Part shown: one piece after another, positions 1 through 39,539 of the stretch
Numbering within the stretch: position 1 is the stretch's first letter
Layout: the number at the start of each line of letters is the position of its first letter
NCBI GenBank assembly: GCA_003218885.1
Contig: QHOV01000087.1
Location: 1 to 39,539 of the forward strand
Reading direction: 5' to 3'
Length of the DNA: 39,539 nucleotides
From: Verrucomicrobiota bacterium
GTDB lineage: Bacteria; Verrucomicrobiota; Verrucomicrobiia; Chthoniobacterales; UBA10450
The notes under the pieces: model-generated
Told to the model about the DNA's origin: nothing
The model's database searches: none
What the model saw: the letters and a program-made list of their open reading frames with translations, nothing else
Translations under genes and position numbers: made by a program

Positions 1-1403
1 TGAAAGAGGAAGCCGCGAAAGTTTGGGACCGCGCGGCGGAACTCGGAAAGCGTTACGGTTATCGGAACGCGCAGGTCACCGTGCTCGCGCCGACGGGCAC
101 GATCAGTTTCCTGATGGACTGCGACACGACCGGGATTGAACCGGACATCGCGCTGGTAAAATACAAGCTGCTTGCGGGCGGCGGCATGCTCAAAATTGTC
201 AATCAAACCGTCAAGCCGGCGCTGGAGAAACTCGGTTACAACGCCGAGGAGATCGAACGCATCATCGCGCACATCGATGCGTTCGACACGATTGAAGACG
301 TCACCGACACCGATGGAACCAAAATCTCATCCGGCCTGAAACCGGAACACTTGCCGATCTTCGATTGCGCGTTCAAGCCATTCAAAGGCCAGCGCTCGCT
401 GCATTACCTGGCGCACCTGAAAATGATGGCTGCGGCGCAGCCATTTCTGAGCGGCGCGATTTCGAAGACCGTCAACATGCCCGCAGCAGCGACGGTGGAC
501 GACATCATGAACACCTACGTCGAAGGTTGGCGGCTGGGGTTGAAATCGATCGCGATTTATCGCGATAGTTCGAAACGATCTGCGCCTTTGAACACGCGCA
601 AGACAAAAGACATGGGCACTGTAGCCGGCATCGTTGATGCCAGCCCTGAGGGGCACGCGCTCCAAAAGCGCATTCTCGAGTTGGAACAAGAATTGGCCAC
701 AGTGCGCAACCGGCTTGATCAACCGGTTCGGCATCGCATGCCAGACACACGCAATTCCATGACCCATCGGTTCGAGATCGCTGGTCACGAGGGTTACATC
801 ACCGTGGGTTTGTATGAGGACGGGCAACCGGGCGAGCTCTTCATCACTATGTCGAAAGAGGGAAGCACCATCGGCGGACTCATGGACACGGTCGGCACCC
901 TCACGTCGATCGCGTTGCAGTACGGTGTGCCGCTGGAGAGTCTCGTGAAAAAATTCGCGTATCAGCGATTCGAGCCGAGCGGGTTCACAAAAAATCCAGA
1001 TATCCGCCACGCAACCAGCATCACCGATTACGTGTTCCGCTGGCTAGCGTGCCAATTCATCAAAGGCTACAAGGAAGCGACAGCACCAAACCGCGCGCAG
1101 CCGGATTTGCCGCTCAAAGAAATCGCCGAGATCGAGAAGAAAGTTCTGAACCGGCCAGTCACGGATTTAGCGCGCACTGGCGACAAACAAGTGATCGACG
1201 TGATCACGAACAAGTCGGCCGGTGATCCTGCCACCGTCGGAGGAAATGGTAACGGCGCCGGCAACTCGGCGGACCGCGTAACAGTAGCGCTCGGCAGCAT
1301 CTTCATGGGAATTACCTGTTCGGTGTGCGGCAGCGACAAAGTCATCCGCGCAGGCGCATGCGGCGTCTGCATCGAATGCGGCACCAGCCAAGGCTGTAGC
1401 TGA
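1..1403 (+). CDS. nrdJ: Adenosylcobalamin-dependent (class II) ribonucleotide reductase, C-terminal part
   Basis: Reduces ribonucleotides to deoxyribonucleotides with coenzyme B12, supplying DNA precursors in the cytoplasm. The gene enters from the left edge: the frame is open from base 3, so the GTG at 81 offered by the ORF track is internal. The visible 467 codons are roughly the C-terminal half of a protein usually 850 or more residues long. They contain the RNR signature APTGTISFLMDCDTTGIEPD, then a NMPAAATVDDI segment typical of the end of the barrel, a TSCPD-type domain (EGSTIGGLMDTVGTLTSIAL) and a C-terminal Cys-rich tail (CSVCG...CGVCIECGTSQGCS) expected to bind zinc or relay reducing electrons. 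The family does not need oxygen, so it suits fluctuating oxygen supply. The stop is followed by a 5-bp hairpin (CTGCG/CGCAG) without a T-run. Identification is firm; only the start is missing. Confidence 0.95.
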   Translation, partial: KEEAAKVWDRAAELGKRYGYRNAQVTVLAPTGTISFLMDCDTTGIEPDIALVKYKLLAGGGMLKIVNQTVKPALEKLGYNAEEIERIIAHIDAFDTIEDVTDTDGTKISSGLKPEHLPIFDCAFKPFKGQRSLHYLAHLKMMAAAQPFLSGAISKTVNMPAAATVDDIMNTYVEGWRLGLKSIAIYRDSSKRSAPLNTRKTKDMGTVAGIVDASPEGHALQKRILELEQELATVRNRLDQPVRHRMPDTRNSMTHRFEIAGHEGYITVGLYEDGQPGELFITMSKEGSTIGGLMDTVGTLTSIALQYGVPLESLVKKFAYQRFEPSGFTKNPDIRHATSITDYVFRWLACQFIKGYKEATAPNRAQPDLPLKEIAEIEKKVLNRPVTDLARTGDKQVIDVITNKSAGDPATVGGNGNGAGNSADRVTVALGSIFMGITCSVCGSDKVIRAGACGVCIECGTSQGCS

Positions 1404-1480
1404 GACCTGCGAATCACGCAGATCGACGCGAAGCCAACATAACGTCCATTAGCTGGATAATCGGACTAACCTGCGCTTGA

Positions 1481-1509
1481 TTGGACACGCGGGCGCACAT
1501 GGTTACACT
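1481..1509 (+). promoter_or_regulatory. Putative sigma-70 type promoter for the acyl-CoA dehydrogenase gene
   Basis: TTGGAC (1481-1486) and TACACT (1504-1509) are separated by exactly 17 nt in the 134-nt gap after nrdJ. Transcription would start near 1516, about 20 nt before the ATG at 1538. Both hexamers are close to the consensus and correctly spaced, but this is pattern matching only. Confidence 0.45.
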
Positions 1510-1537
1510 GCGCCGGCCGGCTTTGGCTACGGACTAA

Positions 1538-3319
1538 ATGAACAAACTCGACGCGCAGAGACAAAAAGAGATTCAGCAGGCTGAGGAACTGCTTTTTGCG
1601 GGGCCGCAGGCGCTCGGTTTTGCCAAGGGACTTTTCCAAGGCCATTTCGTCTCTGATTGGGTGATGCCTTATCCGCGCATTCCGGCGGCGCAACAAATCG
1701 AGTTGGATGAAACGCTCACCGAACTTCGGCAATTTCTCGATGAACATCTTGATCCTGCGGAAATCGATCGACAGGCGGATATTCCGCGCGAGGTGATCGA
1801 CGGCCTTGGTCGCGTCGGTGTGCTTGGTATGACCGCGCCGAAGGAATACGGCGGACGGGGCTTCTCGCAAATGGCGAACTGCAAAGTGCTGGAAGAAATC
1901 GGCCGCCGTTGCGCGTCGACATCGGTTTTCGTGAACGCGCACCACTCGATCGGGATCCGTGCGTTACTGCTCTTTGGAACACACGAACAAAAACAGCGAT
2001 GGCTACCCAAATTATCAAGTGGCGAGCAGTTGGGTTCATTCGCTCTCACTGAGAAGGAAGCCGGATCGGATGCGGCAAATGTGCAGATGCAGGCGCATCC
2101 CAGCGAGGACGGGTCGCACTTTATTTTGAACGGCGAAAAACGTTACATCACCAACGCTGCGATCGCACACGAGCTCACGGTGATGGCGCGCACGCCGGTG
2201 CCGGGTTCAGACAAGACCGCGATCACGGCATTTCTGGTCACGCCTGACATGCCGGGATTCGAAATCCTCGAAGCGCGCATGCCGAAGATGGGAATCCGCG
2301 GGACCGCCACGGGGCGATTTGCGTTGCACGACGTCAAAGTTCCCAAGGAAAATATTCTGGGCACGATGGGCAAAGGACTAAAAGTCGCACTGACGGTGCT
2401 GGATTTCGGGCGGACCACATTCGGCGCATGCTGCACCGGCGCGGCGAAAACCTGTTTGGAACTCGCTGTTCAACACGCGAACACGCGCAAACAATTCAAC
2501 AAAACGCTGGGCAATTTCGAGCTGGTCAAAAAGAAAATCGCGCGCATTGCGGCCGACGCGTACGCAATGGAAGCGATGACCACGGTCACCGCGTCGTTGA
2601 TCGATCGCGGTTTGGAGGATTACATGATCGAGACCGCGATGCTGAAGGTCTTCACTACCGAGCGGCTCTGGGAGTGTATCAATGACGTGTTTCAGATTTA
2701 TGGCGGCTCGGCTTATTTCGTCGATCTCTCATTGGAGCGAATGATGCGCGATGCGCGCATTAACCAGATCGGGGAAGGCGCGAATGAAGTGCTCACTTCG
2801 TTCATTGCGTTGGTCGGCATGCGCGGACCTGGCATGGAGTTCAAGGAAATTTATGACACCATGATGAAGCCATCCCGCGATCGAATGAGCAAAGCGTGGG
2901 CCGCGGGAAAGAACCGGCTTGGCGCGACGATTTGCGTTCCCGATGTGCCAGTGCGAAGCGACGAGCTTCGCGGGCATGCGCGACAACTCGGCCGATTGAT
3001 CTGGCGTTTTAATGTTGCTGTCAACCGCGCGTTGATCACGTATCGCGAGCCGATTCTCGACATGCAGCTTGTTCAGGAACGCATCGCGAATGCGGCAATG
3101 GATCTGTTTGCATCAACGTGTGTCCTCAGCCGACTGGACAGCGAAATTCAGTTTGCTCGTCGAAATGGCGATGCGGCACCGCCCGATCACTCAGCTGCCG
3201 ATCTGTTTTTGCGACAATCATTTCGCCGAATTCGCGGTTTCCTTGGCGCACTGACGGACAACGACGACAAAGCGGTGCTCGCAGCAGCAAAATCCAGCTT
3301 AGCTAAGCCACCAAGCTAA
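1538..3319 (+). CDS. Acyl-CoA dehydrogenase, very-long-chain (VLCAD/ACAD9)-like
   Basis: FAD-dependent enzyme catalysing the first step of fatty-acid beta-oxidation, with electrons passing to an electron-transfer flavoprotein. At 593 aa it is longer than the usual 380-aa acyl-CoA dehydrogenase and carries the roughly 170-residue C-terminal extension of the VLCAD/ACAD9 group. Visible elements are the N-terminal helical domain, the FAD/substrate motifs SFALTEKEAGSD and GEKRYITNAA, the middle beta-domain (MGIRGTATGRFALHDVKVP), a C-terminal helical domain with IYGGSAYFVDLSLERMMRDA, and a Glu in IGEGANEV at the expected catalytic-base position. The ATG at 1538 lies behind a plausible promoter; its ribosome-binding site is weak. 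The gene ends 2 nt before the reductoisomerase start, so the two are probably cotranscribed. Exact chain-length preference cannot be read from the sequence. Confidence 0.9.
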   Translation: MNKLDAQRQKEIQQAEELLFAGPQALGFAKGLFQGHFVSDWVMPYPRIPAAQQIELDETLTELRQFLDEHLDPAEIDRQADIPREVIDGLGRVGVLGMTAPKEYGGRGFSQMANCKVLEEIGRRCASTSVFVNAHHSIGIRALLLFGTHEQKQRWLPKLSSGEQLGSFALTEKEAGSDAANVQMQAHPSEDGSHFILNGEKRYITNAAIAHELTVMARTPVPGSDKTAITAFLVTPDMPGFEILEARMPKMGIRGTATGRFALHDVKVPKENILGTMGKGLKVALTVLDFGRTTFGACCTGAAKTCLELAVQHANTRKQFNKTLGNFELVKKKIARIAADAYAMEAMTTVTASLIDRGLEDYMIETAMLKVFTTERLWECINDVFQIYGGSAYFVDLSLERMMRDARINQIGEGANEVLTSFIALVGMRGPGMEFKEIYDTMMKPSRDRMSKAWAAGKNRLGATICVPDVPVRSDELRGHARQLGRLIWRFNVAVNRALITYREPILDMQLVQERIANAAMDLFASTCVLSRLDSEIQFARRNGDAAPPDHSAADLFLRQSFRRIRGFLGALTDNDDKAVLAAAKSSLAKPPS

Positions 3320-3321
3320 AT

Positions 3322-4311
3322 TTGGCCGCACGCATTTATACCGACAAAGATGTCGATCTTCGCTGGCTGAAGGGAAAAATTTCCTCAGTGATCGGCTTCG
3401 GCGCGCAAGGCCGTGCGCACGCTCTCAATCTTCGGGATAGTGGGATCGACGTAATTGTTGGGCTTTATGCCGGCAGCAAGTCGCGCGCTCGGGCCAGGCG
3501 AAGCGGGCTTCGAGTGCTCGACACACCCGAGGCTGTGCGACGCGGCGACATTATTTTTCTGGCGCTTTCAGATACGAAGATGCCGGCCATTTACAGGAAA
3601 CAGATCGCTCCGAACTTGCGTCCAGATCAGACTCTGCTCTTTGCGCACGGCTTCGCGATTCATTACCGGACGATTGTTCCGCCCAAAGACATCGACGTGG
3701 TCATGGTCGCGCCCAAAGGACTGGGACCGATGGTGCGTCGAGAATTCGTGCAGGGTCGCGGCGTGCCTGCGTTGATTGCAGTTCATCAGGATCGCAGCAG
3801 ACACGCGAAGCAAACGGCCCTGGCGTGGACGAAAGGAATCGGCTGCACGCGTGCCGGTGTACTCGAAACGACTTTTCGCGAGGAGACTGAGACCGATCTG
3901 TTCGGCGAGCAGGCCGTGCTCTGCGGCGGCACGAGCGCGCTCATTCGTGCCGGCTTTGACACGCTAACCCGCGCCGGCTATCCGGCTGAGCTCGCGTACT
4001 TCGAATGCCTGCACGAGCTCAAGTTTATTGTCGATCTTATCCACGAGGCAGGACTCACCGGAATGCGCAAACTGATTTCGGATACCGCCAAATGGGGCGA
4101 GCTGACCGTCGGTCCAAAGATTATCGATCAAACAGTGCAAAAACATATGAGATCTGCGCTGCGTGACATTCGCTCCGGAAAATTTGCACGCGAGTTTATT
4201 CGGGAAATGGAAACCGGCGCGCGTCGTCGCATGCATGTGCTAGACAAAGCTGAAGCGCACCCGATTGAAAAAGTTGGCGCGCGACTGCGCGGCCTAATGA
4301 GCTGGAAATAA
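3322..4311 (+). CDS. ilvC: Ketol-acid reductoisomerase (class I)
   Basis: Isomerises and reduces acetolactate or acetohydroxybutyrate with NAD(P)H and Mg2+ in valine, leucine and isoleucine synthesis. The 329-aa length fits class I. The nucleotide-binding motif GFGAQGRAHALNLRDSG lies at residues 25-41. A serine in the following loop (AGSKSRARA) suggests NADPH. The catalytic His (FAHGFAIHY), Lys (MVAPKGLGP), metal-binding Asp/Glu (ETETDLFGEQ) and two Glu (YFECLHELK) are all present. The segment before the C-terminal knot is divergent: LISDTAKWGELTVGPKI where most relatives have an S-I-S-[DN]-T-A-E-[YW]-G-D-like run. The start must be TTG at 3322, because an in-frame stop sits at 3304 and no ATG or GTG lies near. 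No ilvB or ilvN is adjacent; the partner is an acyl-CoA dehydrogenase, so this may be a second, specialised copy. Confidence 0.88.
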   Translation: MAARIYTDKDVDLRWLKGKISSVIGFGAQGRAHALNLRDSGIDVIVGLYAGSKSRARARRSGLRVLDTPEAVRRGDIIFLALSDTKMPAIYRKQIAPNLRPDQTLLFAHGFAIHYRTIVPPKDIDVVMVAPKGLGPMVRREFVQGRGVPALIAVHQDRSRHAKQTALAWTKGIGCTRAGVLETTFREETETDLFGEQAVLCGGTSALIRAGFDTLTRAGYPAELAYFECLHELKFIVDLIHEAGLTGMRKLISDTAKWGELTVGPKIIDQTVQKHMRSALRDIRSGKFAREFIREMETGARRRMHVLDKAEAHPIEKVGARLRGLMSWK

Positions 4312-4328
4312 AAACAAAAAGCAATCGG

Positions 4329-4375
4329 CGCTGCCGTGTCGGGCAGCGTTATCGCTCGCCGAACTGCGTTTTTTT
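4329..4375. terminator. Probable bidirectional terminator between convergent genes
   Basis: A perfect 7-bp stem CGCTGCC/GGCAGCG (4329-4335 and 4342-4348) with a 6-nt loop lies between the 3' ends of ilvC (+) and the small secreted protein (-). On the plus strand a 7-T run follows at 4369-4375, some 20 nt after the stem. On the minus strand the stem is followed by T-rich CTTTTTGTTTTT, which is the better match to an intrinsic terminator. Confidence 0.5.
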
Positions 4376-4386
4376 GGCGAAATTAT

Positions 4387-4617
4387 TTATTCGCGCCCGA
4401 TAACCAGTAGCGGGTTGGCGGTGGTCGGAAACGTACCGACCAATCGTTCGCATCGCATGGGAATGCCAGAAGCGACGGTCTTTATGTAGCAGATTTTTAC
4501 AACCGCTGGACTAGCAATCTGCTGCGTTGGCCGCGCAACTACGTTCTTGCCTGGATCTGAAGCAAATGCCGATGCGCAAAATGCGAGCGCGAGCACGATG
4601 CCTGCATATGTTTTCAT
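4387..4617 (-). CDS. Small secreted hypothetical protein
   Basis: Function unrecognised. The ORF track extends to 4746, but a signal peptide begins exactly at the internal ATG at 4617: MKTYAGIVLALAFCASAFASDP, with a lysine, an 18-residue hydrophobic core and an AFA-S cleavage site. That makes the CDS 76 aa, with about 55 aa after cleavage. The mature part has two cysteines (KICYIK and PMRCERL) that could form one disulfide in the periplasm or cell envelope. It lies 166 nt downstream of the TPR gene on the same strand, so it may be the last gene of the uvrA-TPR unit, and it ends at the bidirectional terminator. The ribosome-binding site is weak. The signal peptide is the main argument that it is real. 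Confidence 0.6.
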   Translation of the reverse strand: MKTYAGIVLALAFCASAFASDPGKNVVARPTQQIASPAVVKICYIKTVASGIPMRCERLVGTFPTTANPLLVIGRE

Positions 4618-4783
4618 GCCCTGATTGTGAGCCTGCTTCGAACTTTGCGCAAGCGAATTCATAGTGCGTAGAAGCGACAATTTCAGCCACCTCCCTTCGC
4701 CACGGATACGGCGGGGCAGCCCGCCTTTGTCTCGCAGTTGCGGCAACGACGCGACAGGAGGTCCCGGCGTGCAAGAACGAACA
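4618..4783. other. Intergenic segment with a GC-rich hairpin, possibly repeat-derived
   Basis: A 6-bp perfect stem GGCGGG/CCCGCC (4710-4715 and 4720-4725) with a GCAG loop sits between the TPR gene and the small secreted protein. On the minus strand no T-run follows, so it is a poor terminator. The surrounding text (a CCGTGGCGAAGG-like run and CTTCTACGCACTATGAATTC) looks like a dispersed intergenic repeat rather than coding sequence, but no second copy exists in this window. Confidence 0.3.
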
Positions 4784-7162
4784 TCAATCTGCCCAGAGAA
4801 AGTGTTCCAAGCGCAGATGATTCAGCCGGGCCTTGGCTTCTTCGCTTCGGTTGCCACTCGCCGCGGCCAGGCGCTCATAAATCGCAGCTGCGGACTGCCA
4901 TTTCGAATCTTCCTCCAGTAGCCGCGCGGCATTAAATCCGGCCTTGTAGTACCAGAAGAGTTCACGTTGTCCGTATGGGCGCGTTTTGTCCTCCAGGATT
5001 TTGTAAAACGTCTCAAGCGCGCCGCCGCGGTCGTCTTTCTTTTCTAAACAGAGGGCCTTTTTGAATAGCGACTGGTTGCGCCAATGGCTGGGTTCGTTTT
5101 TGTCCAACGCGAGTTGGTCATAAATTTCGATGGCCTGCTGGTAATTCGCGCTGCCTCCCATCTCAGAAAAAATGTCGCCCTTGGCGCAAAGCGCTTCCCG
5201 TTTTTCAGACGGCGGAGCATCGCTTTTCAGCACTTCATCGTACAACGCAAGAGCATCTTTGGTCTTGCCAAGCTTGCGCTCGATGAGGGCTTGTTCATTG
5301 CGCGCGGACCACCGCAGCGCGCCGTTTTTTTGCACGATCTGATCGAACAGAACAATCGCCCGGTCCAGCGAATGCTCGCCCATGCTCGACATGGCCGATT
5401 CTGCCGCGAAAAAAAGTGCTCTTTCCGCGAGAGAGTCATCCGGATTCTGCTCCGTGATAATTTCAAACTGCGTCTGCGCGTTTGCGAAATCCTGGCGCCG
5501 ATAATAAAGCTCCGCTAATTTCATTCGAACTTCCGGAGCGAACGGTGAGAGGCCGTGTTGCTCCAGAAATCGCTTTGCGAGCTCAATGACTTTCGTCTCG
5601 TTTCCACCCGCTGATTCTTCTACCCAGATGCTGAGATAATCGGCGCGCTCCGCGGCCGCGGCGGTCGGCGCCGACTCGGCTGCGTGAGCGAGATCTCTGC
5701 GCGCATCATCCACGCGCGGCGGCGACGAGTGAAAGGCCAGCTCAGCCAGGGCAACCCATGCTTCCGACACGCGCGGATTCTTGGGAAAATCGCGAATGAA
5801 CTGCTGCAACGATACCTCCGCTTTTTTGTCGTCTTTTGCCGCCTGCATCAGGCCTTCCTCCAATCGTAAGTTGGCGCGAGCCTCATCGTCAACGCCCTGC
5901 TTCTCCAGTTCGCTGTAATTAACCAGAAAACGAGCGTAGATTTGTTCAAAAGACGCCGTCGCGGTGTCAAATCGCTTCGCCAAGTAGTGCGCTTGCGCAG
6001 ATAAAAAATCGATTCGAGCCAGCAAAGCCGGTTCGGGACGCAGCAGACGCGCCTCATCCAAGATCGCAATCGCCTCATCGAAATGCCGGTCTTCCACTTC
6101 AAATTGTGCGAACTCTAGAAAAGCAGGTGCGATCGCCGGCGATTTGATGCCGGCGCGTCGCAGGTCGGAAAATAGTTGCCGGGCTCGGTCACTCCGGCCG
6201 GCGCGAATTTCCAGCCGAGCGAGATACCATCGGGCAAATGTTCGCCGCGGCTCTTCCGGCCTGCGCACCCATTTCTCCAGTTCGTTGCGCGACGGTTTGT
6301 GCTCTGCTCGATACAACTCATCTAGTTTTGCGAACAGAAGAGACAGATCCGGGTCTGCCGGGTGAAGATCGACAAACTGCTCAATGACATCATCTCCGGC
6401 TTCCGGTGTTTTTAGTTGCAGGTGTGCTTCGGCGATGCCGAAGAGTGCCGCGATTAGCGTGGCATGAGCTGCTCCCTCCGGCCTTCTCAGAAGCGCTTGA
6501 AACATGCCGATTGCTCTCTCCGGGCGCTGCAAAATCAGCTCCAGGCGTCCGCGTAACAGCCGCCGTTCTCTCCGCTCGGCAACCGATCTCGGCTTCATTT
6601 CTTCCAAGAGACGCTGCGTATTAGCGGCGTCTGCCATTTCAATGGATAGCTCTGCCGCTCGTAACTGCGCTCGGATAGCCCATTCTTTGTCGTGGAGGAG
6701 AAGGTTGAGCTTTCTCAAAGCTTCTTCCCGCTTTCCTAAGGCGCGCAGCATCTCCGCGGTCCCAAAAGTGGCTGCTCCGCGAAACGGTGAACCTTCGTGC
6801 GTAGCCAATTCCTCATACAGCCGCAGCGCATCGGCCCATCGCTTCAGGCCGGCGAAGGCTTGGGCGCGCCAGAACCTTGCCCACGGGAGTTCGCGTACTC
6901 GACCGTCTGCCAACAAGACGAGGGTATCTTCCGGCTCCCTTGCAGCCACCTGAGCTTCGGCAAGTTTCTCGGCGACCGCGCGCCATTCGGCATCGGGCAG
7001 ATTCCTGTTTAGCAACGCCTGCAACCGCACAACCGCGACTTCCGGCACGCCTTCTGGAAGCGGCGCGCTCGCTTCGGCAATCTCAGCGGAAATGTCCGCA
7101 CGCGCGAGTGGCGTGAGCATGCCTATGAAACAGATGAATGCAATGTGTCTTATCAGGCTCAT
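4784..7162 (-). CDS. Secreted/periplasmic tetratricopeptide-repeat protein
   Basis: A 792-aa protein with an N-terminal signal peptide (MSLIRHIAFICFIGMLTPLARA, cut before DISAEIAEA), then almost entirely helical TPR-like repeats of about 34 residues: for example RFWRAQAFAGLKRWADALRLYEEL, LAELYYRRQDFANAQTQFEII and ALYDEVLKSDAPPSEKREALCAKGDIF. Such proteins act as protein-protein scaffolds in the envelope, for instance as outer-membrane assembly or gliding and secretion accessories. No catalytic domain is visible, so no specific role is claimed. The ATG at 7162 overlaps the uvrA stop (ATGA, 4 nt), indicating translational coupling to uvrA. A functional link to DNA repair is not implied by the sequence. 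The length and repeat pattern are intact throughout, with no sign of frameshift. Confidence 0.85.
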   Translation of the reverse strand: MSLIRHIAFICFIGMLTPLARADISAEIAEASAPLPEGVPEVAVVRLQALLNRNLPDAEWRAVAEKLAEAQVAAREPEDTLVLLADGRVRELPWARFWRAQAFAGLKRWADALRLYEELATHEGSPFRGAATFGTAEMLRALGKREEALRKLNLLLHDKEWAIRAQLRAAELSIEMADAANTQRLLEEMKPRSVAERRERRLLRGRLELILQRPERAIGMFQALLRRPEGAAHATLIAALFGIAEAHLQLKTPEAGDDVIEQFVDLHPADPDLSLLFAKLDELYRAEHKPSRNELEKWVRRPEEPRRTFARWYLARLEIRAGRSDRARQLFSDLRRAGIKSPAIAPAFLEFAQFEVEDRHFDEAIAILDEARLLRPEPALLARIDFLSAQAHYLAKRFDTATASFEQIYARFLVNYSELEKQGVDDEARANLRLEEGLMQAAKDDKKAEVSLQQFIRDFPKNPRVSEAWVALAELAFHSSPPRVDDARRDLAHAAESAPTAAAAERADYLSIWVEESAGGNETKVIELAKRFLEQHGLSPFAPEVRMKLAELYYRRQDFANAQTQFEIITEQNPDDSLAERALFFAAESAMSSMGEHSLDRAIVLFDQIVQKNGALRWSARNEQALIERKLGKTKDALALYDEVLKSDAPPSEKREALCAKGDIFSEMGGSANYQQAIEIYDQLALDKNEPSHWRNQSLFKKALCLEKKDDRGGALETFYKILEDKTRPYGQRELFWYYKAGFNAARLLEEDSKWQSAAAIYERLAAASGNRSEEAKARLNHLRLEHFLWAD

Positions 7163-10062
7163 CTTCTCTCCAGCATTGGCCGCAAATATCGCCCCGTATG
7201 GCTACTTGGAAGAGCTGCGATCTTCTCCGGCGTACCGGCTCCGACGAGATCGCCGCCACCTTCGCCACCCTCAGGTCCCAAATCGATGATCCAGTCGGCG
7301 CACTTGATCATCTCCAGATTATGTTCAATCACAATCACCGTATTACCTGCATTGCGCAGCTTCATTAACACTTGCAGCAGTTTCTCGATATCGGCGAAAT
7401 GCAATCCGGTTGTCGGCTCATCAAGAATGTAAAGGGTGCGCCCGGTTGCTTTTTTCGCAAGCTCGGTGGCGAGTTTCACCCGCTGCGCTTCTCCGCCGGA
7501 AAGAGTTGTCCCGGCCTGGCCAAGTCGCAGATAACCAAGACCGACATCCAGCAGTGAGTTTAGCTTTTCTGAGATGCTGGGCACATTGCGGAAAAAGCGC
7601 GCCGCCTCATCAACGGTTAGATCGAGCACGTCGGCAATATTCTTGCCTTTGTAAGTGATCTCGAGCGTCTCACGGTTGTAACGCTTGCCATGGCACACTT
7701 CGCATTCGACATACACGTCCGGTAAAAAGTGCATCTCGATTTTGATCAACCCGTCGCCTTCGCAGTTTTCGCAACGGCCGCCTTTGACGTTGAAACTGAA
7801 ACGGCCCGGGTCATACCCACGCACGCGCGCGGCCGGCAATTGCGCGAACAGCTCGCGTATCGGCGTAAAGGCGCCGGTGTAAGTGACGGGATTTGATCGC
7901 GGCGTTCGGCCAATCGCGCTTTGGTCAATCACGATAGCCTTGTCGATCTGTTCCACTCCTTGAAGCGCCCGATGAGTGCCCGGTTTTTCTTTCGCGTTGT
8001 AGAAACGCCGGAACAGCGCGCGCCGCAGAATGTCATCCACCAGAGTGGATTTGCCGCTGCCGGAGACACCGGTCACACAGGTGAGACAACCAAGAGGAAA
8101 GGATACCTCGATTTTCTTGAGGTTGTTCTCAGTTGCACCGACCACTGTAAGCCAGCCATCGGATCGTGGCTGAACGCGCTGCTTTGGAATCGCGATGCGC
8201 GCGCGTCCGGAAAGATAATCGCCGGTTAACGAATTCTTCGCGCGCAGGATGTCGTTAAGTTTCCCTTGTGCCACGATTTGGCCTCCGCGCGGACCTGCGC
8301 CCGGGCCAAGATCGATAATGTGATCGGCAGCCCGGATGGTTTCTTCGTCATGTTCAACTACAATGACCGAATTGCCCAAATCACGAAGACGCCACAGTGT
8401 CCCCAGCAATCGCGCATTGTCGCGCTGATGCAACCCGATGCTTGGTTCATCCAAAATGTAAAGAACCCCGGCAAGACCGGAGCCGATCTGTGTCGCCAAT
8501 CGGATTCGCTGTGCCTCGCCACCGGAAAGCGTCCCGCTTTGCCGATCGAGGGTGAGATAACCGAGCCCGACTTCAACAAGAAATTGCAAGCGTGATTGAA
8601 TTTCGCGTACCACGTCGGTCACAATGGTTTGCTGCTGCGCAGTCAGCTCCAGCGCAGCTATAAACCGGGCAGCCGCTTCGATAGTAAGCTCGCTGAATTG
8701 GTGAATGTTGAGTTCGCATGCGTGTCGATCTTTTATCGTCACGGCAAGAATTTCCGGTTTGAGCCTTGCTCCATTGCACACCTTGCACGGTTCGCGCGTC
8801 ATGAACGAGCGAATGCGATTACGGGTGAATTCGCTCTGGGTTTGCTCGTAAAGCCGCTGCATTTGCGGCACGAGTCCCTCGAATGGTTTCGCGACTCTTC
8901 GCTCGCCGCCGTCGTTGAAATTTATTTCAATCGCCGTCCCGTTCGTGCCGAAGTACAGCGCTTGTTTAAATTGCTCTGGCAAATCGCTAAAAGGAACGTC
9001 TTCATCGACGTGAAAGTGTTTCACCAGCGCCTTTTGCAAATGGCGGTAATATGCTTGCATCCGTTTTGTCCCGCGTCGCCACGGCGTGATTGCTCCTTCG
9101 GCCAGCGTTCTGCCAGGATCGGAAATCATTAGATCCGGATCGCAGACCAACTGCGTGCCAAGCCCATGGCAAGCTGGGCATGCTCCCAAATGGCTGTTGA
9201 AAGAAAAATATTTGGGAGTCAGCTCAGCTAACGTGAATCCAGTCTGCGCATTCCCGTAATCCGTAGAGTAGCGCCGTTCTTCCCACTCTTCTGATTCAAT
9301 GTTGGATGTTGGACGTTCGGCGTTAGGCGTTTTCTGCGTCGATCGCAAGATTGACAATTTGTTCCCGCCCCATTTGAGCGCAGTCTCAATTGAGTCTGTC
9401 AGGCGCACACGAATCCCATCGCGCATGACCAACCGATCGACTACCGCCTCGATAGTATGCCGCTTGTTCTTGTTGAGCCGGATCGGCTTGGGGCAATCCA
9501 GCTCGGTAATCTGACCGTCAATCCGCGCGCGGATGAATCCTTCGCGCTTGATCTTTTCGATCACATCCCGGAATTCGCCCGGTTGATTCTCGATCAGTGG
9601 CGCTAGCACAATAATTTTGGAACCCGGCTCGTATGCCAGGATCTGATCGACAATTTGCTGAGGCGTTTTGCGACTCAGCGGTTGTCCAGTTAGCGGATCG
9701 TGCGGCTGGCCAACAGCGGAAAAGAGGACCCGAAGATAATCGTAAATTTCAGTGGTGGTCGCGATTGTGGATCTCGGATTGGCACCGGCGCTGCGCTGTT
9801 CGATGGCGATCGCAGGAGAAAGCCCCTGGATAAAATCGACATTTGGCTTTTCCATCTGATCGAGGAATTGCCGCGCATACGCGGAGAGGCTTTCGACGTA
9901 TCGGCGTTGCCCCTCGGCATAAAGAGTATCGAAAGCCAGCGAGGACTTCCCCGAGCCACTCAGACCGGTGATGACCACCAGCTTCTCCCGTGGAATCTCC
10001 ACATGAAGATTCTTGAGATTGTGCTGGCGGGCACCACTAATTTTGATAACTTGCGCAGGCAT
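7159..10062 (-). CDS. uvrA: Excinuclease ABC subunit A
   Basis: DNA-damage recognition ATPase of nucleotide excision repair; the dimer loads UvrB onto lesions. The 967-aa protein has two ABC ATPase modules: Walker A GLSGSGKSSL at about 33-42 and GVSGSGKSTL at about 660, with signatures LSGGEAQRIRLA at about 516 and LSGGEAQRVKLA at about 857. Zinc sites are CKVCNGARLK at about 424 and the C-terminal finger GGRCENCEGDG...CEVCHG at about 765-800. The first zinc module is incomplete: CPACHGLG is present, but the partner CxxC expected just before it is replaced by DYGNAQTGF. Residues about 240-256 hold an extra peptide (KTPNAERPTSNIESEEWEE) that looks repeat-derived. The ATG start is followed by the conserved IKISGARQHNLKN. 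The 5' end and upstream region are duplicated elsewhere in the window. Confidence 0.97.
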   Translation of the reverse strand: MPAQVIKISGARQHNLKNLHVEIPREKLVVITGLSGSGKSSLAFDTLYAEGQRRYVESLSAYARQFLDQMEKPNVDFIQGLSPAIAIEQRSAGANPRSTIATTTEIYDYLRVLFSAVGQPHDPLTGQPLSRKTPQQIVDQILAYEPGSKIIVLAPLIENQPGEFRDVIEKIKREGFIRARIDGQITELDCPKPIRLNKNKRHTIEAVVDRLVMRDGIRVRLTDSIETALKWGGNKLSILRSTQKTPNAERPTSNIESEEWEERRYSTDYGNAQTGFTLAELTPKYFSFNSHLGACPACHGLGTQLVCDPDLMISDPGRTLAEGAITPWRRGTKRMQAYYRHLQKALVKHFHVDEDVPFSDLPEQFKQALYFGTNGTAIEINFNDGGERRVAKPFEGLVPQMQRLYEQTQSEFTRNRIRSFMTREPCKVCNGARLKPEILAVTIKDRHACELNIHQFSELTIEAAARFIAALELTAQQQTIVTDVVREIQSRLQFLVEVGLGYLTLDRQSGTLSGGEAQRIRLATQIGSGLAGVLYILDEPSIGLHQRDNARLLGTLWRLRDLGNSVIVVEHDEETIRAADHIIDLGPGAGPRGGQIVAQGKLNDILRAKNSLTGDYLSGRARIAIPKQRVQPRSDGWLTVVGATENNLKKIEVSFPLGCLTCVTGVSGSGKSTLVDDILRRALFRRFYNAKEKPGTHRALQGVEQIDKAIVIDQSAIGRTPRSNPVTYTGAFTPIRELFAQLPAARVRGYDPGRFSFNVKGGRCENCEGDGLIKIEMHFLPDVYVECEVCHGKRYNRETLEITYKGKNIADVLDLTVDEAARFFRNVPSISEKLNSLLDVGLGYLRLGQAGTTLSGGEAQRVKLATELAKKATGRTLYILDEPTTGLHFADIEKLLQVLMKLRNAGNTVIVIEHNLEMIKCADWIIDLGPEGGEGGGDLVGAGTPEKIAALPSSHTGRYLRPMLERR
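9295..9335. repeat. Dispersed-repeat fragment inserted in frame in uvrA
   Basis: The plus-strand text TTCAATGTTGGATGTTGGAC, continuing GTTCGGCGTTAGGCGTTTT, is built of near-repeating GTTGGATGTTGGACGTTCGGCGTT words. On the coding strand it reads KTPNAERPTSNIE. I recall similar peptides from intergenic repeats mistranslated in Verrucomicrobia, Planctomycetes and Lentisphaerae. It lies where UvrA families vary in length, just before the first zinc module, and keeps the frame open. Confidence 0.55.
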
Positions 10063-10125
10063 TCGGACCGTAAGCGTCGAACTTATTAGTCAAGCACAAC
10101 CGCGATTCTTCTCCAGAGAAATTGC
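9994..10125 (-). repeat. Direct repeat copy 1: uvrA 5' end plus upstream region
   Basis: This segment holds the first 22 codons or so of uvrA and 63 nt upstream of its ATG. It recurs, decayed, at 11888-12019 in the same orientation. By hand, the 63 nt upstream of the ATG match at 49 positions without gaps. The innermost conserved block (10090-10124, 35 nt, TCAAGCACAAC...AGAAATTG) also occurs at 13706-13740. Confidence 0.75.
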
Positions 10126-10186
10126 CCAGCTCAGAGTAAAACCCGGCAGTTTCATCTCGACGTAGGCTTTGCTATTTCCAGTGTCG

Positions 10187-11836
10187 ATGCGCAATCACAC
10201 TTCGCAGGTATTTCTGAGCTGGCTTCCAGCTCATCGCTTGGCAGACGGATTGGCAATTGCCAGTGCATGTCTCTTTATTTTTCTGGCGGCGTATCGAATT
10301 CAGCTTCCGGGTCTTTATTATGACGAAGTGGCCTTTATCAATGCTGCCCAAGGCGCTCCCGACAACACGTTCATTTACATGAGACTGGGACCCATGCCGT
10401 TCCTTATCATGCCGTATCTGGGAGCTTTAAAAGCATGGATCTATGCTCCCGTTTTCCACTTCTGCGGAGTGTCGCCCTTAACTATCCGTTTGCCGGCTAT
10501 TCTGCTCGCGGCGGTAACACTGCTGATTTTTTATCGCGCCATCCGAGATGCCCTTGGATTGATCTGGGCCGTCGTCGCCATTTGGATAATGGCGGTTGAC
10601 CCCGGCAATCTGTTTCCCAGCCGGCTGGATTGGGGCCCGACTGTGTTAATGCACTTCTTCCAAGCTGTTATTCTTGCTCTTTGGTTTAGTTATCGCAAGA
10701 ACCCGCAGCTGTGGAAGCCAGTTCTGATTTTGGGGTGCTTCGGACTGGGTTTTTTCGATAAGTTCAATTTCGTTTGGTTCCTGTTAGCTTTCACCGCTGG
10801 GATCATCTTGTGCTATCCGGAGAGCCTTCTGACTTTGTGGAGTTCCTTGCCGAGATTTGCCCGTTGGCTGGCAATGATTCTTATTCTGGTTGGATTTGGG
10901 GCGATACTGCACCTAATCTTGCCTCTTCTTTCCATTCAGCCAACCAAGATTCATACGGCGGGCCTCGAAGTTAAGTGGAGTGCGCTTCTAAGCACGTTAT
11001 CAGGCCGAGCAGTGGCTGGATTTATCTTTGGAAACGCCAGTGGGATAATTCCTGTTGTTCCCTTTTGGCTAATTGTTACCGATAGTTGTCTGGGACTCGC
11101 ATGCTTATTATCTGCGACGTCAAATTCTAGAGGATGTGAGAATCGAAAAAACGGTTTCTTTTGCCTCCTCATTGGTTTTCTGATCTTCATTCAGATCGCG
11201 ATCACGCCTCAAGCGGGAGGTCCGCACCACTATTCAATGATTTTTCCGTTGCCTCTCTTAGCCTTAGCCTTCCTAGCGAAGCCGTTGTATAGCCAAATCA
11301 CCGATAAGAACTTCCAGCGACTCGCTGCTGTCGTTTTCGGCTCCGCGGCGATGTGTATTTTTATCGTGAACGGCCACAACACTGCGACATATCTGTCTCA
11401 TTTTCGAACGAATCGGCATTACAACCCACGGTGGTCTCCAGAAATCTATTCTCTATCAGAGTATATTAACGAACATGGCTTCGAGGCGAACTGCATAATC
11501 AGCGCGGACTGGGGGCTGCACGATCAGCTTCACGCGCTTGCGCCCAAGACACTCCGGCGGCGGATGCGAGATTTTTGGCCCGTGTTCAAACAGCTTGGGC
11601 AGAAGACTCAACAAGAGCAAAACAAAACGCTACGCAGCATTTTTCCAGATGGTACAAATTTTGTGCTCACATTCGCCGCTTCGAAGGAAACATTCCCGGA
11701 AACGCGACAAAATTTTCTCGCTTCATTGGCAACCCACCCAGAGTTGAAATCTCGTTTGGCAAAGGAATTTTGGTTTAGAGACGAGAAGATTTACGAGCTT
11801 TACGAGGTAGTTCGCGCATCGCATAGTGTATGGTAG
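10187..11836 (+). CDS. GT39/ArnT-like integral-membrane glycosyltransferase
   Basis: Likely uses a polyprenyl-phosphate sugar as donor and transfers the sugar on the outer face of the cytoplasmic membrane (GT-C fold). It has about ten hydrophobic segments from residue 20 to about 385. The typical acidic motif follows the first of them (LPGLYYDEVAFINAAQGAP), and a soluble C-terminal domain of about 150 residues ends the protein. The track begins at TTG 10169; ATG 10187 (MRNHTSQVF) is chosen as the more usual codon, giving 549 aa. The gene is divergent from uvrA across 124 nt and lies between two direct copies of the uvrA 5' region. It is less GC-biased in wording than uvrA, consistent with acquisition. 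Donor and acceptor cannot be predicted. Confidence 0.75.
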   Translation: MRNHTSQVFLSWLPAHRLADGLAIASACLFIFLAAYRIQLPGLYYDEVAFINAAQGAPDNTFIYMRLGPMPFLIMPYLGALKAWIYAPVFHFCGVSPLTIRLPAILLAAVTLLIFYRAIRDALGLIWAVVAIWIMAVDPGNLFPSRLDWGPTVLMHFFQAVILALWFSYRKNPQLWKPVLILGCFGLGFFDKFNFVWFLLAFTAGIILCYPESLLTLWSSLPRFARWLAMILILVGFGAILHLILPLLSIQPTKIHTAGLEVKWSALLSTLSGRAVAGFIFGNASGIIPVVPFWLIVTDSCLGLACLLSATSNSRGCENRKNGFFCLLIGFLIFIQIAITPQAGGPHHYSMIFPLPLLALAFLAKPLYSQITDKNFQRLAAVVFGSAAMCIFIVNGHNTATYLSHFRTNRHYNPRWSPEIYSLSEYINEHGFEANCIISADWGLHDQLHALAPKTLRRRMRDFWPVFKQLGQKTQQEQNKTLRSIFPDGTNFVLTFAASKETFPETRQNFLASLATHPELKSRLAKEFWFRDEKIYELYEVVRASHSVW

Positions 11837-11887
11837 CGAAATTGAAACGTAGTTGCGGCGGTGATAATAGGCGGTTTCTGCGCGTCA

Positions 11888-12019
11888 AGCTCCGCATCGA
11901 GCGTTCTTCGGATTATGCTGGAGCGCACCGCCGGTTTTGGTAACTTGCGCAGGCATTGTGACCACAAACGTCGAACCTATAGGTCAAGTACAACCGTTCT
12001 TCTTCTCCAGCAAAATTGC
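11888..12019 (-). pseudogene. Decayed copy of the uvrA 5' end and its upstream region
   Basis: Read on the minus strand from the ATG at 11956 it gives MPAQVTKTGGALQHNPKNAR and then CGA-stop. The true UvrA start is MPAQVIKISGARQHNLKN, so the first 20 residues are clearly homologous before the reading breaks. Upstream of this ATG, 49 of 63 nt match the region upstream of uvrA with no gap, including the 35-nt block at 11984-12018. It lies in the 241-nt gap between the GT39-like gene and the GT2 gene. It is a remnant, not an active gene, and marks a past duplication around the glycosyltransferase. Confidence 0.75.
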
Positions 12020-12077
12020 ATTATCGAGACTCCGATAGGATGCTTGCCGCGGCGAACTTCCGTGCCTCTTGAAAGAG

Positions 12078-12776
12078 ATGAAAATCTCAATCGTAATCCC
12101 CTGCTACAATGAAAAGGACACAATCGAGAAGATCGTTGAGGCCGTTCGTAACGCACCCTTGAAGAGCAGAGAGATCATTGTGGTAGACGATTGTTCCCAA
12201 GACGGGACGCAGACTCTGCTCCAGGAGAAGGTTTCGCAGCTGGTTGATCGCGTTATTTATCATCCGGTAAATCGGGGCAAGGGAGCGGCCCTGCGCAGCG
12301 GCTTCGCAGCCGCGACTGGCGATTTTATTCTAGTACAGGACGCCGATCTGGAATACAGCCCCGAAGATTATCCAGTGCTTCTGGAGCCGCTTATAGCAGG
12401 CAAGGCAGACGCGGTCTTTGGATCCCGGTTCATGGGCGGGCGACCACATCGCGTACTCTTTTTCTGGCACATGGTCGGTAATAAGTTTTTGACGCTGCTC
12501 TCCAATATGTTCACTAATATTAATCTCACCGACATGGAAACAGGCTACAAGGCCTTTAGAGCTCCTCTTATCAAATCTATTCACATAGAAGAAGATCGGT
12601 TTGGCGTTGAGCCGGAAATCATCGCCAAACTCGCCCGCACAGGCTGTAGAATTTACGAAGTGGGGATCTCATACAGCGGACGCACCTATGCAGAGGGCAA
12701 GAAAATCAATTGGAAGGACGGCGTAAGGGCCATTTACGCGATCTTCAAATACAACCTGGAGCGCCGCAGAGTATGA
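12078..12776 (+). CDS. Family 2 glycosyltransferase, DPM1/polyprenyl-phosphate sugar synthase-like
   Basis: Probably transfers a hexose from a nucleotide sugar to a polyprenyl phosphate, making the lipid-linked donor used by the membrane GT-C enzymes nearby. The 232-aa GT-A fold protein has SIVIPCYNEKDTIEKIV at the N-terminus, VVDDCSQDGT, the DXD-type motif LVQDADLEYSPEDY, GSRFMGG, and NLTDMETGYKAFR with the (E/D)xxTGYK-like acceptor motif. No C-terminal membrane helices are present, as in the DPM1 soluble type. The TTG at 12069 is rejected in favour of ATG 12078, which begins directly at the fold and has GAAAGAG just upstream. Its stop overlaps the ATG of a short remnant ORF (ATGA), implying that it was once coupled to a downstream gene. 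Confidence 0.88.
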   Translation: MKISIVIPCYNEKDTIEKIVEAVRNAPLKSREIIVVDDCSQDGTQTLLQEKVSQLVDRVIYHPVNRGKGAALRSGFAAATGDFILVQDADLEYSPEDYPVLLEPLIAGKADAVFGSRFMGGRPHRVLFFWHMVGNKFLTLLSNMFTNINLTDMETGYKAFRAPLIKSIHIEEDRFGVEPEIIAKLARTGCRIYEVGISYSGRTYAEGKKINWKDGVRAIYAIFKYNLERRRV

Positions 12777-12904
12777 AGGAAGCTACTGTGCAAAAGACCG
12801 AAAGACGGTGGCCTTTCCCAGACATGTCTCGCTGGTGCGGCGCGGCTTGGATCAACCGCAAGGGATGTTATTTAAAAGCTGCTAAGCCGGCGTTATTCCA
12901 TTGA
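12773..12904 (+). pseudogene. Remnant of the N-terminus of a SAM/GT2 fusion gene
   Basis: A 43-codon ORF whose ATG overlaps the GT2 stop (ATGA). Its end, AAWINRKGCYLKAAKPALFH, parallels QSWINRNRYYYELLNRLL near residue 50 of the intact SAM/GT2 protein encoded from 13769. The DNA agrees clearly: GGATCAACCGCAA is identical, and AGCTGCTAA.CCGG follows after a 1-nt length difference. It ends inside the 3' end of the oppositely oriented methyltransferase. The simplest view is a truncated duplicate of the start of the SAM/GT2 gene, left behind when the methyltransferase cassette was placed in between. Homology rests on a short stretch, so confidence is moderate. Confidence 0.55.
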
Positions 12905-13672
12905 CCGTCGAGCATGCCAGCCGCTGGGGCCGTGTTCGGTGCGCAACTTGCGCGCGACAACGATTATTCGGGCCATATGCTGGGCCTTGCTCCCGCTCGG
13001 CAGAGCCGCTTTCTTGACTTCCTGGACATCAGTGAATCCGATCAGTTCCAGATTCTTTTTCAGGACCGGCGTGCTCAGCGCCCAAAAATTGGTCGTATCG
13101 TTATTTTGTCCGTACATAAAATAACAGATATTGGGATCCTCAGGATGATCATAGACCTGAGTCTCGAGGGCGATGTAACCGCCTAGTTTCAGGTTCTCGA
13201 AACTTCGCTGGAGCGACAGCAACGGATTGGGGAGATGATACAACGTGCCAAAATGAAGGATGACATCGAACTCGTCGGGACGGCTGAATGTTTCCGCACT
13301 GGCCAGCTCAAACTCACACGAGACGCCTGCCAGCACAGCAAGAAAACGCGCGGCCTCGACATGACGCGGGACAATATCGATGCCTGTGGCCGAAAATTGG
13401 TATTCCAACGCGGCATGAATCGAGTTGTAACCCGCATTGCAGCCGATATCCAGCAGGCGGCCGCCTGCAAGTTCTCCGAGTGGGACTACCGAGGCGGCAT
13501 CCCTGAATTTTTTCAAGGGCGATTCGGAAAACAGCGTAAGCCGGGCGCAATTGAGTGTCGAAACCCCATTATCAAAGTCCAGGCGATGGTTCCACGGCTC
13601 CCAAAGCCGCAGCTTTTCCTGCAACGCCTGAGGCGAGAGCGACGTGTGCAGCGTGAGAAAATCGGCTTCCAT
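12893..13672 (-). CDS. Class I SAM-dependent methyltransferase (CmoB/DUF1698-like)
   Basis: A 259-aa Rossmann methyltransferase with motif I LLDIGCNAGYNSIHAAL, an acidic residue ending strand 2 (ATGIDIVPRHVEAARF), FDVILHFGTLYHLPNPLLSL as motif IV/post, and LKLGGYIALETQVYD. The layout resembles the DUF1698/CmoB-like group often found in polysaccharide clusters. The substrate is unknown; a sugar hydroxyl or carboxyl in the local glycan is a guess from context. The start is well supported: ATG 13672 is preceded by GGAGG at 5-nt spacing. It is the only minus-strand gene between 10187 and 17600. A block homologous to the uvrA upstream region precedes it, and a decayed duplicate of its right-hand neighbour's start follows it, so it looks like an inserted cassette. 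Confidence 0.85.
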   Translation of the reverse strand: MEADFLTLHTSLSPQALQEKLRLWEPWNHRLDFDNGVSTLNCARLTLFSESPLKKFRDAASVVPLGELAGGRLLDIGCNAGYNSIHAALEYQFSATGIDIVPRHVEAARFLAVLAGVSCEFELASAETFSRPDEFDVILHFGTLYHLPNPLLSLQRSFENLKLGGYIALETQVYDHPEDPNICYFMYGQNNDTTNFWALSTPVLKKNLELIGFTDVQEVKKAALPSGSKAQHMARIIVVARKLRTEHGPSGWHARRSME

Positions 13673-13705
13673 TGCAACCTCCGTAAGGGCTGGCGCGAGG
13701 GAGAC

Positions 13706-13740
13706 TCAAGCACAACGATTCTTTTCCTCCAGCGAAATTG
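13706..13740. repeat. Third copy of the 35-nt upstream block
   Basis: TCAAGCACAACGATTCTTTT continues with CCTCCAGCGAAATTG. The length is 35 nt, the same as the blocks at 10090-10124 and 11984-12018. By hand, ungapped identity is 27/35 to copy 1 and 29/35 to copy 2. It sits 34 nt upstream of the methyltransferase ATG, against 28 nt in the other two copies, and also about 30 nt before the plus-strand SAM/GT2 gene. Each copy thus lies in a divergent gene gap, or in what was once one. Confidence 0.6.
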
Positions 13741-13768
13741 TGTTACTTGAATCAAATCTGCGATTAAG

Positions 13769-15283
13769 ATGGAACCGACAATGGCAGTTATGGAAGCTGT
13801 GTTGAACGAGCGCGAGACCAGCAGAGAGGTCTGGGGACCGGCCGCGCTCGATGAAAGGCGCGAGCGAACGCGGGATCATCTGGCAAAAATTGCCGCTCGA
13901 CGCCAGAGCTGGATCAACCGCAACAGGTACTACTATGAGCTGCTAAACCGGCTTCTTCGTTTTTTGGTGGAACCGCAGAAGAAGGTCCTCTCTGTTCGCT
14001 GCGATACCGGCAACGTTTTGGCTGCCGTCAGGCCACGCAACGGCAAAGGTATCGATATCTGCGCCGAGATTGTGGAAATCGCACAGCAACGAAATCCGCC
14101 CTTCGAATTCGCGGTGGCTTTTCCGGACAAAGAGGAGTTTCAGCAGGCTTTCAAGCCAGACGAGAAATTCGATTACATCCTCTTTAACGATATCGGCGAT
14201 ACGGTGGATGTGCTTCAAGCTCTACGCAATTTGACGCCGCTTTGCCAGAGACATACTCGTGTGTTAATAACAACTTACAACCATCTTTGGGAGCCGCTCG
14301 TTACCTTTGCCGAATGGGTCGGGATGAAGGTGCCGCGCACCGAGCAGAACTGGCTTTCTACCGCTGATATCCGAAATCTGTTGAAGCTCGCCGGTTTTGA
14401 AGCTCTCGAGACACATCGAATCGTCCTTTTACCGAAATATTTGCCGTTGCTATCTGGTTTCTTTAATCGTTTTTGTGCGCGCCTGCCGTTTCTGAGCAAA
14501 CTTTGCATGACGCAGGTGGTCCTGGCGCGAATGGTGCCGCCGTCAGTTGAGTTGAAAGAACTTTCCATATCAGTCGTCATTCCTTGTAAAAATGAGAAAG
14601 GAAATGTGGAGGATGCCGCTCGCCGCATTCCGTCTCTCGCGGGCAAGACAGAGATAATTTTCTGTGACGATCAATCGACCGATGGCACCGCTGAAGAGGT
14701 GTTGCGGGTGCAGTCGCTCTATCCGAACAAGGATATTCACCTTGAGCACGGGCCGGGAGTTTGCAAGTCGCGAAACGTCTGGACCGGTTTCAACGCAGCG
14801 TCAGGCGATATTTTAATGATCCTCGATGCCGACCTGACGACCATTCCCGAAGAGCTGCCCTACTTCATCGATGTTATGGTTTCGGGGCAGGCGGAATTTG
14901 TCAACGGATCGCGCCTGATCTATCCCGTGCCAAAAGGAGCAATGAACGGAGCAAACATGCTGGGCAACAAATTTTTCAGCCTCGCTTTTACCTATCTGCT
15001 CGGGCAGCGAGTAAAAGACACTCTATGCGGCACAAAAGTCCTCTGGAGAAGCGACTGGGAGCGGATTAAGCCAATGCTCGGAAGTTGGGGAACCGAAGAC
15101 CGATGGGGAGACTATGAACTGTTATTTGGTGCCGCAAAGTTGAACCTTAAAATTCTGGACTTGCCGGTTCACTACCAGGAACGCATTTACGGTTCCACGA
15201 AGATGACCAAGGTCTTTCGGAACGGACTTGTCATGCTGAAGATGTGCTGGCATGGATTTCTGAAATTAAGACTCGGCTACTAA
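13769..15283 (+). CDS. Bifunctional SAM-methyltransferase-like / family 2 glycosyltransferase
   Basis: A 504-aa fusion. Residues about 35-240 form a methyltransferase-like Rossmann domain with WINRNRYYYELLNRLLRFL leading into VLSVRCDTGNVLAAVRP. Motif I is degenerate (RCDTG where active enzymes usually show GCGTG), so methyl transfer may be lost or altered. Residues about 265-490 form a GT2 domain: SISVVIPCKNEKGNVEDAA, FCDDQSTDGT, DXD-like MILDADLTTIPEELPYF, NGSRL, and a C-terminal LCGTKVLWRSDW segment with RWGDYELLFGA. A short hydrophobic tail may touch the membrane. The ATG at 13769 is used; ATGs at 13781 and 13790 are alternatives and the ribosome-binding site is weak. It likely takes part in lipid-linked sugar assembly together with the upstream DPM1-like enzyme. 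Confidence 0.85.
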   Translation: MEPTMAVMEAVLNERETSREVWGPAALDERRERTRDHLAKIAARRQSWINRNRYYYELLNRLLRFLVEPQKKVLSVRCDTGNVLAAVRPRNGKGIDICAEIVEIAQQRNPPFEFAVAFPDKEEFQQAFKPDEKFDYILFNDIGDTVDVLQALRNLTPLCQRHTRVLITTYNHLWEPLVTFAEWVGMKVPRTEQNWLSTADIRNLLKLAGFEALETHRIVLLPKYLPLLSGFFNRFCARLPFLSKLCMTQVVLARMVPPSVELKELSISVVIPCKNEKGNVEDAARRIPSLAGKTEIIFCDDQSTDGTAEEVLRVQSLYPNKDIHLEHGPGVCKSRNVWTGFNAASGDILMILDADLTTIPEELPYFIDVMVSGQAEFVNGSRLIYPVPKGAMNGANMLGNKFFSLAFTYLLGQRVKDTLCGTKVLWRSDWERIKPMLGSWGTEDRWGDYELLFGAAKLNLKILDLPVHYQERIYGSTKMTKVFRNGLVMLKMCWHGFLKLRLGY

Positions 15284-15319
15284 CTCGCTAACTCAAATTT
15301 TCGGCCTGGCGACCAACGC

Positions 15320-16081
15320 ATGGGAGTTTCAAATTCGCGGTCATCTGAAAATTTTCTAATGCAAGAGCGCATTGCTAAAGAAATTCAACACGGCCGCTTC
15401 CTGGCCGAGCATGGGGCGGGCGAGATTTGGAATTGGGAGAGTCCAGCTGGTAAACTGCGCTGGGCGCGCCGGGTCAAGATGCTCAGCAGCCATCTCGGGC
15501 CGGGAATGAGCGTGCTCGAGTTGGGATGTGGTACTGGCTATTTCACTCGGGAACTGGCGCGCTCCGGGGCGGACGTTGTTGCGATTGACGTCTCACCTGA
15601 GCTTCTGGAAATCGCGACGGCGAATTCTTCTGCGCCAAATATTCGTTATGAAATCCAGAACGCCTACGCACTGAGCTATCCTGATGGCGTATTTGATTCC
15701 GTTGTGGGCAGCTCCGTTTTACATCACCTCGAAATCGAAGAGGCACTACGCGAGATTTACCGGGTGTTGCAAGCTGGCGGTGCGATTTACTTTACAGAGC
15801 CAAACATGCTGAATCCACAGATCGCCATACAAAAAAATGTGCCGTGTGTGAAGCGGAGGCTGGGCGATTCACCGGATGAGACCGCATTCTTCCGGTGGCC
15901 GCTCCGGCGCCTGCTCGAACAAACAGGCTATCGTGACGTTCGAATCGATCCTTTTGATTTCCTACACCCCCAAACGCCGGCTTCTCTAGTCGATCGATTG
16001 GACGCCCTTGGCCGATTTCTCGAAAACGTGCCGGTCATCTCGGAGTTTGCTGGCTCGCTGTATATCCGTGCAATCAAATGA
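15320..16081 (+). CDS. Class I SAM-dependent methyltransferase
   Basis: A 253-aa methyltransferase of the Methyltransf_11/25 type. It shows a textbook motif I VLELGCGTGYFTRELARSG, acidic VVAIDVSPELLEIA, a motif at VFDSVVGSSVLHHLEIEEAL and VLQAGGAIYFTEPNM. The acceptor is unknown. The gene follows the SAM/GT2 fusion by 36 nt and overlaps the next methyltransferase by 4 nt (ATGA), so it belongs to a plus-strand operon. ATG 15320 is used; ATG 15359 (MQERIAKE) would remove 13 residues that look unstructured and is equally possible. Confidence 0.87.
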   Translation: MGVSNSRSSENFLMQERIAKEIQHGRFLAEHGAGEIWNWESPAGKLRWARRVKMLSSHLGPGMSVLELGCGTGYFTRELARSGADVVAIDVSPELLEIATANSSAPNIRYEIQNAYALSYPDGVFDSVVGSSVLHHLEIEEALREIYRVLQAGGAIYFTEPNMLNPQIAIQKNVPCVKRRLGDSPDETAFFRWPLRRLLEQTGYRDVRIDPFDFLHPQTPASLVDRLDALGRFLENVPVISEFAGSLYIRAIK

Positions 16082-16863
16082 GCAACGCAACAACGGTCTT
16101 GGAGAGTGAACAGGCGAAAGATCGGGCCGCAACACTGCGTAACCGCGCTCGGCTCGCTGCCCACAAAAACCTTCTTTTTTGGTATCGTGAGCTTTACCGT
16201 GATCAGTTCGAGGACTTTTCCAACCCAGCGGCGCTCTCGATACTAGAGATAGGGAGCGGCACGTCGCCTCTGAAACAATTTCTCTCAAACGTCGTCACGA
16301 GCGACGTGCTTGATCTGAGCTATCTCGACCTTGTTTTTGACTGCCACGAAATCGACAAGTTGGACGCGATCAAAGACAATAGTCTTGATGTTATTACGCT
16401 CACGAATGTGTTGCATCATCTAAAGAGCCCCATTGCGTTTCTCAAACGTGCAGCCAAGAAGTTGAAATCAGGCGGCAAGGTGATTGCGACTGAGCCTTTT
16501 TTTTCCGTGCTATCGACTGTCATCTTCAAGTATCTGCATCACGAAGCGGTTGATTTCCGGGTTTCCGAGCCGGAGTTGGGCGGAGTGCAGGGGCCGCTTG
16601 CATCGGCTAACATCGCGTTGCCCTGGCTGATTTTTTTTCGGAGGCCCGAATGGCTGCATCGTTTGAATGATAACTTCGATCTTGCGACTCTTTCAGTTCG
16701 GCCGTTTAGCGCTCTATCGTACATGGTTACCGGTGGAATATCGCATAGGCTGCCGGTTCCACGTTTTCTTTATCGCGCGTTATTTCCAGTGGACCTCGCG
16801 ATCAGTCGCCGCTTTCCGGGCTTCTGCGCAGCTTTCTTTACCGTGACCCTGGCGCGACGCTGA
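16078..16863 (+). CDS. Class I SAM-dependent methyltransferase
   Basis: A 261-aa methyltransferase-like protein. Motif I is ILEIGSGTSPLKQFLSNVV, somewhat reduced. It is followed by DVLDLSYLDLVFDCHEID, VITLTNVLHHLKSPIAFL and LKSGGKVIATEPFFSVLS. The C-terminal third is aromatic-rich and partly hydrophobic (FRRPEWLHRLN; ALFPVDLAISRRFPGFCAAFF), which may bind a lipid-linked acceptor at the membrane; that is inference. It overlaps the gene before it by 4 nt and the gene after it by 1 nt (TGATG), showing strong translational coupling. Confidence 0.83.
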   Translation: MSNATTVLESEQAKDRAATLRNRARLAAHKNLLFWYRELYRDQFEDFSNPAALSILEIGSGTSPLKQFLSNVVTSDVLDLSYLDLVFDCHEIDKLDAIKDNSLDVITLTNVLHHLKSPIAFLKRAAKKLKSGGKVIATEPFFSVLSTVIFKYLHHEAVDFRVSEPELGGVQGPLASANIALPWLIFFRRPEWLHRLNDNFDLATLSVRPFSALSYMVTGGISHRLPVPRFLYRALFPVDLAISRRFPGFCAAFFTVTLARR

Positions 16864-17600
16864 TGTGGTTAGTCTCGCTTCTTCGCGGAGTTGGCAACGA
16901 GATCTATGACCACGCCTTTCCCATTTACCGGCTATGTTATCGCCTTTTTAAAGCTTACGCTGATCGTGGAGAGCGGCAGCTGTTGAAAAGGATTTTGTCT
17001 GCGGGGGATGTCGTCGTGGACGCGGGTGCGAATATCGGTATCTATTCGCAGTTTCTTTCTCGCTGTGTTGGTCCGACCGGCGTTGTTCATTCATTCGAAC
17101 CTTCGCCAGAGAATTTCAGGCGCTTGCAATCCGCCATGCGTAAGCTCGCAAATGTGCACGTGTCTCAGACCGCAGTGGGGGAGCGCAGCGGGAGATCCAA
17201 ACTCTATATTTCGGATAAGCTAAATGTCGATCACCGGACTTACATGGTGCCGGGGGATTCGCGTGATACCATGCCAATCAATGTTGTAGCGCTGGATGAT
17301 TACTTCAAACCCGGCCAGCGCGTTGACCTGATCAAAATGGATATTCAAGGTTATGAGCTTCATGCTTTGCGAGGGGCCAATCGTGTCTTGGCGGATAACC
17401 CCAATGCCAAATTGCTCCTTGAATTTTGGCCATACGGCCTGAAGCAGGCCGGAGCGAACTGGATTGACCTCATTGCAACTCTGGAGAGTAAAAACATGAC
17501 CGTGTGTCAGGTAACAACGCATGGCCTCGTACCATTCCGTTCCGAGTCAGTTCGCGAGAGTCCGGATTGGTATGTGGATTTGTTTGCGTCATCGAAGTAA
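16863..17600 (+). CDS. FkbM family methyltransferase
   Basis: A 245-aa enzyme of the FkbM group, which O-methylates sugars or polyketide hydroxyls and is frequent in bacterial surface-polysaccharide clusters. Diagnostic pieces are VVDAGANIGIYSQFLSRCVGPTGVVHSFEPSPENFRRL, INVVALDDYF and the strongly conserved VDLIKMDIQGYELHALRGA. The ATG at 16863 overlaps the preceding stop by one base. It is the last gene of the plus-strand operon and meets the minus-strand glycosyltransferase 40 nt away. A weak CGGCG/CGCCG inverted repeat in that gap has no T-run, so no terminator is called. Confidence 0.88.
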   Translation: MWLVSLLRGVGNEIYDHAFPIYRLCYRLFKAYADRGERQLLKRILSAGDVVVDAGANIGIYSQFLSRCVGPTGVVHSFEPSPENFRRLQSAMRKLANVHVSQTAVGERSGRSKLYISDKLNVDHRTYMVPGDSRDTMPINVVALDDYFKPGQRVDLIKMDIQGYELHALRGANRVLADNPNAKLLLEFWPYGLKQAGANWIDLIATLESKNMTVCQVTTHGLVPFRSESVRESPDWYVDLFASSK

Positions 17601-17639
17601 CATCCCGGCGGTTACTGGCACGCCGCCAAGCGCTACTTA

Positions 17640-18839
17640 CTAGCCTCTCGGTTCAGTGTTACCTGGTAGCATCAGGACCAGCCCACCGGCTTCCAAAACA
17701 CGATGCCAGTCGGGATCTATCGATTTGAGGGTCGCAAGGACTCTTTGGCTTTCAGATTCGGGAACGGCAACAGCATTTGCGCGGCCGGTTTCTATCACCT
17801 GCCGAAATTTCGGTTCTAACATTGCAACCCGTTTGGGATTCTGGGAATGATCTCCCTCCACAAAAGCCTGCGCCTGACGGCGGAGAATGCCTTCGTCCGG
17901 ATTGCCGGCATTCGAGAAATAATGCGCGACGAGTCGTGGGGCTGCCACTTTCATTTCGGGGAAAAGAAGCGGCAGCTCGCAACTGGCGGTCCAATTGGGT
18001 GCCAGCAGCTTGGCATGGGCGATGTATCTGCCGGCGGCTTTCGCAAAATCAATGTTCGCGGGAAGCAGCTGGTATTCCCTCGGCGATTTCCAACCGATGC
18101 CGAGCTTCGGATCTCTAGGCATGATCGATACTCCGCGGTAGCCATAAACGAAGCTTCCGACGACTGCTAAAACCGCTACCAAAGTTGGTAATCGGTCTTT
18201 CAGAAGGCTGCCCGGATGCCATAACCGAGAACCAGCAGCCGCGAGGAGGGCACATAGTAACGGCAGTTGCAGAAGATAGACAAGCCGAAAATAAGTGTAA
18301 GCAAGAATGTTCTTCATCCACCAGGGCGCCAATAGTGGGTTCAAACAAAGCAGCCACACAGCACATAGATAGGAGAATAGGAAAAGCCCATCCCGCCCTC
18401 TAACAATGATCAGTGGCACAACAATCATCAGTAAAGCGTCGCGCACATATTCGGCTGGGCCTCCGATAACATAATCTACAGCTTCGTGCCACGGCATGGA
18501 TCTGGGCCCAAACGATCGCAGGTCGATTGGTTTTGGGATCACGTTAAGCGCCAGCAAAACCAATATTCCGATTGGATAGACGACCGGAATTGCCAGCAAA
18601 AGACCGCGGCGAACTTGCTTCCATAAATCGCCTCGTTCTTTCCGTTCGAATAACTCAAGCGTAAAATAGGCTACCCAGGAGCAGCCAATAACCGCCGGGA
18701 TCGAGTAAAGCGCCGTGTTACTCAGGCCTATGCCAGCGATACCCAAAAAGGTGAGCCACGCCAGATCGCTTGGGTTGCCTCGATCAAGGAACCGGTAGCT
18801 AAGCGCCAGACCAATCGGCAAAAGCAAGATCGGTCGCAA
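17640..18839 (-). CDS. C-terminal part of a frameshifted GT-C-like membrane protein
   Basis: A 399-aa reading frame that continues the protein begun at 19563. Its apparent start (TTG 18839, reading LRPILLLPIGLALSYRF) lies inside a membrane helix, so it is not a natural start. It has about seven further hydrophobic segments, for example LLAIPVVYPIGILVLLAL and LVYLLQLPLLCALLAAAG. A soluble C-terminal region follows (WKSPREYQLLPANIDFAKAAG...ESQRVLATLKSIDPDWHRVLEAGGLVLML), of the kind found after GT-C membrane cores. The last residues are NTEPRG. Together the two parts make about 640 aa. The break is a one-base shift near 18840-18850, in a TTT run. Confidence 0.7.
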   Translation of the reverse strand: MRPILLLPIGLALSYRFLDRGNPSDLAWLTFLGIAGIGLSNTALYSIPAVIGCSWVAYFTLELFERKERGDLWKQVRRGLLLAIPVVYPIGILVLLALNVIPKPIDLRSFGPRSMPWHEAVDYVIGGPAEYVRDALLMIVVPLIIVRGRDGLFLFSYLCAVWLLCLNPLLAPWWMKNILAYTYFRLVYLLQLPLLCALLAAAGSRLWHPGSLLKDRLPTLVAVLAVVGSFVYGYRGVSIMPRDPKLGIGWKSPREYQLLPANIDFAKAAGRYIAHAKLLAPNWTASCELPLLFPEMKVAAPRLVAHYFSNAGNPDEGILRRQAQAFVEGDHSQNPKRVAMLEPKFRQVIETGRANAVAVPESESQRVLATLKSIDPDWHRVLEAGGLVLMLPGNTEPRG

Positions 18840-19563
18840 ATCCGAGCATGCCGGCAGTGTTGATCGATTCCAGTGAGTGGCCAGCTACAAGCGAAAATCC
18901 TGCTCCAAGCAAGGATCCGAGCGCCGACTCATCAGCGATAATCAGAAAACAGATTCCAAGCAAGGACCCGATCCCGGCAGCCCAGCGATCCAATCCGAGT
19001 CGTCGAGTGCACCAATAGAGAACAAATGGAAGTGAAAATGCCGCAAATGCATGGCCAACGACCTGATAAACGTACAGAGGCTTGATTCCTAGGTAGTGCC
19101 CCAGGAAGGCCATGAGCATCTCATGGCTGGTTGCCAAATGAACTGGCGAAAACGCCGCGGCATTCATATCGACACTCGTCTGATGAAGGAAGACCGGCTG
19201 ATCGAGCGCTGAGAGCTGAGCGAGAGCTCGATGAAAATAGACCACATCATCCTGATTCGGCCGGCGCACGAACAAAATCGTGATTGCGTACGCCAGGCCA
19301 AGAACGAGCAGAAGGACATGGGATAAATGAAACCGATACCCTTTGCCTGGGATTGCGCCTGTTTTCTTCCACAGGCGCCGCAGCAAAAGGAATCCGCTAA
19401 TAGCGAGAGCTAGGAAGCACCACGTGATTGTTTCTGCTGGCCATCTGGCGATTAGAACGAGATGATAGGCCAGGGTCCAAAATGCGACCGCGGCTATGGG
19501 CAGCAGTAGAACGTCGCCGGCGTTGGAGTCGGCGGGCTTCTCGGAAATCAGCATCGATTTCAT
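18799..19563 (-). CDS. N-terminal part of a frameshifted GT-C-like membrane protein
   Basis: A 254-aa frame starting at ATG 19563 (or 19554). The first hydrophobic segment is VLLLPIAAVAFWTLAYHLVLIA. Later, NQDDVVYFHRALAQL matches the acidic loop motif of GT39/ArnT-like enzymes, which places the active site in the first periplasmic loop after the opening helices. The frame reads well up to about GMLGF, then continues as ATDLAFADWSGA and stops. The overlapping frame from the same bases (LRPILLLPIGLALSYRF) continues the hydrophobic pattern. Removing one T from GGATTTGCG would join the two as GMLGLRPILLL. This may be a true pseudogene or a sequencing/assembly indel. It is the last of three membrane-protein genes in tandem on this strand. 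Confidence 0.7.
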   Translation of the reverse strand: MKSMLISEKPADSNAGDVLLLPIAAVAFWTLAYHLVLIARWPAETITWCFLALAISGFLLLRRLWKKTGAIPGKGYRFHLSHVLLLVLGLAYAITILFVRRPNQDDVVYFHRALAQLSALDQPVFLHQTSVDMNAAAFSPVHLATSHEMLMAFLGHYLGIKPLYVYQVVGHAFAAFSLPFVLYWCTRRLGLDRWAAGIGSLLGICFLIIADESALGSLLGAGFSLVAGHSLESINTAGMLGFATDLAFADWSGA

Positions 19564-19651
19564 CCTGGAATTCTTCGGAATCCCGACTCTTCGGTAGCAG
19601 CGTCTGGGAAGTCTGCTTCGTAGAGTCTTGTAAATCAGCGGGTGATCAGTC

Positions 19652-21283
19652 TCACGTTGGAACTCTACTTCGAAAGAGCAAAATCGTTGGAAAAGGATAG
19701 GTCATATCTTGAGGAAAGCGCATAAGGTTAAGCTCGTGTCCAAAAATCTTCACGGGAACGCTATAGCTTTTTTCATACTTAAATTTTCCTTGCGCCTCCA
19801 CTTGTCTGACAGTTGCGCTAATTTGTGCCGGATCAATCTGGAGTGGGAATCCTACCAGAAAGAAGTCAGCGTTTTGCCAGGGACCCTGTAATTGAACCGC
19901 CACTTTTTCGCTGTTCAACGGCCTAGCAGCAGGCATTACCGTGTAAAAATAAGGTCCGTAGTGCCAGATGCCAATGGTCGCTGGCGCCTCGCCAATCAAC
20001 TTTTGGAGATCTTCCCGAAGAGCCTGGCGAGCGTCCTTTTGCTGCATGCCGCGATCGTATGCTACATCGAAAGCAACAGACGACCCAACAACGAGTAGAA
20101 GCGCACCGGTTAAAACGACGGCAAGTGCCCGCTTGTTTCTCAGTCCCAACTGGAGGTCGCTGCAGGCTATGCCAACGAGTATACAAAATCCAGGAAACAA
20201 AAGCATGGTTATCCGAGCGAAATATGGCCCGAGGTAACCTTTTCCCATTAAATACAGATACAAAAGCGAGAAAATCAGTATTGGCACGGTAAGGCTGTAA
20301 AGACTGTGCCTGAAAACAAGATACAAAATCGCGCAGTAAGGAACCACCCAGAGCAAGGGATACGTCGCGAATGGAATCAGGTATGTGACATACCTCCATA
20401 CAACCGATAAATTAACCAACTGACTCCTGGTGAACTCGTGTAACGAAGCGTATCTTAGCGTTTCCCCGGTAATTGCTTTTGTGACGCTTGACGGATCGAA
20501 AAACAGCATCGGATGACCCAGGAATAGTCCAATTCCAAATCCCAAACCGATCAACCAAACTTGACCTGCAGCTAAGTTTCTCACGCGCTCCAAAAGCCGG
20601 ACCTTCCTGCTTTGCAAGTTATCCGTGCCATTAAATAGCAAATAGAGGCATGGAATCACTACTATGATCCCAACCGGATAACGGGTCGCTGCTCCCAAAC
20701 CAGAAATTAGACCGACAGTAAAAAGCAGCTGCCACCGTTGGGTTTTCCGGAGCTTCAGAGACAGCCAAATAACCAGGGCGCACAATAAATTGCTCAAGAT
20801 GTGAGTCCTCATAAAATGTGCGTAAATCACCTGCATTGGGAGAACAGCATAGCAAAGCGCGCCCACAAGAGACGCATAGAAATTCTGACTCGCTTCTCTA
20901 ATGGCAAGAAATACAATAACAATGCTACAGAGATCGAACAGGATCGACATCCATCGGCAAATGTACAAAAGATCGGATTGATCGTTCGCGTTCATTGAGT
21001 CGGCAGGGCGCACGTCTTTTTTACCCGATATCTTAAGCATTGCTTGTGGCACGGCCCAAAGGTAATAATTAAAGGTGCCTTCAAAGTATGCACCAGGTGC
21101 CTTAATACGGCCTGCTAATAAATCTAGCTGGAGGACGCCCCTAAGACTGACAAACTCGTCCGGCTGAAAATTCAGTTCATGGCCATATCCGCTGCTGAGG
21201 CCCCAGCTCAATCCAGGTAGTCGAAGGCAGGCTGCTAACAAGAGGAGCCCTGAGAATAAGGCGGGTCGAAGAATTTTGTGCAC
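19652..21283 (-). CDS. GT39/PMT-like integral-membrane glycosyltransferase
   Basis: A 543-aa polytopic protein of the GT-C type. After the first helix (LFSGLLLLAACLRLPGLSWG) comes NFQPDEFVSLRGVLQLD, with the acidic PDE motif expected at the active site. Roughly ten further hydrophobic stretches follow (for example LFDLCSIVIVFLAI and AVVLTGALLLVVGSSVAFDVA), then a soluble C-terminal tail (GPYFYTVMPAARPLNSEKVAVQ). It probably moves a sugar from a polyprenyl-phosphate donor to an extracytoplasmic acceptor. The start is GTG 21283, supported by GGAGG seven bases upstream and by an in-frame stop just before it. It lies between two similar membrane proteins, separated by 47 and 88 nt. Confidence 0.78.
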   Translation of the reverse strand: MHKILRPALFSGLLLLAACLRLPGLSWGLSSGYGHELNFQPDEFVSLRGVLQLDLLAGRIKAPGAYFEGTFNYYLWAVPQAMLKISGKKDVRPADSMNANDQSDLLYICRWMSILFDLCSIVIVFLAIREASQNFYASLVGALCYAVLPMQVIYAHFMRTHILSNLLCALVIWLSLKLRKTQRWQLLFTVGLISGLGAATRYPVGIIVVIPCLYLLFNGTDNLQSRKVRLLERVRNLAAGQVWLIGLGFGIGLFLGHPMLFFDPSSVTKAITGETLRYASLHEFTRSQLVNLSVVWRYVTYLIPFATYPLLWVVPYCAILYLVFRHSLYSLTVPILIFSLLYLYLMGKGYLGPYFARITMLLFPGFCILVGIACSDLQLGLRNKRALAVVLTGALLLVVGSSVAFDVAYDRGMQQKDARQALREDLQKLIGEAPATIGIWHYGPYFYTVMPAARPLNSEKVAVQLQGPWQNADFFLVGFPLQIDPAQISATVRQVEAQGKFKYEKSYSVPVKIFGHELNLMRFPQDMTYPFPTILLFRSRVPT

Positions 21284-21330
21284 AAGTCAACCTCCGGGTG
21301 CGACACTTCGGAAAAGGGCTGTGAACTGCA

Positions 21331-23004
21331 TTAGTGTGGTGGCCACGGTTCGTCAGACCCGACGGGAGCAAGCTTTAGAATTGCCGTCTTGCCGCGGGAA
21401 TTATCTAGGAGGTGCCACTCGTATCCGGGAACAGCCGGCAGGCGCGACTGCTTGGTGGTCATTTCGTCACGCGAAACGAATAGCGCATAAACTGGGAGCG
21501 ACTGTTCCAAGCCGTGTTCGACCATGGCCAGAGCCTGCGGCCGGTCATAGCGCCATGTATAGCTCCATTTGTAATTATGATTTCCATCGATCGGAGCGGC
21601 GATGAATGAGCGCGGCAAAAGAGCGTTCAAGTAAACAGGATCAATATCGGAGAGAAGGATTCCAGGTTGCCGCTTTAACACTCTGGCAAACTGCCTTTGC
21701 GCGACAAACTGGATGGATTGGCGAGGTGGTGCGGTAAAATGAAGAGCGTCCCACGCCTGCGACCGATTAATGCCATGTGTGTTATAGCCGGAACGCGAAG
21801 GATAACCGAGACAGGCCGCGGCAAGCAAGATGAAGACGGCCAGCACAGCAAGAATTTGTTTTCTGGCAACAAGGTTGTTTGCGGCCCAAGCGACAGGTAG
21901 GATAGCGACCGCGACTAAGAGAATCAAAACCGGGAGGTAAAAGCGTCCGTCTCTGCCAAACAAATAGCATAACGATGCCGTAAAAGAGCTCAACGCCGCT
22001 AAGAACGCGCAACCAATGAACCAGCTGAGCCGGATAAAGAACAATCCGGCGCAAGTTAGAAGGACGAAGGCTGGCACAAAGGAGGTACCGGTGCCGAAGA
22101 TATTGGCAGCGTCATATCCGTGTGGCTGCACCGTGGCTTGGTTCCAAAGCATCAGAGCGTTTCGCGGAATATAGCGAAGACAAAAAAGAAGATGTTTCAT
22201 GCTAAAATAAGGCGCCCAGAAGTCGTAGCCTGTTTTAAGCGGTGAATGAAACTGGATGGTATTGAACGCGAGCGCGGGGCTGGCCGCGAGCGCGAAAACA
22301 ACCGGAAGCGCAGCGCAATGGAGCAGCCAGCGCAGTCGCATCCCCCGCATTGGGAACACAGCCATCGCCAGCAATACCGGTGCAAAAAAGAGCGACTGAA
22401 GTCGGACGTTTAATGAAAGACCAAGAAGAACGGCCGATAAATAGATTTTCCAGCGGCGTTCTTCCTTAACTCCCAGGTAGGCGAACATAAAGGCGAGGAC
22501 AACTAACAACGAGGCACTCACTTCGCTCAGTGACGAACGACAGAACGTGAAGAAGCCAGGCAGGGTCGCGAGTACAAGCACTGCAAACCCGCCCGTCAAT
22601 GGCATCGCCAGATATGCGTAAAAAGCAAATACAGCCAAAAGCAGGGCCAGCCCCATCGTTTGATTCGTCCGAAACGGTGCCAGCACGCTATCTGCTCCTG
22701 GCAGAACCTTCAGCCAGGGAAGCATCAGCACTGGGTAACCAAAGGGGTACCTTGATGGCAATCTCTCGTATCCAATCTGTATGTAAGGCCATGCATCCCT
22801 CCGCAGCGCTTTGGCCTGTGCGAAATATTCCGTCGCATCCGGATGCGGAGCAAGGTCGAGCAGCGTTGTCTTGCTGTAGTCAATTCTAAGAACCGCAAAG
22901 TAATAGAACGTTAGGGCGCAGAGGAGAAGCAATACGCCCACCAAGAACTGCGCAGGGGCAAATTTTGTCAGCCACATCGTTTTTGTGACAACTGTTTGGT
23001 TCAT
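21331..23004 (-). CDS. GT-C-like integral-membrane protein, probable glycosyltransferase
   Basis: A 557-aa protein with about ten hydrophobic segments, starting with FLVGVLLLLCALTFYYFAVL. The first outer loop carries HPDATEYFAQAKAL and then SRYPFGYPVLMLPWL, a pattern seen in GT39/ArnT relatives with an acidic residue before an aromatic pair. Other segments include LVLATLPGFFTFCRSSLSEVSASLLVVLAF and, near the C-terminus, the soluble DIDPVYLNALLPRSFIAAPIDGN. Substrate is unknown. It starts at ATG 23004, 91 nt after DoxX on the same strand, and is followed by two more membrane proteins of the same style. Assignment to a named GT family is uncertain. Confidence 0.7.
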   Translation of the reverse strand: MNQTVVTKTMWLTKFAPAQFLVGVLLLLCALTFYYFAVLRIDYSKTTLLDLAPHPDATEYFAQAKALRRDAWPYIQIGYERLPSRYPFGYPVLMLPWLKVLPGADSVLAPFRTNQTMGLALLLAVFAFYAYLAMPLTGGFAVLVLATLPGFFTFCRSSLSEVSASLLVVLAFMFAYLGVKEERRWKIYLSAVLLGLSLNVRLQSLFFAPVLLAMAVFPMRGMRLRWLLHCAALPVVFALAASPALAFNTIQFHSPLKTGYDFWAPYFSMKHLLFCLRYIPRNALMLWNQATVQPHGYDAANIFGTGTSFVPAFVLLTCAGLFFIRLSWFIGCAFLAALSSFTASLCYLFGRDGRFYLPVLILLVAVAILPVAWAANNLVARKQILAVLAVFILLAAACLGYPSRSGYNTHGINRSQAWDALHFTAPPRQSIQFVAQRQFARVLKRQPGILLSDIDPVYLNALLPRSFIAAPIDGNHNYKWSYTWRYDRPQALAMVEHGLEQSLPVYALFVSRDEMTTKQSRLPAVPGYEWHLLDNSRGKTAILKLAPVGSDEPWPPH

Positions 23005-23095
23005 TTTTGAGTGACGCCGCGCTCTTATCGGAGATCAGAACCGGGAAAAAGCGCGATGTTTTATCCAGGGTTTCACAGCTTGGGAACTCACCAAT

Positions 23096-23521
23096 TCACG
23101 GTTGCGCGAGCAGATAAATTGCGACAAGCGTGAGCAGAAAGTACGGCACAAGCACCGCCGCTCCTGCATAATCTTTAGCCATTCGCTGCCCAAAGAATAG
23201 CGCAATAACCGCAACGGCGGAAATGACTGCGCCATAGAACGCGACACTCGCATCGTGCAAAAGAATTACTGCGACGCACCCAATCGCGCTCAGTGCTCCG
23301 GCTGCGACTTCCAGAATCGTAATTACGGTCAGCAGAGCAGGCACAACTCTCGCTAACGGACTTCTCGCGAAATGTCCTTTTAGCCATTCGAGATTTCCGC
23401 GGCAATCGACAATTTTATCAATTCCCGATTGAAGAAAAAGAATCGCGAGAAAAGCAGAAGCGAAGATCCGCATCAGGTAGATTGCTCCGGCGAACGTGTG
23501 CAAACTTGGCATGACGAACAC
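23096..23521 (-). CDS. DoxX-like four-helix membrane protein
   Basis: A 141-aa protein with four hydrophobic segments and the DoxX-type opening LMRIFASAFLAILFLQSGIDKIVDCRGN, then VVPALLTVITILEVAAGALSAIG and FLLTLVAIYLLAQP. DoxX-family proteins are small membrane proteins linked in some bacteria to quinone or thiosulfate oxidation or to sulfur and redox stress, but the role here cannot be stated. GTG 23521 is the track start; ATG 23512 (MPSLHTF) or ATG 23473 (MRIFASAF) are alternatives, and none has a strong ribosome-binding site. It could head the minus-strand membrane-glycosyltransferase operon, being separated from the upstream protease by a strong terminator. Confidence 0.72.
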   Translation of the reverse strand: MFVMPSLHTFAGAIYLMRIFASAFLAILFLQSGIDKIVDCRGNLEWLKGHFARSPLARVVPALLTVITILEVAAGALSAIGCVAVILLHDASVAFYGAVISAVAVIALFFGQRMAKDYAGAAVLVPYFLLTLVAIYLLAQP

Positions 23522-23622
23522 ATCTAACTAGAAGGATCCAGTTTTGTCGATGCTTCCATCGTAGGAACATGCGCTCGACGTCCCGACAACAGCGTGCCAT
23601 CCCCCACCAGCGAATCTGCTAT

Positions 23623-23670
23623 CGCAAAAAAACAGGGACGCGGTTGTGTCCGCGTCCCTGTTTGTATTTT
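23623..23670 (-). terminator. Strong intrinsic terminator after the subtilase gene
   Basis: A perfect 14-bp inverted repeat AAACAGGGACGCGG/CCGCGTCCCTGTTT (23630-23643 and 23650-23663) with a 6-nt loop lies 17 nt after the protease stop. On the minus strand the stem runs into a T-run (TTTTTTTGCG). A T-rich tail also follows on the plus strand, though no plus-strand gene needs it. It isolates DoxX from the protease. Confidence 0.85.
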
Positions 23671-23679
23671 TTGATCCGA

Positions 23680-25938
23680 TTATCGACCGACTATCGCGTA
23701 GTAGGCGAGATGCAGGTCGTTGCCGCCGTCCCCGTCTAGGTTGATCCAACCCTGGACCACATCGCCATGACCTGAATTGACAGTCACAGTCATGGTGGTC
23801 GAACCGTTGGCCGGCACGGTGACACTTCCCGGGACGGTGATCCGATCATCTGGCGTGCTCAGGGTTCCAGCGTTGTAGATGAGGGGGACCGTTCCTCCGA
23901 ATGTATCGGGAGTGAACTTCGTCGTCGCGACATTGAATGTCTGATCACTGCCAGTCGGGTTATACAATGTCACAGTGAGCGAGGTCGGATGACCGACTGT
24001 AACTTTGCCGAAGCTCGCCGAAACCGGGTCCATCCATGTCGTCGCATCCGCAGCCACCGAGAGGTTCTCGCGCCCACCGCCCTGTGCTGTCGGTCCGATG
24101 TCGTGCAAACCGGTCTTGGCATCCTTAATCACCAGGTCCGCGTGATTGACGAGCGCTGACTTGACCTCCGCAGGCGACCACGAGGAGTTTAGGTTCAGGA
24201 GTACAGCCGCCGATCCCGCAATGTGCGGCGTTGACATCGATGTTCCGCTGAAGAAGGCCCATCCGGTGCCGTCGCCCGGACACGTGTCGGGCTTGCCTAC
24301 GCAAGTGATCGAGCTCAGGACGTTCACGCCCACTGAGGTCAGGTCGGGCTTGACGGCGAAGTCGACGGCCGTCGGGCCCTGGCTGCTGAAGCCGGCCAAG
24401 ATGTCCTTGTTGGGAGTGATGAACTCCTCAAACGTGGCGACCGCTGAAGCTGTGGTTTCTCCGGAGGCACGCAGTGCTGCCCCTTCACTCAGGCCGATCA
24501 TGACTGCCGGCAAGTCGTCGCCGCCACCTCCATCCTTGGACATGGCGGTCGGGTCACCGGCAACATTGTTGATCACGAGCACGCCGATAGCACCGGCCGC
24601 GATCGCGTTGCGCACCTTCGTGCTGAAGGTGCACGTCCCGCGGTTGATGATTGCTAGCTTACCGGAAGCGCCCGGATCGACGCTGGTGCAGCTGGTGCTG
24701 TGTGTGTCGAAAAGATCATACGAGGCGGTGGAAAGTGCAGGAAACTCTCCGACGGCCGCACCGATCGTCGTTCCGCCACCCGCTGGATACGTGAACGGCT
24801 GGCCGACAAAATGCTGGTTCGTGCTCGCGCCGACGGTGATGATCTTGCGCGCACGGCCCGGCGACTCGAGAGTGCCTGGCCCGGGACCGCTGTTACCGGC
24901 CGCTACGGCCACGACCAAACCCGCGTCCACTGCGTTATCGAGCCCGTTCGCAAGCAGGTCGTTGTTACCGTGGTAGGTGCCACCTAGCGAAAGATTGAGA
25001 ACGTCCATGCCGTCGGCGATCGCGGCATCGACTGCGTTTAAGATGTCCTCGCTGCGAGCGTTATCGACGTTGCCGGGAAAGACGTTGTAGTTCCCCAGCC
25101 AGGCGCCCGGCGCTATGCCGGATATGTCATCGATGCTCACGCCATTGACGACCGCAGTCTTGCCCGTAACCCCCGCCGCGATTCCAGCGGTGTGTGTCCC
25201 GTGGTCTTGGATGGCTTGGGCATCAAGGCCCTGCTGGTGGGCCTTGTTATAGAAGACCTTGGCAACAATGACCTTTGGCGAGACGTACTCGCAGTCTTGG
25301 TCGGGGTGGTGCGAAGTGCTATCTGCTGCATCGCATTTGGGAAATCCTGGAGGATAGCTGAAGCCAGTCGGGTCGAAGAAGAGGTGCAGCTCGTCGATCC
25401 CCGTGTCTATATCTCCAATCTTGATACCCGTGCCGGCGACGGACCTGCCGCCTGCGGCAGTCCAGGCATCCGACGCGTTGATGATCTTGTAGCTCTCGCT
25501 CAGGTTAGGATGATAAAGGGCGTTGTACTGGACGCGCTCCACCATCGGCGCGGCTGCGATCGTCTCCAGTGGCGTCCCGTTAAGTTGCACGGCGACCGCG
25601 TTGAGCGAGATATCGTACTCGCTGGTTATTCTTGCTCTGGACGCATTGGCTCGCAGCCAGCGTCTGAAATCGTTGCGTCCAGCAGACAACTGGGCGCGGT
25701 ACGATCTCGCGGTGTAACTATTGAGATCAATTTTCTTTCCAGCGGCTGGTTTGCTAGCGGAATGAATACTCAGGGGATCACCTTTAAGTTGGACGATCGC
25801 GCTCGATGTATCCACGTCCTGGCCCGGGTTGAAGGCGTCAGCGCTTGCATTCGATCGAGGCGAGCCGCCCACGCCAAGTGCAATAACGCTCAAGCCAATC
25901 GAAGAGAATATCAGGAATGTTGCGAGGATTTTTTTCAT
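23680..25938 (-). CDS. Secreted subtilisin-like serine protease (S8) with PA domain
   Basis: A 752-aa exported endopeptidase. The signal peptide is MKKILATFLIFSSIGLSVIALG; a propeptide of the inhibitor_I9 kind spans about 45-140 (AIVQLKGDPLSIHS...VAVQLNG). The S8 catalytic triad is Asp178 in GDIDTGIDELH, His246 in DHGTHTAGIAAG, and the Ser near 565 in SGTSMSTPHIAGSAAVLL. A protease-associated domain is inserted at about 395-510 (KLAIINRGTCTFSTKVRNAIAAGAIGVLVINN). The C-terminus holds a beta-sandwich of the fibronectin-3-like type (ASFGKVTVGHPTSLTVTLYNPTGSDQTF). All three catalytic residues are present, so it should be active outside the cell. Its GC-rich codon choice produces long antisense ORFs. 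It is transcribed alone: a strong terminator follows and 178 nt separate it from the symporter gene. Confidence 0.95.
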   Translation of the reverse strand: MKKILATFLIFSSIGLSVIALGVGGSPRSNASADAFNPGQDVDTSSAIVQLKGDPLSIHSASKPAAGKKIDLNSYTARSYRAQLSAGRNDFRRWLRANASRARITSEYDISLNAVAVQLNGTPLETIAAAPMVERVQYNALYHPNLSESYKIINASDAWTAAGGRSVAGTGIKIGDIDTGIDELHLFFDPTGFSYPPGFPKCDAADSTSHHPDQDCEYVSPKVIVAKVFYNKAHQQGLDAQAIQDHGTHTAGIAAGVTGKTAVVNGVSIDDISGIAPGAWLGNYNVFPGNVDNARSEDILNAVDAAIADGMDVLNLSLGGTYHGNNDLLANGLDNAVDAGLVVAVAAGNSGPGPGTLESPGRARKIITVGASTNQHFVGQPFTYPAGGGTTIGAAVGEFPALSTASYDLFDTHSTSCTSVDPGASGKLAIINRGTCTFSTKVRNAIAAGAIGVLVINNVAGDPTAMSKDGGGGDDLPAVMIGLSEGAALRASGETTASAVATFEEFITPNKDILAGFSSQGPTAVDFAVKPDLTSVGVNVLSSITCVGKPDTCPGDGTGWAFFSGTSMSTPHIAGSAAVLLNLNSSWSPAEVKSALVNHADLVIKDAKTGLHDIGPTAQGGGRENLSVAADATTWMDPVSASFGKVTVGHPTSLTVTLYNPTGSDQTFNVATTKFTPDTFGGTVPLIYNAGTLSTPDDRITVPGSVTVPANGSTTMTVTVNSGHGDVVQGWINLDGDGGNDLHLAYYAIVGR

Positions 25939-25983
25939 AGGTGTTTAATGAGTGAAGGTTCACGACCGTCAGAGAGGACGTCT

Positions 25984-25999
25984 TGAATGTCAACATTCA
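25984..25999. promoter_or_regulatory. Short palindrome upstream of the protease gene, possible operator
   Basis: TGAATGT-CA-ACATTCA is a perfect 7-bp inverted repeat 46 nt upstream of the protease ATG. Its size and position fit a dimeric repressor or activator site. No regulator gene is nearby, so this is only a candidate. Confidence 0.3.
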
Positions 26000-26038
26000 T
26001 TTGGCGTGAGAACGCGGTATCCATTGACATCGCAAACC

Positions 26039-26055
26039 GGCGACTAACTGTCGCC
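26039..26055 (-). terminator. Weak hairpin downstream of the symporter gene
   Basis: GGCGAC-TAACT-GTCGCC, a 6-bp stem, lies about 60 nt past the symporter stop. On the minus strand only GGTTTG follows, so it would be a weak or factor-dependent terminator. Confidence 0.3.
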
Positions 26056-26116
26056 ATCCGGCAAGCGGTCTGCTGGCGACCAGTTTCGAAATAGCGCCTA
26101 CTATCAATTCTCGGTC

Positions 26117-27481
26117 TCAATCGCCTTGGGCGACTGCATCGGCAAAGGCGACATCGCCTGATTTCAAATCCAACTCCGCTTCGCCCGCTGTCCCAAAAAC
26201 GCGCGCCCGGCTTTCATCAAATTCTTTTTCCCAGCGCGCGACCACCACCGTCGCAAGGCAATTGCCGATCACATTCACGCAGGTGCGCCCCATGTCCATC
26301 AATTCATCCACGCCGAAAATAATCGCCACACCGATCGGTCCCAATCCTGACGGCACAAACGAATTCAATGCCGCCAGCAAAATGACAAGCGACGATCGCG
26401 GCACGCCGGCGACGCCTTTGGAAGTCAGCATCAACGTCAACATCATTGTGATCTGTTGGCCTAACGACATGTGCCATCCTATGGTCGTCTCTGCTGCTTG
26501 CGCCACGAACACCGAGGCCATTGCCAGATACAATGTCGATCCTGTGAGGTTGAATGAATAGCCGGTCGGCATCACGAAGCCGACGATGTGCGGCGGCACG
26601 CCGTAACGCTCCATCGATTCCATTGCTTTCGGCAAGGCTGATTCGCTGCTCGTGGTCGCGAAGGCGAGCGCCGCAGGCTCGCGCACCGCCCTGACGAATT
26701 GCTGCAACGGAATCCGCGCGATCCAAATCACCAATCCAAAGATCAACAAGATGAAAATCACGAGAGCCAGATAAAGCGAGCCAATCAATTTGCCCAGATT
26801 CACCAGCACGCCCGGGCCCTGCGTGCCAATCGTATGCGCCATCGCCGCGCCAACCCCGATCGGCGCAAACATCATTACGTAATTTGTAAACTTGAACATG
26901 ATCTGCGCGAGGCTCTCCATCGCCCGGATAATCGGTTTTCCCTTTTCGCCAATCGCTGATACAGCCAGCGCGAAGAGCACGCTGAATGCGACGATCTGCA
27001 AAACATCGCCGCGCACCATGGCGTCAATTACGCTGGAGGGGAACACGTGGACGATAGTTTCGACGAAAGTTTTCGGGTGACTTTGCTCAATCGTTTTAAT
27101 GGCGTCGATGTTTGTGGCGGCGAGAGCCACCCCAATGCCGGGCTTGGTGAAATTCACAACAGCCAGTCCGATGAACAGCGCTGCGGTGGTTACGATTTCG
27201 AAGTAAATCAGTGCTTTGATTCCCATTCGCCCCACCTTGCGAAGCGCACCTGCGCCAGCGATTCCCGCGACAATGGTTGAGAAAACAAGCGGCGCGATGA
27301 TGGATTTGATCAGGTTGATAAAGATGTCGCGCAAAAAATAGATTGCGTTCCCCCAATCGGGCCGGAGCCAGCCGATCAGACCGCCGGCAATGAGTCCGAT
27401 CATAATTTGCACTGTCAAAGAGGGGCGATACCAAGGCCGGCGTGCCTTTTGCGAAACCGTCGCAGTCATCGCGATCGTCAT
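26117..27481 (-). CDS. Dicarboxylate/amino acid:cation symporter (DAACS, GltP/DctA-like)
   Basis: Secondary transporter for glutamate/aspartate or C4-dicarboxylates driven by Na+ or H+, in the inner membrane. About 454 aa with the family's eight-helix, two-hairpin plan: the first helix is LTVQIMIGLIAGGLIGWL, the HP1 serine-rich motif is LAFATTSSESALPKAMESM, and helix 7 is MPTGYSFNLTGSTLYLAMASVFVAQA. At the helix-7 NMDGT-type motif the usual acidic residue is Thr (NLTGST; codon ACA), so cation coupling may be altered. The track starts at GTG 27487; ATG 27481 is chosen (MTIAMTATVSQK) and ATG 27469 is also possible. No strong ribosome-binding site is seen. It is followed by 178 nt and then the protease. 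Confidence 0.9.
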   Translation of the reverse strand: MTIAMTATVSQKARRPWYRPSLTVQIMIGLIAGGLIGWLRPDWGNAIYFLRDIFINLIKSIIAPLVFSTIVAGIAGAGALRKVGRMGIKALIYFEIVTTAALFIGLAVVNFTKPGIGVALAATNIDAIKTIEQSHPKTFVETIVHVFPSSVIDAMVRGDVLQIVAFSVLFALAVSAIGEKGKPIIRAMESLAQIMFKFTNYVMMFAPIGVGAAMAHTIGTQGPGVLVNLGKLIGSLYLALVIFILLIFGLVIWIARIPLQQFVRAVREPAALAFATTSSESALPKAMESMERYGVPPHIVGFVMPTGYSFNLTGSTLYLAMASVFVAQAAETTIGWHMSLGQQITMMLTLMLTSKGVAGVPRSSLVILLAALNSFVPSGLGPIGVAIIFGVDELMDMGRTCVNVIGNCLATVVVARWEKEFDESRARVFGTAGEAELDLKSGDVAFADAVAQGD

Positions 27482-27585
27482 TAACACAAAGGGAGATTCA
27501 AAACAGCACGCGTTTCAGCCTCGCGGCGGGCCTGACCTGTAAAGGAGCGGACGTCTTGGCTGCTGTTTTCGGCTGATGGCAGGCG

Positions 27586-28467
27586 TTAGTCTATCATCCG
27601 TCGATCAAGTTCGGCGTAAGCGTCGACGCGCCGATCGCGCAAAAATGGCCAATGCGTCCGTTGTTCGTTTACGCGATCCCATTCCACGTCGGCCATCACA
27701 ATCTCTTCTTGATCGACGGATCCTTTTGCAATGACTTCGCCGTCTGGTCCGCAAACAAAACTTTGCCCCCAGAACTCGATTCCGTCGCCGCCGGCGGGTG
27801 CTTCATGGCCAACGCGATTTGCAACCGCGACATAGCAACCATTCGTGATCGCATGACTGCGCTGGACCGTTTCCCAGGCGGAATGTTGCGCGGCGCCGAA
27901 CTCCTTCTTTTCCGACGGATGCCAGCCGATTGCCGTCGGATAAAAAATAATCTCCGCACCGCGCAATGCAGTTAGCCGCGCCGCTTCGGGATACCACTGG
28001 TCCCAGCAAACACAGACGCCAATTTTCCCCTGTGCCGTTTGCCACGCCTGAAATCCCAAGTCGCCTGGTGCGAAATAAAACTTCTCGTGATACAGCGGAT
28101 CGTCCGGGATGTGCATCTTGCGATATTTGCCGAGCAACTTTCCATTTCTGTCGATGATTGCCGCGGTGTTGTGGTAAACGCCGGCGCTGCGCTTTTCGAA
28201 AAGTGAGGCAATAATCACCGTGCCGGTTTCCCGCGCCAGCTCTCCCAATGCCGCTGTCGATTTTCCCGGCACCTCCTCGGCCAGATCGAAATTTTTGTGA
28301 TCTTCTGTCTGACAAAAATATTGCGATCGAAAAAGTTCCGGTAAACAAACCATCTGCGCGCCTTTTCCTGCCGCCTCGCGGATAAATTCAATCGCGCGCG
28401 CGAAATTCTTTTCCGGCTCAGGGCCGCAGCGCATCTGGATCAGAGCAATTTTCGTTGTGTTTGTCAT
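27586..28467 (-). CDS. aguB: Carbon-nitrogen hydrolase, N-carbamoylputrescine amidase-like
   Basis: Nitrilase-superfamily amidase. The closest named role is hydrolysis of N-carbamoylputrescine to putrescine, CO2 and ammonia in the agmatine route of polyamine synthesis. The 293 aa carry the catalytic triad Glu44 (CLPELFRSQYF), Lys117 (KYRKMHIPDDP) and Cys154 (CVCWDQWYPEAARL), plus FYPTAIGWHP and EFWGQSFVCGPDGEV typical of this subgroup. No agmatine deiminase gene, its usual partner, is in the window, so the assignment rests on sequence style alone. The ATG start (28467-28465) lies within the end of an inverted-repeat element, so the initiation region seems to have been supplied or altered by that repeat. 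Confidence 0.82.
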   Translation of the reverse strand: MTNTTKIALIQMRCGPEPEKNFARAIEFIREAAGKGAQMVCLPELFRSQYFCQTEDHKNFDLAEEVPGKSTAALGELARETGTVIIASLFEKRSAGVYHNTAAIIDRNGKLLGKYRKMHIPDDPLYHEKFYFAPGDLGFQAWQTAQGKIGVCVCWDQWYPEAARLTALRGAEIIFYPTAIGWHPSEKKEFGAAQHSAWETVQRSHAITNGCYVAVANRVGHEAPAGGDGIEFWGQSFVCGPDGEVIAKGSVDQEEIVMADVEWDRVNEQRTHWPFLRDRRVDAYAELDRRMID

Positions 28468-28573
28468 TCCGAGCGAAGTCGAGGAATCTCTAATTTATTC
28501 TAAGGCAACAGCAAGAGATGTCTCCAGCCTTCGGAAGAAGCTACAGCTTGGCAGCGACTCCGCTCAACATGAC
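28463..28573. repeat. Imperfect inverted-repeat (REP/MITE-like) element
   Basis: The ends GTCATTCCGAGCGAAGTCG (28463-28481) and, reversed, GTCATGTTGAGCGGAGTCG (complement of 28555-28573) match at 15 of 19 positions. Inner arms ATCTCT/AGAGAT add to the fold. The 111-bp element fills the gap between the cyclophilin stop and the amidase start and runs into the amidase ATG. It has no ORF and no transposase, so it would be non-autonomous. A related end occurs at 29219. Confidence 0.7.
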
Positions 28574-28588
28574 AGGGAGGAGAATCCT

Positions 28589-29194
28589 TTAATTCACCGA
28601 CTCGGCTGGCACGATCTTCACGCTTTCGATCACCACGCGTTTCGTCGGCTTACTCATTTCACCCATGCTGTTTTTCGTCACCGGCGTGTCCCCGATTTTT
28701 TCCAACACATCGTCGCCCTTGATAAGCTTGCCGAAGGTCGTGTATCGATGGTCGAGCCGATGAATCGGGGCAAGACAGATGAAGAATTGCGAGCCGGCCG
28801 AATCCGGATCAGGTTCGCGCGCCATCGAGATCACGCCGCGCTCATGCGGATGATCGTTAAACTCGGCTTTGATCTTGTAACCCGGACCACCTTGTCCGTA
28901 GCTGTTCTCTTTTGCCGGATCTTTCGAATTCGGGTCGCCGCCCTGGATCATGAATCCTTTGACGATCCGGTGGAAAATCGTCCCGTCGTAGAAATGCTGG
29001 CGCGCCAACTTCTTGAAATTCTCTACCGTATTTGGCGCCGCATCAGTCCAGAACTGCACGACCATCTCGCCTTCGGTTGTCTTAATCACTGCGACTTCGT
29101 TTGGTGAATTCATGGGAGTTTTCTCTTCTTTCTTTTCGTCTGCAGCAAAAACTGCCGAAGTTAACAATAGAGCCAGGATGACCGAGAATTTCAT
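28589..29194 (-). CDS. Secreted peptidyl-prolyl cis-trans isomerase, cyclophilin type
   Basis: Catalyses proline isomerisation during protein folding, probably in the periplasm. The track's 347-aa ORF extends far upstream into repeats and another gene. The true start is ATG 29194, where a signal peptide begins (MKFSVILALLLTSAVFAADEK); ATG 29209 would add five residues (MSFVR). The mature domain of about 165 residues is a full PpiA/PpiB-like cyclophilin: VVQFWTDAAPNTVENFKKLA, FYDGTIFHRIVKGFMIQGGDP, ERGVISMAREPDPDSAGSQFFICLAP and YTTFGKLIKGDDVL. The catalytic Arg (FHR) and the Q-FFI run are present. The charged linker DEKKEEKTP after the signal peptide is typical of exported forms. Confidence 0.92.
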   Translation of the reverse strand: MKFSVILALLLTSAVFAADEKKEEKTPMNSPNEVAVIKTTEGEMVVQFWTDAAPNTVENFKKLARQHFYDGTIFHRIVKGFMIQGGDPNSKDPAKENSYGQGGPGYKIKAEFNDHPHERGVISMAREPDPDSAGSQFFICLAPIHRLDHRYTTFGKLIKGDDVLEKIGDTPVTKNSMGEMSKPTKRVVIESVKIVPAESVN

Positions 29195-29218
29195 CCTGAC
29201 AAATGACATCAACGCATG

Positions 29219-29349
29219 GTCATGTCGAGCGAGCGAGGCGACGATTTTCTGCTGTGGTGGCAGGCGTGCCGCCTGCAAGTGGGCCACATGCGCAGCCGAC
29301 ACGGCTGCCGCTACAGCTATTGTTTCGGCGCGAGAGAGGCGACGATTTT
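29219..29349. repeat. Intergenic repeat with two hairpins flanked by a 14-nt direct repeat
   Basis: It begins with GTCATGTCGAGCGAGCGAGG, like the ends of the 28463 element. Two clean hairpins follow: GCAGGC/GCCTGC (29260-29276) and GCAGCC/GGCTGC (29292-29308). The 14-mer GAGGCGACGATTTT is present at 29235-29248 and again at 29336-29349, the second time inside the C-terminal codons (KIVASLA) of the cyclase/TPR gene. The structure suggests an insertion that duplicated, or copied, the end of that gene. Confidence 0.6.
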
Positions 29350-31698
29350 TTCGAAGCGCGGATCGCCGCGGAGTGGGTCCCAGAAGGGCAGCAGTTTTAG
29401 GGCGCCGTAGCTCAGCATGAGCGATGCGACGGGAGCACGCAGCCCAGCTTCCAGTTGCTGCAAGGCAAGCTCCTTCTCGCCCGCCCAGGCTGCCGTGATC
29501 GCGAAATATTGAAGGACGCGGCTGCCGATGGTGACATCTTTTTCCACTGGCATGAGTGCGATCGCTCGACGGCCTTCGTCCAAGGCCAGGTGTTTCCGCC
29601 CAAGAGCAGCGTCGATTAAGCCGAGGACGCAAAGCGCCGGGCCGTAGTCCGGCTGCGCCTGCACGATCTTCTCCTGCTGGGCGCGAGCCGCTTCAAACGC
29701 AGCGCGCGCTCTTGCCTCATCTTTGGTCATGCGCGCCAGCAGTCCTTCACCAAAGCTGCGGCTCAGAATAATCGCGTCTTCGTTCCAGCAGGGATTGTCG
29801 CCCACCGCGACGAGCGCTCGTTCGGCCGCAGCCGGATCGCGTTCGGCCAGCGCGCAAAAGAACCAGGTGTCCGCGGCGCTGGCAATGGCGCTCGGCCCTT
29901 GCGCGAGGATTGCATCAATCGTCTGGTGCAGCGGCCGGGTGTCCCCTTTCCAGCAGAGATATTCTAGTTCACGATTGGCCCGCGTTTCGACGTTGTCGGG
30001 CACGATCGCTAACGCGCGATCGAGCGCAGCGATCGCGTCGGCATAACGTCCGATGTATAGGTAACTGGCCGCGGTCTGTTGCAGAGTATCAAGGTTGCGC
30101 GGGTCCAGCTCCACCGCGCGCTGCAAGTTCTTCAGACCTTCCTCCTGCTGGCCGCGCCGCCGCAGAATATAGCCGGTGAGTTCGAAGAGACGCGGATCAT
30201 TGGGTAACGCTCGCCGCGCAATCTCCAACTCGGCGAGGGCGCCGGCATAGTCGCGCAGCCCCTGGTAGAGATATTGTGCGCGCGCCAAATGCGTTTCGGC
30301 AGCATCCGGTCGCAGCCGTGTCGCGGCTTGCACCGCAGCTTCAGCCAGCGCCAGCCGGGCGGGAGTGTGATCAGACCCCCTTACTGCATAAATGAATTCG
30401 TGCGCATAGGCGAGCTGGCAGTAAGCGTCGAAAAATGAGGGATCGCGCTTCACCGCTTCATCCAGAAGTTCAATTGCCTTCCGCAGGTCTGGCTCGCCCG
30501 TCGCGCTGAAATTTGCCGTGAGAAGAAGTGACTTCGCCCGGCTGTAAAGGTCGAAAGCCGCCAGATCAGTGGTGGGCGGCTGCTCGATGGCTTTCTTCTC
30601 GTTAGGCGAGAGCTTGGCCTGAAGTTGATCGGCGATGGCCTTGGCGATTTCGCTTTGAATGGCGAAGACATCGGCCAGATCGCGATCGTAGGTCTGCGCC
30701 CACAGATGCGCGTCGTTGCGGGCATCGATCAATTGCGCGTTGACGCGCACGCGATTTCCCGAGCGCTGAACGCTTCCTTCTACCACATTCGCCACTCCCA
30801 GTTGCTGCGCGATCTCGCGCAGATTGCGTGCAACGCCACTCCTATACTGCAACACGGATGTCCGGCTGATAACTTTGAGATCAGCAATCTTTGCCAGGTC
30901 CGTTAGGATTTCGTCCTGCACCCCGTCGGTGAAGTAAGCATTGGCTTTGTCTTCACTTCGGTTTTCAAACGGAAGCACCGCGATGCTTTTGTCGGGGATG
31001 GCCGCCGCCGGGGGCACCGGACGGCGTAAGAAAAAGAAAACGCCACCAACGATTGCCGCCAACACCAGCAGCGAGACCGCAATCTTGGCCCAACGGACAT
31101 GGGCGCGATGCTTTCTAACCGCCTGGAGTTTGCTCGGCAGCTGCGGATTGCCAATTTCATCCGAGTAGAGGTTCGCGACGTTTACCCGCACACCGTGTTT
31201 TACCTCGAACGTGCCAAGATCGTGCAGATACGGTCGCCACTGCGGATACTGTTCCAAATCATCTGCCACATGCTGGGAAAGCAGGATGTGCCCAGCGTCG
31301 CCACAGTCCATCACCCGCTCCGCGACGTTGATGCCGGCGCCAGCAATGTTGGCTTGCTCATTTAAATCGGTGATTTCATTGACCGGGCCGCTGTGAATAC
31401 CCATTCGGACCTTCAGTTCGGGATGTTTTTTCAGCTCCTTACTGATTTCCATGGCACAGAGAACCGGTGCCTCGGGATTGTTCCGGAAAACCAGCGCGCC
31501 GCCGTCTCCGGTCGGTAACCGCAGCAGTTTCCCTTCTGCCTCAGCCAGGCGGAACTGCTCGGTTCCGCGTACGATTTCCTTTAGCTTCTGCAGCTGCTGG
31601 CTCTGATCGGTAATGAGCAATTTGGAATAGCCGACAATGTCTATGAACAAGATATGTCCGATCTGCAGCTTAACATCTGAGGATTGGACCTCGGGCAT
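29317..31698 (-). CDS. Class III cyclase-homology / TolB-like / TPR membrane protein
   Basis: A 793-aa three-part signalling protein. Residues about 10-185 form a nucleotide cyclase homology domain (HILFIDIVGYSKLLI, LPTGDGGALVF, VRMGIHSGPV, GAGINVAERVMDCG). The two metal-binding Asp and the N-x-x-x-R pair are present, but the usual Lys before the second Asp is not (KLLRLPTGD). One helix follows at about 205-225 (IAVSLLVLAAIVGGVFFFL). Next comes a TolB/FlgO-like domain at about 240-360 (IAVLPFENRSEDKANAYFTDGVQDEILTDLA), then TPR repeats to the end. The cyclase half would be cytoplasmic and the rest periplasmic. The track start TTG 31725 is replaced by ATG 31698 (MPEVQSSDVKLQIG). Cyclic nucleotide output is unproven. 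The last codons carry a sequence repeated in the adjacent intergenic element. Confidence 0.85.
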   Translation of the reverse strand: MPEVQSSDVKLQIGHILFIDIVGYSKLLITDQSQQLQKLKEIVRGTEQFRLAEAEGKLLRLPTGDGGALVFRNNPEAPVLCAMEISKELKKHPELKVRMGIHSGPVNEITDLNEQANIAGAGINVAERVMDCGDAGHILLSQHVADDLEQYPQWRPYLHDLGTFEVKHGVRVNVANLYSDEIGNPQLPSKLQAVRKHRAHVRWAKIAVSLLVLAAIVGGVFFFLRRPVPPAAAIPDKSIAVLPFENRSEDKANAYFTDGVQDEILTDLAKIADLKVISRTSVLQYRSGVARNLREIAQQLGVANVVEGSVQRSGNRVRVNAQLIDARNDAHLWAQTYDRDLADVFAIQSEIAKAIADQLQAKLSPNEKKAIEQPPTTDLAAFDLYSRAKSLLLTANFSATGEPDLRKAIELLDEAVKRDPSFFDAYCQLAYAHEFIYAVRGSDHTPARLALAEAAVQAATRLRPDAAETHLARAQYLYQGLRDYAGALAELEIARRALPNDPRLFELTGYILRRRGQQEEGLKNLQRAVELDPRNLDTLQQTAASYLYIGRYADAIAALDRALAIVPDNVETRANRELEYLCWKGDTRPLHQTIDAILAQGPSAIASAADTWFFCALAERDPAAAERALVAVGDNPCWNEDAIILSRSFGEGLLARMTKDEARARAAFEAARAQQEKIVQAQPDYGPALCVLGLIDAALGRKHLALDEGRRAIALMPVEKDVTIGSRVLQYFAITAAWAGEKELALQQLEAGLRAPVASLMLSYGALKLLPFWDPLRGDPRFEKIVASLAPKQ

Positions 31699-31897
31699 TG
31701 CGGCAAGGATTCTAGAAGGCTCCAATCGTCGTTTCTAGATCATTTTTGCAGGCAGGCGAGCCTTCCTTAGACCAAAATCACAAAGCGATTAACTGCTCTT
31801 ACCGTGCCTCTTAAAACCGAGCCCAACAGGATTCGAAGCCATTTGTCCGGCGCGTTGCAGCTTCGGGTCCCCTCCAACCCTTCAACGCTTCAACGAT
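31699..31897. other. Intergenic region with tandem 8-mers beside carB
   Basis: A 199-nt gap between the cyclase/TPR start and the carB stop. Three 8-nt units in tandem, CTCCAACC-CTTCAACG-CTTCAACG (31872-31895), touch the carB stop codon. On the coding strand they read CGTTGAAG twice, then GGTTGGAG. The rest shows no ORF and no convincing terminator. The promoter of the cyclase gene should lie at its left end but no clear hexamers were found. Confidence 0.5.
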
Positions 31898-34800
31898 TTA
31901 GCGTCGCGAAGCGTGGTATTCCTGCAAACTGCGCACCTGCACTTTTCGCTTTTGCAGTGAGCGGATTCCATTGGCGCTGGCCAACGCGGCGCGGACCGTC
32001 GTCATTATCGGAATTTTTGCCGCCAGCGCAGCGTTGCGGATAACCACTTCGTGTTCACGCGGAATTTTCCCGCTGGGCGTATTGATGATGAAATTGATGT
32101 CGCCGTTCTTGATGCGGTCGAGAACGTTGGGGCGACCTTCGTGAATCTTGAAGACCTTCGTCACCTTGATTTTTGCTTTCGCCAGCGCTTCCGCGGTTCC
32201 GCTTGTGGAAATGATTTCAAAACCAAGCTTCACGAACTCGCGCGCGACCGGAATGACCGCGTCCTTGTCGGCGTCCTTAACGCTGATAAAGACTTTTCCT
32301 GTTTTCGGCAGCGGTGGCGGCGCAGCCATCTGCGACTTCGCGTACGCAAGGCCCAGATCGATATCCATGCCCATCACTTCGCCGGTCGATTTCATTTCCG
32401 GACCAAGTGAAATATCCAAGCCTTCATAGCGCAAAAAGGGGAACACAGCTTCCTTGACGGAAAAATGCTTCGGTACGATTTCGCGGGTAAATCCGAGTTC
32501 GCGCAATGATTTTCCGGTCATGACTTTGGCAGCGAGTTTCGCCAGCGGGACGCCGATCGCCTTGCTGACGAAGGGCACCGTGCGCGACGCACGAGGATTC
32601 ACTTCCAAAACGTAAGCGTCATCGCCTTTCACCGCGAACTGCACGTTCATCAGCCCGCGCACCTTCAGCGCGCGCGCCATTGCCTTGGTAGCGGCGGAAA
32701 TTTCATCGAGAACTTTTTGCGACAATGAGAACGTCGGAATCACGCACGCGCTATCGCCGCTGTGGATGCCTGCTTCCTCGATATGTTCCATGATTGCGCC
32801 GATGACGGTCGTTTCGCCGTCGGAGATGCAATCGACATCGACTTCGATTGCATCTTCGAGAAAGCGATCAATGAGCACGGGACGATCGGGCGTCACTTCG
32901 ATGGCGCTCGCCATATAGCGCCGCAGATCTCCCTCGTTATAGACGAGTTCCATGGCACGCCCACCGAGAACAAACGAGGGTCGCACCAAAACTGGGTAAC
33001 CAACTTTCTTCGCGATGCCGACAGCCGCTTCTGTGCTCGTCGCCGATCCGTTTGGAGTTTGCCGCAGACCGAGTTTGTCCAGCATGGCAGCGAATAACTG
33101 TCGGTCTTCTGCGGTCTCGATGCTTTCGGGCTGGGTGCCAAGAATCGGTACGCCTGCTGCAGTCAATCCGCTGGCGAGATTCAGCGGTGTTTGTCCACCA
33201 AACTGGACGAACACGCCCTCGGGTTTCTCTTGATCGTAAATGTTGAGCACATCCTCTAAAGTGAGCGGCTCAAAATAAAGTTTGTCGCTCGTGTCGTAAT
33301 CGGTGGAAACCGTCTCCGGATTCGAATTGACCATAATCGTTTCGAATCCGAGGTCGCGCAGAGCGAACGCGGCATGCACACAACAGTAGTCGAACTCAAT
33401 TCCCTGACCGATCCGGTTCGGTCCGCCACCCAGGATCATGATTTTGCGCTTGGCGCTTTCGCGCCGCTCGTTCTCGTCACCGTAGGTTGAGTAGTAATAC
33501 GGCGTATAAGCTTCAAACTCTGCCGCGCATGTGTCGACCAGGCGGTACATCGGTGTGACATTTAGAGTTTTTCTCTCCGATCGAATTGTTTCTTCTGAGG
33601 CGCCTCGGGCGACCGCCAACTGTCGGTCCGAGAAACCGAGCTTCTTCGCGCGCGAGAATATTTTCGTCTTCAAACATCCCGTCTCGGCAACAAGGTCAGC
33701 GATATTCCGCAAAAACCACTTGTCGATCTTCGTTAGGTCAAAGACCTCATCGACTGATGCGCCTTTTTGAAATGCCTGCGCGATGTAAAAGATTCGTTCA
33801 GCATTGGGGATCGCCAATTTCAAACGCAGCGCTTCACTATCGATGTCTTTGTCCATGCCGTCGCCTAACAAACCGAAGCGCTTGATCTCCAGGCTGCGCA
33901 ACGCTTTTTGCAATGCTTCCTTGAACGTCCGCCCGATGGCCATCGCTTCGCCGACGCTTTTCATTCGCGTGGTGAGCGTCGCGTCCGCCTGCGGAAATTT
34001 CTCGAACGTGAAGCGCGGCACTTTGACCACGCAGTAATCAATGGTCGGCTCGAAGCATGCCGGCGTTTCGCGCGTGATATCGTTTTTGATTTCGTCGAGC
34101 GCGTAACCAACCGCCAGTTTTGCCGCGATTTTTGCAATTGGAAAGCCAGTCGCCTTCGACGCCAGCGCGCTGGAACGCGAGACGCGCGGATTCATTTCGA
34201 TCACGACCATGCGGCCGTTGTCGGGATGCACAGCGAACTGAATATTCGATCCGCCGGTCTCGACGCCGATCTCGCGAATTACAGCGAACGCGGCGTCGCG
34301 CATCATTTGGTATTCCTTGTCAGTGAGCGTTTGCACTGGCGCGACTGTGATGGAATCACCCGTGTGCACGCCCATGGGATCAAAGTTCTCGATGGAACAA
34401 ACGACCACGCAGTTATCCATCCGGTCGCGCATCACTTCCATCTCGAATTCCTTCCAGCCAACCAGCGATTCTTCGATCAGCACCTCGTGAACCGGCGAGA
34501 GATCCAGCCCCCGCGCCGCGATCACGTCGAGCTCCTCGCGATTGTAAGCGATTCCACCGCCGGCCCCGCCGAGAGTGAACGCCGGACGAATGATGAGCGG
34601 AAACGTTCCGATTTCAGCCACGATCCGATCGAGTTCCGCCAGGGAACGCGCCACGCCGGAACGCGGCACCTCGAGCCCGATACGCAACATCGCTTCCTTG
34701 AACAATTGCCGATCTTCGCCTTTTGCAATGGCCTGTGCGTTCGCGCCGATTAATTTCACGCCGTGCCGCGCCAGCGCGCCGTTGCGATTCAACTCCATGG

Positions 34801-35095
34801 CTGCATTTAGTGCCGTCTGTCCGCCAAGGGTTGGCAGAATGGCGTCTGGCCTTTCGCGTTCCATGATCGCCTCGATCACTTCGGGAGTGATCGGTTCGAC
34901 ATAAGTGCGATCGGCGAATTCAGGATCGGTCATGATGGTGGCCGGGTTGGAGTTTACCAACACGACTTCATAACCTTCTTCGCGTAGCGCTTTGCACGCT
35001 TGCACTCCGGAATAATCAAATTCGCAGCCCTGCCCGATCACGATTGGACCGGAGCCGATCAATAGAATTTTTTTGAGCTCGTTATTTCGCGGCAT
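31898..35095 (-). CDS. carB: Carbamoyl-phosphate synthase large subunit
   Basis: Makes carbamoyl phosphate from bicarbonate, ammonia (channelled from CarA) and two ATP, for arginine and pyrimidine synthesis. The full-length 1065-aa protein has two homologous ATP-grasp halves: [21 protein letters not shown] with [16 protein letters not shown], and [24 protein letters not shown] with [35 protein letters not shown] and [16 protein letters not shown] are the nucleotide loops. A C-terminal MGS-like domain ([36 protein letters not shown]) is the site of allosteric control. The ATG at 35095 gives [14 protein letters not shown], the usual start. carA is not in the window. sufE lies 52 nt upstream on the same strand, probably in the same transcript. 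Confidence 0.97.
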
Positions 35096-35147
35096 CTGCG
35101 CCAGCGGGGACGGTAAACGAAATCACGTGAACGTCACGCGCGAATCG

Positions 35148-35603
35148 CTACGCCACCTGTGCCATGCGTTGCCGATCCAGCCAAACTTTGCAAATGCTTT
35201 TGATGCGCGTGAGGACGTAGTACACGGTCTGGCTGCGGAGACGCACCAGCTCCGTGCCTACGATGCGTGTAACGAAATCACTCGGAAGATCGAGAATCTC
35301 CTGCGGTGTCGAGCCTTCGAGCCCTTTGCAAAGAATCGCGGTCATCGAGCGGGTAAGCGTTTGCACTTCGGGACCGAGCGTCATGCGGATGTGCGCCCTG
35401 CCGGTGTGATCCACCTGAAGATACACGCCGACCGTATCCGTGCATTCCTCGTCTTTTCGCACATCGACAAGATCGAACTTCTCGCTTTCGCCCGGCTCCT
35501 GCTTCTTTGCATTGTCCGCGTAGGAAACAAGCGTCTCGCGACGCTCATCTTCCGGCAGCGATTCAAACAGATTGATGATCTTGTTTAGCTTGGTCGGGTA
35601 CAT
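35148..35603 (-). CDS. sufE: SufE-family cysteine desulfuration protein
   Basis: Accepts persulfide sulfur from the cysteine desulfurase SufS and passes it to the SufBCD scaffold for Fe-S cluster assembly. The 151-aa protein has the family's [28 protein letters not shown] helix pair. The acceptor cysteine is expected at Cys54 ([16 protein letters not shown]), followed by [20 protein letters not shown] and [15 protein letters not shown] in place of the usual R-x-N-G-end. The TTG at 35609 in the track is replaced by ATG 35603. No other suf gene is in the window; it is divergent from mdh across 77 nt and upstream of carB. The second cysteine (ILCKG) is not a known catalytic residue. Confidence 0.82.
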
Positions 35604-35680
35604 TGACAATCGTAATTTATCACAAGCTGGAGCCTCATGCTTCGGCTTTGCTCAGCAAGTTGTTTATGGCTAATTGCATC

Positions 35681-36664
35681 ATGAAAACTCCGATTAAAGT
35701 CGCTGTGACGGGCGCCGCCGGGCAGATCGGCTACGCGCTTCTGTTCCGCATCGCCTCCGGACAAATGTTCGGGCCGGATCAACCGCTCAGGCTCCATTTG
35801 ATCGAGATCCCGCCTGTGCTCGGCGCGCTCGAAGGCGTGGTCATGGAATTGGACGATTGCGCGTTCCCGCTGCTCGAGTCGGTCATACCGACTGCCGATC
35901 TGGATGAAGGCTTTCGCGGCATCAGCTGGGCTTTGTTGGTCGGAAGTGTGCCGCGCAAGGCCGGCATGGAGCGGAAGGAGTTACTCGGAGTCAACGGCAA
36001 GATTTTCGTCGGGCAAGGTCGTGCGATCCAAAAAAACGCTGCGGCCGATGTGCGTGTGCTCGTGGTCGGAAATCCATGCAACACCAATTGTTTAATTGCG
36101 ATGAACAACGCGAAAGAAATTCCGCGCGACCGCTGGTTCGCCATGACGCGCTTGGATGAGAACCGGGCCCGCGCGCAACTGGCGCACAAAGCCGGGGCAA
36201 GCATTGACTCGGTCACAAACATGACCATCTGGGGCAATCATTCCTCGACTCAGTATCCAGATTTCTACAATGCCCGGATCGATGGCCGTCCCGCGAACGA
36301 AGTCATCGGAGACGAGAAATGGCTGAAGGAAGAATTCATTAAGACGGTGCAACAGCGCGGCGCCGCGGTGATCAAGGCGCGGGGACTTTCTTCAGCCGGC
36401 TCCGCCGCGAATGCGGTTGTCGATACTGTTGCTTCGCTCACCAACGACACGCCCGGCGACGACTGGCACAGCGTGGCCGTTTGTTCCGACGGGAGTTATG
36501 ACATCGAGAAAGGATTGATCTCCTCGTTCCCGATCCGTGTGCGTGCCGGAAAATGGGAAATCGTGCAGGGACTTCCGATAAATGATTTCAGCCGCGCAAA
36601 AATCGACGCCTCAGTAGCCGAGTTAAAAGAAGAAAAATCGCTCGTGAGCGAATTGGTTTCGTAG
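35681..36664 (+). CDS. mdh: Malate dehydrogenase (cytosolic-type, NAD-dependent)
   Basis: Interconverts malate and oxaloacetate in the TCA cycle. The 327-aa length and style match the Thermus/cytosolic group rather than the LDH-like group. The nucleotide motif [16 protein letters not shown] lies near residues 8-23. The substrate Arg residues are in [11 protein letters not shown] and [11 protein letters not shown]. The catalytic Asp is in the same RLDENRA run and the catalytic His is in [13 protein letters not shown]. The ORF track starts at TTG 35603, but ATG 35681 ([11 protein letters not shown]) begins directly at the fold; ATG 35666 would add only MANCI. The gene ends 8 nt from the convergent methyltransferase gene with no visible terminator between them. 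Confidence 0.95.
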
Positions 36665-36672
36665 AATCTGCA

Positions 36673-37470
36673 TTATCTTCGGCCGACGACAGTGAAAAGG
36701 GTGTACGGCCTGCCGCGGTGGTACTGTTGGTGTCGCAAAATTTCTGAAATCGTAAATCCCATTACGGCTAGAAATTGAGTAAAAAATTGAGTGCTGAAAT
36801 TCCACCAGGTATGCCAGAGGAAATTCTGCGCAGTGGGCGCGAGACGGCAGACCGGCACTCCTTCCAGATCCGGATGGAACATATCAGTGATGATGAGCGC
36901 CCTGGCCATCTTTCCGCACTGTTCAACAATTCGGAGCGGATCACGACAGTGTAACAGCACCGACCCCATCACTGCGATGTCGAATTGCCCGAGGGCGGCA
37001 GGCAAGTTGTAGACATCTCCGTCATATACTTTGGCTCTGGACTTGTGAGCCGCGTGACTGAACCAGTAGGAATTCTTTAGTTGTTGCATTACGATTCGAC
37101 GCGCGCCGAACACTTCTTGCAATCTATCAGCCGGATAGGGAACAAAATCCCAACCGTGTTCCGCTGTCACCTCGACAGACACAACCTCCGCGCCACGCTT
37201 TTCCATCTCGAACGTGAGAAAGCCGCTGGCAGGACCAATTTCCAAAACACGTTGACCGGCAAACTCGACTTTGCCGAGGTATTCATCTACTCCACCACGC
37301 AGATCCCAATCCCGCCCCTTTATGACTCCATGACCGGGAAGTTCCATGGTGTGGTAGAAGTAGCAGTCGGCGACGTCTTCCACCTTGAGTGGGATCGCAA
37401 AAATCTTCTCGTCGCTCACGGATGGTTTATTGGCTGATGCTTTTGCCTGATTGTCTTTCGAGTGATGCAT
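36673..37470 (-). CDS. SAM-dependent methyltransferase (DUF1698/class I-like)
   Basis: A 265-aa protein with motif I RVLEIGPASGFLTFEMEKRG, acidic VVSVEVTAEHGWDFVP, FDIAVMGSVLLHCRDPLRIVEQ and a conserved-looking C-terminal TWWNFSTQFFTQFLAVMGFTISEI. The N-terminus MHHSKDNQAKASANKPS is polar and probably disordered. The track start is a TTG at 37524; ATG 37470 is preferred. It overlaps the preceding methyltransferase by 44 nt, so the pair is strongly linked in expression. The substrate is unknown. Two methyltransferases directly behind a sulfatase suggest tailoring of a sulfated or methylated glycan, by inference only. Confidence 0.8.
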   Translation of the reverse strand: MHHSKDNQAKASANKPSVSDEKIFAIPLKVEDVADCYFYHTMELPGHGVIKGRDWDLRGGVDEYLGKVEFAGQRVLEIGPASGFLTFEMEKRGAEVVSVEVTAEHGWDFVPYPADRLQEVFGARRIVMQQLKNSYWFSHAAHKSRAKVYDGDVYNLPAALGQFDIAVMGSVLLHCRDPLRIVEQCGKMARALIITDMFHPDLEGVPVCRLAPTAQNFLWHTWWNFSTQFFTQFLAVMGFTISEILRHQQYHRGRPYTLFTVVGRR

Positions 37471-38158
37471 TCCAAGTGAGAGGCGTATTTTCGAACCATT
37501 CCGAATCAAATTTGGGCGCGGCAAAAAGCGCCCACGTCTGCCGGGGATGTTTCCAATCTAGAATTTCGAATCGCAAATTCGCTTCTGCGGCTGCGCGTTT
37601 CAGTGCCGTCGGCCGGTAATCTACACATTCGGGATAGACCCAGCCGGTGCGCGGCGAGTCTTCGTCGCCGGGTAAAAATGTGGCAACCAAAGCTCCATCC
37701 TGAGCCAGTGAACGCGAAATTGCAGACAACCACCCCTTGATCAGGTCCAGTCCGCAATGGCTGAAGATCGATTGGGCCAATGCGAAATCGAACGGGACTT
37801 TCGCCTGGGCAAGCGTCTCGGGTAAATCGGAAAAGACGAACGTCGGGCGTTTGATTTGCACCAATGTTTCGCCGAGTTCCCGTTTGATTCCCTCCTCGAC
37901 CAGCCATTCATTCGGCTCCACGCCAAAGTATTTTCCCCGATTCAGGTATGGAATTAACAAGCGTCCGATCCGAAGCGAACCGCAGCCGACATCGAGCAAC
38001 GAATGATGCTGGCGCAGGCCAAGCGTAGTGAGAAGATTGAACGTCATTGCCGCGATCAAATCGTAGTCCTCTGGAGGACCGACGTACGCGCGATAGTGCG
38101 GATCGCCCGGCTTCAGTCCCAAGCCAAGATTCTCGCGAGCATTTGAAGGCGCTTTCAT
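37427..38158 (-). CDS. Class I SAM-dependent methyltransferase
   Basis: A 243-aa methyltransferase. Motif I is SLLDVGCGSLRIGRLLIPYL, followed by KYFGVEPNEWLVEEGIKREL, VPFDFALAQSIFSHCGLDLI and QDGALVATFLPGDE, a pattern typical of small methyltransferases in O-antigen or capsule clusters. The C-terminus (FDSEWFENTPLTWNASL) is short and charged. The start ATG 38158 overlaps the sulfatase stop by 4 nt in the annotated frame (ATGA), or lies one base after the stop in the alternative sulfatase frame, so the genes form one unit. No target is predictable from sequence. Confidence 0.85.
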   Translation of the reverse strand: MKAPSNARENLGLGLKPGDPHYRAYVGPPEDYDLIAAMTFNLLTTLGLRQHHSLLDVGCGSLRIGRLLIPYLNRGKYFGVEPNEWLVEEGIKRELGETLVQIKRPTFVFSDLPETLAQAKVPFDFALAQSIFSHCGLDLIKGWLSAISRSLAQDGALVATFLPGDEDSPRTGWVYPECVDYRPTALKRAAAEANLRFEILDWKHPRQTWALFAAPKFDSEWFENTPLTWNASLERQSGKSISQ

Positions 38159-39539
38159 GTCACTTCACTCGTTTCGGAGTGGCCCAGTCGAAATCCTTTA
38201 GAGCGTCTTCTGGCTTTTCGGGAAATCCAAGAACGCCGCGCGACCGATCGAACTGATAGATGCGTGTTGGCTTTCGTTGATGAACTGACGCAGTTCAACA
38301 ACTCATTGGGATCGCGTTTGCGATTGAAGAGTTGTTCGCGAGCGCCGTTGGCCATGAAAATGTATTTCCACTCATCGGTCACAACCATGACTTTGAAATC
38401 CTGGGAGCCAGGCACTTCAACCCTACCGATAAGATATTCTCGCGGCGCGGATTCACCTTGGAGCGTTTTTAGAACATCCACTCCTTCGCGCAGTTCGCAC
38501 GCCCCCGCAGCCTGTGTGGCAATTCCAAAAAGATCTGCCAGGCTGATCAGTTCATTCCGGACAGTTCCGGCTCGTAGCGTTGCTGGCCAGCTCAAGAGGA
38601 AAGGAACTCGGCAAGAGGCCTCAAAGAAGTTTTGTTTCTGCCAGCCGTGATGGTCACCCAAAAGATCGCCGTGGTCGGAGAAAAAACAGATAAGGACGTT
38701 CTCGGAGTTCGGCCGTGCTTCGATTGCATCAAGGATTCGCTCAAGACAATGATCGAGGTAAGTGATTTCGCCGTAATACCGCGCCTTCACGATTTTCGCC
38801 AGCTCCGGATTGATCGCGTCTGCCCAAATGGCATGTCGCATGTAGGGAATCTCTTCATCCTGGTGGTCTTCCTCGAGGTTGCCGAGAACGAGGTCGGGCA
38901 TTCGATCCGGGTTGTACATTCGATTGAAAGGAATCGGCGGAGCGAGCGGAGGATGTGGCCCCATCAACGATACGAATCCAAAAAACGGGCGCGAATCATC
39001 TGACTTTGAGATCTCTTCTACCGCGCGATCGGCCACCCACCACTCCGCGCCCAACTCCGCTGGGAGCGGGCTGCGCTGTGGAATGTAATACATTTCGCTG
39101 CGTTCCCCCATTTGTTGCTCCAGGAAATCGAATTCTGGATGCTCGCGAGCGAGCCATGAACCATAATCATCGCCTTCGCGCGCAGGCGGATGGTAGGTCT
39201 CTTCACTGCGCCAGAGCGTTTGGTAACCGACGTCTTCATCCCATGGATAAGTGTGGAATTTTCCGATTCCAAACGTGCGGTACCCGAGGCGCGACATCAC
39301 CCGAGCGAGATACGGTCCACAACGCGCTTCCATTTCTTTGGCTTGGCCAGCCACAGGATCTGCCTTTGCATTGCTGAAGACGCGGGTCGTCGGCGGCTCG
39401 CACCCTGTTCGGATCGTATAGCGAGCGGCGACGCAGACCGGACACGTGGCATATGCGTTTGAAAACGTGACTCCCCTGCGCACTAAGCGATCGAGGTTCG
39501 GAGTATAAATATGCGAGTTACCGAGCACAGCGATGGTAT
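38155..39539 (-). CDS. Type I sulfatase, 5'-truncated by window end and frameshifted at the C-terminus
   Basis: Hydrolyses sulfate esters, probably from a carbohydrate. The frame is open to the right edge (TIAVLGNSHIYTPNLDRL), so the N-terminus is outside the window and GTG 39528 is not the start. The sulfatase signature needing conversion to formylglycine is CVAARYTIRTG, a C-x-A-x-R form of C-x-P-S-R. Metal and catalytic elements include IGKFH, MGPHPPLAPP and FFSDHGDLLGDHHGWQKQ. Up to NRKRDPNELLNC the reading is normal. Beyond that the frame becomes an Arg/Ser-rich tail (VRSVARRSWISRKARRRSKG), while the other frame over the same bases reads RIYQFDRSRGVLGFPEKPED followed by ALKDFDWATPKRVK, which looks like the true end (stop at 38160-38162). 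A single-base indel between about 38240 and 38300 would explain it. Confidence 0.85.
   Translation of the reverse strand, partial: TIAVLGNSHIYTPNLDRLVRRGVTFSNAYATCPVCVAARYTIRTGCEPPTTRVFSNAKADPVAGQAKEMEARCGPYLARVMSRLGYRTFGIGKFHTYPWDEDVGYQTLWRSEETYHPPAREGDDYGSWLAREHPEFDFLEQQMGERSEMYYIPQRSPLPAELGAEWWVADRAVEEISKSDDSRPFFGFVSLMGPHPPLAPPIPFNRMYNPDRMPDLVLGNLEEDHQDEEIPYMRHAIWADAINPELAKIVKARYYGEITYLDHCLERILDAIEARPNSENVLICFFSDHGDLLGDHHGWQKQNFFEASCRVPFLLSWPATLRAGTVRNELISLADLFGIATQAAGACELREGVDVLKTLQGESAPREYLIGRVEVPGSQDFKVMVVTDEWKYIFMANGAREQLFNRKRDPNELLNCVSSSTKANTHLSVRSVARRSWISRKARRRSKGFRLGHSETSEVT

Follow-up and report, generated by a model that had tools for sequence, protein, structure and literature searches.

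The minimal mobile elements of Neisseria place different genes at the same position next to a conserved gene and exchange them by homologous recombination, and integrative elements such as SXT, found in prfC, target the 5' ends of genes. The term minimal mobile elements is used in PMC8627216. The T6SS effector-immunity arrays of Vibrio cholerae were described as successive insertions at a conserved anchor, with homology-facilitated illegitimate recombination (HFIR) proposed as their origin (Kirchberger et al. 2017, PMC5361080). In PMC3240628, which also covers HFIR itself, most recombinants had 109-950 bp of the anchor gene duplicated by a single crossover of trimmed, recircularised DNA.

We analyzed a 39,539-nucleotide stretch of a Verrucomicrobiota genome (contig QHOV01000087.1, hereafter the window) in which partial copies of the start of uvrA lie among glycan genes upstream of uvrA itself. 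As in the V. cholerae T6SS arrays, older genes are pushed outward, truncated pieces are left and relic-flanked genes appear to have spread later by homologous recombination. What is left behind in V. cholerae are immunity genes and the 3' ends of effectors; at uvrA it is the promoter with the first codons of a housekeeping gene for DNA repair, and glycan genes form the cargo, unlike in the T6SS arrays. One homologous end combined with one illegitimate end is the feature shared with HFIR, although laboratory HFIR usually deletes recipient DNA and uses 3-10 bp of microhomology, while here the duplication is retained and junction microhomology is unreadable from these sequences. The single crossover of trimmed, circularised DNA similarly duplicates an anchor-gene fragment flanking the insert. 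Minimal mobile elements are alike in placing alternative genes beside a conserved gene through homologous recombination, but they have conserved genes on both sides; at uvrA only one side is conserved, the outer neighbour being phoB, c4, c7, c15 or c40, and partial anchor copies mark each gain. A displaced 5' end with a regenerated gene is also produced by 5'-end integrative elements such as SXT; in contrast to these, our scans revealed no recombinase, and the crossover point was not fixed. Among the papers searched, none relevant to uvrA as a hotspot of insertion was found.

Repeated uvrA 5' ends in the window

The anchor gene uvrA (967 aa; 7159-10062, minus strand) was delimited from its open reading frame and from relatives. 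An alignment of 37 loci showed its promoter block (-62 to -1; 10063-10124, minus strand) to be conserved across the genus, while upstream of -62 each genome differs. The functional 5' end of uvrA, copy A (10010-10125, minus strand), aligned without gaps to copy B (11904-12019, minus strand) at 92 of 116 positions (79%, E 7e-25). Both copies lie on the same strand in direct orientation, and their local alignment score of 114, against a maximum of 30 among 1000 shuffles, confirmed the same-strand repeat reported in a preliminary description of this DNA. The counts given there were exact, with 49 of the 63 positions upstream of copy B matching the uvrA upstream sequence and the copy reading MPAQVTKTGGALQHNPKN; from its ATG at 11956, copy B translates as MPAQVTKTGGALQHNPKNARCGA, followed by a stop. 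A nucleotide profile made from the 5' ends of 36 genuine uvrA genes matched copy B over 11861-12017, to about +97 of uvrA (98.5 bits, E 1.4e-28), so that the repeat is nearer 157 nt than 116 nt; the repeat described earlier is real. We therefore delimit copy B, from the alignment and profile, as a decaying displaced uvrA 5' end running from -62 to about +97 (11861-12019, minus strand).

Between the two copies lies c15 (10169-11836, plus strand; 555 aa), an inserted glycosyltransferase gene of the PMT_2 family (PF13231, GT39-like) identified from relatives and Pfam, which is divergent from uvrA and is missing in L043 and L096. On its outer side, copy B adjoins the former uvrA neighbour c7 (12069-12776, plus strand), a GT2 gene recognized from relatives and a family scan that still adjoins uvrA in L043, L096, L051, L061 and L127. 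Further out, relatives identify an earlier insertion, the methyltransferase gene c24 (12893-13672, minus strand), and a still older neighbour, the methyltransferase-GT2 gene c4 (13769-15283, plus strand). Between c4 and c24, with c24 just downstream of it, we found a third copy, C (13706-13740, minus strand), which corresponds by alignment and profile to the uvrA promoter from -62 to -28 (35-38 nt, 82-83% identity) and is the oldest relic; its junction is the same in L096 and L064. Read in the orientation of uvrA, the order in the window is thus c4, relic C, c24, c7, relic B, c15, uvrA.

A search of the window's own genome found strong repeat matches confined to the uvrA neighbourhood. A 260 kb sample of the genome showed no evident relic of this kind, with the 5' end of one gene flanking another, apart from a few short unexplained repeats. 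Outside the uvrA region, L153 (G000:C192) carries an 89 nt direct repeat of 79% identity (2045-2133 and 2666-2754) in a part with no long ORFs.

Empty sites and spread of relics in the genus

The genus consists of Udaeobacter-like soil Verrucomicrobia, of which 35 genomes, all metagenome assemblies, were examined; 16 of the 35 contained at least one relic. Each relic comprises the uvrA promoter block from -62 and coding sequence of at most about 160 nt, lies upstream of uvrA on the uvrA strand, and sits between uvrA and its ex-neighbour at a site of gene insertion. In L043, with 98% UvrA identity across the first 372 residues, the order is c4-c7-uvrA without c24, c15 or a relic, and in L096 it is c4-relic-c24-c7-uvrA. 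These gene orders represent empty sites for the c24 and c15 insertions. The comparison with relatives thus found uvrA both with and without the intervening gene, supporting the earlier proposals that this gene is an insertion and that the copy beyond it is a displaced uvrA 5' end. The c7/relic/c15 junction is homologous in L056, with L059 alike, which places the insertion before the window species; either L043 lost the insertion or the window species received it as a block.

In 12 loci, uvrA lies beside phoB of a phoB-phoR-pst cluster (names assigned from sequence to what we take to be a response regulator and a histidine kinase). This arrangement looks ancestral, and none of the 12 has a relic; at least one occurs in 16 of the 29 remaining loci whose upstream sequence is long enough. 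The order is phoB-relic-c7-uvrA in L127 and phoB-relic-c36-uvrA in L063 and L072, indicating insertion between the ancestral neighbour and uvrA. Three relics were observed in L064 and two in L125. The insertion beside uvrA stands, but it has recurred within the genus, at about 13 distinct junctions, and is not the single event first envisaged. Relics in L126 and L130 are on contigs without uvrA, which counts against their being displaced uvrA 5' ends and means that the link to uvrA was not always kept, or not always assembled. The recurrence of relics across independent assemblies argues against an assembly artefact.

Two peculiarities of individual assemblies were also seen. The uvrA start in L131 and L053 (near L131 354-420, G030:C51) is without about 45 nt after ATGCCT; the native start may be broken, another start may be used, or the assembly may have collapsed. 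G028 carries two different uvrA contigs (L123 and L124) and is probably a mixed assembly.

Junctions, cargo and later exchange

Manual grouping placed the sequences that follow the relics in about 13 distinct groups. The 3' breakpoints were at about -28, +5, +46 to +48 (three), +52 to +61 (three), +97 to +105 (three), +140 and +158, while the 5' limit almost always coincided with the edge, at -62, of the uvrA promoter block shared by the genus. This variation from -28 to +158 does not fit a fixed att site, nor does it support the insertion with a long duplication that had been suggested, if that is taken as a target duplication of a fixed kind. Transposition with a short, fixed-length target-site duplication was considered separately and does not agree with the variable relic length (67-231 nt). 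The breakpoint clusters at +46 to +48 and +97 to +105 are the best remaining argument for site preference, and a small inverted repeat, GTGC-N6-GCAC, lies in uvrA (10021-10034; +28 to +41) just before the first of these clusters.

The inserted genes encode glycosyltransferases, methyltransferases, a GDP-mannose dehydratase and aminotransferases, and some of their products match no Pfam family. The 25 commonest of the 33 Pfam families in 67 relic-bracketed ORFs (the remaining eight families having a single member each) included no integrase or transposase, and 20 single scans revealed none either; ten less clear ORFs of the bracketed set were scanned singly. The finding for these inserted genes agrees with the earlier proposal that no transposase was involved.

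Comparison of the window with L043 revealed a mosaic with a breakpoint at the uvrA start. The uvrA coding sequence is 91-100% identical from the first codons, while the promoter is 73%, c7 is 85% and c6, beyond, is 98% identical; at the uvrA start the identity reaches 96%, up from the 73% of the promoter. In other close pairs the promoter is at least as similar as the coding sequence. The jump indicates an exchange anchored in uvrA, and the founding insertion event was not necessarily that one. No clear uvrA mosaic was seen in L127.

One relic junction was observed in different contexts: the relic/c9 junction follows c40 in L125 and c4 in L056 and L059. Its spacer is homologous between the contexts (score 55, shuffle maximum 28) whereas the left flanks are unrelated (13, shuffle maximum 27); L054 and L125 share a common left flank (61, shuffle maximum 30). 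The relic-flanked gene has therefore changed its left neighbour, which suggests, from sequence comparison, that such genes were later moved by ordinary homologous recombination. Remnants of the 5' end of c4 were also found in L051 (around c35; -912 to -772 relative to the uvrA ATG) and in L059, and a remnant of the 5' end of c7 in L046 (around c29; -2458 to -2360), making uvrA the main anchor but not the sole one. In L058, a 64 nt direct repeat of 86% identity (-3165 to -3102 and -1893 to -1830 from the uvrA ATG) brackets c24 beside a uvrA relic.

In the window, in L064 and in L125 the degree of decay among relics agrees with outward stacking, but in L056 and L059 it does not: there the inner relic is the more decayed of the two, which breaks a simple last-in order unless an imported block already carried an old relic. 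Relics were nearer to the uvrA of other species than to their own in L046, L063 and L071 but not in L056 or for the inner relic of L064, and we did not take this ranking of own against other uvrA, with its mixed support, as proof.

Origin of the relics and its alternatives

We think it probable, though well short of certain, that the copies are 5' ends of uvrA displaced when foreign DNA entered beside the gene with uvrA homology as the anchor. For the order neighbour, promoter, first uvrA codons, cargo, promoter, uvrA, with a fixed site and a tandem duplication set aside, the remaining route is that the incoming DNA carried a promoter and a uvrA start of its own; both ways of joining it, described next, are documented in the laboratory. 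The foreign DNA, presumably taken up by transformation, would bring a glycan gene together with the donor's uvrA promoter and start. In HFIR, one end would pair with the recipient uvrA and the other would join illegitimately within its first 0-160 nt; alternatively, an end-trimmed fragment may circularise and integrate by a single crossover. By either route uvrA would be rebuilt with the donor promoter and start, and the resident promoter and first codons would remain as a relic beside the divergent gene that was previously the neighbour. Repeated rounds would stack genes outward from uvrA with relics as their boundaries, and a gene between a relic and uvrA, having uvrA homology on both sides, could then be moved by ordinary homologous recombination. 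Non-homologous junctions that differ between events, as expected of HFIR, were observed (about 13, from -28 to +158). Short relics of 67-230 nt are unexpected for a single crossover unless long repeats were lost again. Natural competence is hinted at by ComEC, matched in 17 of 20 genomes including this one, a protein that also has matches in most control genomes.

The regenerated start and displaced original are equally the hallmark of 5'-end integration, and three unrelated junctions at +46 to +48, just after the inverted repeat, would suit an element that carried a uvrA promoter and start of its own, integrated through a core within the first codons and has since lost its integrase, the relics being decayed att sites. 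We consider such site-specific integration unlikely, since the junctions range from -28 to +158 with no single crossover site, the bracketed ORFs lack a recombinase among the families listed, and the other anchors, c4 and c7, show the same remnants. Somewhat harder to accept is that the copies are promoter donations, kept to drive neighbouring glycan genes, and not by-products of insertion. Beside c24 and c4 the -62 to -28 block has outlasted the rest, and the spacer is 92-95% conserved where c24 is 88-96%, which fits reuse of the promoter by the neighbour without proving it. A consensus scan, however, detected no sigma-70-like site, the coding sequence in most relics is decaying and contains frameshifts and stops, and promoter spread would explain the retention of the copies but not their origin.

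Direct orientation and proximity would also result if the uvrA start and its neighbour had been duplicated in tandem, with decay and the gain of an unrelated gene afterwards, and merodiploid formation by transformation is known (PMC3784515). This origin, the other one put forward in the preliminary description, we regard as very improbable: tblastn of uvrA recovered first codons only, with no remnant beyond codon 53, there is no second copy of a neighbour gene, and relics occur only where new genes are present (0 of 12 phoB-adjacent loci). Least credible by far is a dispersed repeat or MITE-like element that includes the uvrA start by chance; it would account for several copies per locus, but the own genome has no further copy, the left edge is the promoter edge and the copy contains uvrA codons.

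An inverted uvrA paralogue 7-10 kb upstream of uvrA in several Spartobacteria (L073, L074, L077, L078, L084, L091) is a real gene and was not counted as a relic. In L152 (G000:C170), a reading frame of about 1960 aa (10131-16013, plus strand) contains internal repeats and matches UvrA; it is probably a double-length UvrA paralogue, a form known from chlamydiae.

Returning to displacement by foreign DNA, the relics might further act as a recombinase-free cassette system, an integron-like array founded on a housekeeping gene, in which each relic-flanked glycan gene, with identical homology on its two sides, would be moved from genome to genome by RecA alone into any uvrA promoter; we offer this as a tentative possibility with the odds against it.

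The junctions provide natural evidence for homology-anchored illegitimate insertion, a process known mainly from laboratory transformations and the Vibrio T6SS arrays. Surface-glycan genes turn over fast and mostly scar-free, while at uvrA every gain leaves part of a conserved gene behind. The uvrA neighbourhood is thus a readable record of sugar-coat gene gains without a detectable transposase, showing in what order, in which direction and by what joining mechanism genes were acquired across an uncultured, abundant soil genus.
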